From: Phreatobacter sp.
GTDB taxonomy: Bacteria; Pseudomonadota; Alphaproteobacteria; Rhizobiales; Phreatobacteraceae
Direction of reading: 5' to 3'
NCBI RefSeq assembly: GCF_027532945.1
Contig: NZ_JAPZTZ010000026.1
Span: 1-59,196, forward strand
DNA length: 59,196 nt
In this document: one piece after another, positions 1 to 59,196 of the stretch
Numbering within the stretch: position 1 is the stretch's first letter
How the letters are laid out: every line of letters starts with the position of its first letter
The notes under the pieces: model-generated
Database searches by the model: none
Told to the model about the DNA's origin: nothing
What the model saw: only the letters and a program-made list of their open reading frames with translations
Translations under genes and position numbers: made by a program

Positions 1-136
1 CCCACCCCTGACCCCTCCCCGCCGCAAGCGGGGGGAGGGGACCTACCCACGCTGTCGTCTTCACCGCACCGGATCGCGATCGGATGTCACGCCATTCCCC
101 TCCCACCGCTTGCGGCGGGGAGGGGTCAGGGGTGGG
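1..136. repeat. 41-bp inverted repeat flanking a 54-bp spacer
   Basis: Bases 1-41 and 96-136 are reverse complements of each other with one mismatch (A at 105). Each arm is a C-rich/G-rich tract around the small palindrome CCGCAAGCGG, so each arm can also fold by itself. The spacer 42-95 has no convincing ORF. The element lies downstream of the leftward prmB gene, so it could act as a 3' hairpin or be a member of a dispersed GC-rich palindromic repeat family. The left arm starts at the window edge and may extend beyond it. Confidence 0.75.
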
Positions 137-183
137 GGGAGTGCGGAGCCGCGCGTTCCGGTCGCTTGCGGCCGGTAGAGTCG

Positions 184-1119
184 TCAGTGTGACGTCGCCC
201 TTAGCCCCGCCAGGTCCTGCGCCGGCAGCCAGAACACCTCGCCCTCGCTCTCCTCCGAATCCAGCCAGAGGAAGGGCAGGTCGAACTCCTCCTCGAGGAT
301 GTCGCGGCCCGTGCCGATCTCGCAGAGCAGGCCGCCATCCGGCGTGAGGTGGTTACCCGCTTCGCGGAGGATGCGGCGGACGATGTCCAGCCCGTCGGCG
401 CCGCCGAGATGGGCCATGACAGGCTCGGCCTTGAACTCCGCCGGGAAGGCGTCGACCTCGCCCTGCGCCACATAGGGCGGGTTGGTGATGATGAGGTCGT
501 AGCGTCGGCCCTTGAGCGGCGCGAAGAGGTCGCCCTGGAAGAGGGTGACGCGCTCGCCCATCTCGTGGTCGGCGACATTGAGCTTCGCCACCTCCAGCGC
601 ATCGCCCGAGAGGTCCACCGCGTCCACCGCGGATTCGGGAAAGGCCATGGCGGCGAGGATGGCGAGACAGCCCGAGCCGGTGCACAGGTCGAGGACGCGC
701 TCCACCGCGAAGGGATCCGGCACGGGCCCCGCGCCGTCGCCGGCCAGCGCGCCGGTCATGATCATCTCGCCGAGATAGGAGCGCGGGATGATCACCCGCT
801 CGTCGACGCGGAAGGGCACGCCCTGGATATAGGCGCGTCCCAGCAGATAGGGCGCCGGCTTGCGGGTGGTGACGCGCGCCTCGATGAGGCCGAGGAGCCT
901 CTCGCGCTCGGGGCGCGTCAGCCGCGCCTCCAGCCAGGGCGCGAGGTCGTCGATGGGCAGTGACAGACCTTCGAGCAGGATGAAGGCAGCCTCGTCGAGC
1001 GCCGTCGTCGTGCCGTGGCCAAAAGCGATCTTCGCCGCGCCGAAGCGCGAGACGGCGTAGCGCAGGAGGTCGCGGACGGTGATGAGGTCGTCGGCGGGCG
1101 AGGCGGGCGTCGGGGCCAT
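184..1119 (-). CDS. prmB: ribosomal protein L3 N5-glutamine methyltransferase
   Basis: This 311-aa class I SAM-dependent methyltransferase belongs to the HemK/Prm family, which methylates the glutamine of GGQ-type sequences. The SAM motif DLCTGSGCLA is at residues 144-153 and the catalytic NPPYV motif at 213-217. The IPRSYLGE segment at 111-118 matches the PrmB branch, which acts on ribosomal protein L3, better than the PrmC branch, which acts on release factors. The N-terminal helical substrate-recognition domain (about 1-100) is present and the length is normal. The start is ATG at 1119. The gene diverges from the TPR gene across about 280 bases (1120-1400) in which I see no other gene. Assignment to PrmB rather than PrmC is from motif context. 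Confidence 0.9.
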   Translation of the reverse strand: MAPTPASPADDLITVRDLLRYAVSRFGAAKIAFGHGTTTALDEAAFILLEGLSLPIDDLAPWLEARLTRPERERLLGLIEARVTTRKPAPYLLGRAYIQGVPFRVDERVIIPRSYLGEMIMTGALAGDGAGPVPDPFAVERVLDLCTGSGCLAILAAMAFPESAVDAVDLSGDALEVAKLNVADHEMGERVTLFQGDLFAPLKGRRYDLIITNPPYVAQGEVDAFPAEFKAEPVMAHLGGADGLDIVRRILREAGNHLTPDGGLLCEIGTGRDILEEEFDLPFLWLDSEESEGEVFWLPAQDLAGLRATSH

Positions 1120-1400
1120 GGTGATCCGTCTGTGGTCCGAGGCAGCGGCCTCGCGAGGGGGTGCTAGCGGCTTCGTGCCCCTGGTTCAAGCATCGCGCCC
1201 GGCCGATCACAAGCGCGAGACCAGCCCCGTCGCCGCCGCAAAGGACGGGCAGGACGGCCACGGCCTCGCCCAAGTCCGGGGCGATGGTCGCCTTGCGGAT
1301 CACCGGTTTCGGAGGCATTCTGACCCCGGTCCGCAGGCCCGTCCGGCGCGCAATCCGATGCGGCGCCCCCCTTTCCCATCGGGACACGAGAGAGCGACGA

Positions 1401-3191
1401 GTGAATATTCTGACCCCGATTCGCGTCGTGGCGCTCGCCGCCGGCCTTGCTCTCGCCGCGGTGTCGTCGGCCTTCGCCCAGTCCCGCAGCCAGACGTTCG
1501 AGCCGCTCGGACCGACGCCGACCTTCCGTGACGCGCTGCGCGCCTCGGTCTATGGCAATGTGCTGGCCGCCCGCCTCGCCTCCAATGTGCGCGATACGGC
1601 GACCGCCTCGGTCTACTGGCGCGCAGCGCTCCGCCAGGATCCGCGCAACAACGAGATCCTCGAGCGCGCCTTCATCACGACGCTGGCCGATGGCAATGCC
1701 GACGAGGCCATGCCGCTCGCCGAGCGGCTGATCCAGGTCGATCGCGCCCATCGCCTCGCCCGCCTCGCGCTCGCCATGCGCGCCATCAAGGCGCGGCAGT
1801 TCCAGACGGCGCGCACGCACCTGACCGCCGCGCCGCGCGCCAATGCCGACCTCACCTCGGCGCTGCTCATCGCCTGGACCCATCTCGGCTCGGGCGAGCC
1901 GCAGGCCGGCGTTGCCGCCCTCGATCGCCTCACCGGTGCCGACTGGTATGCGCTGTTCAAGAACTTCCATGCCGGCCTCATCCTCGACGCCGCCGGCCGC
2001 AGGACGGAAGCCGGCCAGCGGCTGGAAGAGGCCTACAAGCTCGACCCGACCATCCTGCGGATCGTCGATGCCTATGGCCGCTGGGCCTCGCGCGCGCGCA
2101 ATGCCGATGAGGCGCGCCGCATCTTTGCGGCCTATGACAAGGTTATCCCGAGCCACCCGATCATCACCGACCTGCAGGAGAAGCTCGGCCAGCCCGGCGG
2201 CCTGCCGGTGCTGGTGCGCAACAGCCAGGCGGGTGCGGCGGAGGTCCTCTACGGGCTCGGCTCGGCCCTGTCGCGCCAGGGCGGCGAGGATCTCGCGCTG
2301 ATCTATCTCCAGCTCGCGCGCTATCTCGAACCGCAGCACGAGATGGCGATCCTGTCGCTCGCCGACCTCTACGAGTTCCTCAAGCTGCCGCGCCGGGCGA
2401 TCACCGCCTTCGACGACATGCCGGAGCGCTCGCCGCTCTACCGCAATGCCCAGATCCAGCGGGCGCTGAACCTCGAGCAGATCGACCGCACCGACGAGGC
2501 CCGCCAGGCCCTGTCCGAGCTGATCACCCGCAACCCGCAGGACCTCGAGGCCATCCAGGCTCTCGGCAATATCCAGCGGGCCCGCAAGCTCTTCGCCGAA
2601 GCCGCGGCGACCTATTCCAGGGCGCTGGCGCTGATCCCGACGCCGACGTCGCAGCACTGGATCTATTTCTACTTCCGCGGCATCGCCTATGAGCGCACCA
2701 AGAACTGGGACAAGGCCGAAGCGGACCTGAAGAAGGCGCTGGAGCTGATCCCCGAGAACAATGTCCGCGGCCGCGCCCAGGTGCTGAACTATCTCGGCTA
2801 TTCGTGGGTCGACCAGGGCGTGAACCTCGAACAGGGCCTCGACCTCGTGAAGAAGGCGGTCGAGCTCACGCCGGAGGACGGCTACATCGTCGACAGCCTC
2901 GGCTGGGCCTATTACCGCATGGGCCGCTACGAGGAGGCGGTGGTGGAGCTTGAGCGCGCCATCGAGCTGAAGCCCGAGGATCCCGTCATCAACGACCATC
3001 TGGGCGATGCCTACTGGAAGGTCGGCCGGCAGCTCGAGGCGCGGTTCCAGTGGAACCATGCCCGCGACCTCAAGCCGGAGCCCGACGATCTCGTGCGCAT
3101 CCTGGACAAGATCGCCAACGGCCTGCGCGAGATCCCGCAGGAAACGAGCCGCGCCTCCGGCGATGCCGCCCCTGCGCCCAAGCCGAACTGA
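1401..3191 (+). CDS. exported tetratricopeptide repeat protein
   Basis: The protein is 596 aa. I chose the GTG at 1401 because it is followed at once by a signal peptide (hydrophobic [18 protein letters not shown]) and preceded by a purine-rich GAGAGAG tract; the open frame upstream to 1161 has no such features. The rest is tandem TPR units, clearest at about residues 350-570 with the WA-Y-G-A-P pattern (for example [17 protein letters not shown] and [12 protein letters not shown]). It is therefore a periplasmic or outer-membrane protein-interaction scaffold. It ends 17 bp before ispE, as homologous TPR genes do in many alphaproteobacteria, so the two are probably cotranscribed. The partner is unknown. 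Confidence 0.85.
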
Positions 3192-3208
3192 CGGTTGCGG
3201 TCGCCGCC

Positions 3209-4093
3209 ATGGCTGAGGCCGCGAGCGTTGCGCGCGCGCCGGCGAAGGTGAACCTCACCCTCGTCGTCCGGCGGCGCCGCGAGGATGGCTATCACGACCT
3301 CGAAAGTCTCGTCGTCTTCGCGCGCTGCGGTGACGAATTGCGCTTTGCGCCGGGCGGCGAAGGGTTTCGCCTCGCCATGCGCGGGCGGACCGCCGCAGCA
3401 GCTGGCCCCGACAGCGACAATCTTGTGCTGCGCGCCGCCCGGGCTCTCGCCGCCACGGCACCCGTGCCCGGAGGCACTTTCACTCTCGTGAAGCGGCTGC
3501 CTGTGGCAGCCGGCCTTGGCGGCGGCTCGTCGGATGCGGCGGCCGCGCTCAGGCTGCTGGCGCGTGTGGGCGGTCTTGCCCCTGATGACGACAGGGTCCT
3601 CGCTGCGGCGCGCGCGACCGGCTCCGATGTCCCGGTCTGTCTCGATCCCCGGCCGCGATTCATGCGCGGCACCGGCCATGACCTGGGGCCACCCCTGTCG
3701 CTGCCGCGGCTGCCGGCGCTTCTGGTCAATCCGGGCGTGGCAGTCTCGACGCCGGCGGTGTTCCGCGCGCTCGGCCTTGCCGCCGGGACCGAACGCGAGG
3801 GAGACCCGGCGACGGTTCTTGAAGCCGGGCCCGCCGCGCCGCGCGCCGGCCTCCTGTCGCTCATCGCAGCCTCACGCAACGAGCTTGAAGCCCCCGCTGT
3901 GGCGCTGGCACCGGAGGTCGCCACCGCGCTCGCGGCGCTCCGGGCCGATCCCGGCTGCCTTTTTGCCCGAATGTCCGGGTCTGGAGCGACGGTGTTCGGG
4001 CTGTTCGACACCTGTCGTGCAGCGGCGCGCGCGGGGAAGGTGATCGCCGCGGCTCATCCGGGCTGGTGGGTGAAGCCGACCATGCTGGGGTGA
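3209..4093 (+). CDS. ispE: 4-diphosphocytidyl-2-C-methyl-D-erythritol kinase
   Basis: IspE phosphorylates 4-diphosphocytidyl-2-C-methyl-D-erythritol in the MEP isoprenoid pathway. The 294-aa protein has the GHMP-kinase layout: PAKVNLTL at residues 11-18, the glycine-rich ATP loop [14 protein letters not shown] at about 98-111, and the C-terminal [12 protein letters not shown] motif. The ATG at 3209 is used because it immediately precedes the conserved APAKVNL start; the open frame upstream to 3050 overlaps the TPR gene. A polyprenyl diphosphate synthase, which consumes MEP-derived units, lies 0.7 kb away on the other strand. Confidence 0.95.
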
Positions 4094-4119
4094 CGCGGAA
4101 CGGGCGGCTTGATGCAGCC

Positions 4120-4827
4120 TCAGCCGCCGCGATACCGCCGCCATCCTGCGGCCCGCAGATCGCAGGCCGGGCAAGTTCCGCAGCCATGGCCCCAGTCGTG
4201 CACATGCTCGCGGTCGCCGAGATAGCAGGAATGGCTCTCCTCGCGGATGAGCTCGACCAGCCCCTCGCCGCCGAGCCGCTCGGCCAGCCGCCAGGTCTCC
4301 GCCTTGTCGATGAACATCAGCGGCGTGTGGAGCACGAAGCGGCTCTCCATGCCGAGGTTGAGGGCCACCTGCAGCGCCTTGATCGTGTCGTCGCGGCAGT
4401 CCGGATAGCCGGAATAGTCGGTCTCGCACATGCCGGCGACGATGTGCTTGAGGCCGCGGCGATAGGCGAGCGCCGCCGCGAAGGTGAGGAAGACGAGGTT
4501 GCGGCCGGGCACGAAGGTGTTGGGCAGGCCCTGGTCGGTCATGGTGATCTCGACCGACCGGGTCAGGGCCGTATCGGAGACCTCGCCAAGGGCGCCAAGG
4601 CCCAGCGTGTGGTCGGGTCCGAGGCGGGCGGCCCAGTCGCCGTTCACCCGCCCGAGGCCGTCCCGCACGGTGGCGCGGCATTCCAGCTCGACGGCGTGGC
4701 GCTGGCCATAGTCGAAGCCGAGCGTCTCGACATGGCCGAAGCGGTCCAGCGCCCAGGCGAGGCAGGTGGCGGAATCCTGGCCGCCGGAGAACAGGACGAG
4801 GGCGCCGCTATCGTCCATCGTCGCCAC
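4120..4827 (-). CDS. queC: 7-cyano-7-deazaguanine synthase
   Basis: QueC converts 7-carboxy-7-deazaguanine to preQ0, the precursor of queuosine in tRNA, using ATP and ammonia. The 235-aa product has the PP-loop SGGQDS at residues 14-19, typical of N-type ATP pyrophosphatases. It has a C-terminal cysteine cluster (SHSC, then CGTC and PAC within the last 40 residues) that binds zinc. The length is normal. It converges with ispE and ends 26 bp after it. The polyprenyl synthase gene ends 4 bp before the queC start, so the two probably share a transcript. No other queuosine gene is in the window. Confidence 0.95.
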
Positions 4828-4831
4828 GGGC

Positions 4832-5839
4832 TCAGTGGGCCCGGGCGATGCAGAAGTCGACGGCCTGGACGAGGGCGTCCTTCATGGCGCTGTCGGGGAA
4901 GAGGGCGAGGGCGTCCTTCGCCATCTCGCCGTAGTGACGGGCCCGCTCGATCGTGTCGGTGAGGGCGCCGTGGCGGGTCATGAAGCCGATGGCGGTCTCC
5001 AGGTCCCCATCCGAGATCGCGCCGTCGACCAGCACCTTCTTCCAGAAGGCGCGCTCCTGCTCGGAGCCGCGGCGGAAGGCGAGCACCACGGGCAGGGTGA
5101 TCTTGCCCTCGCGGAAATCGTCGCCGGTGTTCTTGCCGAGCTTCTGCGACTTGCCGCCATAGTCGAGCGCGTCGTCGACGAGCTGGAAGGCGATGCCGAG
5201 ATTCATGCCATAGGCGCGGGCGGCGGCCTGCTCGGCCTTGGGCCGCTCGGCGATGACCGGGCCGACCTCGCAGGCCGCGGCGAAGAGCTCGGCCGTCTTG
5301 CCGCGGATCACCGCGAGATATTCGTCTTCCGTGGTCGAGGTGTTCTTGGCGGCGGCGAGCTGCATCACCTCGCCCTCGGCGATGACGGCGGCGGCGGTCG
5401 ACAGGATGTCGAGGGCGCGGAGCGAGCCGACCTCCACCATCATCTTGAAGGCCTGGCCGAGCAGGAAGTCGCCGACCAGCACCGAGGCCTCATTGCCCCA
5501 GACCATGCGCGCCGCCGGCTTGCCGCGGCGCATGTCGCTCTCGTCGACGACGTCGTCATGGAGCAGCGTCGCCGTGTGCATGAACTCCACCGCCGCGGCG
5601 AGCTTCACATGGCCCTCGCCCTGGTAGCCGGCGAGGGCGGCGGTCGCGAGGGTCAGCATCGGCCGCAGGCGCTTGCCGCCGGAGGAGATGAGGTGGTTCG
5701 CCACCTCCGGGATCATGGTGACCTCGGAACCGGTGCGCGAAATGATCATCGCGTTCACCCGTTCCATGTCGGCCCTCGTGGCCCCGACCAATGCCTCGAT
5801 CGAGGCCCTGTCCTTCTCGAAGGGGACGACGACTGCCAC
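4832..5839 (-). CDS. all-trans polyprenyl (octaprenyl/decaprenyl) diphosphate synthase
   Basis: This trans-prenyltransferase (335 aa) extends farnesyl or geranylgeranyl diphosphate with isopentenyl diphosphate to make the ubiquinone side chain. The first aspartate-rich motif DDVVD is at residues 95-99 and the second, DDALD, at 222-226, with GGKRLRP at 54-60. I prefer the GTG at 5839 ([10 protein letters not shown]) because TGGAG sits about six bases upstream. The in-frame GTG at 5851 is the alternative. Chain length (C40 or C50, ispB/ddsA type) cannot be read from the sequence. It diverges from the DUF2007 gene. Confidence 0.92.
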
Positions 5840-6034
5840 GCCATGCTCCACGAAACCCGCCCGCGCGGGAGCGCGGGTCGCCGCCCCGGGATAGGGGCGA
5901 AATGATGGCGGGACAATAGGGCGGTGGCGTGGTCTTCTCAAGCCGCGGCCGGTCACGAAACGGCGCGCAGGGGTGGCGAGAGGTCGCGGTGGCGGCCAAT
6001 CGGCTGCGGCGGGCGGCGCCAGAGGAGGGACGGC

Positions 6035-6265
6035 TTGGAGGAGATCATCCGCACCGGCGATCCGGTCCTCGTCAGCGCCGTGGAGGCGCTGCTGACGGGC
6101 GAGGGGATCGGTTATTTCGTCGCCGACCGGCATGTTTCGGCGCTGGAGGCGCGGATTGCCGCCTTTCCCATGCGGATTCTCGTCGCCGGCGAGGACGCAC
6201 CACGGGCCCGCCGCGCCATCGTCGATGCCGGCTGGGGCGACACGCTGAGGGTCGGCCCGCCCTGA
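6035..6265 (+). CDS. DUF2007 domain protein (small)
   Basis: This 76-aa protein matches the DUF2007 (putative signal-transducing) family: an N-terminal GDPVLVSAVEALLTGEGI segment, then a beta strand, and an RILVAGEDAPRARRAI helix. The start is TTG at 6035. It was chosen because a strong GAGGAGG ribosome-binding site lies about six bases upstream (6022-6029) and the family begins here; the longer open frame from 5924 would overlap the promoter region of the divergent polyprenyl synthase. The biochemical role of DUF2007 is unknown. It is followed by the methyltransferase gene after 70 bp. Confidence 0.85.
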   Translation: MEEIIRTGDPVLVSAVEALLTGEGIGYFVADRHVSALEARIAAFPMRILVAGEDAPRARRAIVDAGWGDTLRVGPP

Positions 6266-6288
6266 CACCGGGGCTCATTCCTTCGGCT

Positions 6289-6302
6289 TGACGTGCACGT
6301 CA
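6289..6302. promoter_or_regulatory. perfect 14-bp palindrome, candidate operator
   Basis: TGACGTGCACGTCA is a perfect dyad in the short gap between the DUF2007 stop and the methyltransferase start. It overlaps a TTGACG hexamer that could serve as a -35 box, but I see no well-spaced -10 box. A second small palindrome, TATGCATA, spans 6335-6342 over the start codon. Binding by a dimeric regulator is an inference from symmetry alone. Confidence 0.4.
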
Positions 6303-6335
6303 CGTGTTCATCCCCGCTGTATTGTATGCAACACT

Positions 6336-7109
6336 ATGCATATGAGCGCACTCAGCGATCCGCTGCTGGACATCACGGCCGATACGGTGCTGGGCGGGCG
6401 CGTCCAGATCCACCAGCCGCGCGCCGGTCATCGCGCCGGCCACGACGCCGTGCTGCTCGCCGCTGCCGTTCCCGCCGTGCCGGGCGACCGGATCCTCGAT
6501 CTTGGCGCCGGCGTCGGCACCGCCGCCTTCTGCCTCGCGGCGCGGGTGCCGCAGTGCTTCCTGACGCTGGTCGAGATCGACCCTGAACTCGGCGCCCTCG
6601 CCGAGCGCAATGCCAGCGCCAACGGCTTCGGCAACCGCAGCCGCGTCGTGGTGATGGATGCGCTGTCCCGCGGCACCTCGCGGGAGAAGGCAGGTTTGTT
6701 GGTGGGCGAGATCGACCGCGTCATCACCAATCCGCCCTTTCACGATGCGCCGCGCCACCGCGTCTCACCGGGCACGCGCCGCCGCCTCGCCCATGCCGGC
6801 GGCGACGAGGTGCTGGCGGGCTTCCTGCGAACCGCCGTGGCGGTGCTGCGGCCGGGCGGGACGGTGACGCTGATCCACCGCGCCGACCGGCCGGAGGCAC
6901 TGCTGGCGGCGATGAAGGGCCGGTTCGGCGGCATCACCATCCGCCCGGTCCATCCCAAGCCCGAGGCCCCGGCGATCCGGCTGCTCGTCACCGGCACCAA
7001 GGGCTCGCGCGCGCCGGTATCGATCCTTCCCGGGCTGGTGCTGCAGGACTGCCTCGGCAAGCCGACGGCGGAGGCCGAGGCGGTGCTGCGGGGTGGGCGG
7101 GGGCTTTAG
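6336..7109 (+). CDS. tRNA1(Val) (adenine37-N6)-methyltransferase-like protein
   Basis: This class I SAM methyltransferase is 257 aa. It has DLGAGVGTAAF at about residues 55-65 and the NPPF amino-methyltransferase motif at 132-135. The N-terminal QPRAGHRAGHDAVLLAA pattern is that of the TrmN6/YfiC group, which methylates tRNA1(Val) A37 or other exocyclic amino groups. The start is ATG at 6336 or 6342; the open frame to 6288 runs through the palindrome. It converges with glyS (9 bp apart). The exact substrate is inferred from family membership. Confidence 0.85.
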   Translation: MHMSALSDPLLDITADTVLGGRVQIHQPRAGHRAGHDAVLLAAAVPAVPGDRILDLGAGVGTAAFCLAARVPQCFLTLVEIDPELGALAERNASANGFGNRSRVVVMDALSRGTSREKAGLLVGEIDRVITNPPFHDAPRHRVSPGTRRRLAHAGGDEVLAGFLRTAVAVLRPGGTVTLIHRADRPEALLAAMKGRFGGITIRPVHPKPEAPAIRLLVTGTKGSRAPVSILPGLVLQDCLGKPTAEAEAVLRGGRGL

Positions 7110-7118
7110 CCGCCTGCC

Positions 7119-9221
7119 TCAGCCCTCGATCTTCGAGAAATCGGCGACCGTCGCGGTGGCGGCGCGGAGCTGGCCGAGAATGCGCAGGCGGTTCTCGCGC
7201 AGCGCCGGGTCGTCAGCGTTCACCGTCACCTTGTCGAAGAAGGCATCGACCGCCGGGCGGAGCTCGGCGAGCGCCTTCATCGCCCCGGCATAGTCCTCGC
7301 GCGCCACCTGATCGCGGGCTTCGGCAGAGGCCAACTGGAGCTGCGAAAACAGCGCCTTCTCCTCGGGCAGGCCTTGTGTTTCGACGAGGGCGGCATCCGG
7401 CGCGCCGTCATGGGCGCGGCCGTCCTTCTTCTCCTCGATGCGCAGGATGTTGATGGCGCGCTTGGTGCCGGCGAGGAGGTTCTTCCCGTCCTCAGTGCCG
7501 AGGAGGGCAGCAAGCGCCTCGACGCGGCGGACCACCAGCAGCAGGTCGTCATTGCCCTCGCCGGAGGCCAGCACGGCATCGACGAGGTCGTGGCGCTGGC
7601 CCTGATCGCGCAGCAGGACCTTTAGACGGTCATGGAAGAAGGAGAGGAGGTCGGATGAGAAGCCGTCGATCTGACCGAGCGGGAACTTCAGGCCGTTGTC
7701 CGTCAGCAGGCGGATGACACCCAGGGCTGCGCGCCGGAGGGCGAACGGATCTTTTGAGCCAGTCGGCTTCTCGTCGATGCGCCAGAAGCCGGTGAGCACA
7801 TCCAGCTTGTCCGCCAGCGCCACGGCCACGGCGACCTTGTCGGTCGGCACGCGGTCGCTCGGCCCCTGCGGCTTGTAATGGTCCTCGATGGCGGCGGCGA
7901 CGCTGTCGTGCTCGCCCTGGAGGAGGGCGTATTTCCGCCCCATCAGGCCCTGCACCTCGGGGAATTCGCCGACGACCTCGGTCATGAGATCGGCCTTGGC
8001 GAGTTCCGCGGCGCGCTCGGCGAGGTCGGGATCGGCGCCGACCAGCGGCGCGATGTGGCGGGCGAGCGCCTTGATGCGGTCGACGCGCTCGCCTTGCGTG
8101 CCCAGCTTCTCGTGGAAGACGACGTTCAACGCGCGCAGCTTCGCCATGCGCTGGTCCAGCGGCTTGCCCTTGTCCTCGAAGTCGGGGAGGGCCTTCTGGT
8201 CGGTCTGCCAGAAATAGAGCGCGTCGGAGAGGCGGGCGCGGATGACGCGCTCGTTGCCGGCGATGATGGCCTTGCCGCCATCGCTCGCCTCGATATTGGC
8301 GGTGAGCACGAAGCGGTTGGCGAGGCGCCCCGTCTTCGGGTCACGCACCACGAAGCACTTCTGGTTGGCGCGGATCGTGGCGCGGATCACCTCGTCGGGA
8401 ATGGCGAGGTAGCTCTCCTCGAAGGCGCCCATGAGCACGACCGGCCATTCGACGAGGCCGGCGACCTCGTTCAGTAGCCCCTCGTCCTCGACCAGCTCGA
8501 AGCCTTGAGCGAAGCAGAGATTGCACGCGTCGGCGAGGATGCGGCGCTTGCGCTCCTCCGGGTCGGCAACGACGAAGGCCTTGTCGAGGCTCGTCAGGTA
8601 ATCGTCCATCCGACGGGCGCGGATGGTGGCGGGCGCCATGAAGCGGTGGCCGCGGGTCGTGTCGCCCGAGGCGATGCCGTCAACCGCGAAGGGCACCACC
8701 GCCGGCTCCTCGGTTTCGGGACCGAAGGTGCAGAGGATCGACTGGAGCGGGCGCACCCAGCGCAGCGACGAGGTCGAGGTGGAGGCGGCGCCCCAGCGCA
8801 TCGATTTCGGCCAGGGGAAGGACCGGATCACCTCGGGCACGATCTCGGCGATGACGTCGGGCGTCGGCCGGCCGGGCTTCTCGATGATGGCGATGTAGCT
8901 GTCGCCCTTCTTCGGGTCGGACTGGATGACGGCCTGGTCGATGGAGGCGAGACCGGCGCTCTTCAGGAAGCCCTGGATGGCGGCCTCGGGGGCGCCGACG
9001 CGCGGGCCCTTGCGCTCTTCCTTCACGTCCGGCGAGGCGGGCGGAAGGCCATGGACGGAGAGGGCGATGCGGCGCGGCGTGACGACGACGCGGGCGCCCT
9101 CGTAGAGGCAGCCCTTCGCCACCAGCGCGTCGGTGACGGCCTTCTTCAGATGCGCGGCGGCGTCCGCCTGCATGCGGGCCGGGATCTCTTCGGAGAGGAG
9201 TTCGAGGAGAAGGTCGGGCAT
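7119..9221 (-). CDS. glyS: glycine--tRNA ligase beta subunit
   Basis: This is the beta subunit (700 aa) of the bacterial alpha2beta2 glycyl-tRNA synthetase, which recognises tRNA(Gly). The N-terminus [18 protein letters not shown] is the family hallmark and sets the start at 9221; the frame upstream to 9269 is spurious. NQKCFVV and the C-terminal anticodon-binding/DALR-like helical region (about 580-700) are visible. It begins 1 bp after the DUF3828 gene and lies downstream of glyQ on the same transcript, so glyQ, the exported protein and glyS form one operon. Confidence 0.97.
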
Positions 9222-9222
9222 G

Positions 9223-9702
9223 TCAATCACGCATCTGCAGGAGCTGCGACAGGACCCAGGCCGGTTCATCGGAGCCGGCCACGTCGTCGATCAGCCAGCG
9301 GCCGTTCTCGAGGGCGAGGTCGAAGGTGATGGTGCGGGTCTCCGCCTCGGTCGCGAAGACCTTCACCGTCACCGCGACCTTGGCGCGCCGCTCGTCGCGG
9401 CTCACCACCCGGTAGACGTTGCGGGTGTGATAGTTGTCGTCACTGTCCTGGCAGCCGCAGGCGAAGCCGAAGTCGAGGCCCGGCATAACGTCGCCGCTGC
9501 GGCGGGAGCGGGCCTGCTGCTCGGTGTAGAGGCGGCGCAGCCGCGGGGTCAGGAAGGGATTGACCGAAGCCCGGCCGGGCTTGGCGTAGAACGCGCGCAG
9601 GGCGGCGACCGGATCGGCCGGCGGGGCAGCCTGCTGGGCGAGGGCGGGAGTCGCGGCGGCGAGCGCAGCGACCACGAGGGTGCGGCGGGTCAGGAGGGTC
9701 AT
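9223..9702 (-). CDS. exported DUF3828-like protein encoded between glyQ and glyS
   Basis: The 159-aa product starts at ATG 9702 with a signal peptide ([20 protein letters not shown]). It is followed by a small alpha+beta domain resembling DUF3828 ([18 protein letters not shown], then FACGCQD and [11 protein letters not shown] near the end). Its ATG overlaps the glyQ stop by 4 bp (ATGA), and its stop is 1 bp before glyS, so translation is probably coupled across all three genes. A periplasmic protein between cytosolic synthetase subunits is unlikely to be a subunit; it probably rides on the operon. Function unknown. Confidence 0.85.
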
Positions 9703-10631
9703 GCTTGCGCTCCACCGGCTTCGGTCTTCAACCAGGCCGCGCCGCAGGCCTTGGCCAGTTCGCGGACGCGCAGGATGTAGCTCTGACGCTCGGTGACGGA
9801 GATGACGCCGCGGGCGTCCAGCAGGTTGAAGGCGTGGCCGGCCTTCAGGCACTGGTCATAGGCGGGCTGGACCATCAGGTGACGCTCGCCGCTCTCGCCC
9901 TTACCAAGCAGCGAGCGGCATTCGGCCTCGGCCTCGGCGAAGCGGCGGAACAGGGCGCTCGTGTCGGCATGTTCGAAATTGTAGCGGGAATATTCCTGCT
10001 CGGCCTGCAGGAAGACCTCGCGATAGGTGACCTTCTCGGCTCCGTCGCGGCCGTTGAAGTTCAGCTCCATGATGCTCTCGACGTTCTGCAGGTAGCAGGC
10101 GAGACGCTCGAGGCCGTAGGTCAGCTCGCCGGAAACCGGGGCGCATTCGATGCCGGCGACCTGCTGGAAGTAGGTGAACTGCGAGACCTCCATGCCATCG
10201 CACCAGCACTCCCAACCAAGACCCCAGGCGCCGAGCGTCGGGTTCTCCCAGTCGTCCTCGACGAAGCGGATGTCGTGCAGCTTCGGGTCGAGGCCGATCG
10301 CTTCCAGCGAGCCGAGATAGAGCTCCTGGAGGTTCGGCGGGTTCGGCTTCAGGATGACCTGAAACTGGTAGTAGTGCTGCAGCCGGTTGGGGTTCTCGCC
10401 GTAGCGGCCGTCCTTCGGCCGGCGCGAGGGCTGCACATAGGCGGCATTCCACGGCTTCGGCCCGAGCGAGCGCAGCATGGTGCCGGGATGGGACGTGCCG
10501 GCGCCGACCTCCATGTCGTAGGGCTGGAGGATGACGCAGCCCTTGTCCGCCCAGAACGTCTGGAGCGCCAGGATCAGGCCCTGGAACGAACGATCGGGCC
10601 GCATATGCGGCGGGAGGTCGGGTCGGGACAT
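9699..10631 (-). CDS. glyQ: glycine--tRNA ligase alpha subunit
   Basis: This is the catalytic class II alpha subunit (310 aa) of heterotetrameric glycyl-tRNA synthetase. Recognisable segments are [17 protein letters not shown] near the N-terminus, [13 protein letters not shown] at about 40-52, and [22 protein letters not shown], which carries the active site. The length is normal and the start is ATG at 10631. It is the first of three overlapping or abutting genes ending in glyS. A small membrane protein gene lies 68 bp upstream on the same strand. Confidence 0.97.
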
Positions 10632-10699
10632 CGCGATGCGGCCTGTCGGGACGGTAAGCGTCGTCCCTTAAAGACCGGGTGCGAGGGGGTCAACCGCCG

Positions 10700-10861
10700 T
10701 CAGAACGGGCGATATTCGCCGGTCACGGGATCGCGCCGCAGGCGATGGACGGGTTTATCGACCCGCACAGGCTTCAGCTGTAGCTGGAGGGAGCGGCGGA
10801 CCATCACGTAGGTCGCGATCACGATGCCTGCGACCGCGGCCGCCATCAGAACTGGAGCCAT
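10700..10861 (-). CDS. small single-span membrane protein, 53 aa
   Basis: Reading leftward from the ATG at 10861 gives 53 codons ending in TGA at 10700. A GGAGAG ribosome-binding site sits 4-5 bases upstream of the ATG. Residues 2-20 (APVLMAAAVAGIVIATYVM) form one membrane span. They are followed by a basic tail with DPVTGEYRPF at the C-terminus, which places the tail in the cytoplasm by the positive-inside rule. It is directly upstream of glyQ on the same strand and may be cotranscribed. Function unknown. Confidence 0.7.
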   Translation of the reverse strand: MAPVLMAAAVAGIVIATYVMVRRSLQLQLKPVRVDKPVHRLRRDPVTGEYRPF

Positions 10862-10942
10862 GATTCTCTCCGATCGCCCTCAATGCTGCGTCGCAGGATG
10901 ACACGCCTGCATTGGGGCGAAAACGCGGCGCTTTGTCCCCCC

Positions 10943-11695
10943 TCACCGGCAGGTGATCACCTTGGTCGGCAGGCCCTCGAACAGACCGCGGGCCTGCGGC
11001 GAGGCATCGAGGCCGAAATCCTCCGCCGACAGGGCGCCCTTCTCGGCCAGCGGCACCACGGCGCGGCGGATGATGCTGGCCTCGGCGCGGCGCCAGAAGC
11101 CGGCATCGGCAGGGGCGGTGGTGTCGATCGGGGTGCGCGGCGCCATGAAGCCGCCGACGAAGAGGTTGATATTGGCGGCAGCGAGGTGGCGCAGGTGCCG
11201 GTCGCAGGGCGTGTAGGCGAGCGCCCTCAGGTCATTGGCGACAATGGCGGCGTGGTCATAGACCGCGTTGCCGCCGCGGCGTGGCCCGATGGGCGGGGGC
11301 AGGAGGCGGGGGCCGTCGATCTCGACATAGCCCTCGCGGCGGCGCAGCACGACCGGGCCGACCGGCGCATAGACTTGCGCCATGGCGGCGGGGCCGACCA
11401 GGGCCATGCCGGTCGCGGCGGTCGAGACCTCGCGGACGCCGGGCACCATGGACATGATCCGTGGGCCAGGTTCTGCCGGAGCGGCGGCGACGGGCGCCGG
11501 CGCACTCCGCCAGGGCGTTGCAATGGCCGGCAGGGCGGGAAGGGCGGCCGGGCCACCGATCACGCTGAAGCCCGCAAAGCCGATGGCGAGGCTCGCGCCC
11601 ACCAACAGAAGAAGGGACGGGCCGCTTGCGGCCGCCGCCTCTTCGGCAGGACGGCCGCGGTTCTTCCTGAATGTCATGGCCACGTCGTCAGGCAT
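10943..11695 (-). CDS. membrane-anchored periplasmic protein of unknown function
   Basis: The 250-aa protein has a basic N-terminus, a single membrane segment at about residues 26-47 (SLLLLVGASLAIGFAGFSVIGG) and a proline/alanine-rich linker. A soluble domain follows, with a GRxGGNAVYDHAAIVANDL region and a PCDRHLRHLAAANINLF segment. I chose the ATG at 11695; the GTG two codons earlier (11701) is an alternative. I do not recognise the family. It has no close neighbours on its strand (124 bp to the next gene), so it is probably monocistronic. Confidence 0.7.
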   Translation of the reverse strand: MPDDVAMTFRKNRGRPAEEAAAASGPSLLLLVGASLAIGFAGFSVIGGPAALPALPAIATPWRSAPAPVAAAPAEPGPRIMSMVPGVREVSTAATGMALVGPAAMAQVYAPVGPVVLRRREGYVEIDGPRLLPPPIGPRRGGNAVYDHAAIVANDLRALAYTPCDRHLRHLAAANINLFVGGFMAPRTPIDTTAPADAGFWRRAEASIIRRAVVPLAEKGALSAEDFGLDASPQARGLFEGLPTKVITCR

Positions 11696-11825
11696 GGTCA
11701 CTCGCCGCAGAAACGGAAACTGCGGCCATCATGCCTGACCATCCGTGAGAGGTGACTTAACGTCAGCGGTTTCTTTGAAGCAAAAACCGGTGTGACGGGT
11801 AACGAGCGGTCAACGAGCCTGCCGC

Positions 11826-12539
11826 TTAGCCGACCGTGACCGTCGGCTGTCCGTGATCGGCGATGGCTGTCGCGACCCGGCCGCCGCAGAAGCGGGTGAT
11901 GAGGGCGGCGGTATCGGCGGCCGCGGCCTCGACGTTGCCCCAGCCATTGGTCTGGACCGTGACGATCGCCCGCTGCGTCGCTGGCGTGATGATGGTGCGG
12001 GCGTCCTGCCGCCAGTTCCAGCGACGGCAGAGGACATGGCCTGCGCCGGCATAGACCACCTCGCCGTCCTTGGGCGGATCGTTCGGGTCCTCGCCGGCCT
12101 CCGCCGCCATGTCGATGAAGGTGTCGCCCTCGCGCGCGAAGCGGAAGGCGAAGGGCCCTTGCGCCTTGTCGCCATCGTCGGCACCGACGCAGGCGACGGC
12201 CGCGAGCGAGGCGGCGTTGTAGGCATCGACGAAGGCGTTGATGGCGGGCAGCGGTCGCTCGGCGAGGGCGTTCTTCATCAGGCGCTCGACCGAGCAGCGG
12301 TAGCTCGTCTTCTTGATGCCGAAGCCCTTATAGGCGGCCCGCCATGCGGCGATGCCGGGAATGGCGGCCAGATCGGTCCCGGCATAGGCCGCGCGGGCGG
12401 CGGCCTCGCGCTCGGCGATGAGTGCGTCGAGCGCCGGGGGGCGTATTGCCGGGATCGCCAGCCCCTCGCAGAGAAGCACGGCGACGCGGAAGTCGGGGAA
12501 CCTGTCGGTGAGGTCTGCGATGGTGAGCGTGACGGCCAT
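11826..12539 (-). CDS. free-standing B3/B4 (PheRS-beta-like) domain protein
   Basis: This 237-aa protein corresponds to the B3/B4 domain of the phenylalanyl-tRNA synthetase beta chain without the rest of the synthetase. The PGIAAWRAAYKGFGIKKTSYRCSVERLMK segment and the later CRRWNWRQDARTIIT stretch are typical of these stand-alone proteins. In full PheRS this fold hosts amino-acid editing. Stand-alone copies are common in bacteria and may deacylate or bind amino-acid-like ligands, but the role is not established. The start is ATG at 12539 and the gene stands alone. Confidence 0.85.
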   Translation of the reverse strand: MAVTLTIADLTDRFPDFRVAVLLCEGLAIPAIRPPALDALIAEREAAARAAYAGTDLAAIPGIAAWRAAYKGFGIKKTSYRCSVERLMKNALAERPLPAINAFVDAYNAASLAAVACVGADDGDKAQGPFAFRFAREGDTFIDMAAEAGEDPNDPPKDGEVVYAGAGHVLCRRWNWRQDARTIITPATQRAIVTVQTNGWGNVEAAAADTAALITRFCGGRVATAIADHGQPTVTVG

Positions 12540-12661
12540 GGATCATCGCCTAGCCGCAGGCGAGGGGCGGGGCAAGTCGCGGCGCTGAACGTCGCGGCGG
12601 AGCGCCGGGCGCGCTAGGCTGCCGTCACGGATTCGCCGCAACGGCGATTACAGGATAGGTC

Positions 12662-13096
12662 ATGACCCAGCGCGCGCCCCTCACCCTTCTCGCCCTTGCG
12701 GTTCTCGTCGGTGGCGTCCTGCCGGCCTCGGCCCAAGGACAGGGCAGCCAGCAGGGCGGCCAGCAGGGCGGCCAGCAGGGCCAGCGGCTGCGCGGCGCCG
12801 ATTTCGCCGGGTTCTGGGCGGCGCAGCCGGGCGGGCGCGCCGGCGTCGAGATCCGCGTCACCGGTGCGACCATCGTGGCGCGCGAGCTGTTCCAGACCCA
12901 GGCCGCCGGCCGCTGCGGCACGGAGGGGCGCGGCCGCCTCACCGGCTTCACCTCGCGGCTCAACTTCCGCGGCCGCTGCGCCGACGGCAGCCGCACCTCG
13001 GAGACCTGGTGCTCGGTGACCCTGCAGAGCCGCGATCGCATCTCGTCGCGCTGCGGCAACGGCCACACGATGACGCTGCACCGAGTCAGGGGCTGA
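12662..13096 (+). CDS. small secreted protein with Gln/Gly repeat linker
   Basis: The protein is 144 aa. It has a signal peptide (LTLLALAVLVGGVLPASAQ, residues 7-25), then a low-complexity linker in which QQGG is repeated three times. A compact domain follows with cysteines in RCGTEG, GRCADG, TWCSV and SRCGNG, probably forming two disulfides after export. The DNA encoding the linker is a 12-base direct repeat (CAGCAGGGCGGC, about 12749-12782), prone to expansion. Family not recognised. The start is ATG at 12662. Confidence 0.75.
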   Translation: MTQRAPLTLLALAVLVGGVLPASAQGQGSQQGGQQGGQQGQRLRGADFAGFWAAQPGGRAGVEIRVTGATIVARELFQTQAAGRCGTEGRGRLTGFTSRLNFRGRCADGSRTSETWCSVTLQSRDRISSRCGNGHTMTLHRVRG

Positions 13097-13120
13097 GGGA
13101 TAGCGGCAGCTGCGGTTCCG

Positions 13121-13143
13121 AGTGCAGGCTGCGCCCTGCACTT
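13121..13143. terminator. hairpin between convergent genes
   Basis: AGTGCAGG at 13121-13128 pairs with CCTGCACT at 13135-13142 around a six-base loop. It lies 25 bp after the secreted-protein gene and about 90 bp after the end of the leftward ETF-QO gene. There is only a short T run, so it is a weak or bidirectional terminator candidate. Confidence 0.45.
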
Positions 13144-13231
13144 GCCGGACTCCCGGCTCCAGCGGTCATCGGCTACGCCGCCTGAACCTTGCGGCCATGC
13201 CCAGGCGAGGCCCCGGCATGGCACGCTGGCC

Positions 13232-14908
13232 TCACATCCCCGGATAGTTCGGACCGCCGCCGCCCTCGGGCGTCACCCAGTTGATGTTCTGGGCCGGATC
13301 CTTGATGTCGCAGGTTTTGCAGTGGACGCAATTCTGCGCGTTGATCACGAATTTCGGGTCGGTCTTGGCCTCGGCATCGGCATAGACGACCTCGTAGACG
13401 CCCGCCGGGCAGTAGAGCCGCGCCGGCTCGCCGTAGGTCGGCAGGTTGTCGCGGATCGGCACCGCCGGGTCCTTCAGCGTGAGATGGACCGGCTGGTCCT
13501 CCTCGTGATTGGTGTTCGACAGGAACACGCTCGACAGCTTGTCGAAGGAGATCACCCCGTCCGGGCGCGGATAGACGATGGGCTTCACCTCGGCGAGAGG
13601 CTTGAGGGTCGCGTAATCGGCCTTGCCGTGCTTCAGCGTGCCGAAGGGCGAGGCGCCAAAGATCGAATTGATCCACATGTCGACGCCGCCGAGGATGACG
13701 CCGCCGATCGTGCCGAGCTTCGACCAGAGCGGCTTGACGTTGCGCACCGGCCAGAGGTCCTTGCCGATGGCGCTGGAGCGCCAACTCTCCTCATAGGCTG
13801 AAAGCTCGTCGTGGGAGCGGCCATCGGCGAGCGCCTTGGCCAGGTGCTCGGCCGCCAGCATCCCGGAATGGACGGCGTTGTGTGAGCCCTTGATGCGGGG
13901 AACGTTGACGAGGCCCGCCGCGCATCCGAGCAGTGCGCCGCCGGGGAAGGCGAGCTTCGGTACGGACTGCCAGCCGCCCTCGGTGATGGCGCGGGCGCCG
14001 TAGGACAGGCGCTTGCCGCCCTCCAGCGTCGGGCGGACCATCGGGTGCTGCTTGAAGCGCTGGAACTCGTCGAAGGGCGAGAGCGTCGGGTTCTCGTAGT
14101 TCAGGTGGACGACGAAGCCGACATAAACGAGGTTGTCCTCCGCGTGGTAGAGGAACGAGCCGCCGCCGGTCTTCATGTCGAGCGGCCAGCCGAAGGAATG
14201 CTGGACGAGGCCGGGCTGGTGGTTCTCCGGCTTGACCTGCCAGATTTCCTTGAGGCCGATGCCGTACTTGCCGGGCTCGCGGCCCTCGTCGAGCTTGAAG
14301 CGCTTGATGAGCTGCTTGGACAGGTGTCCGCGGGCGCCCTCGGCGAAGAGCGTGTAGCGGCCGCGCAGTTCCATGCCGCGGGTGAAGCGGTCGGTGATCT
14401 CGCCGTCGCGGGCAACGCCCATGTCGCCGGTGGCGACACCGGTGACGGCGCCCTTGTCGTCGAAGAGCACCTCGGCGGCGGCAAAGCCCGGATAGATCTC
14501 GACGCCAAGCGCTTCGGCGCGGGCGCCGAGCCACTTGGCGACATGGCCCAGCGAGCCGATGAAGTTGCCGTGGTTGTTCATCAGCTTCGGCATGCCGAAA
14601 TTCGGCAGGCGCATGCCGCCGGCGGGACCGAGGAAGTAGAAGCGGTCGTCGGTGACCTCCTGCTTCAGCGGCCGGTCCGGGTCCTCGCGCCAGTCGGGCA
14701 GCAGCGCATCGAGCCCCGAGGGGTCGATGACGGCGCCGGAGAGGATGTGGGCGCCGACCTCGGAGCCCTTTTCCACAACCACGACGGACAGATTTTCGTC
14801 GATTTGTTTAAGGCGGATGGCAGCGGCGAGGCCGGCCGGGCCGGCACCGACGATCACGACGTCATAGTCCATGCCCTCGCGCTCGGGCAGGTCCATCGCT
14901 TCGGCCAT
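13232..14908 (-). CDS. electron transfer flavoprotein-ubiquinone oxidoreductase
   Basis: ETF-QO passes electrons from reduced electron-transfer flavoprotein (fed by acyl-CoA and other dehydrogenases) to ubiquinone at the inner membrane. The 558-aa protein has an FAD-binding GAGPAGLAAA loop at 21-30 and a C-terminal [4Fe-4S] module with cysteines near 499, 527, 530 and 533 (NCVHCKTCDIKDP). It ends in the typical GGGGPNYPGM. I use ATG 14908 because GAGGA lies seven bases upstream; the frame to 14992 is not supported. No etfAB gene is adjacent. Confidence 0.96.
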   Translation of the reverse strand: MAEAMDLPEREGMDYDVVIVGAGPAGLAAAIRLKQIDENLSVVVVEKGSEVGAHILSGAVIDPSGLDALLPDWREDPDRPLKQEVTDDRFYFLGPAGGMRLPNFGMPKLMNNHGNFIGSLGHVAKWLGARAEALGVEIYPGFAAAEVLFDDKGAVTGVATGDMGVARDGEITDRFTRGMELRGRYTLFAEGARGHLSKQLIKRFKLDEGREPGKYGIGLKEIWQVKPENHQPGLVQHSFGWPLDMKTGGGSFLYHAEDNLVYVGFVVHLNYENPTLSPFDEFQRFKQHPMVRPTLEGGKRLSYGARAITEGGWQSVPKLAFPGGALLGCAAGLVNVPRIKGSHNAVHSGMLAAEHLAKALADGRSHDELSAYEESWRSSAIGKDLWPVRNVKPLWSKLGTIGGVILGGVDMWINSIFGASPFGTLKHGKADYATLKPLAEVKPIVYPRPDGVISFDKLSSVFLSNTNHEEDQPVHLTLKDPAVPIRDNLPTYGEPARLYCPAGVYEVVYADAEAKTDPKFVINAQNCVHCKTCDIKDPAQNINWVTPEGGGGPNYPGM

Positions 14909-15084
14909 CGAACATCCTCGTGACTGCGGAAAGCACAGGGCTTTCCTCGGTGTTTTGCAGGTTTCTAAAGCACGGCTTCCCGTCGAAGACAACGCGTCGA
15001 GCGGCCGAGGGGGGCCGTCCGCGATGCCGCGGCGGGAGCGTCCGTCGCACCGCGCGGCCGGCGTTAACCCTTCGGTAAGGTCCG

Positions 15085-15100
15085 TTAACGATGTCTTAAC
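15085..15100. promoter_or_regulatory. CtrA-type box (TTAA-N7-TTAAC)
   Basis: TTAACGATGTCTTAAC fits the full CtrA consensus TTAA-N7-TTAAC exactly. A degenerate copy (TTAA-N7-GTAA) starts 21 bases upstream at 15064, about two helical turns away. The site is 85 bp before the BTLCP protease ATG. CtrA is the alphaproteobacterial cell-cycle response regulator; binding here is inferred from the motif only. Confidence 0.6.
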
Positions 15101-15122
15101 AACCCCTCTTGTGCCGCAAAGA

Positions 15123-15137
15123 TTAACAGGAGATTAA
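15123..15137. promoter_or_regulatory. second CtrA-type box (TTAA-N7-TTAA)
   Basis: TTAACAGGAGATTAA is a second TTAA-N7-TTAA match, starting 38 bases after the first. It overlaps an AGGAG sequence placed in front of an out-of-frame ATG at 15137. Two full boxes and one half-matching box within 75 bases make chance less likely in such GC-rich DNA. Confidence 0.5.
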
Positions 15138-15185
15138 TGACCCCGGGTCGCAGGGCAGTCATCGTTGGTTCAGGGGTTTTCACCC

Positions 15186-15821
15186 ATGGTTCGCTTTGCG
15201 TCCTGGTTTTTCATCGCTGCTTTTGGCATGGCCGGCATTGCCGTCGAGGCCGCCGCGCAGCAGCCGCAACAGCAGCAGCGCCGCGTCGCCTCTCTGGCCG
15301 CCGGCGCCTCCACCTCGGCGCCCATCGGCTGGGTGCAGTTCTGCAACGAGAACCCGGTGGATTGCGCCCAGCGCTCGCCGGCTGCCCGTAGCGTGACGCT
15401 CACCTCGGCCGCCTTCGCCCAGCTCGCCCGGATCAACGTCCAGGTGAACCGCGAGATCCAGCAGGTCACCGACCTCGAGCTCTTCGGCGTCGAGGAGTAC
15501 TGGACCTATCCGGTGGACGGGAAGGGCGACTGCGAGGACCTGGTGCTTGAGAAGAAGCGCCGCCTCATCGCCCTCGGCGTGCCGCGCGAAGCCATGCTGA
15601 TCACCGTAGTGCGCGATCTCAACGGCGACGGCCACGCCATCCTGACCGTCGTCACCGATCGCGGCGACTATGTGCTCGACAACTTCACCAACGAGGTGAA
15701 GCTCTGGCACGAGACCGGCTACCGCTTCATCAAGCGCCAGTCGCAGACCGATCCCAACCAGTGGGTCTCGCTGAACGGCGGCGCCGCCGGCCCGCAGCTG
15801 GTCGCCAATCCGCGCCGCTGA
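15186..15821 (+). CDS. exported transglutaminase-like cysteine protease (BTLCP)
   Basis: The 211-aa protein belongs to the bacterial transglutaminase-like cysteine proteinase family (DUF920), the family of LapG-type periplasmic proteases. A signal peptide covers about residues 4-24 (FASWFFIAAFGMAGIAVEAAAQ region). The catalytic triad is Cys116 (GKGDCED), His150 (GDGHAIL) and Asp165 (VLDN). A glutamine-rich stretch follows the signal peptide. ATG 15186 is used because the signal peptide follows it; AGGGG lies about nine bases upstream. No adhesin or LapD-like partner is adjacent. CtrA-like boxes lie upstream and a strong hairpin downstream, so it appears to be a single-gene unit. Confidence 0.88.
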   Translation: MVRFASWFFIAAFGMAGIAVEAAAQQPQQQQRRVASLAAGASTSAPIGWVQFCNENPVDCAQRSPAARSVTLTSAAFAQLARINVQVNREIQQVTDLELFGVEEYWTYPVDGKGDCEDLVLEKKRRLIALGVPREAMLITVVRDLNGDGHAILTVVTDRGDYVLDNFTNEVKLWHETGYRFIKRQSQTDPNQWVSLNGGAAGPQLVANPRR

Positions 15822-15872
15822 GTTTCCTCATCACAGCGTCATCTCCCCGGCGGTCGCAGCGGGTGGAGAGGC

Positions 15873-15905
15873 AAGGCCGGAGCGGGTCGCAGCGCTCCGG
15901 CCTTT
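15873..15905 (+). terminator. strong hairpin terminator after the BTLCP gene
   Basis: AAGGCCGGAGCG at 15873-15884 is perfectly complementary to CGCTCCGGCCTT at 15893-15904, with an eight-base loop and a short T run. It lies 52 bp after the BTLCP stop and 17 bp before the uracil-DNA glycosylase start. It should separate the two transcripts, or sit in the 5' leader of the second gene if that promoter is upstream of it. Confidence 0.75.
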
Positions 15906-15921
15906 CGCCTATGATGGGCCC

Positions 15922-16749
15922 ATGACCCTGTCGCTCACCCCTGATGAGATCGAGGCGCTGCTCGTCTTCTACCGCGACGCCGGCGTCGACGTCGCGCTCT
16001 CGGAAGAGGCGGTGGACCGTTTCGCCGAGGCGGATGCCGAGCTTGCCCGCCGCCGCGAGGCCGCCGCCGCCCGCGCCGCGGAGATGGCGGCGCCGGCTGT
16101 CGCGCGTCCCCGACCGGTGAGCGCCGAGGGCGCGCCGCCCTCGCCCGATTCGGCGGTGGCCGCGGCGCGCGACGCGGCGCGGAATGCCACCAGCCTCGAC
16201 GCGCTGAAGGCCATCGTCGAAACCTTCGACGGCTGCGCTTTGAAGACCACCGCCTCGAAAACGGTGTTCGAGGACGGCGCCCGTGATGCCCGCATCATGT
16301 TCGTCGGCGAGGCGCCGGGCCGCGAGGAAGATCTGGAGGGCAAGCCCTTCGTCGGGCGGTCGGGTCAGCTGCTCGACCGGATGCTCGCCTCCGTCGGCCT
16401 CGACCGGGCGACCAATGCCTATATCGCCAACATCATCCCCTGGCGGCCGCCCGGCAACCGCACGCCGACGCCGCAGGAGATCGCCATCTGCGAGCCCTTC
16501 ATCCGCCGGCAGATCACGCTGAAGGCGCCGGAGCTCTTGGTCTGCGTCGGGGCGCCGTCGACCGAGACGCTGCTGGGCCTCAAGGGCATCATGAAGGCGC
16601 GCGGCCGGCTGATGCCCTTCACGCTGGAGGATGGGCGGGAAATCCAGGCCATAGCCACGCTCCATCCGGCCTATCTGCTGCGCAGCCCGATCGCCAAGCG
16701 TCAGACCTGGCGGGACATGCTGACCATCCGCAAGGCGCTGGGGATGTGA
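15922..16749 (+). CDS. uracil-DNA glycosylase family protein lacking two Fe-S cysteines
   Basis: The 275-aa protein is related to family 4 uracil-DNA glycosylases, which remove uracil from DNA in base-excision repair. Motif A is GEAPG at 129-133, with PFVGRSGQLLDRML following at 142-155; motif B is HPAYLL at 248-253. Family 4 enzymes bind a [4Fe-4S] cluster through four cysteines. Here only Cys105 and Cys190 match: the first CxxC is reduced to one cysteine, and the KCRPP cysteine is a tryptophan (PWRPPGNR, Trp174). An alanine-rich N-terminal extension of about 90 residues precedes the core. I recall a cluster-free class described in Bradyrhizobium, and this resembles it. Confidence 0.85.
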   Translation: MTLSLTPDEIEALLVFYRDAGVDVALSEEAVDRFAEADAELARRREAAAARAAEMAAPAVARPRPVSAEGAPPSPDSAVAAARDAARNATSLDALKAIVETFDGCALKTTASKTVFEDGARDARIMFVGEAPGREEDLEGKPFVGRSGQLLDRMLASVGLDRATNAYIANIIPWRPPGNRTPTPQEIAICEPFIRRQITLKAPELLVCVGAPSTETLLGLKGIMKARGRLMPFTLEDGREIQAIATLHPAYLLRSPIAKRQTWRDMLTIRKALGM

Positions 16750-16780
16750 GGGGGATGGGGCGCCTTGCATCATGCAGGCC

Positions 16781-17407
16781 CTAGTCCTCCCTGATCTTTT
16801 TCAGCGAGCCGAAGGTCATGCGGTGGTGCGGCGAGGGGCCGTGGGCCTTCAGCGCATCGCGATGGACCTTGGTGCCGTAGCCCTTGTGCAGGTCGAAACG
16901 CCAGTGCGGGAAGGCGCCATGGACCTCCCGCATCAGCCGGTCGCGATGGACCTTGGCGAGGATCGAGGCCGCGGCAATGGAGAGAACCAGCGCGTCGCCG
17001 TCGACGATGGCCTCGCCCGAGACACCGAGAGGCAGGGGCGGCACGTCCCGGCCGTCGACCAGCACGTGGCGGGCGGGGAAGGCGAGGGCCGTCACCGCCC
17101 GGCTCATGGCGTGGAGCGTCGCCTTGCGGATGTCGGTCGCGTCGATCCGCGCGGGGCCGGAGGAGGCGATGGCGCAGGCGAGCGCCGAGCGCGTCACCGC
17201 CTCGTAGAGCGCCTCGCGGGCCGGTTCGTCGAGCACCTTGGAATCGGCGAGCCCCTCGGGGATCGCCTGCGGGTCCAGGATCACCGCGGCCGCCACGACC
17301 GGGCCGGCGAGCGGGCCGCGCCCCGCCTCGTCGACGCCGGCCACCGGCGCGAAGCCCTGGGCGAGAGCGCGGGCCTCGAGGCTGAAGGTGGGAATCAGGA
17401 CGGCCAT
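16781..17407 (-). CDS. rnhB: ribonuclease HII
   Basis: RNase HII cuts the RNA strand of RNA:DNA hybrids and single ribonucleotides in DNA. The 208-aa product has the metal-binding GVDEAGRGPLAGPV motif at residues 23-36 (Asp25, Glu26). ASILAKVHRD and the C-terminal HKGYGTKVH segment are typical of the family. The start is ATG at 17407. It converges with the uracil-DNA glycosylase gene (31 bp apart), which puts two DNA-repair genes back to back. Confidence 0.95.
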   Translation of the reverse strand: MAVLIPTFSLEARALAQGFAPVAGVDEAGRGPLAGPVVAAAVILDPQAIPEGLADSKVLDEPAREALYEAVTRSALACAIASSGPARIDATDIRKATLHAMSRAVTALAFPARHVLVDGRDVPPLPLGVSGEAIVDGDALVLSIAAASILAKVHRDRLMREVHGAFPHWRFDLHKGYGTKVHRDALKAHGPSPHHRMTFGSLKKIRED

Positions 17408-17566
17408 GTCCCTGTCTCGCCGAAGGGGCGCGGGGCGGCAAGACGGGCTTGTCGTTCCGATTCAACCTGCGGGGTGAAAGGCTAGTTCACCCAAGGGGTT
17501 GGTCGCAGGCGTGAAGAGCGAGAGTCCGGCGGTTGAGACGGTGAATCAAGCGCCTCACCTGGCGAT

Positions 17567-18013
17567 TCAGGCCGCCGGCGGGTCTGGCGGCAGTTCCAGT
17601 GAGCCGTCCGGCCTGAGCGTGATGAAGGGGTTCCACGCGATCTCGATCGGGTGGCCGTCAGGGTCAGCCACATAGCTGGAATAGCCGCCCCAGAAGGCGT
17701 CGTGCGGGTCCTTCAGGGCTGTCGCGCCAGCGGCGAGTGCGGTGGCGAAGGCGGCATCCACCGCCTCCCGCGAGGGCAGGGTCCGTGCGAGCGTGATGCC
17801 GCCGAAGGGCGCGCGGGGCTCTGCCGGCAGCCCGGCATCCTCGGCGAGGGCGCCATGGCCATAGAGCGCGAGCACCGTGCCACCGGCGGCGAAGAAGCTG
17901 ATGCTCGGCCGGCTCAGCGCCGCCGAGCGGCGGAAGCCGATGGCTTCATAGAAGGCGGTGGCGCGGGCGATGTCCGCGACCCCGAGGGTGATGATGGCGA
18001 TGGCGGCGGACAT
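17567..18013 (-). CDS. VOC family (glyoxalase/dioxygenase superfamily) protein
   Basis: This 148-aa protein has two paired beta-alpha-beta-beta-beta units of the vicinal oxygen chelate fold. The first, IITLGVADIARATAFYEAIGF, is at residues 7-27. The second half has AFWGGYSSYVADPDGHPIEIAWNP at about 105-128. Members include glyoxalase I, dioxygenases and antibiotic-resistance proteins; DPDGHPIEIAWNP is common in generic lactoylglutathione-lyase-like proteins. The substrate is not predictable. It ends 159 bp upstream of rnhB, and the radical SAM gene ends 45 bp before its start. Confidence 0.85.
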   Translation of the reverse strand: MSAAIAIITLGVADIARATAFYEAIGFRRSAALSRPSISFFAAGGTVLALYGHGALAEDAGLPAEPRAPFGGITLARTLPSREAVDAAFATALAAGATALKDPHDAFWGGYSSYVADPDGHPIEIAWNPFITLRPDGSLELPPDPPAA

Positions 18014-18058
18014 GCGGGTCGCTCCAGGGTGGGGTTCGGCCGCGCGCGGCCCGTGACG

Positions 18059-19270
18059 TCAGAACAGGCTGAGCTGCTCGGCCGCCGCAAGCCCCTTGCG
18101 CGGAGGCGGCTTGAAGTGGCGCGTCTCGAGGCGCAGCGAGCGACGGTTGAAGCCGAGGCGCTCGCGGGCGATCTCGAAGCGGCGCCCGATCATCCAGGCG
18201 AAGGGACCGGTGCCCTTCTGCCTGAGGTGGAAGGTCGCGTCATAGTCCTTGCCGCCGCGGGTGTCCTGGATCAGCGAGAGGACGTGGCGGGCGGCATCCG
18301 GCCGGTTGGCGACAAGCCATTCGCGGAACAGGTCGCGGATCTCGTGGGGCAGGCGCAGCAGCACATAGCCGGCCTCGCGGGCGCCCATATGCCAGGCAGC
18401 GTCAAGGATGCGCTCCATCTCCGCGTCGTTCACCACCGGAATGATCGGCGCCACCAGCACCGCCGTCGGCACGCCAGCCTCGGCGAGCAGGCGGATCGCT
18501 TCCAGCCGCTTCGGCGGGGTGGAGGCGCGCGGCTCCAGCGAGCGCGCGAGCTTCGGATCGAGCGTCGTCACGGAGATCGCCACCTTGGCGAGGCCCTTCT
18601 GCGCCATGCGCGCGAGGATATCGATGTCGCGGGTGACCAGATGGTTCTTGGTGACGATGCCGACGGGGTGGTTCGCCGCCTCCAGCACTTCGAGGATGCG
18701 GCGGGTCAGCGTCCATTGCCGCTCGATGGGCTGGTAGGGGTCGGTATTGGTGCCGATGGCGATGGTGCGCGGCTGGTAGCCTGGCGCCGCCAGCTCCTTT
18801 TCGAGAAGCTCCGGCGCATTGGGTTTGGCGAAGAGCAGGGTCTCGAAATCGAGGCCGGGGGAGAGCCCCATATAGGCGTGGCTCGGCCGGGCGAAGCAGT
18901 AGGTGCAGCCGTGCTCGCAGCCGCGATAGGGGTTGATCGAGCGGTCGAAGTTGAGATCGGGCGACTCGTTGCGCGTGATGATCCGCTTCGCCTTCTCCTC
19001 GGTCACCGTGGTCGCGAGCGGGGGGAGGTCCTCGAGGCTGTTCCAGCCGTCATCCACCGCCTCGCGGCTCTCGCGCTCGAAACGGCCGGAGGGGTTGGTC
19101 AAAGTGCCGCGGCCGCGGCGGCGGTCCTGGGCGATGCCGCTGCCGCCGGTCACATCGAGTGAGCGAGCGGTGTGCAGCCCGAAGATTCGCGCTGCGGCGG
19201 CCTCCATTCCGGTGCCGTTCATCAGCTCGGGATCAGGATCGGGACGCGTCGAGGGGGCGGGGCGCGGCAT
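18059..19270 (-). CDS. PA0069-type radical SAM protein
   Basis: The protein is 403 aa. The radical SAM cysteine motif CEHGCTYC is at residues 118-125 (Cys118, Cys122, Cys125), and GTNTDPYQPIER follows at about 180-190. This arrangement is shared with the PA0069 group, relatives of spore photoproduct lyase (SplB). The biochemical role in non-sporulating bacteria is not established; DNA repair is often suggested. The start is ATG at 19270, next to the divergent SAM-cycle operon promoter. Confidence 0.88.
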   Translation of the reverse strand: MPRPAPSTRPDPDPELMNGTGMEAAAARIFGLHTARSLDVTGGSGIAQDRRRGRGTLTNPSGRFERESREAVDDGWNSLEDLPPLATTVTEEKAKRIITRNESPDLNFDRSINPYRGCEHGCTYCFARPSHAYMGLSPGLDFETLLFAKPNAPELLEKELAAPGYQPRTIAIGTNTDPYQPIERQWTLTRRILEVLEAANHPVGIVTKNHLVTRDIDILARMAQKGLAKVAISVTTLDPKLARSLEPRASTPPKRLEAIRLLAEAGVPTAVLVAPIIPVVNDAEMERILDAAWHMGAREAGYVLLRLPHEIRDLFREWLVANRPDAARHVLSLIQDTRGGKDYDATFHLRQKGTGPFAWMIGRRFEIARERLGFNRRSLRLETRHFKPPPRKGLAAAEQLSLF

Positions 19271-19380
19271 GGCCGGACGCTAGCAGCGGGCGGCCCGAGT
19301 CTCAAGAACAAAGGCGGAACAAAACAAAGTGCACGTGGGGATCAGGTCCGAGAGGCTCTTGCGTTTGGCGATGAGCGGGC

Positions 19381-19396
19381 ATAAAGATATCTTTAT
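19381..19396. promoter_or_regulatory. ArsR-type operator of the SAM-cycle operon
   Basis: ATAAAGATATCTTTAT is a perfect 16-bp palindrome ending six bases before the regulator start codon. It strongly resembles the AAAGATATCTTT-core sites reported for SahR, an ArsR-family regulator of methionine/SAM-cycle genes. A TTGCGT hexamer at 19359-19364 placed 17 bp upstream of TAAAGA (19382-19387) would put the operator over the -10 region, giving simple repression and autoregulation of the whole operon. Confidence 0.75.
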
Positions 19397-19402
19397 ATGT
19401 GA

Positions 19403-20458
19403 GTGAATGATGTGACGACCCCTGCCACCACGACAGCCCGCGCGATCCAGCCCGGCTACGGTTTCGACGACGCGGTCGCGGTTCTCCGGGCCGTCGGCGA
19501 GCCGACGCGCCTGCGCCTGATCGCCCTGCTGGTCGAGGCGGAACTGACCGTCACCGACATGGTCGACATTCTCGGCCAGTCGCAGCCGCGCATCTCCCGC
19601 CATCTCAAGCTTCTGCTGGAGGCCGGTCTCGTCGAACGGGTGAAGGAGGGCTCCTGGGCCTTTTTCCGGGGCGCGGGTGAGGGGCCGGGCGCCCGCACGG
19701 TCGATGCGCTCGCCGCCCTGGTCGATCCTGCCGACGCGATCCTTGCCAGCGACCGCGACCGCCTCGCAGCGGTGCGCGCCAAGCGTTCGGCCGAGGCACA
19801 GGCCTTCTTCAGCCGCCATGCCGCGGACTGGGGCCGGTTGCGGGCCCTGCACGTGCCGGAGGAGCGCGTCGAACGCGCCGTGCGCGAGGCGCTTGCCGGT
19901 GGTCCGCTGCGCTCGCTGCTCGATCTTGGCACCGGAACGGGGCGGATGCTGGAGCTCTTCGCCCCGGAGATCGAGCGCGGCCTTGGCATTGATGCCAGCC
20001 CCGAAATGCTGACGCTCGCCCGCGCTGCCCTCGACCGCGCCGGCATCCGCCATTGTTCGGTGCGCACCGGCGATATCTATTCGCTGGCGCTGCCGCGCGA
20101 CGCCTATGACGCAGTGATCATCCACCAGGTCCTGCACTTCCTCGACGACGGCGCCCGCGCCATCCGCGAGGCGGCGCGGGTCCTTCGCCCCGGTGGGCGC
20201 CTGGTGGTGGTCGACTTCGCACCGCACGAGCAGGAGTTCCTGCGCGAGGCCCATGCCCATCGCCGCCTCGGCTTCGCCCGCGACGTGATCGAGGGCTGGA
20301 TGGCCGCCGCCGGGCTCACCCCCACCCGCTTCCAGAACCTCGTTCCCGACGAGGCCGGTAGCGGCAAGCTCACCGTTTCCGTCTGGGTCGGCCGCGACCC
20401 CCGCATTCTCACCGATGCCCCGGTTCCCCCGGCGGCCAAAGCCATCGAGGTCGTCTGA
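19403..20458 (+). CDS. ArsR-family regulator fused to SAM-dependent methyltransferase (SahR-like)
   Basis: The protein is 351 aa. Residues about 22-90 form an ArsR winged helix (VGEPTRLRLIALL, then SQPRISRHLKLLLEAGLV). Residues about 140-330 form a class I methyltransferase with DLGTGTG at 174-180. The fusion suggests that a SAM-cycle metabolite bound at the methyltransferase fold controls DNA binding. SahR proteins respond to S-adenosylhomocysteine, and the metF-metH neighbours fit that role. The start is GTG at 19403, with a second GTG at 19412 possible. Its TGA overlaps the metF ATG by one base. Confidence 0.85.
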   Translation: MNDVTTPATTTARAIQPGYGFDDAVAVLRAVGEPTRLRLIALLVEAELTVTDMVDILGQSQPRISRHLKLLLEAGLVERVKEGSWAFFRGAGEGPGARTVDALAALVDPADAILASDRDRLAAVRAKRSAEAQAFFSRHAADWGRLRALHVPEERVERAVREALAGGPLRSLLDLGTGTGRMLELFAPEIERGLGIDASPEMLTLARAALDRAGIRHCSVRTGDIYSLALPRDAYDAVIIHQVLHFLDDGARAIREAARVLRPGGRLVVVDFAPHEQEFLREAHAHRRLGFARDVIEGWMAAAGLTPTRFQNLVPDEAGSGKLTVSVWVGRDPRILTDAPVPPAAKAIEVV

Positions 20459-21372
20459 TGTCCTCCGCCTACAAGCCGAGCCGCTATGTCTCGCGCTCCC
20501 GTCTGAAGGTCTCCTTCGAATTCTTCCCGCCGAAGACCGAGGAGATGGAGCAGACTCTGTGGGAATCGATCGAACGGCTCGCCCCGCTTGAGCCCTCCTT
20601 CGTCTCGGTGACCTATGGCGCCGGCGGCTCGACCCGCGAGCGCACCCACGCGACCGTCTCGCGCATCATCAAGGAGACGGCGCTGAAGCCGGCGGCGCAC
20701 CTGACCTGCGTCGCCGCCACCAAGGCCCAGGTGGACGAGGTCATCCGCGACTATTGGGCGGCCGGCGTGCGCCATATCGTGGCACTGCGCGGCGACCCCG
20801 TGGGCGGCGTCGGCACGGCCTATGAGAGCCATCCCGGCGGCTACGAGGGCTCGCCCGAGCTCATCGCCGGCATCCGCGCCATCGGTGATTTCGAGGTGTC
20901 GGTCTCGGCCTATCCGGAGAAGCACCCCGAGAGCCCCTCGCTCGACACCGACATCGACATGCTGAAGCGCAAGGTCGATGCGGGTGCGACGCGGGCCATC
21001 ACCCAGTTCTTCTTCGACAATGACGTCTATCTCCGCTACCTCGACCGCGTCCGCGCCGCCGGGATCACCATTCCGATCGTGCCGGGCATCGTGCCGGTGC
21101 AGAACTTCAAGCAGACCGCGGGCTTTGCCGCCCGCACGGGGGCCAGCGTGCCGGACTGGCTCGCCAAGCGCTTCGAGGGCCTGGAGAACGATCCGGCGAC
21201 CCGCAAGCTCATCGCCGCGGCAGTGGCGGCCGAGCAGGCGCTCGATCTCGTCGATCGCGGCGTGACCGAGTTCCACTTCTACACGATGAACCGGGCGGAC
21301 CTCGTCTATGCGGTCTGCCACCTCCTCGGCCTCCGGCCGAACGAGGCGGTCCCGAGCGCTGTTGCGGCTTGA
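20458..21372 (+). CDS. metF: 5,10-methylenetetrahydrofolate reductase
   Basis: MetF (304 aa) reduces methylenetetrahydrofolate to methyltetrahydrofolate, the methyl donor for MetH, using FAD and NAD(P)H. The TIM-barrel sequence shows [16 protein letters not shown] at about residues 20-35, [10 protein letters not shown] at 50-59, and HIVALRGDP at about 105-113. [15 protein letters not shown] and [10 protein letters not shown] are also recognisable. The start codon overlaps the regulator stop by one base and metH follows after 31 bp. The regulator, metF and the two metH genes form one operon for homocysteine remethylation. Confidence 0.97.
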
Positions 21373-21403
21373 GACGGAACGCGAAACCTCTGGAGCCTGC
21401 CCG

Positions 21404-22489
21404 ATGACCCAGTTCCCGCACCACCACGCCGATGGCGCCGAGGTCCTCGCTGCCCTGACCAAGGCCGCGAAGGAGCGCATCCTGGTGCTCGACGGCGCCA
21501 TGGGCACGATGATCCAGCGCTACAAGTTCTCTGAGGCCGATTTCCGCGGCGAGCGTTTCGCCCACTGGACCCACGACCTCAAGGGCAACAACGACCTGCT
21601 GATCCTCACCCGTCCCGATGTGGTCGAGGCGATCCATCTCGAATATTTCGAGGCGGGCTCGGACATGGTCGAGACCAACACCTTCTCCTCCACCTCCATC
21701 GCCCAGGCCGATTACGGCATGGAGTCCCTTGCCTATGAGCTGAACTACGAGGGCGCGCGCCTCGCCAAAAACGCCGCGCGCCGCGCCGAGGCCAAGGACG
21801 GCCGCCGCCGCTTCGTCGCCGGCGCCTTCGGGCCGACCAACCGCACCGCCTCCATCTCGCCGGACGTCAACAATCCCGGCTTCCGCGCCATCACCTTCGA
21901 CCAGCTGCGCGAGGCCTATGCCGAGGAGGCCCGGGGCCTCATCGATGGCGGCTCCGACATCATGCTCGTCGAGACGATCTTCGACACGCTCAACGCCAAG
22001 GCGGCGCTGGTGGCGATCGAGGAGGTCTTCGAGGAGCGCAAGGTGCACCTGCCGGTGATGATCTCCGGCACCATCACCGACCTCTCGGGGCGCACCCTCT
22101 CGGGCCAGACGCCGGAAGCCTTCTGGTACTCGCTGCGCCACGCCAAGCCCTTCTCGATCGGGCTCAATTGCGCGCTCGGCGCCAAGGAGATGCGCGCCCA
22201 TATCGCCGCCATCTCCAAGGTCGCGGACACGCTGGTCTGCGCCTATCCCAATGCCGGACTGCCCAACGAGTTCGGCCTTTACGACGAGAGCCCGGAGGCC
22301 ATGGCGGGCATGGTCGGCGAGTTCGCCACGGCGGGTCTCGTCAATGTCGTCGGCGGCTGCTGCGGCTCGACCCCGGACCACATCGCCGCCATCGCCAAGG
22401 CGGTGGCCGGCGTGAAGCCGCGGCCGATCCCCACCCTCGAGACCAAGCTGCGCCTGTCCGGTCTCGAAGCCTTCGAGTTCGCGGCGTGA
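21404..22489 (+). CDS. metH: methionine synthase, homocysteine-binding module (split MetH)
   Basis: This 361-aa protein is the N-terminal homocysteine S-methyltransferase barrel of cobalamin-dependent MetH. It shows DGAMGTMIQ at 30-38 and the three zinc/homocysteine-binding cysteines Cys256 (LNCALGA), Cys319 and Cys320 (VGGCCGST). It ends at [13 protein letters not shown], exactly where full-length MetH passes into the pterin-binding module. The frame upstream to 21308 overlaps metF and is rejected; ATG 21404 starts a new protein. The stop is followed after 37 bp by the second metH gene in a different frame. Confidence 0.93.
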
Positions 22490-22526
22490 TGCGTCGCGCT
22501 CCCCTTTCTCCTGCCCTGAGTGCCCG

Positions 22527-25220
<2,694 letters not shown>

Positions 25221-25226
25221 AGCGGT

Positions 25227-25253
25227 GACGGCCGGTTCCACCCCCGGCCGTCG
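25227..25253 (+). terminator. hairpin after the metF-metH operon
   Basis: GACGGCCGG at 25227-25235 pairs perfectly with CCGGCCGTC at 25244-25252 around an eight-base loop, starting 7 bp after the metH stop. There is no clear T tract, so it may be a weak terminator or an mRNA-end hairpin. The rest of the gap to the end of kup (25254-25424) shows nothing else recognisable. Confidence 0.55.
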
Positions 25254-25424
25254 CTTGGCATCCCCGGTGGCCCGTGCTTTGGCCCGCGATGCGTGGCGCA
25301 GCGGCCAGGCCCTTGCGCGTAGCGTCCGATCAAGCCGCTCAGCGAAGCGCCGCCGCTTCCCGGGCTCGAGCCGTTGAAGCGCCTCTGGCCGCCGGCGGGC
25401 TTCCCACCGCGGCCCTGACCCGCC

Positions 25425-27416
25425 TCAGATCGTCACCTGCGTGCCGACCTCGACCACCCGTCCTGTCGGCAGGTGGAAATAGTCCGAGGCCGAATTGGCG
25501 TTCACTGCCATGCCGATGAAGATGTAGTCCTGCCACAGCGGCATGCCGAGCTTGCCCGAGGCCTTGAGGTGCCGGCGCGACAGGAAGAACGAGGTCGACA
25601 TCATGTCGAACTTCAGCCCCAGCTTCTTGCAGGCGATGAGCGCCTTCGGCACGTGCGGCGTCTCCATGTAGCCGAAGCGCACGGTGAGGCGGGAGAAGCG
25701 GTCGTTGATCTTCTCGTAGCTGACGCGCTCGCTGTCGGGCACGCGCGGCGTGTCGACGCTCTTCACGGCGAGGAAGACGTTGTGCTCGTGCAGCACCTTG
25801 TTGTGCTTGAGGTTGTGCAGCAGCGAGGCCGGCGCATAGGACTGGTCGGAGGTGAGGAACACCGCGGTGCCCGCGACCTGGTGCGGTGGCCGCTTGTCGA
25901 AGCTCTTCAGCAGGTCGACCAGCGGCACCTCGATGCGGCGCGTCTTCTCGGCGAGGATTTCGGTGCCCTTCCGCCAGGTCAGCATCAGGAACATGATCAC
26001 CGCGCCTATGACGAGCGGCACCCAGCCGCCGTCCACAAGCTTCAGCATATTGGCGCCGAAGAAGATGAAGTGGATGACGATGAGCGGTACCATGATGGTG
26101 ATAGCCAGCGCCATGTTCCACTTCCACAGCTGCCGGACGACGAACCAGGCCAGTACGGCAGTGATGAACATGGTCGCAGTGACGGCGATGCCATAGGCCG
26201 AGGCAAGGCTCGACGAGGATTTGAACAGCAGCACCAGCGCCAGCACACCGATCAGCAGGCCCCAGTTCACCGCGGGCATGTAGATCTGGCCGGAATGTTC
26301 CTCGGAAGTGTGGCGGATCGCCATGCGCGGCAGCAGGCCGAGCTGGATCGCCTGCCGCGTCAGCGAGAAGGCGCCGGTGATGACGGCCTGGCTGGCGATG
26401 ATGGTGGCGAGGGTGGCGAGCACCACCATCGGCAGCAGTGCCCATGAGGGAGCGAGGAGATAGAACGGGTTGGCGAGCTTTGTTGGATCGGCCAGAACCA
26501 TGGCGCCCTGGCCCAGATAGTTCAGCGTCAGCGCCGGGAAAACGAGGCAGAACCAGGCCCACTGGATCGGCTTGCGGCCGAAATGGCCCATGTCGGTGTA
26601 AAGCGCCTCGCCGCCGGTCACTGCCAGGAACACAGCGCCAAGGGCGAGCAGGCCGATCGTGCCGTGATTGGCAAGGAAGACGATGCCGTAATAGGGGTTG
26701 AAGGCGAGGAAGACGCCAAAGTCATCGGCGATGTGGATGAGCCCGATAAGAGCCATCGCCACGAACCAGACGACGCAGATCGGCCCGAAGAAGCGGGCGA
26801 CGCTCGCAGTTCCGTGGCTCTGGACGGCGAAGAGGCCGACGATGATCACCACGGTGAGGGGCAGGATGTAGGGCTCGAAGACGGGGGTGACGAGCTTCAG
26901 GCCCTCGAGCGCCGAGAGCACAGAGATGGCCGGGGTGATGGCCGCGTCGCCGTAGAACAGGGCGGCACCCGCCATGCCGAGCAGCGCAACCGCATAGCTT
27001 CGCTTGCCGATGGCGCGCTGGGCGAGCGCCACCAGGGTGAGGATGCCGCCCTCGCCCTTGTCGTCGGCGCGCAGGAGCAGAAGGACATATTTGCCGGTGA
27101 TGATGAGGATCAGCGACCAGAGGATCAGCGACAGGACGCCGAGGACGATCTCGCGGCTCGGTGCCCCCGCACCATGTCCCGTGGCTGCCATCACCGCCTC
27201 GCGGAAGGCGTAGAGCGGGCTGGTGCCGATGTCGCCATAGACGACGCCGATGGAGCCGACGAGCAGGCCCCAGAAGCTCGCCTGCGTGTGGGCCGGGCCG
27301 CCATTGTGGCCATTGGCATCGACGGCATGCGGCGCGTCGCCGGCGACCGGCGCCTTCGCTGCTGCTTCACCGCCCTGTTCGACCGGCGCGGAACCGGTCG
27401 TCCTGTCGTGTGCCAT
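25425..27416 (-). CDS. kup: low-affinity potassium uptake protein Kup
   Basis: Kup (663 aa) is an inner-membrane K+/H+ symporter of the KUP/HAK/KT family. After an alanine/glycine-rich soluble N-terminus of about 45 residues comes [20 protein letters not shown], the family signature. About twelve membrane segments follow to roughly residue 460, with [18 protein letters not shown] in a cytoplasmic loop. A C-terminal cytoplasmic domain completes it. The start is ATG at 27416, with AAGG just upstream. The gene is monocistronic. The 237-bp region to the next gene (27417-27653) presumably holds its promoter; I could not place one with confidence. Confidence 0.96.
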
Positions 27417-27653
27417 TGGTGTGAAACCTTGTAGGATCGGTCGCTTTACCGGTCATGCGTCGAAGGTGGGACCGAACCACCGGGTTCGGCAAGTCTTGGC
27501 CCCGCGGCGAACGGGACTAGTCTCCGGATTTCGCATCGACGGCGGATTGTGGCGGTGCCCCCTGGCCATGCCACGCCCCTGCGGTCAGGGCGCAGGCTTC
27601 TACCGCAGCGGCGGGTCACGATCAATGGGTGGCATCGACGCGGCACGACGGAG

Positions 27654-28574
27654 TCAGGGCAGCGCTGCGCTGCGGCTCTGGCTGATGTCGATCACCCTGA
27701 CCGGAGCGTTGCTGGCCGGCGTCACCGGGATGGAGACGGGGGAGGGCGGCGACACCGTGCCGGCATCGGCAGAACGGGCTGGAAAGCGGGTCGAACCGCT
27801 CGTGGCGAGCCCTGCCTCGATCTCATCGACCCGGCGGCGCAGGTCGGCAGGAAGGCGCCCATAGGCGCGCGCCGAGACGAAATCCTGGGCTCTATAGGGG
27901 AAGCGAGCGCCGCCGCGAAACACGCGCGCGCCCTCCTCGGTGACGACGACGTCGCCGGGGCGCAGCGTCGGGTCGTGTGTGACGGGCAGGCGGGCAAGGC
28001 CGCTGGTCGCCATGCTCTGGCAGGAACAGGAGCGCTCGATGCTCTGGCGGAAGCGGAAGGCAGTGCGCAGCGCCGCATAAGGCTGGCCGCGGGCATTGGT
28101 CGCTTCCTCGATCGTGCCCTGCCGCGCGACCGAATAGAGCACCGTCTCGGCGCCGGGACACATGGCATTGCAGCTTGCCTGCTGGGTATCGCGCGCGGCG
28201 CCGGAGGTCGCCGGACCCATGGGGAAGAAGAAGCCGTCGCAGGTGCGCACGCAGTAGGCGCGCGGACCGCCGACATTCTCGCCGGTATCGCTGCGCGACT
28301 GTTCTGCATTGTCGCGCGGGCGCTGGTCGCGCCCCTCGCGGGGGCGGACGATGATTTCGGGCGTCTCGCGGCGTCCGCCACCGCCGAAAAGGCCGAACGG
28401 GTTGAAGCCACCGGAGGGCGTGGCGGCGACGGGGCGCCTGCCGCTCTCGCCGCGGGCGATGCGGTAGAACTCGTCGCTGTCCTGTGCGCCCGCCGGACCC
28501 GTCCCGGTGAGGACGCCGCCAAGGGCGAGGACTGCCAGGGCCATGCCGGCCCTTGCGGAGATGAAGGCGATCAT
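27654..28574 (-). CDS. exported DUF2865 protein
   Basis: The protein is 306 aa. The start at ATG 28574 gives a signal peptide (ARAGMALAVLALGGVLTGTGPAGAQ, about residues 7-31) and has GGGAGGA seven bases upstream. The mature part has a glycine-rich stretch (FGLFGGGG) and a conserved core, YCVRTCDGFFFPM. Cysteines in ASCNAMCPGAET and SCSCQSM follow: the pattern of DUF2865, a family seen mainly in Hyphomicrobiales. The C-terminal 60 residues are proline/serine-rich. Periplasmic; function unknown. Confidence 0.85.
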   Translation of the reverse strand: MIAFISARAGMALAVLALGGVLTGTGPAGAQDSDEFYRIARGESGRRPVAATPSGGFNPFGLFGGGGRRETPEIIVRPREGRDQRPRDNAEQSRSDTGENVGGPRAYCVRTCDGFFFPMGPATSGAARDTQQASCNAMCPGAETVLYSVARQGTIEEATNARGQPYAALRTAFRFRQSIERSCSCQSMATSGLARLPVTHDPTLRPGDVVVTEEGARVFRGGARFPYRAQDFVSARAYGRLPADLRRRVDEIEAGLATSGSTRFPARSADAGTVSPPSPVSIPVTPASNAPVRVIDISQSRSAALP

Positions 28575-28767
28575 CGGCCGATCCTCCCGTGGATCGCCGA
28601 TGGGACTACCCGGCCACCATTGCACGCCGATGTCGCGGCGTGGCCTGCGACCGGAAACATCCGGCATGGTGAATGAGATGATGAGCGGGTGACGCGACAG
28701 GCTCGGCGGCGCGGGCCGCCCATGCGCAATGCGGTGGAGGCCGGGACCGGCCTATGAGATGTCCGGG

Positions 28768-28851
28768 TCAGAACGCTCCCAGGACGATGGCGCCGACGAA
28801 GGCGAATGCGGCGCACGCGGCAACGATGTTGACGTGACGCACGTAAACCAC
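28768..28851 (-). CDS. 27-aa single-span membrane peptide
   Basis: From the GTG at 28851 the frame encodes 27 residues ending FAFVGAIVLGAF. A short basic start (VVYVRHVN) is followed by one membrane span. An almost ideal Shine-Dalgarno sequence, AAGGGAGGT, lies five bases upstream of the GTG, which is much stronger than most in the window. A similar tiny protein with RHVN and FAFVGAIVLG is, to my recollection, widespread in rhizobial genomes. It lies between the DUF2865 and TetR genes. Function unknown. Confidence 0.6.
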   Translation of the reverse strand: MVYVRHVNIVAACAAFAFVGAIVLGAF

Positions 28852-29078
28852 GGCTGACCTCCCTTTCAGGAACCGGGAAATGAAGCGTAAGGCCGGACTC
28901 CGGTGCCGGCCAAGCGGAATCGTCGTTTCCACAGGCCCCCATGACCGAATGCCGCGCCACGCCGCTGCTCCCATTTGACAGGATTGATGAATCCTCGCTG
29001 GTCAACGCCAGCCGACGGGTGAGGGTTCCTGACCTTTCGCCGGCGCAGGGCCATGTGACGCGTGCCTTGACGCGGCGG

Positions 29079-29103
29079 TGTGAAAATGTCACGGATCTTC
29101 ACA
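29079..29103. promoter_or_regulatory. inverted repeat just upstream of the TetR gene
   Basis: TGTGAA at 29079-29084 and TTCACA at 29098-29103 form an inverted repeat with a 13-base spacer, ending two bases before the regulator ATG. An inner GTGAAAATGTCAC (29080-29092) is also partly symmetric. TetR-type repressors often bind such sites to control themselves. This is a candidate from symmetry only. Confidence 0.35.
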
Positions 29104-29105
29104 TC

Positions 29106-29714
29106 ATGGCATCCGAACCCGACAAGACCCTCGCCGAGCGGCGCGGCTACCATCACGGCAACCTGCGCGAGGTGCTCCTCGAGGCGGCGCGGCGGCTCAT
29201 CGCCGAACGCGGACCGGCGGGCTTCACGCTCTCCGATGCGGCCAAGCTCGCGGGCGTCTCGCCGGCGGCGCCCTACCGCCACTTCAAGGACCGTCAGGCG
29301 CTGCTGCGCGAGGTGGCCTTGCAGGGCTTCGGCGAACTCGGCCGCAGGCTTGGTGCTGCGGCGGCCGCGGGCGGCAAGGATGGCTTTCTATCGATGGGGC
29401 GGGCCTATCTCGCCTTCGCCCGCGAGGAACCGGCCTACTACGCCGCCATGTTCAATACCGGCCATCCCGGTTCCACGCCGAGCGGGGACGACCCCGGTTT
29501 CGCGGCGCTGGAGCGGGCCGTCGGCCAGTATCTGGGCAGCACGGATCCGGCGAAGGTCCGGTCGGCGGCGCTGCTGGTCTTCGCGCTGACCCATGGGCTT
29601 GCCTCGCTGTCGTCGCCGGATTCGATCGCGACACCGGGCGGCCTCGCCGAGCCGGAGCATCTGCTCGATATCGGCGTGACGGCGCTGCTGCGCGGCCTCT
29701 CGACCCTCACCTGA
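29106..29714 (+). CDS. TetR/AcrR family transcriptional regulator
   Basis: The 202-aa protein has an N-terminal helix-turn-helix at about residues 15-62. The TetR pattern is clear: NLREVLLEAARRLIAERG, then TLSDAAKLAGVSPAAPYRHFKDRQALL. The C-terminal ligand/dimer domain (about 85-195) resembles the WHG-type TetR C-terminal domain (FAREEPAYYAAMFN and LLVFALTHGLASL). ATG 29106 matches the start of the family; the frame to 28941 is spurious. The adjacent genes on the other strand encode small membrane proteins and could be targets. The ligand is unknown. Confidence 0.88.
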   Translation: MASEPDKTLAERRGYHHGNLREVLLEAARRLIAERGPAGFTLSDAAKLAGVSPAAPYRHFKDRQALLREVALQGFGELGRRLGAAAAAGGKDGFLSMGRAYLAFAREEPAYYAAMFNTGHPGSTPSGDDPGFAALERAVGQYLGSTDPAKVRSAALLVFALTHGLASLSSPDSIATPGGLAEPEHLLDIGVTALLRGLSTLT

Positions 29715-29738
29715 CCGCCGGCCGCCTGAGGCCGCCCT

Positions 29739-30299
29739 TCAGGCTGCGAGCCGCATCAGGCCGATGATCCCGCTCACGGCACCGCTGGCAACAGCGGTGC
29801 CGAATTTCAGGGCGGTGAGCCAGGGCAGCACCGGCGCCATGTCGGCGAGGCCGGCATAGGCGACGGCCAGCGCGAGGTTTTCGAGAAGGTCCGCCGCCGC
29901 ATAGGCCAGCGGGATGCCGACGAGGAGCGCTTCCGTGCGCTCGCCCAGAGGGATGCCGCGGCGGGCGAGCCCGGCGCCACAGAGCAGCGCGGCCGTCACG
30001 GCGGCGATCAGCGGCAGGTCGGCAAGCACCCCGAGAAGGGCCCTGTGCCGCAGGCCCCAGACGGCATCAAGATAGAGGCGGAAATCGGCGGCGCCGTAGC
30101 CGCCATGGCGGGTGTCGGGCCGGGTCGGGCGCAGGCAGTCGAGGCCGGCGCAGGCGCCATCGCGGATCGCCGCCTCGATCGGGGCATGGACAAGAGCGAC
30201 GAGCGCATAGGCGGCGAGGACGGCCAGCAGCGACAGGGCGAGCCGGGCCGGCGTCGCCGCCGCCGCGAAACGATCCGCTGCGGCCAGCGGCCCCGTCAC
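29739..30299 (-). CDS. four-span integral membrane protein of unknown function
   Basis: The 186-aa protein starts with GTG at 30299, which overlaps the TGA of the DUF2798 gene (GTGA), so translation is probably coupled. I count about four hydrophobic spans: ARLALSLLAVLAAYALVALV, then LADLPLIAAVTAALLCGA, then ALLVGIPLAYAAADLLENLA, and a C-terminal FGTAVASGAVSGIIGLM. The first periplasmic loop has two cysteines (GACAGLDCLRP) that could form a disulfide. No family recognised. It converges with the TetR gene (24 bp apart). Confidence 0.75.
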   Translation of the reverse strand: MTGPLAAADRFAAAATPARLALSLLAVLAAYALVALVHAPIEAAIRDGACAGLDCLRPTRPDTRHGGYGAADFRLYLDAVWGLRHRALLGVLADLPLIAAVTAALLCGAGLARRGIPLGERTEALLVGIPLAYAAADLLENLALAVAYAGLADMAPVLPWLTALKFGTAVASGAVSGIIGLMRLAA

Positions 30300-30532
30300 A
30301 GGCCCCGCGCCTCGAGGAAACCGACGATCCGCCCGGTCAGCCGCTTCGCGATGGGGATGGCGATATAGGCGGCGACCGCTGCAGCGGGCCAGGCGATGAC
30401 GAAGGCCGTCAGCCATTTGCGCAGGTAGTCCGGCGGAAAGCCGAGGTTCAGCCAGGTGATCAGCGCGGTCATCAGAAAGGCCATGACGGCGGCCATGAGG
30501 ATCGGCTGGATGATGGCGGCTTTGGAGGGCAT
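30296..30532 (-). CDS. DUF2798 family small membrane protein
   Basis: The 78-aa protein starts at ATG 30532 and has two transmembrane helices: AAIIQPILMAAVMAFLMTAL and AFVIAWPAAAVAAYIAIPIA. Between them is NLGFPPDYLRKWL. The closing PIAKRLTGRI motif is typical of DUF2798. Function unknown. It forms a two-gene unit with the downstream four-span membrane protein through a 4-bp overlap. Confidence 0.85.
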   Translation of the reverse strand: MPSKAAIIQPILMAAVMAFLMTALITWLNLGFPPDYLRKWLTAFVIAWPAAAVAAYIAIPIAKRLTGRIVGFLEARGL

Positions 30533-30623
30533 CACAGGCTCCGCGGGACGGCTCGATGAGGTCCCATCCCCCGGCGCGGTGCAAGAGGCAAGCCGGCCGC
30601 CGGCATGGCAGGGCGGCTGTGCG

Positions 30624-30980
30624 TCAGTCCTGCTCGTTGAGGCGGCGCAGCAGCTTGCGGTTCTGCAGTTCGAGCAGGCGCAGCTTCTCGGTGAGGCTGT
30701 CGGCCGCCGTTCCGGTGGCGGCGACAAAGGCGACGCCGATCTCCGGGAGGCGACGCCAGATCACCTGGCACGGGAAGGTCTCGCCCTTCTGCGGGATTTT
30801 CAGGTCGAAATGGTCGGGAATGTCGCCAACGCCGCCGCAGTCGAGCCGGGCGCCCTGGGTCGTGAAATTGCGCACCGTGCATTCGGTCGAGCGCAGGCCG
30901 CCGGGGAACAGGATTGTTCCCTTCCAGAAGGTGCGCGACCGCTGGACGGTGCGTCGTTCCGGGGTGGCGGCGGTATTCAC
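30624..30980 (-). CDS. PilZ domain protein
   Basis: PilZ domains bind cyclic di-GMP. The 118-aa product starts with GTG at 30980 (GGAG five bases upstream). It has the basic ERRTVQRSR stretch at residues 8-16, then FTTQGARLDCGGVGDIPDHFDL, which occupies the place of the (D/N)xSxxG motif but with Cys-Gly in place of the usual serine. A C-terminal amphipathic helix (TEKLRLLELQNRKLLRRLNE) could form a coiled coil. The weakened motif makes actual c-di-GMP binding uncertain. Confidence 0.75.
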   Translation of the reverse strand: MNTAATPERRTVQRSRTFWKGTILFPGGLRSTECTVRNFTTQGARLDCGGVGDIPDHFDLKIPQKGETFPCQVIWRRLPEIGVAFVAATGTAADSLTEKLRLLELQNRKLLRRLNEQD

Positions 30981-31029
30981 GTAGGCTCCGCGGATGGAGG
31001 GCGAACCGCGACAGCCTAGCCTGCCGGCC

Positions 31030-31767
31030 TTAACCGTCCGTTGCGACCGCAGCCGGGGCGAACATGCCGCGATAGGCCTTGGGCCGCGGCGGGGCATAGC
31101 CGCAGGCCTTGGAGGTCTTCAGGCCAAGGGCATGGAGGCTCTCGGCGAGCTTCACCGCCGCCGCCACGCCGTCGATGACGGGAATGCCGTGTTCGGCGGA
31201 GAGCCGCGCGGCGAGATCGGCCATGCCGGCGCAGCCCAGCACGATGGCCTCGGCGCGATCCTCCGTCTTGGCGCGGGAGATCTCGGCGGAGATCAGTCCG
31301 TAGGCGCCGGAGGCAGGATCCTCGAGCTCGAGCACCGGCACCTCGCAGGAGCGGACGCGGCCGCAGCGATGGGAGAAGCCGTATTTGTGGACGTTGTGCT
31401 CCAGCGCCGGCACCGAGACGGCGAGGGTGGTCACCACCGAGAATCGTCCGGCAACGAGGGTCGCGAGGTGCATCGCCGCCTCGCCGATGCCGATGACCGG
31501 GGCGTCCATGAGGGAGCGTGCGGCCTCAAGCCCCGTGTCGTCGAAACAGGCGATGACAAAGGCGTCGGCGCCCGGCCGCGCCCGCATCTCCGCGAGCATG
31601 CCAGGAATGGCATGGACCTCGTCGTAATAGCCCTCGATGGAGGCCGGCCCGTGCTCGGGATTGACCGCCTCGATCACGGTTCCCGGCGCTGCGACCGCGC
31701 GGGCGGCCTCGCCAATGGTGTGGGTCATGGAGGCGGTGGTGTTCGGGTTGACGATGGTCAGGTGCAT
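31030..31767 (-). CDS. aspartate/glutamate (hydantoin) racemase family protein
   Basis: The 245-aa protein has the two-domain racemase fold with the paired catalytic cysteines Cys74 (VIACFDDTGL) and Cys179 (IVLGCAGMADL). The start MHLTIVNPNTTASMT is that of hydantoin racemase/Asp-Glu racemase relatives. Such enzymes epimerise hydantoins, amino acids or similar amides. ATG 31767 matches the family. It is not part of the amidase/peptide-transport operon at 33-43 kb but could serve related nitrogen compounds. The PilZ gene is 49 bp downstream. Confidence 0.85.
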   Translation of the reverse strand: MHLTIVNPNTTASMTHTIGEAARAVAAPGTVIEAVNPEHGPASIEGYYDEVHAIPGMLAEMRARPGADAFVIACFDDTGLEAARSLMDAPVIGIGEAAMHLATLVAGRFSVVTTLAVSVPALEHNVHKYGFSHRCGRVRSCEVPVLELEDPASGAYGLISAEISRAKTEDRAEAIVLGCAGMADLAARLSAEHGIPVIDGVAAAVKLAESLHALGLKTSKACGYAPPRPKAYRGMFAPAAVATDG

Positions 31768-31884
31768 GGGGCTCGAGGCTCGGCGGGTGATCACACATGC
31801 TGCCACGCCGCAGCCGACGTAATGAAGCGGAAACGCTCCGCATCCAGAACCAGATCATCGCAACCCATCCGGGAGTTCGCGGGC

Positions 31885-32598
31885 GTGCGCATTCCGATCA
31901 TCGTCGCTTTCTGTTGTCTGCCCATTGCCGCCCTGGCGGAACCGGCGGAAGGCGACTGCCGCTCCGAGGTCTTCACCGCACAGGCGGGGCTGGAGGCCGC
32001 GCTGGTGCGCAACGAGGGCGCCCGTCTCAACTTCCTGAAGAACGCGACCGACCAGGCGGGTTGCCCGTCATCGGAAGAGGCCTGCCGCGAGCGCGCCTAT
32101 CTGGTGCCCGGCAATGGCGTCATTGCCGGCCGCCGCCACGAGGCCTTCCGCTGCGCCATGTACCTCGCCTCCAACGGCCAGGCGCGCACCGGCTGGTTGC
32201 CCGAGGCCGGGCTCATCACCCTGCCGCCGGCCAATGATCCGGACTTCGTCGGCAAGTGGCGGTCCGGGCCTGAACAGTCCATCGCCATCCGCCGCGACGG
32301 CGCCAACTGGCAATTGGACGGGCAGGCGACCTATGGCGCCCAGGACCCGGAGCGGCTGCGGCGCGGGGCGGTGAATATCGGCGACTTCTCGGCGACGGTG
32401 CCGCGCACGGGGAGCGACGGGCCAACACGGCTCGCCTTTACCGAGGGAGCGGACGGCACGCTGCCCTATGACAAGGGCGAGGAGACCGCCTGCAAGATGC
32501 GGATGCAGCTCGTCGGTCCCTGGCTGCTGGTCAGCGACAACCTGCGCTGTGGCGGTGCCAACGTCACCTTCTCTGGCATCTACCGGCGCACGCCCTAG
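31885..32598 (+). CDS. exported protein of unknown function
   Basis: The protein is 237 aa. I prefer GTG 31885 because GGGAG lies nine bases upstream and a signal peptide (IPIIVAFCCLPIAALAEP) follows directly; ATG 31822 in the same frame is the alternative. The mature protein has an SH3-like first part (YLVPGNGVIAGRRHEAFRCAMY then TGWLPEAGL). A beta-rich second part with GKWRSGPEQSIAIRRDG and CKMRMQLVGPWLLVSDNLRCGG suggests a small barrel domain. Cysteine pairs suggest disulfides. No family name recognised. Confidence 0.7.
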   Translation: MRIPIIVAFCCLPIAALAEPAEGDCRSEVFTAQAGLEAALVRNEGARLNFLKNATDQAGCPSSEEACRERAYLVPGNGVIAGRRHEAFRCAMYLASNGQARTGWLPEAGLITLPPANDPDFVGKWRSGPEQSIAIRRDGANWQLDGQATYGAQDPERLRRGAVNIGDFSATVPRTGSDGPTRLAFTEGADGTLPYDKGEETACKMRMQLVGPWLLVSDNLRCGGANVTFSGIYRRTP

Positions 32599-32697
32599 CC
32601 GACGCGCGCGTGCGAGAGTCGCTGCGACGATCCGCGGCGGGGCGCGCCGCCCTCCATCTGGCATGGTCCGCACCGGTTTGAGCGGAGGATGGCTGGC

Positions 32698-33105
32698 ATG
32701 CCGAAGATTCAGTATCGCGGCGGCTGTCTGTGCGGCGACGTCCGCTTCGAGGCGACGGGGACCGCGCTCAATCCGCATACCTGTTCGTGCCGCATGTGCC
32801 AGCGGCACACCGGCGCCTTGACCGTCTGCTGGGTGGAGTTCCCCCGCGAGGCGATCGCCTGGACCGGACCGGCCGGCCCGCCGGCGACGTTCCGGTCCTC
32901 AGCCGGCTCCAGCCGAGCCTTTTGCCGGACCTGTGGCAGCACGCTCGGAGCCATCGACGACAAGCCGACGGTCGCCCTGCTGCTCGGCGTCTTCGACAAG
33001 CCGACCGCGAGGGGGTTGCGACCCACCGGTCATTCCTATCGCGGCGGCCGGCCGCGTTGGTGGCACGTCGACATTGAAGGGGCGCGGGACGGCGAGGCCC
33101 GTTGA
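32698..33105 (+). CDS. GFA family (Mss4-like zinc) protein
   Basis: This 135-aa protein has the zinc-binding cysteines of the GFA family: Cys10 and Cys12 (GGCLCGDV), Cys29, Cys31 and Cys34 (TCSCRMC), and Cys76 and Cys79 (FCRTCGSTL). GFA stands for glutathione-dependent formaldehyde-activating enzyme, but most members have no shown activity. ATG 32698 has GGAGG nine bases upstream; the ATG at 32689 would be too close to that site. It converges with the peptide ABC operon (18 bp apart). Confidence 0.88.
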   Translation: MPKIQYRGGCLCGDVRFEATGTALNPHTCSCRMCQRHTGALTVCWVEFPREAIAWTGPAGPPATFRSSAGSSRAFCRTCGSTLGAIDDKPTVALLLGVFDKPTARGLRPTGHSYRGGRPRWWHVDIEGARDGEAR

Positions 33106-33123
33106 GGCCGCGTGTCCAAAACC

Positions 33124-34116
33124 TCAGGCCGGCACCGGCGCCGTCGCCTCGGTGCGGAAGCACCGGGCCATGTGGCCGGAGCCGACCTCGACGGGATCGG
33201 GCGTCGACTCGCTGCAGGCGGGCAGAGCCAGCTTGCAGCGCGGCGCGAAGGAACAGCCCGGCGGCAGGTTGGCGAGGTCCGGCGGCGAGCCGGGAATGGC
33301 GTCGAGCCGCTGGCCCTTGGTCATGGCGCCGTGGGCGCGGCTCTTCAAAAGGCCGATCGTGTAGGGGTGGCGCGGCGCGTTGAGGATGTCGCGGATCGGC
33401 CCCGTCTCGACGATGCGGCCGCCATACATGACCGCCACCCGGTCGGCGACCTCGACGGCGACGCCGATATCGTGGGTGACGAACATCACGGCGATGCCGA
33501 ACTCGCGCTGCAGCTCGCGCACCAGCAGCAGGATCTGGATCTGCACCGTCGCATCGAGCGCCGTCGTCGGCTCGTCGGCCAGCAGGACCTTCGGATTGCA
33601 GGCGAGGGCGAGCGCGATCATGGCCCGCTGGCGCATGCCGCCCGACATCTCGTGCGGATAGTTGTCGAGGCGCCGCTCGGGCGAGGGGATGCGGACGCGC
33701 TCGAACAGGTCGAGGGCGCGCTTGCGGGCATCGTCCCAGGACCCGCCGTCATGCTTGACGATGGTCTCGGCGATCTGATGGCCGAGCGTATAGACCGGAT
33801 CGAGGGCGAGCGCCGGCTCCTGGAAGATCATCGAGACGTCGCGGCCGCGGAAGGCCTGCAGGTCCTTGGAGCCGAGGGCGAGCACGTCCTTGCCGCCGAC
33901 GGTGATGGAGCCTTCGACCTTGGTGCGCTTCTCGGGGTTGAGGCGCAGCATGGCGCGCAGCGTCACCGACTTGCCCGAGCCGGATTCACCGAGGATGGCG
34001 AGGGTCTCACCGCGCTCGAGGCTCAGATCGACGCCGTTGATGGCGCGGATCGGCTTCGGACCGCCGGTGAAGGTGACGTGCAGGTCGCGGATATCGACGA
34101 GGGGAGGAATGGCCAT
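33124..34116 (-). CDS. peptide ABC transporter ATP-binding protein (DppD/OppD type)
   Basis: This is the first of two ATPases of a dipeptide/oligopeptide importer (330 aa). Walker A GESGSGKS is at 43-50, the signature MSGGMRQRAMIALAL in the middle, and Walker B is VLLADEPT. The C-terminal oligopeptide-type extension has cysteines (GCSFAPRCKLALPAC) that bind an Fe-S cluster in some family members. It is the last gene of the operon that begins with the FAD oxidoreductase at 43140, and lies 9 bp after the second ATPase gene. Confidence 0.93.
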   Translation of the reverse strand: MAIPPLVDIRDLHVTFTGGPKPIRAINGVDLSLERGETLAILGESGSGKSVTLRAMLRLNPEKRTKVEGSITVGGKDVLALGSKDLQAFRGRDVSMIFQEPALALDPVYTLGHQIAETIVKHDGGSWDDARKRALDLFERVRIPSPERRLDNYPHEMSGGMRQRAMIALALACNPKVLLADEPTTALDATVQIQILLLVRELQREFGIAVMFVTHDIGVAVEVADRVAVMYGGRIVETGPIRDILNAPRHPYTIGLLKSRAHGAMTKGQRLDAIPGSPPDLANLPPGCSFAPRCKLALPACSESTPDPVEVGSGHMARCFRTEATAPVPA

Positions 34117-34125
34117 GATGTCTCC

Positions 34126-35127
34126 TCACGCGGCCACGGCGGGCGCGGCGCTGTGGCCGGAGCCGGGTTCGGAGCGCAGGCAGGCGACGTCGTGCAGTTC
34201 CGCGGCGCGGGTCAGCACCGGCTCGCGCTGGGCGCAGACGCCTTCGGCCAGCGAACAGCGGGTGTGGAAGCGGCAGCCCGGCGGCGGATCGATGGGGTTC
34301 GGCGGATCGCCAAAGAGCGGTGCCTCGTTGGTGCGGTTGTCCGGGTCCATGGTCGGCATGGAGCGGGTGAGCGCCGCCGAATAGGGATGGAAGGGGTCGT
34401 CGAAGATCGCCTCCGACGGGCCGATCTCCGCGACCTTGCCGAGATACATCACCATGACCCGGTCCGACATGTAGCGGACCACGTGGAGGTCGTGGGAGAT
34501 GAAGACATAGGTGAGCTTGAACTCGTCTTTGAGATCGAGGAGCAGGTTCAACACCTGCGCTTCCACCGACTTGTCCAGCGCCGAGACCGCCTCGTCGAGG
34601 ATGACGATCTTCGGCCGCAGCGCGAGCGCCCGGGCGATGTTGATGCGCTGGCGCTGGCCGCCGGAGAGCTCGTGCGGATAGCGGCCGGCGAAGCGCGAGG
34701 GCTCGAGGCCGACCTTGGCGAGGAGGTCGCGGGCGCGCTCGATGGCTTCGCGCTGCGGCACGCCATGGACCTGCGGTCCGAAGGCGATGGAGCTCTCGAT
34801 GGTCAGGCGCGGGTTCAGCGAGGCGTAGCTGTCCTGGAAGACCATCTGCACCTGGCGGCGATACTCCGTCAGCGACAGATCGGGCGTGCCGACCTTGGCG
34901 CCGTCAAAGAGGATCTCGCCGGCGGTGGGGTCCATCAGGTGCATGAGCAGGCGGGCGGTGGTCGACTTGCCGCAGCCGGACTCGCCGACGATGCCGAGCG
35001 TCTCGCCATCCATGACGTCGAAGGCGATGTCATCGACGGCGCGCACCACCTTCTTCGGGCCGAAGAGCCCGCCGGCAATGGGGAAGTGCTTGACCAGGCC
35101 GCGGACCGTGAGCAGGGGCTTCGTCAT
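34126..35127 (-). CDS. peptide ABC transporter ATP-binding protein (DppF/OppF type)
   Basis: The partner ATPase is 333 aa. Walker [10 protein letters not shown] is at 48-56, followed by the signature [16 protein letters not shown] and Walker [13 protein letters not shown]. The C-terminal extension includes [15 protein letters not shown]. The ATG at 35127 overlaps the permease stop by 4 bp, which fixes the start; the frame to 35271 is spurious. Walker B here ends in DEAVS, as usual for the DppF/OppF branch. It would pair with the DppD-type ATPase under the two permeases. Confidence 0.93.
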
Positions 35128-36026
35128 ACCTTGACATCCATGGCGTTTCGCAGGCCATCGGCCAGGACGTTGAAGGAGATGGAGGTGATGAAGATCATCA
35201 TGCCGGGCAAGGCCGCGACCAGCGGCTGGTTGTAGATGGCGGTGCGCAGCGTGTTGAGCATCAGGCCCCATTCAGGCTCGGGCGGGCGGACGCCGAGGCC
35301 GAGGAAGGACAGGCCCGAGGCAAGGATCATCGACACGGAGATGAGGCCGGTCGCATAGACGAAGATGGGGCCGAGCACGTTGCCGAGGACGTGGACGCGG
35401 ATGATGGTCAGCGCCTTCGCACCCGAGGCGCGCGCCGCCTCGACATAGTCGCGGTTGCGCACCTGCGTGGTCACCGCCTCCGCCACGCGGGCGATGGGCG
35501 GGATGAAGACGACGGTCAGCGAGACCAGGGCGTTCTGGATGCCGGCCCCGAGCGCGCCGGAGAGCGCCACGGCCAGCAGCACCGAGGGGAAGGCGTAGAA
35601 CACGTCGATGGTGCGCATGATCGCCGTGTTGGTCTTGCCGCCGACATAGCCGGCAATGATGCCGATGAGGCTGCCGATGCCAAAGGCCATGATGACCGGC
35701 GCCACGCCCATCATCAGGGAGTAGCGGGCGCCGTAGATGAGGCGCGAGAGCATGTCGCGGCCGAGTTCGTCGGTGCCGAGCGGGAAGCCATCGGTGCCGA
35801 CAGGGCGCAGGCGGCGGATGGTGCGGCCGGCATAGGGGTCCATCGGCGCGAGCAGCGGCGCGAAGACGGCGATGAGCAAGAGGATGAGCACGACGATGCC
35901 GGCGGCGATGGCAAGCTTGTCCTTGCCGAAGCGGCGGATGACGCCGGCCCAGTAGCCCGGCGATTTCTCGATCGGGGCGATGGTCTTCGCCGGGTCCTGC
36001 GGCATGAGCGAGGAGAGGGACGTCAT
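35124..36026 (-). CDS. peptide ABC transporter permease (DppC type)
   Basis: This inner-membrane permease is 300 aa. The N-terminal OppC-type segment has one span ([26 protein letters not shown]). After [20 protein letters not shown] comes the membrane domain, with the EAA loop [28 protein letters not shown], which contacts the ATPases. Its ATG is 3 bp after the DppB gene and its stop overlaps the DppF start, so the genes are translationally coupled. Confidence 0.94.
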
Positions 36027-36029
36027 GGC

Positions 36030-36983
36030 TCAGCTCCTCTGGATGCGGGGATCGATCGCCGTCTGCACGACGTCGACGATGAGATTGAGGAGCACGAAGA
36101 ACAGAGCGAGGACGAGGATTGTCCCCTGCAGCAGCGGCAGGTCGCGCTGGAAGATGGCGGCGTTGAGCAGGAAGCCGGTGCCCGGCCAGGAGAACACCGT
36201 CTCGATGAGGATCGAGCCGCCGAGGAGATAGCCGAGCTGCAGGCCCATGACGGCCAGGGCGGTCGGCGCGGCATTCTTCACCACATGGCCGAAGATGCCG
36301 AGTTCGGAGAGGCCTTTCGCCCGCAGCGCCGGCACGAAGTCCTGGCTGAGGATGTCGGCGACGAGGGCGCGGATGGTGCGCGCGACGATGCCCATGGGAA
36401 TGACGCTCATGGTCACGGCGGGCAGGATCAGGTGGCGGAAATGCGCCCAGTCAGGCCGCCATTCCGCCGAGCCGCCGGGGCCGGCTCCGGTGGGGGGAAG
36501 CCAGTTGAGCTGGGCGGAGAAGATGATGACCAGCACCATGCCGAGCCAGTAATGCGGCACGGAGACGCCGATGACCGAGAGGATCGAGGCGATCTTGTCG
36601 ATGGCGCTGTTGCGGAAATAGCCGGCGACGAAGCCGAAGAGCAGGCCGAAGAAGAAGCCGATGAAGGTGGCGACGACCGCCAGCAGCAGGGTGTTGCGCA
36701 CGGCCCGCATCACCTCGCTCGCGACGGCGCGGCCGGTGGCGATGGAGGTGCCGAGATCACCCTGGATGGCGCGCCAGCACCACAGGAGGAACTGCTCGTA
36801 ATAGGGCCGGTCGAAGCCGTAGGCCTTCATCATCTGCTGCTTGAGCTGCTCGGAGGCGTCCGGCGGCAGCACGGAGACGAGCGGATCGCCCGGCGCGATA
36901 TGCACCAGCGCGAAGCAGACGATCGACACGCCGATGACGATCGGGATCGTGTAGACGAGCCGTTTGCCCAGATAGATCAGCAT
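36030..36983 (-). CDS. peptide ABC transporter permease (DppB type)
   Basis: This 317-aa inner-membrane permease starts MLIYLGKRLVYTIPIVIGV. The family region IAPGDPLVSVLPPDAS follows, then the DppB-type YEQFLLWCWRAIQGDLGTSI. The EAA loop is in the ILSQDFVPALRAKGLSELGIFGHVVKNA region. Six membrane spans are visible. It precedes DppC by 3 bp and follows the solute-binding protein gene by 22 bp. Confidence 0.94.
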   Translation of the reverse strand: MLIYLGKRLVYTIPIVIGVSIVCFALVHIAPGDPLVSVLPPDASEQLKQQMMKAYGFDRPYYEQFLLWCWRAIQGDLGTSIATGRAVASEVMRAVRNTLLLAVVATFIGFFFGLLFGFVAGYFRNSAIDKIASILSVIGVSVPHYWLGMVLVIIFSAQLNWLPPTGAGPGGSAEWRPDWAHFRHLILPAVTMSVIPMGIVARTIRALVADILSQDFVPALRAKGLSELGIFGHVVKNAAPTALAVMGLQLGYLLGGSILIETVFSWPGTGFLLNAAIFQRDLPLLQGTILVLALFFVLLNLIVDVVQTAIDPRIQRS

Positions 36984-37005
36984 GCATCAAGCCTTGCGGT
37001 CGGCG

Positions 37006-38625
37006 TCATCCGAGGGTGACCTGGACGATGTCCTGGTACCAGTTCTGTGCCTGCACGAAGCCCTTCACGCGGGGTGAGAGGGCGCGGGGCGCGACGTCGT
37101 GGGCGACGAAGAGGAAGAGGGCCTCGTCGACGATCTTCTCATGGGCCCGCTGGATGGCGGCGAGCTGGGCGGCCGGATCGAAGGCGGCGCGGATGGCGGC
37201 GAAGCGCGCATCCATGTCGGCATCGAGATAGTAGCCCCAGTTGGTGCCGGCGGGCGGAACCAGCGTGGTGTCGAGGTGGCGGATCAGCGCGGTGAAGGGG
37301 TCCTGGCTGAAATAGGAGGAGTTGGTGGAATGGGCGCCGCGCGAGGAGGCGTGCTTCGCGCCGGCCCGCCAGGAACTCACCAATGCGTTCCAGTCCATCA
37401 CCTCGAACTCGACCTTGATGCCGATCTCCTGGAGGTTCTGCTGGATGAGCTCGTTCATGGCGAGCGGCTGCATCTGGCCGGACCCCGAGGGCGAGATAAT
37501 CGCCTTCACCGAGAGCGGCTTCGCCGGGCTGTAGCCTGCCTCCGCCATCAGCTTGAGGGCGGCGGGGATGTCGGTCTTGGCCTCGAAGGAGGGCTTGCCG
37601 AACCACGGGCTCTGCGGCGGCACGAGGCCGCGGGCGGGGAGCATCATGCCGCCGAGCAGCTCGACCATGCCGGCGCGGTCCACGGCAAGGTTCGCCGCCT
37701 TGCGCACGCGGATGTCGTTCCAGGGCGATCCCTCCACCCGGGAGAAATGCCAGGTCCAGTTGTGCGGATAGACGTTCGAGGTGATCTGCATCCCGCGGGC
37801 GCGCAACTGCTGCAGCGCGTCCGGCGCCGGGGCCTCGATCCAGTCGACCTGGCCGGCGAGCAGGGCGGCGGTGCGGGCGTTCGGCTCGGGCATGGGCACC
37901 AGCACGACACGGTCGAGCTTCGGCCGCCGCGCCGGGTTCCAGTAGGCCGTATTCGGGGTGAGCTCGAGGCGCTCGCGCGGTGTGTAGCGATCGACCTTCC
38001 AGGGACCGGTCCCGGACGGGCTCCTCAGGAAATTGTCCCAGTTGCGGCCGACCTTCTCCCACTGGGCGGGGGAGGACATCAGGATCCAGGAGATCTCGTA
38101 GGGAAAGAGCGCATTCGGCGCCGCGGACACGAACTCGACCGTCATCGGGTCGATGGCGCGGTAGCTCTTCACCGAGGGGATGCGGGTCCGGCCCTGTCCG
38201 GCCTGGCGCGGGTCGTGCTGGGGGGAATCGGCCTTGAGGATCTTGTCGAAGTTCCAGACGACCGCCGCCGCGTCGAAGGCCGAGCCGTCATGGAAGGTGA
38301 CGCCGGGGCGCAGGGTGAAGATCCACCGGGTCGGGTCGGAGGGGTCCACGCGCCATGCCGTGGCAAGGCCCGGCACGAGGCCGCCTGGCGCGTCGGCCTT
38401 TGTCAGGTCCCAGAGAATGAGGCTGTCGAAGACATTGTAACCGACGAAGCGCATGCCCTCGGCGCCCTGGTCGGTCTGGCCGTTCGGCAAGGGGATGTCC
38501 GACGCGGTCATCGCGATCCGCAGCGTGCCGGAGCCCTGGGCCCGGAGCCCCGTCAGGTCGAGGGTTGAGGCCGCGGCGGTGCCGAGCATGCCGGACATCA
38601 TCGTCCGGCGGTCGAGCAGAACCAT
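37006..38625 (-). CDS. ABC transporter solute-binding protein, SBP family 5 (copy 1)
   Basis: This is a periplasmic peptide/nickel-type binding protein (539 aa). ATG 38625 gives a twin-arginine-like or Sec signal (LLDRRTMMSGMLGTAAASTLDL), fixing the start. The mature domain has LRIAMTASDIPLPNGQTDQG, WIFTLRPGVTFHDGSAFDAAAVVWNFDK and GTGPWKVDRYTPRE, hallmarks of the family. The RR motif followed by a weak hydrophobic stretch suggests Tat export. It is paralogous to the next gene upstream (38699-40366). The substrate is unknown; the amidase and oxidoreductase in the operon suggest an amide-bearing compound or a modified peptide. Confidence 0.92.
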   Translation of the reverse strand: MVLLDRRTMMSGMLGTAAASTLDLTGLRAQGSGTLRIAMTASDIPLPNGQTDQGAEGMRFVGYNVFDSLILWDLTKADAPGGLVPGLATAWRVDPSDPTRWIFTLRPGVTFHDGSAFDAAAVVWNFDKILKADSPQHDPRQAGQGRTRIPSVKSYRAIDPMTVEFVSAAPNALFPYEISWILMSSPAQWEKVGRNWDNFLRSPSGTGPWKVDRYTPRERLELTPNTAYWNPARRPKLDRVVLVPMPEPNARTAALLAGQVDWIEAPAPDALQQLRARGMQITSNVYPHNWTWHFSRVEGSPWNDIRVRKAANLAVDRAGMVELLGGMMLPARGLVPPQSPWFGKPSFEAKTDIPAALKLMAEAGYSPAKPLSVKAIISPSGSGQMQPLAMNELIQQNLQEIGIKVEFEVMDWNALVSSWRAGAKHASSRGAHSTNSSYFSQDPFTALIRHLDTTLVPPAGTNWGYYLDADMDARFAAIRAAFDPAAQLAAIQRAHEKIVDEALFLFVAHDVAPRALSPRVKGFVQAQNWYQDIVQVTLG

Positions 38626-38652
38626 GTGAGCCTCGCTGTTCGGGGGAATGGA

Positions 38653-38680
38653 ACCGGGCGGCGGCGAGCCGCCGCCCGGT
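38653..38680. terminator. 12-bp perfect hairpin between the two solute-binding genes
   Basis: ACCGGGCGGCGG (38653-38664) pairs perfectly with CCGCCGCCCGGT (38669-38680) around a four-base loop, inside the 73-bp gap between the two binding-protein genes. There is no long T run on the minus strand. Such hairpins after binding-protein genes commonly stabilise the upstream message or cause partial termination, making the binding protein more abundant than the permeases. Confidence 0.6.
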
Positions 38681-38698
38681 CGATCATGTCGCTCGGGA

Positions 38699-40366
38699 TC
38701 AGGACCCCGGACGGATGTCCATCGTGGTGATGTCGATAAACCAGGAGCGCGGCTGGACCACGCCGGTGACGCGGGCCGACATGGCGCGCGGGCCGACGTC
38801 ATGGGCGACCCAGAGGAACGGCGCCTCTTCGACGATCCGCTTGTGGAGCGCGGCGAGCGCCCGGTCGCGGCCGGCATCGTCGAAGGTCGAGCGTGCGGTC
38901 GCGGCGAGCTGGTCGAACTCGTCGAAGTTGAAGAAGCCCCAGTTGTTGGAGGCCGGCGGGTTCGCCTGACGCGTCACGAAACGCATCATGCCGAAGAACG
39001 GGTCCATCGCAGAGAAGGTGACGTTCGTGGCATTGGCGCCGCGCGAGCCGGGCGAGCCAGCACCCTCACGCCAGTTGTTGAAGACCGCATTCCACTCGGC
39101 GACTTCGAGTTCGACGTTGAAGAAGCACTCCTTCAGCGCCTGCTGCAGCCACTCGTTCATCACGATGGGCTGCATCTGGCCGGAGCCCGATGCAGAGGTC
39201 AGCACCTTCACATTGACCGGGCGCTGGGCGGAGTAGCCAGCTTCGGTCATCAGGCGACGGGCGGTGGCGAGGTCATACTTGATCTCGAAGGTCGGGTTGC
39301 CCCACCACGGATGGCCCGGCGGGTAGGTACCGCGCGGCACCTCCATCAGACCGCTCAGCAGAGTCTTCAGCTCATCGCGGTTGATGCAGAGATTGGCGGC
39401 ATGGCGCACGCGGCGATCGACGAAGGGCGAGCCCTCGCGGAAGGAGAACTGCCAGGGCCAGACGTGCGGCTGGGCGTTGGTGTACATCTTGAAGCCGCGC
39501 GACGTGATCTGCGCCACGGCGTCAGGCGCCGGAGCCTCGATCCAGTCGACCTGGCCGGAGAGCAGCGCCGCGGTGCGGGCATTGGCCTCGGGGAGCGGCA
39601 GCAGCACCACACGGTCCACCTTCGGGCGGCGCGCCGTGTCCCAGTACTCCTTGTTGGCGACCATCTCGAAACGCTCGCGCGGCACGAGACGCACGCCGCG
39701 GAACGGGCCGGTGCCCGACGGCGTGCCGGCGAACGCCGTCCAGGCCGCGGCGGCGCGGGCCTTCGGGTCGGTCACCGAGGCGGGGACCTCGCCGAGCAGC
39801 TTCTGCCAGTGGGCGGGCGACGCCATGAACAGGTTGGTCAGGTTGATGGGGAGGAACGAATCCGGGTTGCGCGTCGTCAGCTCGACGGTGAGGTCGTCGA
39901 TGGCGCGGGCCGAGAGGAGGTTCGGCATGCGCGAGACCGTGACGCCGACCTGGCTCTGGTCGAAATGGGCGGCGTTCTGGTCCAGGACCTTCTGGACGTT
40001 CCAGACCACGGCAGCCGCATTGAAGGCCGAGCCGTCATGGAACTTCACGCCCGGACGAAGCTTGAAAACCCACTTGTTCTTGTCGGTCGCATCGACCTCC
40101 CAGGAGAGGGCGAGGCCGGGAATGATGACGGAGGGGCCATCGGTCTTGGACAGGTCCCAGTTGACCAGCCCGTCATACATCGGGATGCCGGTGAACCGGT
40201 TGCCCTCGAAGCCCTGGTCGGGCTGGCCGTGTGTGCGCGGAATATCGGCGGCAGTCATGCCGATCCGCAGGACCTTCTCCTGGGCCATGAGCGACGTGGT
40301 CGTCATGAGTGCGCCGGCGATGGCGAGCGCACCGGCCAACAGGACGGGGCGGAACATGGTTCGCAT
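38699..40366 (-). CDS. ABC transporter solute-binding protein, SBP family 5 (copy 2)
   Basis: The second periplasmic binding protein is 555 aa. It has a Sec signal peptide (FRPVLLAGALAIAGALMTTTSLMAQ). The mature start LRIGMTAADIPRTHGQPDQGFEG is closely parallel to copy 1. WVFKLRPGVKFHDGSAFNAAAVVWN and GTGPFRGVRLVPRERFE follow in the same order. ATG 40366 is used, with an ATG at 40357 also possible. It is upstream of copy 1 and of the single set of permeases, so both probably feed one transporter. Differences in the signal peptide (Sec here, RR type in copy 1) suggest divergence in export as well as ligand. Confidence 0.92.
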   Translation of the reverse strand: MRTMFRPVLLAGALAIAGALMTTTSLMAQEKVLRIGMTAADIPRTHGQPDQGFEGNRFTGIPMYDGLVNWDLSKTDGPSVIIPGLALSWEVDATDKNKWVFKLRPGVKFHDGSAFNAAAVVWNVQKVLDQNAAHFDQSQVGVTVSRMPNLLSARAIDDLTVELTTRNPDSFLPINLTNLFMASPAHWQKLLGEVPASVTDPKARAAAAWTAFAGTPSGTGPFRGVRLVPRERFEMVANKEYWDTARRPKVDRVVLLPLPEANARTAALLSGQVDWIEAPAPDAVAQITSRGFKMYTNAQPHVWPWQFSFREGSPFVDRRVRHAANLCINRDELKTLLSGLMEVPRGTYPPGHPWWGNPTFEIKYDLATARRLMTEAGYSAQRPVNVKVLTSASGSGQMQPIVMNEWLQQALKECFFNVELEVAEWNAVFNNWREGAGSPGSRGANATNVTFSAMDPFFGMMRFVTRQANPPASNNWGFFNFDEFDQLAATARSTFDDAGRDRALAALHKRIVEEAPFLWVAHDVGPRAMSARVTGVVQPRSWFIDITTMDIRPGS

Positions 40367-40557
40367 ACGAAGTCTCCCTGATGCTTCCTTGACGGATGCT
40401 GGCAAGCCACATGCCAGCCGACCCGTACGGCCGGTTGGTCCGGCCTTCATGCTCCTGCCTCAGCGTCGCACTGGCTTTGTTGCCGGAGCGTCGGGCAGAA
40501 TGCTTAATCCTTGAGCAGAAACGCACGGGGTTCAAGGTGCCACGGCAAAGCCTCGGT

Positions 40558-40574
40558 GGAGAACCTCGTTCTCC
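40558..40574. promoter_or_regulatory. short hairpin between amidase and binding-protein genes
   Basis: GGAGAAC at 40558-40564 and GTTCTCC at 40568-40574 are perfect complements around a three-base loop. The 243-bp gap 40367-40609 separates the amidase stop from the binding-protein start, larger than any other gap in the operon, so an internal promoter or attenuator here is plausible. I cannot assign a promoter. Confidence 0.4.
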
Positions 40575-40609
40575 CCGGGGCGCCAATGGGCAAACTGGTG
40601 CGAAAGGCG

Positions 40610-42013
40610 TCAGACGGGCAGGGGAAGCGGTCCGCCAGCAGCCTTTTCGGCAGCGCGGGCGATGCGCAGGGCGCGTGCGTCACAATAGCGTGGGGTGACG
40701 ACCTGGTAGCTGATGGGCAGACCCGCAGCGGTCTTGCCCACGGGCACCGAGACGCCGCACCATTCGAGATAGTTCACGAAGCGGGTGAGGATGCCGGGCA
40801 GGCCGGCCTCGTCGATCGCGGTGAGGGGCTGGGCGGCAATGGGCGTCGTCGGCAGCACCAGCGCGTCGATGCCGCCTTCGGCCAGCAGCGCGTTGGCGGC
40901 CGCCGTCCGGGCGCTGCGCGTCTCCACGCCTGCGAAATAGCGTGTCGCCGGAATGTCGAAGCCGCCGCCGATGCGCTTCGCCGCCCAAGGGCTGAGGCGC
41001 AGCGGATTTTCGCGCGCCAGCGCGCCGTGGCGATGGGCGCCCTCGACCATCATCAGCTCGCCGCAGTCGGTGGTGTAGGTCGCGAGCGTCTCCGGCAGCC
41101 GTACCGTGACGAGCCGCGCGCCGGCCTTTTCCAGCGCCGCATGGGTCCTCGCGATCGCTGCCGCCACCTCCGGATCGACCGCGATGGACGCGTCGAGCTC
41201 GACGACGCCGAGGGTGAGGCCGGCAACGCCCGCCTCGAGGCCGGCGAGGAGGTCGAGGCCCGGTGCGCCGGTGGTCGAGGGGTCGGCGGGATCGGAGCCG
41301 AGCATGACCTGGCTCATCACCGCGGCGTCAGCGACGGTGCGGGCGAGCGGCCCGATCGTGTCGAAATGCAGGGCGAGCGGCACGACGCCGGCGCGGCTGA
41401 CGAGGCCCATGGAGGTCTTGTGGCCGACCGTGCCGCACCAGGAGGCTGGCAGGCGCACCGAACCGCCCGTATCGGTGCCGAAGCCGATGGGAACGAGCCC
41501 GGCGCCGACCGCGACGCCCGTGCCGGAGGAGGAGCCACCGGGATTGCGCGGCGTCGCGCGGTCGTGGGGGTTCACCGGCGTGCCGGCGATCGGGTTCGTG
41601 CCCCAGCCGCCGAAGGCATATTCCACCGTGTGGGTCTTGCCGACGACGATGGCGCCGGCCGCGCGCAGCCGCGTGACGCACCAGGCATCCGCCGTCACCG
41701 CGGGGAGGTGGTCGCGGGTGACCGAGCCGGCGCGGGTCTTCTGGCCGGCGACATCGATGATGTCCTTCACGCCCACCGGCACGCCGTGGAGGGGCCCGCG
41801 GCTCTGGCCGCGCGCCTGGACGGCGTCGAGCATGTCGGCCTCGGCGCGGGCCTCGTCGGCCATGACGGCGATGAAGGCGTGAAGCCGGTCGTTCTCGGCG
41901 GCGATGCGGGCGAGCGTCGTCTCGACGACCGCCCGGGCGCTGGTCCGGCCCTCCCGGATGGCGGCGGCGGTGGCGAGAGCGCCCTCGGCGAGAACGGCAG
42001 CGGCGTCAGTCAT
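40610..42013 (-). CDS. amidase (amidase signature family)
   Basis: This 467-aa enzyme hydrolyses amide bonds through a Ser-cisSer-Lys triad. Lys83 lies in GVPVGVKDIIDVAG. The cis-Ser lies within 161-163 (GGSSSGTG) and the nucleophile Ser185 in GTDTGGSVRLP. No signal peptide is visible, so it is cytoplasmic. Its ATG overlaps the stop of the FAD oxidoreductase by 4 bp. Placed in an operon with a peptide importer, it probably attacks the imported amide. The natural substrate cannot be read from the sequence; GatA is less likely because gatB and gatC are absent. Confidence 0.92.
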   Translation of the reverse strand: MTDAAAVLAEGALATAAAIREGRTSARAVVETTLARIAAENDRLHAFIAVMADEARAEADMLDAVQARGQSRGPLHGVPVGVKDIIDVAGQKTRAGSVTRDHLPAVTADAWCVTRLRAAGAIVVGKTHTVEYAFGGWGTNPIAGTPVNPHDRATPRNPGGSSSGTGVAVGAGLVPIGFGTDTGGSVRLPASWCGTVGHKTSMGLVSRAGVVPLALHFDTIGPLARTVADAAVMSQVMLGSDPADPSTTGAPGLDLLAGLEAGVAGLTLGVVELDASIAVDPEVAAAIARTHAALEKAGARLVTVRLPETLATYTTDCGELMMVEGAHRHGALARENPLRLSPWAAKRIGGGFDIPATRYFAGVETRSARTAAANALLAEGGIDALVLPTTPIAAQPLTAIDEAGLPGILTRFVNYLEWCGVSVPVGKTAAGLPISYQVVTPRYCDARALRIARAAEKAAGGPLPLPV

Positions 42014-43140
42014 GGCACGGTCTCCAGGGCGGGCAGGTCGAGGCGGCTTGCGACGAGGTCGGCGATGGCGAGGGAGGCGGTGAGGCCGGGGCTCTCGATC
42101 CCCAGGAGGTTCACGAGACCCGCCGTGCCATGCAGCTGAGGCCCGTCGATGCGGAAGTCGGGCATCGGCGTGCCGGGTCCGTGGAGCTTCGGGCGGATGC
42201 CGGCATAATCGGGCTGGAGGGCATCGTCCGGCAGGCCCGGCCAATAGGCGCGGATCGCGGCGTAGAAGCCCTCCGAGCGGCGCGGATCGACGACGAGGTC
42301 GCTCTCGCTCTCCACCCATTCGACATCCGGCCCGAAGCGGCAGCGGCCCTGCAGGTCGACGGTCGCATGAACGCCGAGGCCGGCCGTGTCGGGCATGGGA
42401 TAGACGAGGCGGGAGAAGGGCTGGCGACCCACCAGCGAGAAGTAATTGCCCTTGGCGTACCATTGCTTCGGCACATGCGCGGCGGGAAAGCCGTCGAGGC
42501 CCGACAGGAACTTCGGGGCGAAATGGCCGGCGGCATTGACGACGATGCGGGCCTCGATCTCCGCCGGCTCCGCGCCGCCGGTGACGATGCGGATGCCGGT
42601 CGGGGTGACGGCGGCGGAGACGACGGGGGCCTCGAAGGCGACCATGCCGCCGGCCTCCTCGAGGTCGCCCTGCAGCGCCAGCATGACACCGTGGCTGTCG
42701 ACGATGCCGGTGGTGGCCGAGAAGAAGGCCTTCACGCAAGCGACCTCGGGCTCCATGGCCCGCACCTCGTCTGGCGTCATCCAGGTCAGGCCGGTCACGC
42801 CGTTGACATGGGCCTGGTCCCAGATGGCCTGAAGCTTCGGCAACTGGTCGTCGGAGGTCGCCACCATCAGCTTGCCACAGGCCAGCGCCTTGACGCCGCG
42901 CGAGGCGCAGTAGCGGTACAGCAGGTCCTTGCCCCTCAGGCAGGCCGTCGCCTTGATGGAGCCTGTCGGATAGTAGAGCCCGGCATGGATGACCTCGCTG
43001 TTGCGCGAGGAGGTGCCGGTGCCGATGGCGTCCGCCGCCTCGATGACGAGGGTCTCGAGCCCCGCCAGCGCCAGCCGTCGCGCTGTGGCGAGGCCGACAA
43101 CGCCCGCTCCGATGACTACGGCGTCGATGGACCAGGTCAT
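42010..43140 (-). CDS. FAD-dependent oxidoreductase, L-2-hydroxyglutarate dehydrogenase-like
   Basis: The protein is 376 aa, DAO superfamily. The FAD-binding GAGVVGLATARRLA is at residues 11-24. SSRNSEVIHAGLYYPTGSIKATACLRG at about 46-70 is the hallmark of the LhgO/YgaF and human L2HGDH group, which oxidises L-2-hydroxyglutarate or related 2-hydroxy acids and passes electrons to quinone. It is the first gene of the operon and its stop overlaps the amidase ATG. A deaminated glutamate/glutamine-type product would link amidase and dehydrogenase, but this is inference. Confidence 0.85.
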   Translation of the reverse strand: MTWSIDAVVIGAGVVGLATARRLALAGLETLVIEAADAIGTGTSSRNSEVIHAGLYYPTGSIKATACLRGKDLLYRYCASRGVKALACGKLMVATSDDQLPKLQAIWDQAHVNGVTGLTWMTPDEVRAMEPEVACVKAFFSATTGIVDSHGVMLALQGDLEEAGGMVAFEAPVVSAAVTPTGIRIVTGGAEPAEIEARIVVNAAGHFAPKFLSGLDGFPAAHVPKQWYAKGNYFSLVGRQPFSRLVYPMPDTAGLGVHATVDLQGRCRFGPDVEWVESESDLVVDPRRSEGFYAAIRAYWPGLPDDALQPDYAGIRPKLHGPGTPMPDFRIDGPQLHGTAGLVNLLGIESPGLTASLAIADLVASRLDLPALETVP

Positions 43141-43257
43141 GCGGCGGTTCGGGGATCCATCGGTGGACAGGGTGCGGCGATCTGCAAAGTCATAAGGCGA
43201 GGCGCCTGCTTCGCCTAGCCGCGCCGCGGGGCGGCATGGCGCCCATGCGCGGGGTCG

Positions 43258-43407
43258 TCAGCGGATGAGGACGATGACCGATCCGGCAAGGCTCCAGAGC
43301 CCGACGCTCGTCAGCAGCGCATAGCGCCACATGCCGCTGACCGGCGGTGCGGCCTGCATGGGCAGTGTGACCCTCGCCGAGGATTGTCGAATGCGCGGCA
43401 CCAGCAT
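43258..43407 (-). CDS. possible 49-aa membrane peptide
   Basis: In the 326-bp gap 43141-43466 the only candidate gene is a leftward 49-codon frame from ATG 43407 to TGA 43258. Its C-terminal half (MWRYALLTSVGLWSLAGSVIVLIR) would form one membrane span with a basic end; the N-terminal half is basic and polar. The upstream GGGGGA is about ten bases from the ATG, a weak ribosome-binding site. No family recognised. The remainder of the gap shows nothing else. Confidence 0.4.
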   Translation of the reverse strand: MLVPRIRQSSARVTLPMQAAPPVSGMWRYALLTSVGLWSLAGSVIVLIR

Positions 43408-43466
43408 GATGGAATCAGTCCCCCATGCCAAAGGTAATCAGGGACCAGCACGCGGCGCCATAGGCC

Positions 43467-44381
43467 TTACCGCCAGCGGCGATGCAGCCACAGCCATTGC
43501 TCGGGATGCTCGCGCACCCAGCCCTCGACGACGTCGGTCATCATCTGCATGGCGCCCTTCACGTCGATGCGGCCTTCCGCGTCGCGGGGCAGGTCGAGCG
43601 CCTCCGTCGCCTCCAGGCGGAAGCGGTTGCCGGGCAGGCGGATGACGCGCACGCCATGGACCGGGCAGTCGAATTCGCGGGCAAGGCGCGCCGCGGTGGG
43701 GTTCGCCTTGGCCGGGCGTCCGAAGAAGGTGACATCGACGCCGCGGTGAAGGTGCTGGTCGATGAGCATGCCGACATGGTTGCTGGCCTCGAGCTCGCGG
43801 GCGAGCTGGAGGACGCCGCCCCCGCCGGAGGCGACGAGCTTGCCCATGGTGCGGCCGCGGATGCGCTGGATGGCGCGGGCGACGAAGCGGTTGTTGGGCA
43901 TGCGGTAGAGCGAGGTCGTGTCCAGCCCGTGGGCCGCGGCGGCCACCGCCGGCATCTCCCAGTTGGCGAGATGGGCGGCGAAGAAGATGGCGGGCTTGCC
44001 GTCGTCGCGGAGGCGCTCGTAGAGCGGCACGTCGTCGGTGACGATGCGGCCCTGGTTCGGACGGGCGGGGTCATAGTCCCACAGGTCGTCCATGCAGGCA
44101 TATTCGAAGGACGTGCGGCCGAGATTTGCCCAGACGCCGCGCAGGATGGCGCGGATCTCGGCCTCCGGCTTATCGGGATAGGCAGCCTTCAGATTGGCAT
44201 AACCGGTGCGGTTGGCGCCGATCAGCGGGGCGAGCCGCGGCAGGATCCAGGCGCCGATGTCGCTGGCGCGGTCGGGCCCGAGCGCGCGGATGCCGGCCAT
44301 GGCGCCGAGCACCAGCATGCCGATGATCCAATCGAACGGCACCATGAGTGCCGGGACACGATGGCGAATCCAGCGGACCAA
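43467..44381 (-). CDS. lpxXL: lipid A very-long-chain acyltransferase
   Basis: LpxXL transfers a very-long-chain acyl group (27-hydroxyoctacosanoyl type in rhizobia) from AcpXL to a hydroxyl of lipid A. The 304-aa protein belongs to the HtrB/LpxL family. It has an N-terminal membrane anchor (VPFDWIIGMLVLGAMAG) and the HxxxxE catalytic motif at His137-Glu142 (HLANWE), then RMPNNRFVARAIQRIRG and LIDQHLHRGVDV. It is 10 bp downstream of adh2XL on the same strand and directly faces the acpXL operon, which fixes the identity. In well-studied rhizobia these genes lie on the same strand as acpXL. Confidence 0.88.
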   Translation of the reverse strand: MVRWIRHRVPALMVPFDWIIGMLVLGAMAGIRALGPDRASDIGAWILPRLAPLIGANRTGYANLKAAYPDKPEAEIRAILRGVWANLGRTSFEYACMDDLWDYDPARPNQGRIVTDDVPLYERLRDDGKPAIFFAAHLANWEMPAVAAAAHGLDTTSLYRMPNNRFVARAIQRIRGRTMGKLVASGGGGVLQLARELEASNHVGMLIDQHLHRGVDVTFFGRPAKANPTAARLAREFDCPVHGVRVIRLPGNRFRLEATEALDLPRDAEGRIDVKGAMQMMTDVVEGWVREHPEQWLWLHRRWR

Positions 44382-44391
44382 TGACCCGGCC

Positions 44392-45414
44392 TCAGATGTG
44401 CACGAGGATCTTGCCGAAGACCTTTCGGCTCTCCAGCCGCTCCAGGGCCTCGGCGAAGCGGGCCACCGGCAGTTCGGTGTCGATGACCGGCGAGACGCCC
44501 GCCTCGATGCGCTTCAGGCCGTCGGCAATGGCGCGGATGGGGGCGCCGAAGGAGCCGAAGATCTTGTACTGCTGCTGGAACAGCTGCATCAGGTTCATGG
44601 AGATGGTGGCGCCCGAGGTGGCGCCGCAGGTCGCGAGGCGGCCGCCGCGCCGCAGGCAGAACAGCGACTGGTTGAAAGTGTCGGCGCCGGTGTGCTCGAA
44701 GACCACGTCGACGCCCATCTTCTTGGTGATCTTGCGGACGACGCCCTCGAAGCGCTCGGTGCGGTAGTTGATCGCATGGTCGGCGCCGATGGCCAGCGCC
44801 TTGGCCGCCTTGTCGTCGTCGCCCACCGTGGTGATGACGGTGCAGCCCATGGACTTCGCCAGCTTGATGGCGATGGTGCCGATGCCTGAGCCGCCGGCCT
44901 GGACGAGGACGGTCTCGCCGGGCTCGAGGCGGCAATTGTCGATGAGCATGTGCTCGACGGTGGAATAGGTGATGGGGGCGGTGGCGGCATCGCGCAGCGA
45001 CACGCCGGCCGGCACCTTGAGCACGTGGCGGGCTTCCATGGTGACGTGCTCGCAGGCGAAGCCGTCGATGTGGAAGCCCATAATGCCCTGCACGTCGGTG
45101 CACAGGTTGTCCTGGCCACGCAGGCAGAACCGGCAGGTGCCGCAGGTCTTGGCGCCGAACATCACGACATGGTCGCCGGGGGCGAAGGCGGTGACGCCCT
45201 CGCCGATGCTCTCGATGGTGCCGGAGGCCTCGGCGCCGACGACGAGGGGCATCTTGCGCTTGGCGAAGGCCATGCCGCGGAAGCCCCAGACATCGATATG
45301 GTTCAGCGCCACGGCGGCGACGCGGATGCGCACCTCGCCCGGACCGGGGGCGGGGGCATCCTCGATCTCCTCGATGCGGAGGTCACGATCACCGTGAAGA
45401 CGCAGGGCGCGCAT
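44392..45414 (-). CDS. zinc-type medium-chain alcohol dehydrogenase of the VLCFA cluster
   Basis: The 340-aa protein corresponds to the alcohol-dehydrogenase gene (adh2XL) of rhizobial acpXL clusters. The structural-zinc loop CGTCRFCLRGQDNLC is at 91-105. The NAD(P)-binding segment is at about 155-175 (GGSGIGTIAIKLAKSMG). The usual first catalytic-zinc cysteine is replaced by NHIDVWGF at 38-45, as in the quinone-oxidoreductase branch. Its role in making 27-hydroxyoctacosanoate is not defined. It starts at 45414, divergent from acpXL across 290 bp that hold no gene and should contain promoters for both directions. Confidence 0.85.
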   Translation of the reverse strand: MRALRLHGDRDLRIEEIEDAPAPGPGEVRIRVAAVALNHIDVWGFRGMAFAKRKMPLVVGAEASGTIESIGEGVTAFAPGDHVVMFGAKTCGTCRFCLRGQDNLCTDVQGIMGFHIDGFACEHVTMEARHVLKVPAGVSLRDAATAPITYSTVEHMLIDNCRLEPGETVLVQAGGSGIGTIAIKLAKSMGCTVITTVGDDDKAAKALAIGADHAINYRTERFEGVVRKITKKMGVDVVFEHTGADTFNQSLFCLRRGGRLATCGATSGATISMNLMQLFQQQYKIFGSFGAPIRAIADGLKRIEAGVSPVIDTELPVARFAEALERLESRKVFGKILVHI

Positions 45415-45704
45415 GGCACGATCCTCAGGTTAAGGGGCGGGGGCGACATAGCCCCGCGGCCGGCCCTGTCAGCGGGCGGCCGAATGGAACCGCAGAGCGC
45501 CGCTGCCTAAAGGCCCCGGGCGGGATCGTCAAATCCGGCCCTGGTCCGCCGGGAGCGCGACGGTTGGTCGATCCTCCACAGGGTTGATGAGCCGGGCCTC
45601 GTCATCTATAGCAGCAGCGACCATTCGAGGCGCCCGCCGCGGGCGATGGCCTTGTCTTGCGCCACCGGTCATGAGCCGGCGGCCGCTCAGGAGTTAGCGC
45701 TACC

Positions 45705-45986
45705 ATGTCGTCCACCTTCGAAACCGTCTCGAAGATCATCTCGGAAACCTGCGACATCCCGCTGGAGAAGATCACCCCCGAGAGCCACGCGATCGACGAT
45801 CTCGGCATCGATTCGCTCGATTTCCTCGACATCGCCTTCGCCATCGACAAGGCCTTTGGCATCAAGCTGCCGCTCGAGAAGTGGACGCAGGAGGTCAACG
45901 AGGGCAAGGCGAAGACGGAGGACTACTTCGTTCTCGGCGCGCTCTGCGGCAAGATCGACGAACTGGTCGCCGCCAAGGGCGCGTGA
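45705..45986 (+). CDS. acpXL: acyl carrier protein AcpXL
   Basis: AcpXL (93 aa) carries the very-long-chain acyl chain during its elongation and delivery to lipid A. The phosphopantetheine serine is Ser37 in GIDSLDFLD. Residues 60-75 ([16 protein letters not shown]) form the insertion that sets AcpXL apart from house-keeping AcpP. AGGAG sits about nine bases upstream of ATG 45705. It is the first gene of the rightward operon and is followed by a strong hairpin, which fits high expression relative to the enzymes downstream. Confidence 0.95.
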
Positions 45987-46053
45987 TCCGGCGCGTGAAT
46001 CAGCGGGTGAATGGCCGCCGCAACGGCAGCCGTCTTCAGCTCCAGTCTGCATG

Positions 46054-46078
46054 ACCGGCCGGGCCCCCCGGCCGGTTT
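46054..46078 (+). terminator. hairpin between acpXL and fabZXL
   Basis: ACCGGCCGG (46054-46062) pairs with CCGGCCGGT (46068-46076) around a five-base loop, followed by TTTCGTCTTC. It lies in the 156-bp gap between acpXL and fabZXL, the only large gap in the operon, and should act as a partial terminator or mRNA-stabilising end for acpXL. Confidence 0.7.
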
Positions 46079-46142
46079 CGTCTTCAAAAAACACCTCACA
46101 AAAGGCCCCGCACCCCTCGCGGCGCGGCAGAGAACGCCTCCG

Positions 46143-46616
46143 ATGCGGCTCGAATATTTCCAGATGATCACCCGCGTCGTGGAGTTCGACGCCGAGAAGA
46201 AGACCCTCGTTGCCGCCGCCGACGTGCCGGCGGAGAGCCCGGTCTTCGAGGGCCATTTCCCCGGCTATCCGCTGCTGCCGGGGGTGCTGATGATCGAGGC
46301 CATGGCGCAGACCTCGGGCTGGCTCATCCTCGGCCTCAACCGGCTCACGGCGATGCCGTTCCTCGTCGGCACCAACACCACGAAGATGCGCGACTTCGTG
46401 AAGCCCTCGACGCCGCTCATGGTCCATGCCGAGCTCATCGGCGACGGCTCGGGCTATGCGGTCACCAAGGCTTTCATTACCCGTGAGGGCAAGCGCGTCG
46501 CGGAAGCCGAAATCAAGTTCGCGGTGAAGACCTTCCCCGATCCGAAATTCGCCGCGATGATCCGGGAATGGGGGGAACGCCTCCAGTTCCCGTTCGAGAA
46601 GCTGGATGCGGCCTGA
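46143..46616 (+). CDS. fabZXL: 3-hydroxyacyl-ACP dehydratase of the VLCFA cluster
   Basis: This 157-aa hot-dog dehydratase removes water from 3-hydroxyacyl-AcpXL during chain elongation. Catalytic His38 lies in FEGHFPGYPLLPGVLMIEAMAQ and Glu52 in the same stretch, the FabZ pattern. ATG 46143 is chosen because the conserved MRLEYFQMI start is there; the frame to 46011 runs through the hairpin and lacks family similarity. It is followed by fabF2XL after 9 bp. Confidence 0.9.
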   Translation: MRLEYFQMITRVVEFDAEKKTLVAAADVPAESPVFEGHFPGYPLLPGVLMIEAMAQTSGWLILGLNRLTAMPFLVGTNTTKMRDFVKPSTPLMVHAELIGDGSGYAVTKAFITREGKRVAEAEIKFAVKTFPDPKFAAMIREWGERLQFPFEKLDAA

Positions 46617-46625
46617 AGGGAGTGC

Positions 46626-47831
46626 ATGATGGCGATTGCCAGGGAACGTGAGGCCTGGATCACCGGGATCGGCCTCGTCTCGGCGCTCGGCGAGGGGCTC
46701 GACGCCCACTGGACCGCGCTCAACGGCGATCGCGACGCCTGGCTGAAGCTCGATTCGACCACCTATGCGCCCTACCAGGTCCACCCGGCCGTGCCGCTGG
46801 ACCTCGCCAAGCAGATCCCCGACCGCGGCGACCGCCGTCAGATGGAGGGCTGGCAGCGCCTCGGCACCTATGCCGCGGGCCTCGCCCTCGACAATGCCGG
46901 TGTGAAGGGCGCTGACGACATCCTCAAGCGCATGCACATGATCGTCGCGGCCGGCGGCGGAGAGCGCGATTATGCCGTCGACGGGCAGGTCCTCTCGGGC
47001 CTTGCGGGTGCCAACGAGCCCGGCAAGTTCCTCAACGAGCGGCTGATGAACGATCTGCGTCCGACGCTGTTCCTCGCCCAGCTGTCGAACCTGCTCGCCG
47101 GCAACATCTCCATCGTCCACGGCGTCGTCGGCTCCTCCCGCACCTTCATGGGCGAGGAGATGGCAGGCGTCGACGCGGTGCGCGTGGCGCTCAACCGCTG
47201 CCATGCCGGCCAGGGCGACATCTTCCTCGTCGGCGGCGCCTATTCCGCGGAGCGGCCCGACACGATCCTGTATTTCGAACTCGGCCACATGAACTGGACC
47301 AAGCCCTGGGCTCCGGTCTGGGAGCGGCCGAAGGACGGCGGCGGCACGATTCTCGGGTCGGTCGGTGCCTTCCTCGTCATCGAGGCGCGCGAACATGCCG
47401 AGGCGCGCGGCGCCACGCCCATTGCACGGCTGTCGAAGGTCTCCTCCGACCGCACCCGCCGCAAGGACGGCGATGCCGAGCATACATTGGCGGTGCAGTG
47501 GAACGAGATCTCGCCCGGCCTCATCCCCGGCGCGACCGTGGTCGTCTCAGGCGCCACCGGTGTCTCCGAGGCCGTCGCCATCGAGCGTGACATTCTCGAC
47601 CAGCGCCGCGTGCCGACGCGGGCCACCGGCTCGGTCATCGGCCACAGCGTCGAGGCGACCTTCCCGGCCAATGTTGCGCTGGCGGCCATGATGGTCCAGC
47701 GCGGCGAGGCCGTGCCGCCGGTCGGCGGATCGAAGGACGAAGCGAAGATGGCGCGCAAGGTGAAGCAGGCCGTGGTCACCTCGGTTGGCCACTGGCGCGG
47801 CGAGGGCATGGCCCTCGTCGAGGCGATCTGA
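46626..47831 (+). CDS. fabF2XL: ketosynthase-like protein lacking the catalytic cysteine (FabF2XL)
   Basis: This 401-aa protein has the thiolase/KAS fold (EAWITGIGLVSALGEGLDAHW near the start and GSVIGHSVEATF near 340). However, the nucleophile position that is Cys in active enzymes is Thr173 (VGSSRTFMG), and the first catalytic histidine (NAHGT in FabF1XL) is absent (SGATGVSEA). Only the second histidine remains. This is the pattern of a chain-length factor rather than an active condensing enzyme. It lies 10 bp before fabF1XL, so the two probably form a heterodimer. The start is ATG 46626 or the next ATG at 46629. Confidence 0.88.
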   Translation: MMAIAREREAWITGIGLVSALGEGLDAHWTALNGDRDAWLKLDSTTYAPYQVHPAVPLDLAKQIPDRGDRRQMEGWQRLGTYAAGLALDNAGVKGADDILKRMHMIVAAGGGERDYAVDGQVLSGLAGANEPGKFLNERLMNDLRPTLFLAQLSNLLAGNISIVHGVVGSSRTFMGEEMAGVDAVRVALNRCHAGQGDIFLVGGAYSAERPDTILYFELGHMNWTKPWAPVWERPKDGGGTILGSVGAFLVIEAREHAEARGATPIARLSKVSSDRTRRKDGDAEHTLAVQWNEISPGLIPGATVVVSGATGVSEAVAIERDILDQRRVPTRATGSVIGHSVEATFPANVALAAMMVQRGEAVPPVGGSKDEAKMARKVKQAVVTSVGHWRGEGMALVEAI

Positions 47832-47841
47832 GGAGGCGGAC

Positions 47842-49113
47842 ATGACCCAGATGAAGGACCGTCACGGCCGTCCCGTCGTCGTCGTCACTGGCATGGGCGT
47901 CGTCACCTCGCTCGGCCAGGGCAAGCAGGAGAACTGGGCGAAGCTGACCGCCGGCCAGTCGGGCATCCACACGATCACCCGCTTCCCCATCGAGGGCCTC
48001 AGGACCACCATCGCCGGCACGGTCGATTTCGTCCCCTTCGAGAACGCGCCCGACCTCACCACCAAGATGGCGGCGCTGGCCGGCGACGAGGCGGTGGCGG
48101 AAGCCGGCATCGCGCTTGGCGCCTTCCCCGGGCCGCTCTTCCTCGGCATGCCGCCGGTGGAGCTGGAATGGCCGCAGCGCCAGGCCATTGCTGCGGCCTC
48201 CGGCAAGACCGCCGACATCACATACACGGACATTCTGAAGGGCGCGGCGGCGAAGGATTTCTCCGCCATGCAGACGCGCTTCCTGTTCGGCTCGGTCTCC
48301 GACCAGCTGGCCGACCGCTTCGGCACCAAGGGCGCGCCGATCTCGATCTCCACCGCCTGCGCCACCGGCGCAACCGCCATCCAGCTCGCCGTCGAGGCCA
48401 TCCGCCGCGGCGAGACCGGGGCGGCGCTGGTGGTCAGCGCCGACGGCTCGGCCAACCAGGAATCGCTGGTGCGCTTCTCGCTGCTCTCGGCGCTCTCCAC
48501 CCGCAACGATGATCCGACCGGCGCGGCCCGGCCCTTCTCCAAGGACCGTGACGGCTTCGTCATGGCCGAGGGCGCCGGCGCGCTGGTGCTGGAATCCTAC
48601 GAGCACGCCAAGGCGCGCGGCGCCACCATCCTCGGCGTTGTCGAGGGCTGCGGCGAGATGGCCGACAGCTTCCACCGCACCCGCTCCAGCCCGGACGGCG
48701 CGCCGATCATCGGCTGCATCCAGAACGCGCTCGAGGATGCCGGCGTGACGCCTGCCGACGTGCAGTATGTCAACGCCCATGGCACCTCGACGCCCGAGAA
48801 CGACAAGATGGAATATGTCGGCCTCGCCGCCGTCTTCGGCGAACATCTCGCCGGCATCGCGGTGTCGTCGAACAAGTCGATGATCGGCCACACGCTGTCG
48901 GCCGCCGGCGCCATCGAGGCGGTGTTCACGCTGATGACGATCAACAGCGGCGTCATCCCGCCGACCATCAATCACACGGAAGCCGACCCGGCGATCAAGC
49001 TCGACCTGGTGCCGAACACGGCGCGCAAGGCCAAGGTGACGCGGGCCATCTCCAGTTCCTTCGGCTTCGGCGGGCAGAATGTCTGCCTCGTTCTCGCCGC
49101 GGAGCCGACTTGA
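47842..49113 (+). CDS. fabF1XL: beta-ketoacyl-ACP synthase II, catalytic (FabF1XL)
   Basis: This 423-aa KAS II condenses malonyl-ACP with acyl-AcpXL. All three catalytic residues are present: Cys173 (STACATG), His313 (NAHGTST) and His350 (MIGHTLSA). ATG 47842 has AGGAGG just upstream and overlaps no other gene; the frame to 47785 lies inside fabF2XL. Its TGA overlaps the fabG ATG by one base. It is the catalytic partner for the cysteine-less FabF2XL in building the C28 chain. Confidence 0.92.
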   Translation: MTQMKDRHGRPVVVVTGMGVVTSLGQGKQENWAKLTAGQSGIHTITRFPIEGLRTTIAGTVDFVPFENAPDLTTKMAALAGDEAVAEAGIALGAFPGPLFLGMPPVELEWPQRQAIAAASGKTADITYTDILKGAAAKDFSAMQTRFLFGSVSDQLADRFGTKGAPISISTACATGATAIQLAVEAIRRGETGAALVVSADGSANQESLVRFSLLSALSTRNDDPTGAARPFSKDRDGFVMAEGAGALVLESYEHAKARGATILGVVEGCGEMADSFHRTRSSPDGAPIIGCIQNALEDAGVTPADVQYVNAHGTSTPENDKMEYVGLAAVFGEHLAGIAVSSNKSMIGHTLSAAGAIEAVFTLMTINSGVIPPTINHTEADPAIKLDLVPNTARKAKVTRAISSSFGFGGQNVCLVLAAEPT

Positions 49114-49862
49114 TGGGACGCGTCCTCGTCACCGGCGGCGCCAAGGGCATGGGCGCCGCTATCGTCCGGGCGGTGGTGGCCGCCGGCCATGACGTCACCT
49201 TCACGGTGCGCTCCTCGGGCGATGCGGCCAATGCCCTTGTCGCCGAGCTCAAGGCGGCTCATCCGGACCGCGACGTGGCGGTGGCGACCCTCGACCTTGC
49301 CGACAAGGCGGCGGTCGATGCCTTCTGCGCCGAGCTCGAGAAGAGCGAGGCGCTCTATGGCCTCGTCCATAATGCCGGCCAGCCCTATGACCAGCTCGCC
49401 GCGGTCATGGACCAGGCCAAGGCCGAGGCGGTCATGCAGATCAACTTCTTCGCCTTCACGCGGCTGGTGAACGCCGCGGTGCGGCCGATGATGCGGGCCC
49501 GCACCGGCCGTATCGTTGCCATCGGCTCGGTGACGGCGGAGCGCTCCAACCAGGGCAATGCCGCCTATGGCGCCTCCAAGGCGGCGCTTGCGGCCTATTG
49601 CCGGACGCTGGCCATCGAGAGCGCCAAACGCGGCGTGTCGGTCAATGTCGTGGCGCCGGGCTTCGTCGACACCGACATGATGGCGAAATATGCCGACTAC
49701 CGCGAGACGATGGAGAAGCAGATCCCCGCTGGCCGCTTCGCGCGGCCTGAGGAGATCGGCGGCCTTGTCGCCTATCTCCTGTCGCCGCTCGCCGGCTACC
49801 TGACGGGCGCGACCATCAGCATGGACGGAGGCCTGACCGCCTCGATGGGTCTGCAACGCTGA
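49113..49862 (+). CDS. 3-oxoacyl-ACP reductase (FabG-like SDR)
   Basis: This short-chain dehydrogenase is 249 aa. The NADP loop TGGAKGMG is near residues 7-14. Catalytic Tyr and Lys lie in AAYGASKAALAAY (about 150-162), and the C-terminal YLTGATISMDGGLTASMG is typical of FabG. It starts one base into the fabF1XL stop, so it belongs to the very-long-chain operon and would reduce 3-ketoacyl-AcpXL. With it the operon holds condensation, keto-reduction and dehydration; no dedicated enoyl reductase is seen, unless the divergent dehydrogenase serves as one. Confidence 0.88.
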   Translation: MGRVLVTGGAKGMGAAIVRAVVAAGHDVTFTVRSSGDAANALVAELKAAHPDRDVAVATLDLADKAAVDAFCAELEKSEALYGLVHNAGQPYDQLAAVMDQAKAEAVMQINFFAFTRLVNAAVRPMMRARTGRIVAIGSVTAERSNQGNAAYGASKAALAAYCRTLAIESAKRGVSVNVVAPGFVDTDMMAKYADYRETMEKQIPAGRFARPEEIGGLVAYLLSPLAGYLTGATISMDGGLTASMGLQR

Positions 49863-49881
49863 GCGCGGGGGCGGGGGTGTC

Positions 49882-51213
49882 ATGAGCACGGCCTCGACAC
49901 CGCCCGCGCCGCGGCGCCACTCGCTTCTGTCGGGCGCCTGGGCCTGGCTCCTCGCCACCATCAACGACATCAACCGGCCGGCCTGGCTCTACCTCCCGGT
50001 CCTCGGCTTCCTGCCGATGACCTTCGGCAGCACCGCCACCTTCTTCTGGTTCGGCGCCTGCATCTATGTCGGCCTGGTCTTTCTGGCCCGCCGCATCACC
50101 TGGGTCTGGCCGCCGACCACGGCCTTCGCCTGCCTCGTGGCGCTCGGCTATTTCGCCGTGACGATCATCTCGCCGCTGGCCTTCGCCAATCCTGTTGCCG
50201 GCTGGATGGATGTCGGCACGGCCCTGCATTTCCTCACCGTGGTGATGCTGATCGGAACGCTGGTCCAGACGCCGAAGGTCGATGTCTTCGCCCTCTTCCT
50301 CAACGGCATCCGGGCCGCCTGCATCGTCGCCCTCGGCCATGCGCTGGTTCAGGTCTTCCTGTTCGGCCATCCCCGCGCCACCGCCGGCATGGCCAATGCC
50401 ATCCCCTTCGGTGACACGGCGATGATGAGCGCCGGCCTCGCCATGGTGGGCTTCCAGCGCCTGTCCCGCCCGATGCGGGTCTTCGCGCTGGCCGCCTTCG
50501 CCTCGGGCATCGCCGCCACGCTGCTCTCCCAGACCCGCGGCGCGCTGGTGGCGCTGCCGCTGGTCGTCCTCGTCGTCACGGTCCATCTCTGGCCGATGAT
50601 CCGCAGGCGGCTGTGGCAGGCCGGGCTCGTCGCGGCGGTTCTCGTTGCCGCTCTCTTCGTCTTCGCCGTTCAGATGAAGGTGCCGCAGCGGATCGACCAG
50701 GTGCGTGCTGCCCTCGAGGCCGAGGACATCATCCGCCACCGGGACGCCTCCACCGCCCATCGCGTTATCCTCTGGAGCTACGGCCTCGACGTCTTCCTCG
50801 ACAATCCGGTGATCGGCGTCGGCAGCCAGAACGCCGTCGAGGAGGTGCGCCGGCGCGCCGCCGCGGACGGCTACCGCGTGCCGCCCTACCGCCATCTGCA
50901 CAACGAGTTCATCTCGACGGCTGTCGGCCGCGGGGTGATCGGCCTCATCGTGCTTCTCGCGCTGCTCGCGGCACCGATCATCATCGCGGTGGAATCGGCG
51001 CGGGACGAGAGGCGCGCCGACCGCGTCGCCTTCGCCATCCTGTTGTCCGGCTCCTATGCGCTGTTCGGGCTGACCAACCTGCTGTTCAGCCATGACCAGA
51101 CCAACACGGTCTTCGTCGCCTGCTACCTGATCCTCGCGGCGGCAGCTCACCAGTCGCGGGTGGGGCTCACCCGCTTCGAGCGGCCGTTCCTCGGGGTGCC
51201 GCCGCGCGGCTGA
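49882..51213 (+). CDS. O-antigen ligase / polymerase family (Wzy_C) membrane protein
   Basis: This 443-aa polytopic protein has ten or more spans. The large periplasmic loop with RHRDASTAHRVILWSYGLDVFLDNPVIGVG and YRHLHNEFISTAVGRGVIGL (about residues 285-355) is the Wzy_C region of WaaL-type O-antigen ligases and Wzy polymerases. LSQTRGALVALPLVVLV lies just before it. It starts 19 bp after the VLCFA operon, so LPS acylation and O-antigen assembly genes adjoin. Ligase versus polymerase cannot be told apart from the sequence. Confidence 0.87.
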   Translation: MSTASTPPAPRRHSLLSGAWAWLLATINDINRPAWLYLPVLGFLPMTFGSTATFFWFGACIYVGLVFLARRITWVWPPTTAFACLVALGYFAVTIISPLAFANPVAGWMDVGTALHFLTVVMLIGTLVQTPKVDVFALFLNGIRAACIVALGHALVQVFLFGHPRATAGMANAIPFGDTAMMSAGLAMVGFQRLSRPMRVFALAAFASGIAATLLSQTRGALVALPLVVLVVTVHLWPMIRRRLWQAGLVAAVLVAALFVFAVQMKVPQRIDQVRAALEAEDIIRHRDASTAHRVILWSYGLDVFLDNPVIGVGSQNAVEEVRRRAAADGYRVPPYRHLHNEFISTAVGRGVIGLIVLLALLAAPIIIAVESARDERRADRVAFAILLSGSYALFGLTNLLFSHDQTNTVFVACYLILAAAAHQSRVGLTRFERPFLGVPPRG

Positions 51214-51316
51214 ACCGCGGCGTTGACCATGCCGAGCGAAGGTTGTGGCGCGCCGTGCCGCCAGCGGCTAGGTCAAGGGCGTCCATGCTGAGCGTAGTGT
51301 GAAGGATTTGCGTCCA

Positions 51317-52753
51317 ATGGCGAAGCAAAGGCTGATCGTTCCGGTGATCCTGTCGGGCGGTGCCGGTACCCGCCTGTGGCCCGCGTCGCGCGAGGCCTAT
51401 CCGAAGCAGTTCCTGCCGCTGCTGGGCGCCCGCTCGACCTTCGAGGAGACGCTGGCGCGCGTCGCCGACCGCACCATCTTCGCTGACCCGATCATCGTCA
51501 CCGGCGAGGATTTCCGCTTCCTCGTCGCTGACCAGCTCTCCCGCGCCGGCACGGCCGGCCGCATCGTGCTGGAGCCGATGCGCCGCGATTCCGGCCCGGC
51601 CATCGCGGTGGCCGCGGAACTCGCCGCCGCCGCCGATCCGGAGGCCGTGCTGCTGGTGCTCGCCGCCGACCATCTCGTCACCGATGCGGGGGCCTTCGCC
51701 GCCACCGCCGCCGCCGGCCTTGCGGCCGCGGAAGCCGGCGCGCTCGTCACCTTCGGCATCACGCCGTCCCATCCAGCGACCGGCTACGGCTATATCCGGC
51801 CGGGCGACCTCATGGACGGCCGCGTGCGCATGGTCGCCGCCTTCGTGGAGAAGCCGGACGACGAGACCGCGACGCGGTTCCTCGCCGAGGGCTATCTCTG
51901 GAATTCCGGCAATTTCCTCTTCCGCGCCGATGTGTTCCTCGCCGAGCTCGCGGGCTTCGAGCCCGCCATCGCCGCGGCCGCCAAGGCGGTCGCCTCGACC
52001 ATCGCGGTCGACCAGGTCGGCAATCTCTCCTTCGAGCGGATCGATCGCGACGCCTTCGCCGCTTCGCCCGCCAAGTCGGTGGACTATGCCGTGATGGAGC
52101 GGACCGACCGCGCCGCCGTCATCGCTGCCGACTATGCCTGGTCCGATCTCGGTTCCTGGGACGCGCTCTGGGCCATGGCCGAGAAGGACGAGGCCGGCAA
52201 TGCCGTGCGCGGCGCCGTGTCCCTCGCCGGCACGCGCAATTCCTATGTCGCCAGCGACGACGTCCACACCGCGGTGATCGGACTCGAGGATGTCGCGGTG
52301 GTCGCCACCAAGGATGCCGTGCTGGTCGCCAGGCGCTCGGTTGCGGGTGAGCTCAAGACCCTGGTCGCGGACCTTCGCGCTTCCGATGACACCCGCCGTC
52401 TCGCCGACGAGCATCGCAAGGTGCTGCGCCCCTGGGGCTCCTATGAGAGCGTCGATCGCGGCGAGCGTTTCCAGGTGAAGCGCATCGTGGTGAAGCCCGG
52501 CGCGCGCCTGTCGCTGCAGAAGCATTTCCACCGCGCCGAGCACTGGATCGTGGTGAAGGGCACCGCCACCGTCGAGGTGGATGCGGAAACGAAGATCGTG
52601 CGCGAGAACGAGAACGTCTACATCCCGCTCGGCGCCTGGCACCGCCTCGCCAACGAGGGCAAGATCCCGCTGGAGCTGATCGAGGTCCAGTCGGGCGGCT
52701 ATCTCGGCGAGGACGACATCGTCCGCAGCCAGGACGATTACAAGCGCGTCTGA
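51317..52753 (+). CDS. manC: mannose-1-phosphate guanylyltransferase / mannose-6-phosphate isomerase
   Basis: This bifunctional enzyme (478 aa) makes GDP-mannose, the donor for mannose, rhamnose and fucose units in surface polysaccharide. The nucleotidyltransferase motif GGAGTRLWPASREAYPKQF is at 14-32 and FVEKPDDETA at about 176. The C-terminal cupin isomerase has QKHFHRAEHWIVVKGTA and VYIPLGAWHRL. ATG 51317 is preferred (AAGGA ten bases upstream); GTG 51299 is possible. Its 3' end overlaps the leftward epimerase gene by 16 bp. Confidence 0.93.
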   Translation: MAKQRLIVPVILSGGAGTRLWPASREAYPKQFLPLLGARSTFEETLARVADRTIFADPIIVTGEDFRFLVADQLSRAGTAGRIVLEPMRRDSGPAIAVAAELAAAADPEAVLLVLAADHLVTDAGAFAATAAAGLAAAEAGALVTFGITPSHPATGYGYIRPGDLMDGRVRMVAAFVEKPDDETATRFLAEGYLWNSGNFLFRADVFLAELAGFEPAIAAAAKAVASTIAVDQVGNLSFERIDRDAFAASPAKSVDYAVMERTDRAAVIAADYAWSDLGSWDALWAMAEKDEAGNAVRGAVSLAGTRNSYVASDDVHTAVIGLEDVAVVATKDAVLVARRSVAGELKTLVADLRASDDTRRLADEHRKVLRPWGSYESVDRGERFQVKRIVVKPGARLSLQKHFHRAEHWIVVKGTATVEVDAETKIVRENENVYIPLGAWHRLANEGKIPLELIEVQSGGYLGEDDIVRSQDDYKRV

Positions 52754-53664
52754 TCGCCGGCGGCGAGGACGAGGCGCGCCAGGCCGTCGCCCGAGGGCTC
52801 CACCGGCCTCCAGCCGAGGGCGCGCAGCGCGCCATCGTCGACGATGAGATCCCCGGCGAGCTGACGGGCCATGCCGGGCGCCAGCGTTGCGAGCAGCCTC
52901 GTCGCGAAGGGCAGGGCGAACAGGCCCGGCGGCCGGCCGAGCGCAGCCCGCATGGCCGTGACCATGTCCCCCACCGTCAAAGGCGCCCCATCGGCCAGAT
53001 GGAAGGCACGGCCCTTCGCATCCGGATGATCGATGAGACAGACGACGGCCGCGGCCAGGTTCACGTCCGAAACGACGGAGCGACGTCCCGCGAGACCGGC
53101 CAGCGGCAGCGGGACCGGCCAGCGCGCCGCGCGGGCGAGGCGGGCCATATTGCCTCTGGCGCCGGCGCCATGGACGACCGGCGGACGCAGGATCATGGCG
53201 CCGGGGAAGGCCGCGGCGACCTCGTCTTCCCCCGCACGTTTCGACCGGCCATAGGCGTCGGTGGGCGTGGCGGCGATATCCTCGGCAAGGGGTGCGGGCG
53301 CTGAGGCCCCGGAAATGGCGCGGATCGAGGAGACGAGCAGGAAGGCGCTGACACCGCGGGCCCGCGCCGCCGCGGCGAGGCGCGCTGCGCCCGTGGCGTT
53401 GACCGCCATCAGCGCGGCCTCGTCGAGGCCGGCCGGCTGATGGGCAAGGCCTGCGGCGTGGACGATGACCTCCATGCCGGCGCAGAGCGGCCCGAAATCG
53501 GACGGTCCTGAGAGATCCGGCAGGGCAGCCGGTTCGACCTTGCCCAGCAGGCTGCGCGGCAGCGGTCCGCGCGCCGCGGCGCGCACCGCATGGCCCTCAG
53601 CCGCCAGTCGCGTTGCGATGGCCGCGCCGACGAAGCCGCTGGCGCCGGTGACGAGCACCTTCAT
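52738..53664 (-). CDS. NAD-dependent epimerase/dehydratase (nucleotide sugar type)
   Basis: This extended SDR protein is 308 aa. The NAD-binding GASGFVG motif is at residues 7-13, Ser112-Ser113 in LLVSSIRA, and Tyr138 and Lys142 in DAYGRSK. The pattern is that of GalE/WbpV-like sugar epimerases. In other O-antigen loci a WbpV-type epimerase/reductase gene precedes a WecA/WbpL-type transferase, as here: its ATG overlaps the stop position of that gene (ATGA). It would supply the N-acetyl sugar that starts the O-unit. The exact reaction is not predictable. Confidence 0.85.
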   Translation of the reverse strand: MKVLVTGASGFVGAAIATRLAAEGHAVRAAARGPLPRSLLGKVEPAALPDLSGPSDFGPLCAGMEVIVHAAGLAHQPAGLDEAALMAVNATGAARLAAAARARGVSAFLLVSSIRAISGASAPAPLAEDIAATPTDAYGRSKRAGEDEVAAAFPGAMILRPPVVHGAGARGNMARLARAARWPVPLPLAGLAGRRSVVSDVNLAAAVVCLIDHPDAKGRAFHLADGAPLTVGDMVTAMRAALGRPPGLFALPFATRLLATLAPGMARQLAGDLIVDDGALRALGWRPVEPSGDGLARLVLAAGDQTRL

Positions 53665-54662
53665 GGGCGAGGCGTCCGGCGCAGCCAGCCGATGACCGGC
53701 GCCAGCACCCAGGCAAGGCCGATGGCGAGGCAGCCGACGCTGACGATCGCCTGGTCGGCGAGGATGGCGGTGACGGCCAGCACGGCGCAGGCGAGCGAGA
53801 CCAGCGCCACCGTCAGCGCGACGCGGGGTGCGGTCATGCCCGTATCGACCGCGCGCTGATAGGCATGGTCGCGATGCGGTTCGGTGAGGCGGCGGCCAGC
53901 AAGCCAGCGGCGGATCAGCGTCAGCCCGCCATCGGTGAGCGGATAGAGCACCATGAGCAGTGCCGCCGACGGATGGCCGGCCAGGGCGATGAGGATCGCG
54001 AGCCAGCCGAGGGCGAGGCCAAGCGGCAGGGCGCCGGCATCGCCGAGGAAGATGCGGGCGGGGTGGCGATTCGACGGCCAGAAGCCAAGCGTCGCGCCGA
54101 GCAGGGCGGCGGCGAGCAACGCGACCACAGGGCCGAGCGGCAGGAGCAGCCCTGCGATCAGCGCCACGGCTAGTCCCGGCACAGCGTGTGCGACGGTGAT
54201 CTCGTCGATGCCGTCGACAAAGTTCACGACATTGACCATGGCGACGAGGGCGAACAGCGCCGCGGCGCGCTCGGCCCAGAACAGCGCCGGGAGCGCGAGG
54301 CTCGCGCTCGTGGGAAGTGCTGCGACGGCGATCGCCGCGGCGACGACCTGGCCCGCAAGCTTCGCTCGCCAGGGCAGGGGGGCCATGTCGTCCCAGAGCC
54401 CGAGCAGGCAGGCCATGGCAAGGGCGAGGGCGGGAAGGACAAGGGGCGACAGCGGCAGCGCCGTCAGAGCAGAGGCCACGAGGGCCGTCGCGAGGGCTGC
54501 CACCACCACCGCCAGCCCGGCGCCCTGCGGCGTCGGCACCCGGTGCGATGAGCGGGCCTCGGCGAAAGCGAGGGCCCGGTGCCGCAGCCATGGCATCAGC
54601 GCGGCGATGCCCGCGGCGCTGAGCAGGGCGGCAGCGGCGAGGATCGCCGCAAGGAGGAGCAA
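53661..54662 (-). CDS. undecaprenyl-phosphate sugar-1-phosphate transferase (WecA/WbpL family)
   Basis: This polytopic enzyme starts O-antigen units on undecaprenyl phosphate. The MraY/WecA family motifs are present in order: SSHRVPTPQGAGLAV, GLWDDM, NFVDGIDEIT, FLGDAGALPLGLALGWLA and EPHRDHAYQRAV (the HxDH motif of the GT4 family). About ten spans are visible. The N-terminus is uncertain. I used TTG 54662, directly before the first span (LLLLAAILAAAALLSAAGI), although no good ribosome-binding site is seen; the frame is open to 54797. It is coupled to the epimerase downstream by a 4-bp overlap. Confidence 0.82.
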   Translation of the reverse strand: MLLLAAILAAAALLSAAGIAALMPWLRHRALAFAEARSSHRVPTPQGAGLAVVVAALATALVASALTALPLSPLVLPALALAMACLLGLWDDMAPLPWRAKLAGQVVAAAIAVAALPTSASLALPALFWAERAAALFALVAMVNVVNFVDGIDEITVAHAVPGLAVALIAGLLLPLGPVVALLAAALLGATLGFWPSNRHPARIFLGDAGALPLGLALGWLAILIALAGHPSAALLMVLYPLTDGGLTLIRRWLAGRRLTEPHRDHAYQRAVDTGMTAPRVALTVALVSLACAVLAVTAILADQAIVSVGCLAIGLAWVLAPVIGWLRRTPRP

Positions 54663-54880
54663 GGATGGAGAAATCGCCGATCGTCCCGTCGCTGCGTCGA
54701 TCCTGCGATTAGAGCATTTCGGCGCGGGATTGAATGCCCCCGTGGGGTCGTCTGTTGTGGGCGGGCCATCCGACGGCCACGAAGGGTCCTTAACCAACTC
54801 GCAGGGCGCAGCGTGTTAAAAAGGGGATGCTGGCTGTGCAAGTAGGGGCCGTCGCCCGGCCTGAGCGTGATGGAATGACC

Positions 54881-56266
54881 ATGGCCGACGTGTCCTCCCA
54901 AGCAGCAGCCGGCGCTTTCAGACGTCGCGGGTTTTTCGTGCTCGGCATGCACCGCAGCGGAACGTCCGTTGCCGCCGGAGTTCTGTCGCTGCTCGGGATC
55001 ACACCGCCGTCGACGCCGATGCCGTCGACCCCCGACAATCCCAAGGGCTATTTCGAGTCGCGCAAGCTCCAGCGCTTCCACGACCTCGTGCTCGCCGATC
55101 TCGGCTCCCGCTGGGACGACTGGCGCAGTATCGATGAGGCACGCAGCCACTCCCCCGGTGCTGACGACATTTTCGCTCGTGCTGTCGAACTGCTGAAGAG
55201 CGAGTTCCTGCACGCCCATGCCTTCGTGCTCAAGGATCCGCGCGTCTGCCGAATTCCGGGTCTTTGGCTGGAGGTCTTCCAGGCCTGCGCAGTGGCGCCG
55301 TACGTGATCCTGCCCTTCCGCCATCCCGAGGAGGTCGCGGGCTCGCTGGCCCGGCGCGACGGCATGGCGATGGACAAGGCGCTGCTGATCTGGCTGCGCC
55401 ATGTGATCGATGCGGAGCGCTTGTCGCGCGGCTGCCTGCGTGCCGCCCTCGACATGGACGAAGTGTTGGCCGACTGGCGCGGCGCCTTCGCTCGTATCGG
55501 CGAGCAGTTGAGCGCTGACTGGAACCAAGAGATGGCCGCCGCGGGTGCCGCCATCGACGCCTTCGTCGATCCGGTGCTGCGCAGCGTCCGGCGAGCGCCC
55601 GAGGCCCAGCCGGGCCTGCTCCTGGGGCTGGCGCGAGACGCTTATGCTGCCATGGTGGCGCTGCGGAGCGATCCCCAGGATGTCGCTGCCATCATAGCGT
55701 TGGACGGCATCGGATCGCGCCTCGACAGCCTCGCGGCGCTGATAGACGCCGGGCCGGGCGCCGCCCCCGCGGTTGAGCCAGGTCTGGTTGCCGAGGCGGC
55801 GCGGATCGCCGGGCAGATCGGAGCGCGACCGGCGCCGGCTATTGTCGATCCCGTCGCGCGGCGTCTCAGCCTTGTCGCCGCGCTCAATGCCGACCGCCTC
55901 GCCTGGCTTACCGAAACGATCGATGACATGGCGCGCGCGGGCGCCGTGCAGCGGGCGCAGATCGCCGAACTGGCAGGCCGCGAACCGGCTGCGCTGGAGG
56001 CGGTCGGCCAGGCGGCGCAGGTCCAGGCGCTCAAGCGCGAGCGAGATGCACTGGCGGAGCGTTGCGCAGCGCTCGAATCGGATCTCGCGGCCGCCACCGC
56101 AGACGCTTCCCGCCGGCAGGTCGAGCAGGAGACCTGCGAGGCCGCCCTGCTCGACGTGCTGGAGCGCCACGCCGCGCTGGAGCGGCGGTACGAGGAGCTC
56201 GAGCGGCGCATCGGCGAGGCAGAGCCCCGGCGGGGTGCGCTGATCAGGCGGCTGACGGGGGAGTAG
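54881..56266 (+). CDS. sulfotransferase-like protein with C-terminal coiled coil
   Basis: The protein is 461 aa. GMHRSGTSVAAGVLSLLGI (residues 22-40) matches the PAPS-binding 5' loop of sulfotransferases. KGYFESRKL, FVLKDPRVCRIPGLW and PFRHPEEVAGSLARRDGM continue the family pattern to about residue 190. Residues about 365-450 are a long charged helix with heptad spacing (KRERDALAERCAALESD and RRYEELERRIGEAE). Such proteins occur in polysaccharide loci fused to glycosyltransferases; here the tail carries none. Starts at 54827, 54875 and 54881 are all in frame; 54881 has GATGGA six bases upstream. Role: probably sulfation of O-antigen sugar, inferred. Confidence 0.8.
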   Translation: MADVSSQAAAGAFRRRGFFVLGMHRSGTSVAAGVLSLLGITPPSTPMPSTPDNPKGYFESRKLQRFHDLVLADLGSRWDDWRSIDEARSHSPGADDIFARAVELLKSEFLHAHAFVLKDPRVCRIPGLWLEVFQACAVAPYVILPFRHPEEVAGSLARRDGMAMDKALLIWLRHVIDAERLSRGCLRAALDMDEVLADWRGAFARIGEQLSADWNQEMAAAGAAIDAFVDPVLRSVRRAPEAQPGLLLGLARDAYAAMVALRSDPQDVAAIIALDGIGSRLDSLAALIDAGPGAAPAVEPGLVAEAARIAGQIGARPAPAIVDPVARRLSLVAALNADRLAWLTETIDDMARAGAVQRAQIAELAGREPAALEAVGQAAQVQALKRERDALAERCAALESDLAAATADASRRQVEQETCEAALLDVLERHAALERRYEELERRIGEAEPRRGALIRRLTGE

Positions 56267-56428
56267 GAGTCAGGGCGTGTTGCGGCGGTACACTTGGGAA
56301 GTCTGAGTATTTCCCGCGAGAATAGGAACCCGGAAACTCCCTCAAGATCCGCGATTTTCCGTTGGGGAATCGGTCATATTGGCCTACACGCTCTTTCGGG
56401 CATTAAGCTTCCGGTTCTTGGCGGTAAT

Positions 56429-56752
56429 ATGATCAGGCCCTACAACATTGCGGGACATTGGCCGCTGATCTTGAGTATCGGCATTGCATATACCGCTTTG
56501 GCTGGTGCAAGTCCTATCACATTACAGATGTTCCAAGGCTACGATGACGGTCTTTTTCTAAGGACCGCTCTCGCTCTAGCGCAGGGGCGCTGGCTGGGTG
56601 CGTATGATCAATTTACACTTGTGAAAGCTCCATTCTATTCAATCTTTATATATTTCAATAGCTTTACAGGGATTCCATTTAATATCTCAGAGTGCGTTCT
56701 TTTTTGTTGCGTCATTGCTTTTTTCGCATCTTGTCGTTGTTTATTTGTTTAA
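56429..56752 (+). pseudogene. N-terminal piece of a frame-shifted GT-C-like membrane protein
   Basis: ATG 56429 opens a frame of 107 codons with a first membrane span (WPLILSIGIAYTALAGAS) and a loop YDDGLFLRTALALAQGRWLGAYDQFTLVKAP, reminiscent of the acidic DD loop of GT-C glycosyltransferases. It stops at 56752. The frame that continues the same membrane topology is the next one over, with sensible residues from about 56682 (ISQSAFFFVASLLFSHLVVV). Two T6 tracts (56700-56705 and 56719-56724) lie at the junction, so a one-base slip there is the simplest explanation. The DNA here is much more AT-rich than the rest of the window. Confidence 0.65.
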
Positions 56753-57857
56753 ACGCTTTGTTCCGGCCTTTTATTTAATTCTAATTTTCTTGCTGTCGAG
56801 TCCGATGTTGTACATTTATAGATCGCGGCTGTTACGGGATTTTTTCTACGAATCTATGACCTTGTTCGTTCTTGCTGGTGTTGTTGTTTTTTGTTTCGGT
56901 CAGCGGCGCTCGGCTGGCGCAGTGCTCCTAGGATTGGCACTTTTCGTGTTTGCGATGACGCGAGAAGAGGCCATTTGGATTGCCCCTCTTCTCGTGCTGT
57001 TTGCTTGGCGCATTTTGCACGACTTAAGAACTTTGGGGCTGCGTGCTGCCTTAACCAGCACGGGTCTCGTAGTGCTGATGGGGCTAACGTTCATGCTGGC
57101 AATGGAGGTCTACAAGTCTGTGAACCAGCGAGTATACGGAGCCCGGATCGCGATCGAAATGACAACAGACCCCTTTCAATCCGCCATGCGGGAGTTGCAA
57201 CGGGTTGGTGCGGTTTATGACCTTCCATTTGTTCCCGTTCCTCGGTCCGCTCGGCTTGCGATCTATGCTGTCAGTCCTAACTTCGCGACACTCATGCCCC
57301 ACTTGGAGGGGCCGGCCAACCAAGTGACATGCTCGCTTCTCCCTGCCACATGCGGAGACATCGCGGGGGGATGGTTCATGTGGGCGCTGCGGGACGCGGC
57401 CGCGAAGGCTGGCCACCATCGATCAGCCGTCGCGGCTGGTGAATTTTATGCAAGGGTCGCATCGGACGTGCGTGCTGCGTGTTCGGACGGGCGATTGACT
57501 TGCTCCGCCGCTATGTTGCCGCTGATACCGCACATCCCGGAAAGCCAGTTAAGGTTGGTTCCCGGCTTGCTGGTCAAGAGCCTCCGTCTCGTGGGTTATC
57601 TTGATGGCTTCCGCTACGCGCCGACCGCAAGTGTCCCTAACGATTCGGATCGCGACGTTCTAGCGGTGCTCAACTATCCCGTCATCGTCGGCCCGGACGG
57701 CGCGATCCAGATGTCGAGTACACGCCAGCAATTGTTTGAGGTATGGCGATCCATCGTTGTTGGGAATGCCTATGCGCTCAGATGGGTTCTTCCCTTTTCG
57801 CTTGTCGTCTTCCTCCTGTGCTTTGTCTTCGATCGGTCGCGGCTATCTAATCACTAG
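56715..57857 (+). pseudogene. central piece of the same GT-C-like membrane protein
   Basis: The 380-codon frame (TTG 56715 as nominal start, no ribosome-binding site) continues with further spans (FYLILIFLLSSPMLYIYRSRLLRDFFYES and VLLGLALFVFAMTREEAIWIAPLLVLFAW). A large soluble loop of about 190 residues follows, with several cysteines (TCSLLPATCGDIAGG). It ends in another span (WVLPFSLVVFLLCFVFDRSR) and then a stop at 57857. If it were a gene of its own it would lack the first span and the DD loop, so I treat it as the middle of a broken gene. Family: unassigned polytopic protein of O-antigen loci, GT-C-like. Confidence 0.65.
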
Positions 57858-57862
57858 TATCT

Positions 57863-58084
57863 GTGATTGTTTTAGTCGCTTCCAGTCGTATAGTGATCAT
57901 TGTGATAGTCGACATTTCATCGTTTCCGGCCGTTTATTACCCACGCTTCTCGCTGATAAATTTGCTGATTAGCCTCGCTGCAGCGTTGGCTTTGTCGCAG
58001 GCCCTGGTTCTGATCTTCGAAAAAATTGGTTGGGAACGAACGGCAAGTTTGAGCGCCGTTCCGCCTGTCGGAGGTCTTAGTTAG
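57863..58084 (+). pseudogene. C-terminal piece of the same GT-C-like membrane protein
   Basis: The 73-residue frame begins five bases after the previous stop, in the same frame as the first piece. It has two spans (IVLVASSRIVIIVIVDISSF and LINLLISLAAALALSQALVLIF) joined by PAVYYPRFS, which resembles the last-helix region of PMT/GT-C transferases. No ribosome-binding site fits its GTG. The simplest reading is a second, compensating frameshift between 57851 and 57857. A genuine small membrane protein is the alternative. It ends 2 bp before the glycosyltransferase ATG. Confidence 0.55.
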
Positions 58085-58086
58085 CC

Positions 58087-59056
58087 ATGGCGATCGAACT
58101 GACGATCCTGATGCCCTGTCTCAACGAAGCCGAGACGCTCGCGACTTGCATTCGCAAGGCGCGCGGCTTTCTGGATCGAGCCGGCATCGCAGGGGAAGTG
58201 CTCGTTGCGGACAACGGCTCCACGGACGGCTCGCGGGAAATTGCCGTGCGCGAAGGTGCTCGGGTTGTACCGGTAAGCCAGCGAGGCTATGGGTCCGCGC
58301 TGCAGGGGGGCATCGATGCTGCGGCTGGCCAGTACGTAATCATGGGCGACGCCGACGACTCGTATGATTTCGATAACCTTAGCCCATTTGTGGAGGAACT
58401 TCGGAACGGTAATGACCTTGTCATGGGCAATCGGTTTCGTGGCGGGATCGAGGCGGGTGCAATGCCCTTTTTGCACCGCTACCTAGGGAATCCGGTCCTT
58501 AGCTTCCTTGGACGGCTGTTTTTCCGAGTGCCTGCCGGTGATTTCCATTGCGGACTGCGGGGTTTTTCACGCGATCGCATACGAGCTCTCAATTTGACGA
58601 CGACCGGTATGGAGTTCGCATCAGAAATGGTCGTGCGAGCAGCTTTAGCGCAGTACCGGATTGCTGAAGTGCCAACAACTCTTCGACCTGACGGTTGAAG
58701 TCGGCCTCCACACTTGCGGACCTGGCGCGATGGCTGGCGCCATTTGAGCTTCTTGCTGATGTATAGCCCTCGCTGGTTATTCCTCTATCCAGGCGCTGCA
58801 TTGCTCGTTCTGGGGGTTGTTGGTGCGGCTATACTGTTCCCCGGGCCAGTTAAACTGGAGGGAATAAGTTTCGACGTCCATTCTTTGATTGTTGCCTGCA
58901 TTGCAATCATCGTAGGACTTCAAAGCATAAGCTTCTCACTGATTGCGCGGAAATTCGCGACATCCCAAGGGCTCATGCCGCCGTCGGAACGGTTCGCCGG
59001 GCTGCTGGATGCTTTCACCCTGGAGCGGTTGCTCATTGGCGGAATTGGGTTCGTCA
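58087..59056 (+). pseudogene. family 2 glycosyltransferase with internal stop, cut by an insertion sequence
   Basis: ATG 58087 starts a GT2 (dolichyl-phosphate-mannose-synthase-like) protein. It has MPCLNEAETLATCI, the DNGSTDGS and GDADDSYDF metal-binding motifs, and GNRFRGGIEAGAMPFLHRYLGNPVLS. After TTLRPDG an in-frame TGA (58696-58698) interrupts it, yet the same frame goes straight on with SRPPHLRTWRDGWRHLSFLLMYSPRW and two to three membrane spans, as in intact relatives, where Arg occupies the stop position. CGA to TGA is one transition. The second half breaks off at 59056, where the sequence changes to an insertion-sequence-like end. Non-functional unless the stop is suppressed. Confidence 0.75.
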
Positions 59057-59196
59057 TGACGTTGCCCCCAGTTTCTATCCAGCCTTGAGTTCGTCCCGGC
59101 GGTTGGTTTGGCCCTGTCGGGCGGGTTGAGCGGCGTGGGCAGACGCGTAGCTATTCACGTTGCGTAGCGTCTGATCCCGCCGCGGGTGGAACGTCG
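59057..59196. mobile_element. end of a putative insertion sequence (runs off the window)
   Basis: At 59057 the glycosyltransferase similarity stops and TGACGTTGCCCCCAG begins. This has the TGA...CCCCC look of IS3-type terminal repeats. Base composition returns to GC-rich. The leftward reading frame inside ends 18 bp from this boundary, as expected for a transposase stop near an IS end. The other end and the target duplication are outside the window. Confidence 0.45.
59075..59194 (-). CDS. C-terminal fragment of a putative transposase
   Basis: On the minus strand one frame is open from the window edge to a TAG at 59075-59077. It encodes 39 residues ending in TNRRDELKAG, with an Ala/Gln/Pro-rich stretch before it. 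The position just inside a possible IS terminus and the basic composition suggest the tail of a transposase. It is too short for a family call. The start lies beyond the window. Confidence 0.4.
   Translation of the reverse strand, partial: TFHPRRDQTLRNVNSYASAHAAQPARQGQTNRRDELKAG

What the first reader, a model, noticed from the sequence alone, without database searches (positions are those of the whole stretch)
46626..49113. Ketosynthase pair in the lipid A VLCFA operon looks like a KS/chain-length-factor heterodimer
FabF1XL keeps Cys173, His313 and His350. FabF2XL has Thr173 in place of the cysteine and has lost the first histidine, keeping only the second. The same arrangement (catalytic KS-alpha plus Cys-less KS-beta) sets chain length in type II polyketide synthases. 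Here the pair could measure a C26-C28 chain. The residue replacements are seen directly; the heterodimer and the ruler function are inference from polyketide precedents.
Basis: partly seen in the sequence, partly recalled or inferred. Interest (0 to 1): 0.72.

Follow-up and report, generated by a model that had tools for sequence, protein, structure and literature searches.

The report
Catalytically dead partner of fatty-acid elongase
Two neighbouring genes that build the extra-long fatty acid of bacterial lipid A look like a working chain-extending enzyme and a dead look-alike that probably pairs with it and shapes its tunnel, as in polyketide antibiotics, which would give a testable answer to how the chain length is set.

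Summary
The KS pair is real and the KS/chain-length-factor reading is well supported as a working model, but one residue is misread. FabF1XL keeps Cys173, His313, Lys345 and His350. Glu is there in 152 of 152 distinct orthologue frames; none has the first His or the Lys; 141 keep the second His. The pair is obligate: the same 40 of 150 genomes of the order exceed both cut-offs, and FabF1XL follows FabF2XL in 149 of 152. Conservation is split as in polyketide KSbeta/KSalpha: FabF2XL conserves the acyl-pocket wall, FabF1XL the catalytic loops. A fused AlphaFold2 model of one orthologous pair has pTM 0.93, and the one two-domain match among 50 listed PDB hits is the PfaC KS-CLF. A published Agrobacterium fabF2XL mutant makes no lipid A VLCFA. 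Phylogeny does not show descent from polyketide CLFs. Heterodimer likely; ruler function plausible, untested.

The parts
46626..47831 (+). fabF2XL: KS-fold protein without Cys, first His and Lys; CLF-like partner (401 aa)
   Evidence: NF005084 561 bits, cut-off 320; PF00109 is the only Pfam hit, no C-terminal KS domain hit; Glu178/Gly309/Gly335/His340
47842..49113 (+). fabF1XL: catalytic ketosynthase, Cys173-His313-Lys345-His350 (423 aa)
   Evidence: NF005076 708 bits, cut-off 629; TIGR03150 fabF 374 bits, below its cut-off 493.75; residues
47157..47159 (+). codon of Glu178 of FabF2XL, in the active-site Cys column; Glu in 152 of 152 distinct frames
48358..48360 (+). codon of Cys173 of FabF1XL, the nucleophile
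46950..46982 (+). FabF2XL residues 109-119 (AGGGERDYAVD), first pocket-wall stretch; Arg114 and Asp119 in 152 of 152
47055..47105 (+). FabF2XL residues 144-160 (LRPTLFLAQLSNLLAGN), the most conserved stretch of the protein, partly low-confidence in the monomer model
45705..45986 (+). acpXL, dedicated acyl carrier protein
   Evidence: NF005079 168.7 bits, cut-off 83
46011..46616 (+). fabZXL, 3-hydroxyacyl-ACP dehydratase (start codon uncertain, likely inside this frame)
   Evidence: PF07977 69.2 bits; below the NCBIfam fabZ cut-offs
49110..49862 (+). FabG-like SDR directly after fabF1XL (start overlaps its stop), likely dedicated ketoreductase
   Evidence: PF13561 170 bits; below the cut-offs of the 25 NCBIfam models listed; same place in 14 of 80 named loci, three of them Phreatobacter-like
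44392..45414 (-). adh (zinc-type medium-chain dehydrogenase; adh2XL by synteny)
   Evidence: PF00107, PF08240
43467..44381 (-). lpxXL, lipid A VLCFA acyltransferase
   Evidence: NF005120 417.8 bits, cut-off 273

Best explanation
FabF2XL is a catalytically dead ketosynthase subunit that forms a heterodimer with the catalytic FabF1XL, so that FabF1XL does all condensations on AcpXL while FabF2XL gives the conserved wall of the shared acyl tunnel. Shown: loss of Cys, first His and Lys in every distinct orthologue frame examined, obligate pairing, and opposite conservation of wall and catalytic loops. Predicted by AlphaFold2 for one orthologue: KS-CLF-type arrangement. Shown in print for Agrobacterium: FabF2XL is needed for any lipid A VLCFA. 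Inferred: that FabF1XL is inactive or misfolded without it, and that the FabF2XL wall lets the chain grow past C18 and stop near C26-C30. Confidence: heterodimer about 0.85, wall function about 0.7, chain-length ruler about 0.45.
For: (1) Catalytic residues: Cys column Glu in 152/152 FabF2XL, first His and Lys in 0/152; FabF1XL Cys 148/148, the other three 147/148 with one gap in a cut frame. (2) NF005084 and NF005076 exceed their cut-offs in the same 40 of 150 order genomes and in none of the other 110 (sets compared). (3) FabF1XL follows on the same strand in 149 of 152 distinct FabF2XL frames (152 of 155 with repeats); of the three misses, L158 ends with its contig, L054 shows the first part of FabF1XL before its contig ends, and L164 is a true exception. 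Second pairs in L162 and L163 hold both genes. (4) Mean column identity at the pocket-wall segment 129-145 is 0.91 in FabF2XL (whole protein 0.51) but 0.36 in FabF1XL (whole 0.62); first-His loop 0.49 against 0.89. Controls: KSbeta 0.92 (whole 0.65) and 0.69; KSalpha 0.73 (whole 0.75) and 0.96; FabF 0.66 (whole 0.61) and 0.89. (5) The FabF2XL monomer model (pLDDT 87.8) falls below 50 at 112-114 and 144-154, in the conserved wall; in the fused model of orthologue L026 the 10-residue blocks there average 75-90, pTM is 0.93, and the only stretch below 50 is the linker. (6) Foldseek on the fused model: single KS chains TMq 0.42-0.44, PfaC KS-CLF (6riw) 0.69 over 982 columns, rmsd 7.2. (7) A. fabrum fabF2XL mutant has no VLCFA in lipid A, partly restored by a plasmid with fabF2XL alone.
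Against: The fused model uses a read-through linker and another species. Conservation does not fit in every part: the catalytic His loops of FabF2XL are about as conserved as its whole (0.49 and 0.47 against 0.51), not below it; its GFGG stretch (0.67) is above; and the KSalpha wall (0.73) is hardly below its whole (0.75), so the very low FabF1XL wall has no exact control. The wall is almost invariant although A. fabrum makes mainly C28 with some C30 and Bradyrhizobium C26, so these residues cannot explain the differences. The A. fabrum insertion may be polar on the co-transcribed fabF1XL, and complementation was partial. FabF2XL differs from actinobacterial KSbeta at each catalytic column: Glu for Gln, Gly for Asp, Gly for Lys, His for Arg. 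One unlinked second copy exists (L164).
Confidence: 0.72

Rival explanations
1. FabF1XL works as an ordinary homodimer; FabF2XL is a separate scaffold, chaperone or ACP-binding regulator of the VLCFA enzymes.
For: No direct contact has been measured; AlphaFold2 has no homodimer control here. FabF1XL keeps every catalytic residue.
Against: In FabF1XL the stretches that line the pocket in FabF are poorly conserved (identity 0.27 at 104-118 and 0.36 at 129-145, whole 0.62) while FabF2XL keeps them (0.67 and 0.91, whole 0.51), as KSbeta does (0.78 and 0.92, whole 0.65). Obligate pairing.
Confidence: 0.13
2. FabF2XL is a KSQ-like malonyl-AcpXL decarboxylase that supplies starter or enolate units.
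For: An acidic or amide residue in the Cys column recalls KSQ and CLF proteins (Gln in 7 of 9 KSbeta); His340 is mostly kept (141/152).
Against: No frame has the first His or the Lys; decarboxylation in KS enzymes is understood to need the His pair (recalled). VLCFA is thought to start from a ready acyl-ACP rather than acetate (recalled).
Confidence: 0.06
3. FabF2XL is a second active elongase with another nucleophile (Glu178 or Thr173), so the two act one after the other on different chain lengths.
For: fabF2XL is needed in A. fabrum and both genes are presumed essential in Bradyrhizobium ORS278; Glu178 is invariant.
Against: Loss of first His and Lys and catalytic His loops no better conserved than the rest of the protein leave no known condensation machinery.
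Confidence: 0.03
4. FabF2XL is a true KSbeta/CLF by descent, sharing an ancestor with the polyketide KSbeta (a question of origin, compatible with the best explanation).
For: Best tree puts FabF2XL and KSbeta on one side of a branch (82/88); hhalign score 142 to one CLF against 122 to the FabF1XL profile; GEExAG in most FabF2XL rows shown against [GS][DE]QAGG in the three KSbeta shown.
Against: Support is not significant; FabF2XL+FabF1XL as one clade is not rejected (p-AU 0.485), nor FabF2XL+FabF (0.433). Long branches.
Confidence: 0.3

Closest known systems
Type II polyketide KS/CLF (KSalpha/KSbeta), e.g. actinorhodin 1TQY
   Same: Adjacent pair of a catalytic and a Cys-less KS-fold subunit; similar split of conservation; act CLF is a structural match of FabF2XL (1tqy_B, TMq 0.77, rank 29, behind many FabF chains).
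   Different: Gln at the Cys column in 7 of 9 KSbeta here against Glu in FabF2XL; these KSbeta keep Lys335 and have Asp303/Arg340; FabF2XL lies before its partner, KSbeta after it in the 9 loci fetched; works with FabZ and AcpXL on reduced chains.
PfaC KS-CLF of PUFA synthases (PDB 6riw)
   Same: KS-CLF of a fatty acid pathway; the only two-domain match among the 50 listed for the fused model, TMq 0.69.
   Different: One chain of a megasynthase; 13% identity in the alignment, rmsd 7.2.
ApeO-ApeC of aryl polyenes; ishigamide KS/CLF (6kxd)
   Same: Heterodimeric KS-CLF working with FAS-like partners (passages of PMC8358021); 6kxd_A matches FabF1XL (1.1e-54).
   Different: [quoted passage not shown] FabF2XL is full length.
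AmcF-AmcG of cispentacin synthesis (PMC10698177)
   Same: Heterodimer of a KS and a partner without known functional motifs, modelled there by ColabFold too (passages); the AmcF model matches FabF2XL (54 bits) and FabF1XL (229.8 bits), both below its cut-off 325.
   Different: One C2 elongation plus cyclisation, no long chain.
FabF2XL of Rhizobium, Agrobacterium and Bradyrhizobium
   Same: Same family by name and synteny (NF005084); needed for VLCFA in A. fabrum.
   Different: PMC11901934 calls it a 3-oxoacyl-ACP synthase and holds neither 'ketosynthase' nor 'chain length factor'; the PMC5613085 passages seen call it an elongation protein.

Membership tests
NF005084 (PRK06519, FabF2XL family) | Score over curated cut-off 320 | tested here: met
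   561 bits
NF005076 (PRK06501, FabF1XL family) | Score over curated cut-off 629 | tested here: met
   708 bits
Active ketosynthase (FabF/KAS II) for FabF2XL | Cys-His-His-Lys active site | tested here: not met
   Glu178, Gly309, Gly335, His340
FabF (TIGR03150) for FabF1XL | Score over cut-off 493.75 | tested here: not met
   374 bits, although Cys173, His313, Lys345 and His350 are kept
Type II PKS KSbeta/CLF | KS-fold subunit without the nucleophilic Cys | tested here: met
   152 of 152 distinct frames; fold match
Type II PKS KSbeta/CLF | Gln in the Cys position | tested here: not met
   Glu in 152 of 152; Gln in 7 of 9 KSbeta references, Gly and His in one each
Type II PKS KSbeta/CLF | Encoded next to a catalytic KSalpha partner | tested here: met
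   149 of 152 distinct frames; order of the two genes is reversed
Type II PKS KSbeta/CLF | Same clade in the KS tree | tested here: inconclusive
   82/88 not significant, alternatives not rejected
Type II PKS KSbeta/CLF | Forms a heterodimer with its KS | tested here: inconclusive
   Fused AlphaFold2 model of L026, pTM 0.93, no homodimer control
Type II PKS KSbeta/CLF | Sets chain length | not testable with these tools
   Needs wall mutants and product analysis

The most novel reading that the evidence does not exclude
An envelope-lipid fatty acid synthase that uses a KS/CLF heterodimer as a ruler: the nearly fixed FabF2XL wall (Arg114, Arg145-Pro146-Thr147-Leu148-Phe149) lines an extended tunnel in FabF1XL and sets the C26-C30 length of saturated lipid A VLCFAs, evolved apart from polyketide CLFs.
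Probability: 0.4. Interest if true: 0.75.

Novelty: new variant of a known kind. Interest (0 to 1): 0.6.

Why it matters
The lipid A VLCFA of rhizobia and their relatives matters for membrane strength, symbiosis and stress survival, and in the passages read I met no account of how its length is set. If FabF2XL is a dead partner, the annotation 'beta-ketoacyl-ACP synthase' (NF005084) misleads, assays of either protein alone may well fail, and chain length becomes testable by co-purification. It would bring the KS/CLF principle, known from polyketides, aryl polyenes and PUFA synthases, to a dissociated, fully reducing fatty acid pathway found across families of Alphaproteobacteria.

Tried and rejected
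Cys-to-Thr replacement: rejected, HMMER, hhalign and MAFFT give Glu178. Orthologues with an intact triad: none among 152 distinct frames. A distant candidate outside the class (G227, 91 bits): it scores 310.6 with the FabF1XL profile and 88.9 with FabF2XL and has Cys, His, Lys and His, so it is an ordinary FabF. Natural FabF2XL-FabF1XL fusion: not seen; all 62 same-frame pairs listed have at least one stop between. First column printout used E. coli numbers off by five; redone. The F400 column of FabF2XL reads His in 125 of 152 in one alignment and Trp in 38 of 62 in another; this end is hard to align and I claim nothing on single residues there. First tree held three antisense frames taken as FabF by mistake; discarded. 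Origin of FabF2XL: unresolved. Monomer fold search does not tell CLF from FabF. KS/CLF for this operon in print (open-licence PMC papers only): no paper holds both acpXL and 'chain length factor'; of 13 papers listed the 8 that hold acpXL and lpxXL hold neither 'ketosynthase' nor 'chain length factor'; listings (titles and abstract starts) show none. Subscription papers are mostly not held; the S. meliloti mutant study (10.1074/jbc.M111.236356) is not.

Rows dropped: one search left out one short FabF2XL piece (L160) and two short FabF1XL pieces (L060, L166), then removed 3 duplicate FabF2XL (155 to 152) and 3 duplicate FabF1XL (151 to 148). One search used 93 of 152 and 74 of 148; one search used 62 and 39 (window rows dropped as redundant), and its script stopped with an error after the numbers cited were printed. 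The tree used 20 FabF2XL and 20 FabF1XL, 7 of 9 KSalpha and KSbeta each, 8 FabF (two more, L183 and L191, missed my filter) and no ApeC. One search aligned 35 of the 62 same-frame pairs. A1 and A2 hold 23 rows each: the window plus 22 of the 29 other order loci L005-L034.
Full report
What is there. The window is contig C9 of a 4.13 Mb draft genome in 35 contigs, close to Phreatobacter MAGs (named loci L035 and L037 at 93% and 92% over FabF2XL). The + strand carries acpXL (45705-45986), fabZXL (frame 46011-46616), fabF2XL (46626-47831), fabF1XL (47842-49113) and a FabG-like SDR (49110-49862); adh and lpxXL lie upstream on the - strand. Both KS genes are intact and exceed the cut-offs of their own NCBIfam models, NF005084 and NF005076, both named beta-ketoacyl-ACP synthase.

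The residues. FabF1XL has Cys173, His313, Lys345 and His350. HMMER against solved FabF, hhalign against a Streptomyces CLF and FabF1XL, and a MAFFT alignment of 152 distinct FabF2XL frames, 148 FabF1XL and 14 reference KS all put Glu178 in the Cys column. Over the 152 FabF2XL: Glu 152; first-His column Gly 139, no His; Lys column Gly 111, Ala 23, no Lys; second His 141. FabF1XL: Cys 148/148, the other three residues 147/148 with one gap (a cut frame, L075). So FabF2XL lacks the catalytic set throughout this sample, and a Glu, not a Thr, holds the place of the nucleophile.

Obligate pair. In 150 genomes of the order, NF005084 and NF005076 each exceed their cut-off in 40, and the two lists name the same 40. 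In 387 genomes of the class 20 exceed the FabF2XL cut-off, 16 of them outside the order; in 397 of the phylum 44 do, none outside the class; FabF1XL was not searched as a family in those two sets. In 80 of 80 named loci FabF1XL, whole or cut by a contig end, lies after FabF2XL; acpXL and fabZXL are found in 79 each, lpxXL in 70, adh in 40. Of 152 distinct FabF2XL frames 149 have FabF1XL next downstream (152 of 155 with repeats). Of the misses, L158 and L054 run into contig ends, L054 with the first part of FabF1XL visible; the third (L164) is a second copy in a draft genome whose second FabF1XL lies on another contig. In L162 and L163 a second pair with both genes lies in the same cluster, and in the tree the second FabF2XL and FabF1XL of L162 both group near those of L029 and L034.

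Opposite conservation. With E. coli FabF numbers, the stretches around Ile108 and Phe133 border the acyl pocket: Ile108 and Phe202 are named as pocket gating residues in PMC7138838 (passage); that Phe133 and its neighbours reach the partner subunit at the dimer interface is recalled. Mean entropy at 129-145 is 0.19 bits in FabF2XL and 2.13 in FabF1XL; at the first-His loop 1.55 and 0.30 (93 and 74 sequences). With controls (62 FabF2XL, 39 FabF1XL, 26 FabF, 9 KSalpha, 9 KSbeta), identity at 129-145 is 0.91, 0.36, 0.66, 0.73, 0.92 (whole proteins 0.51, 0.62, 0.61, 0.75, 0.65), and at the first-His loop 0.49, 0.89, 0.89, 0.96, 0.69. FabF2XL thus behaves like KSbeta. FabF1XL goes further than KSalpha: its wall is far below its own average, that of KSalpha only about at its average. 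Not all fits: the His loops of FabF2XL are near, not far below, its average, and its GFGG stretch (0.67) is above it. In FabF2XL the wall has changed character: FabF Phe132 is Thr (152/152), Phe133 Leu (149/152), Ile108 Gly (142/152), Leu111 Arg (152/152). The FabF1XL alignment in this stretch is uncertain.

Structure. The window FabF2XL alone models as a KS fold (pLDDT 87.8, pTM 0.87), but residues 112-114 and 144-154, within the most conserved part, fall below 50. To model a pair I used orthologue L026, where both genes share a frame, with 34 other such pairs as alignment. The 858-residue chain gives pLDDT 88.6 and pTM 0.93, the only stretch below 50 is the linker (407-432), and the blocks at the wall average 75-90. 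Foldseek finds single KS chains at TMq 0.42-0.44 and PfaC KS-CLF (6riw) at 0.69 over 982 columns with rmsd 7.2, so the two halves seem packed as in a KS-CLF. Limits: no homodimer control, a forced single chain, another species, and a different alignment depth.

Function. In Agrobacterium fabrum an insertion in fabF2XL removes all VLCFA from lipid A, and a plasmid with fabF2XL alone restores it in part (section 2.2 of PMC11901934 read; construction in passages). The gene is co-transcribed with fabF1XL there, so part of the effect may be polar. In Bradyrhizobium ORS278 mutants of fabF1XL or fabF2XL could not be obtained (passages of PMC5613085). Best model: FabF1XL condenses malonyl units onto an acyl chain handed over by AcpXL; FabF2XL completes the fold and supplies the tunnel wall that lets the chain pass C18. 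Whether it also stops the chain at C26-C30 is open: the wall hardly varies while products range from C26 to C30, which fits a ruler of fixed size with a loose stop, or no ruler at all.

Kinship. FabF2XL is one clade (100/100). The best tree joins it with actinobacterial KSbeta (82/88, not significant); FabF2XL with FabF1XL (p-AU 0.485) or with FabF (0.433) is not rejected. I therefore say 'works like a KS/CLF' and do not file FabF2XL as a KSbeta: the Gln at the active site, usual in the KSbeta fetched, was tested and not met.

In print. In the open-licence library no paper holds both acpXL and 'chain length factor', and the 8 papers with acpXL and lpxXL listed hold neither 'ketosynthase' nor 'chain length factor'. 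Subscription papers could not be searched.

Verdict. A sound lead with one wrong residue. New variant of a known kind; interest 0.6.

Noticed in passing
window 49110-49862: A FabG-like SDR follows fabF1XL with overlapping start; 14 of 80 named loci, three of them Phreatobacter-like, have a relative in the same place, so some clusters seem to carry their own ketoreductase.
   Followed up: partly
window 43467-45414: adh and lpxXL lie upstream on the - strand here and in the relatives L035-L037, whereas PMC11901934 says the cluster's genes always share one direction.
   Followed up: partly
L162 2980-5520 and 12683-15143; L163 2116-4656 and 10728-13000 (reverse-strand numbering): Two FabF2XL-FabF1XL pairs in one cluster, the second divergent and in L163 with a short FabF2XL frame; it might make a second chain length.
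   Followed up: partly
L164, L165: A draft genome (G043) whose second FabF2XL and second FabF1XL lie on different contigs, each without the other beside it.
   Followed up: partly
L160 1357-2687: FabF2XL split over two overlapping frames: frameshift or assembly error.
   Followed up: no
L112 7167-8086: A gap of about 900 nt between FabF2XL and FabF1XL, the largest seen; content not examined.
   Followed up: no
L049, L056, L060, L064, L067, L112: The cluster occurs in MAGs titled Acetobacteraceae, Rhodopila or Asaia, outside Hyphomicrobiales if the labels are right.
   Followed up: no
PDB 9s5h, 9s5i: Entries with two different KS chains (B and C) that the FabF2XL profile matches (7.2e-21 and 1.6e-11); possibly another KS heterodimer, identity not found.
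   Followed up: no
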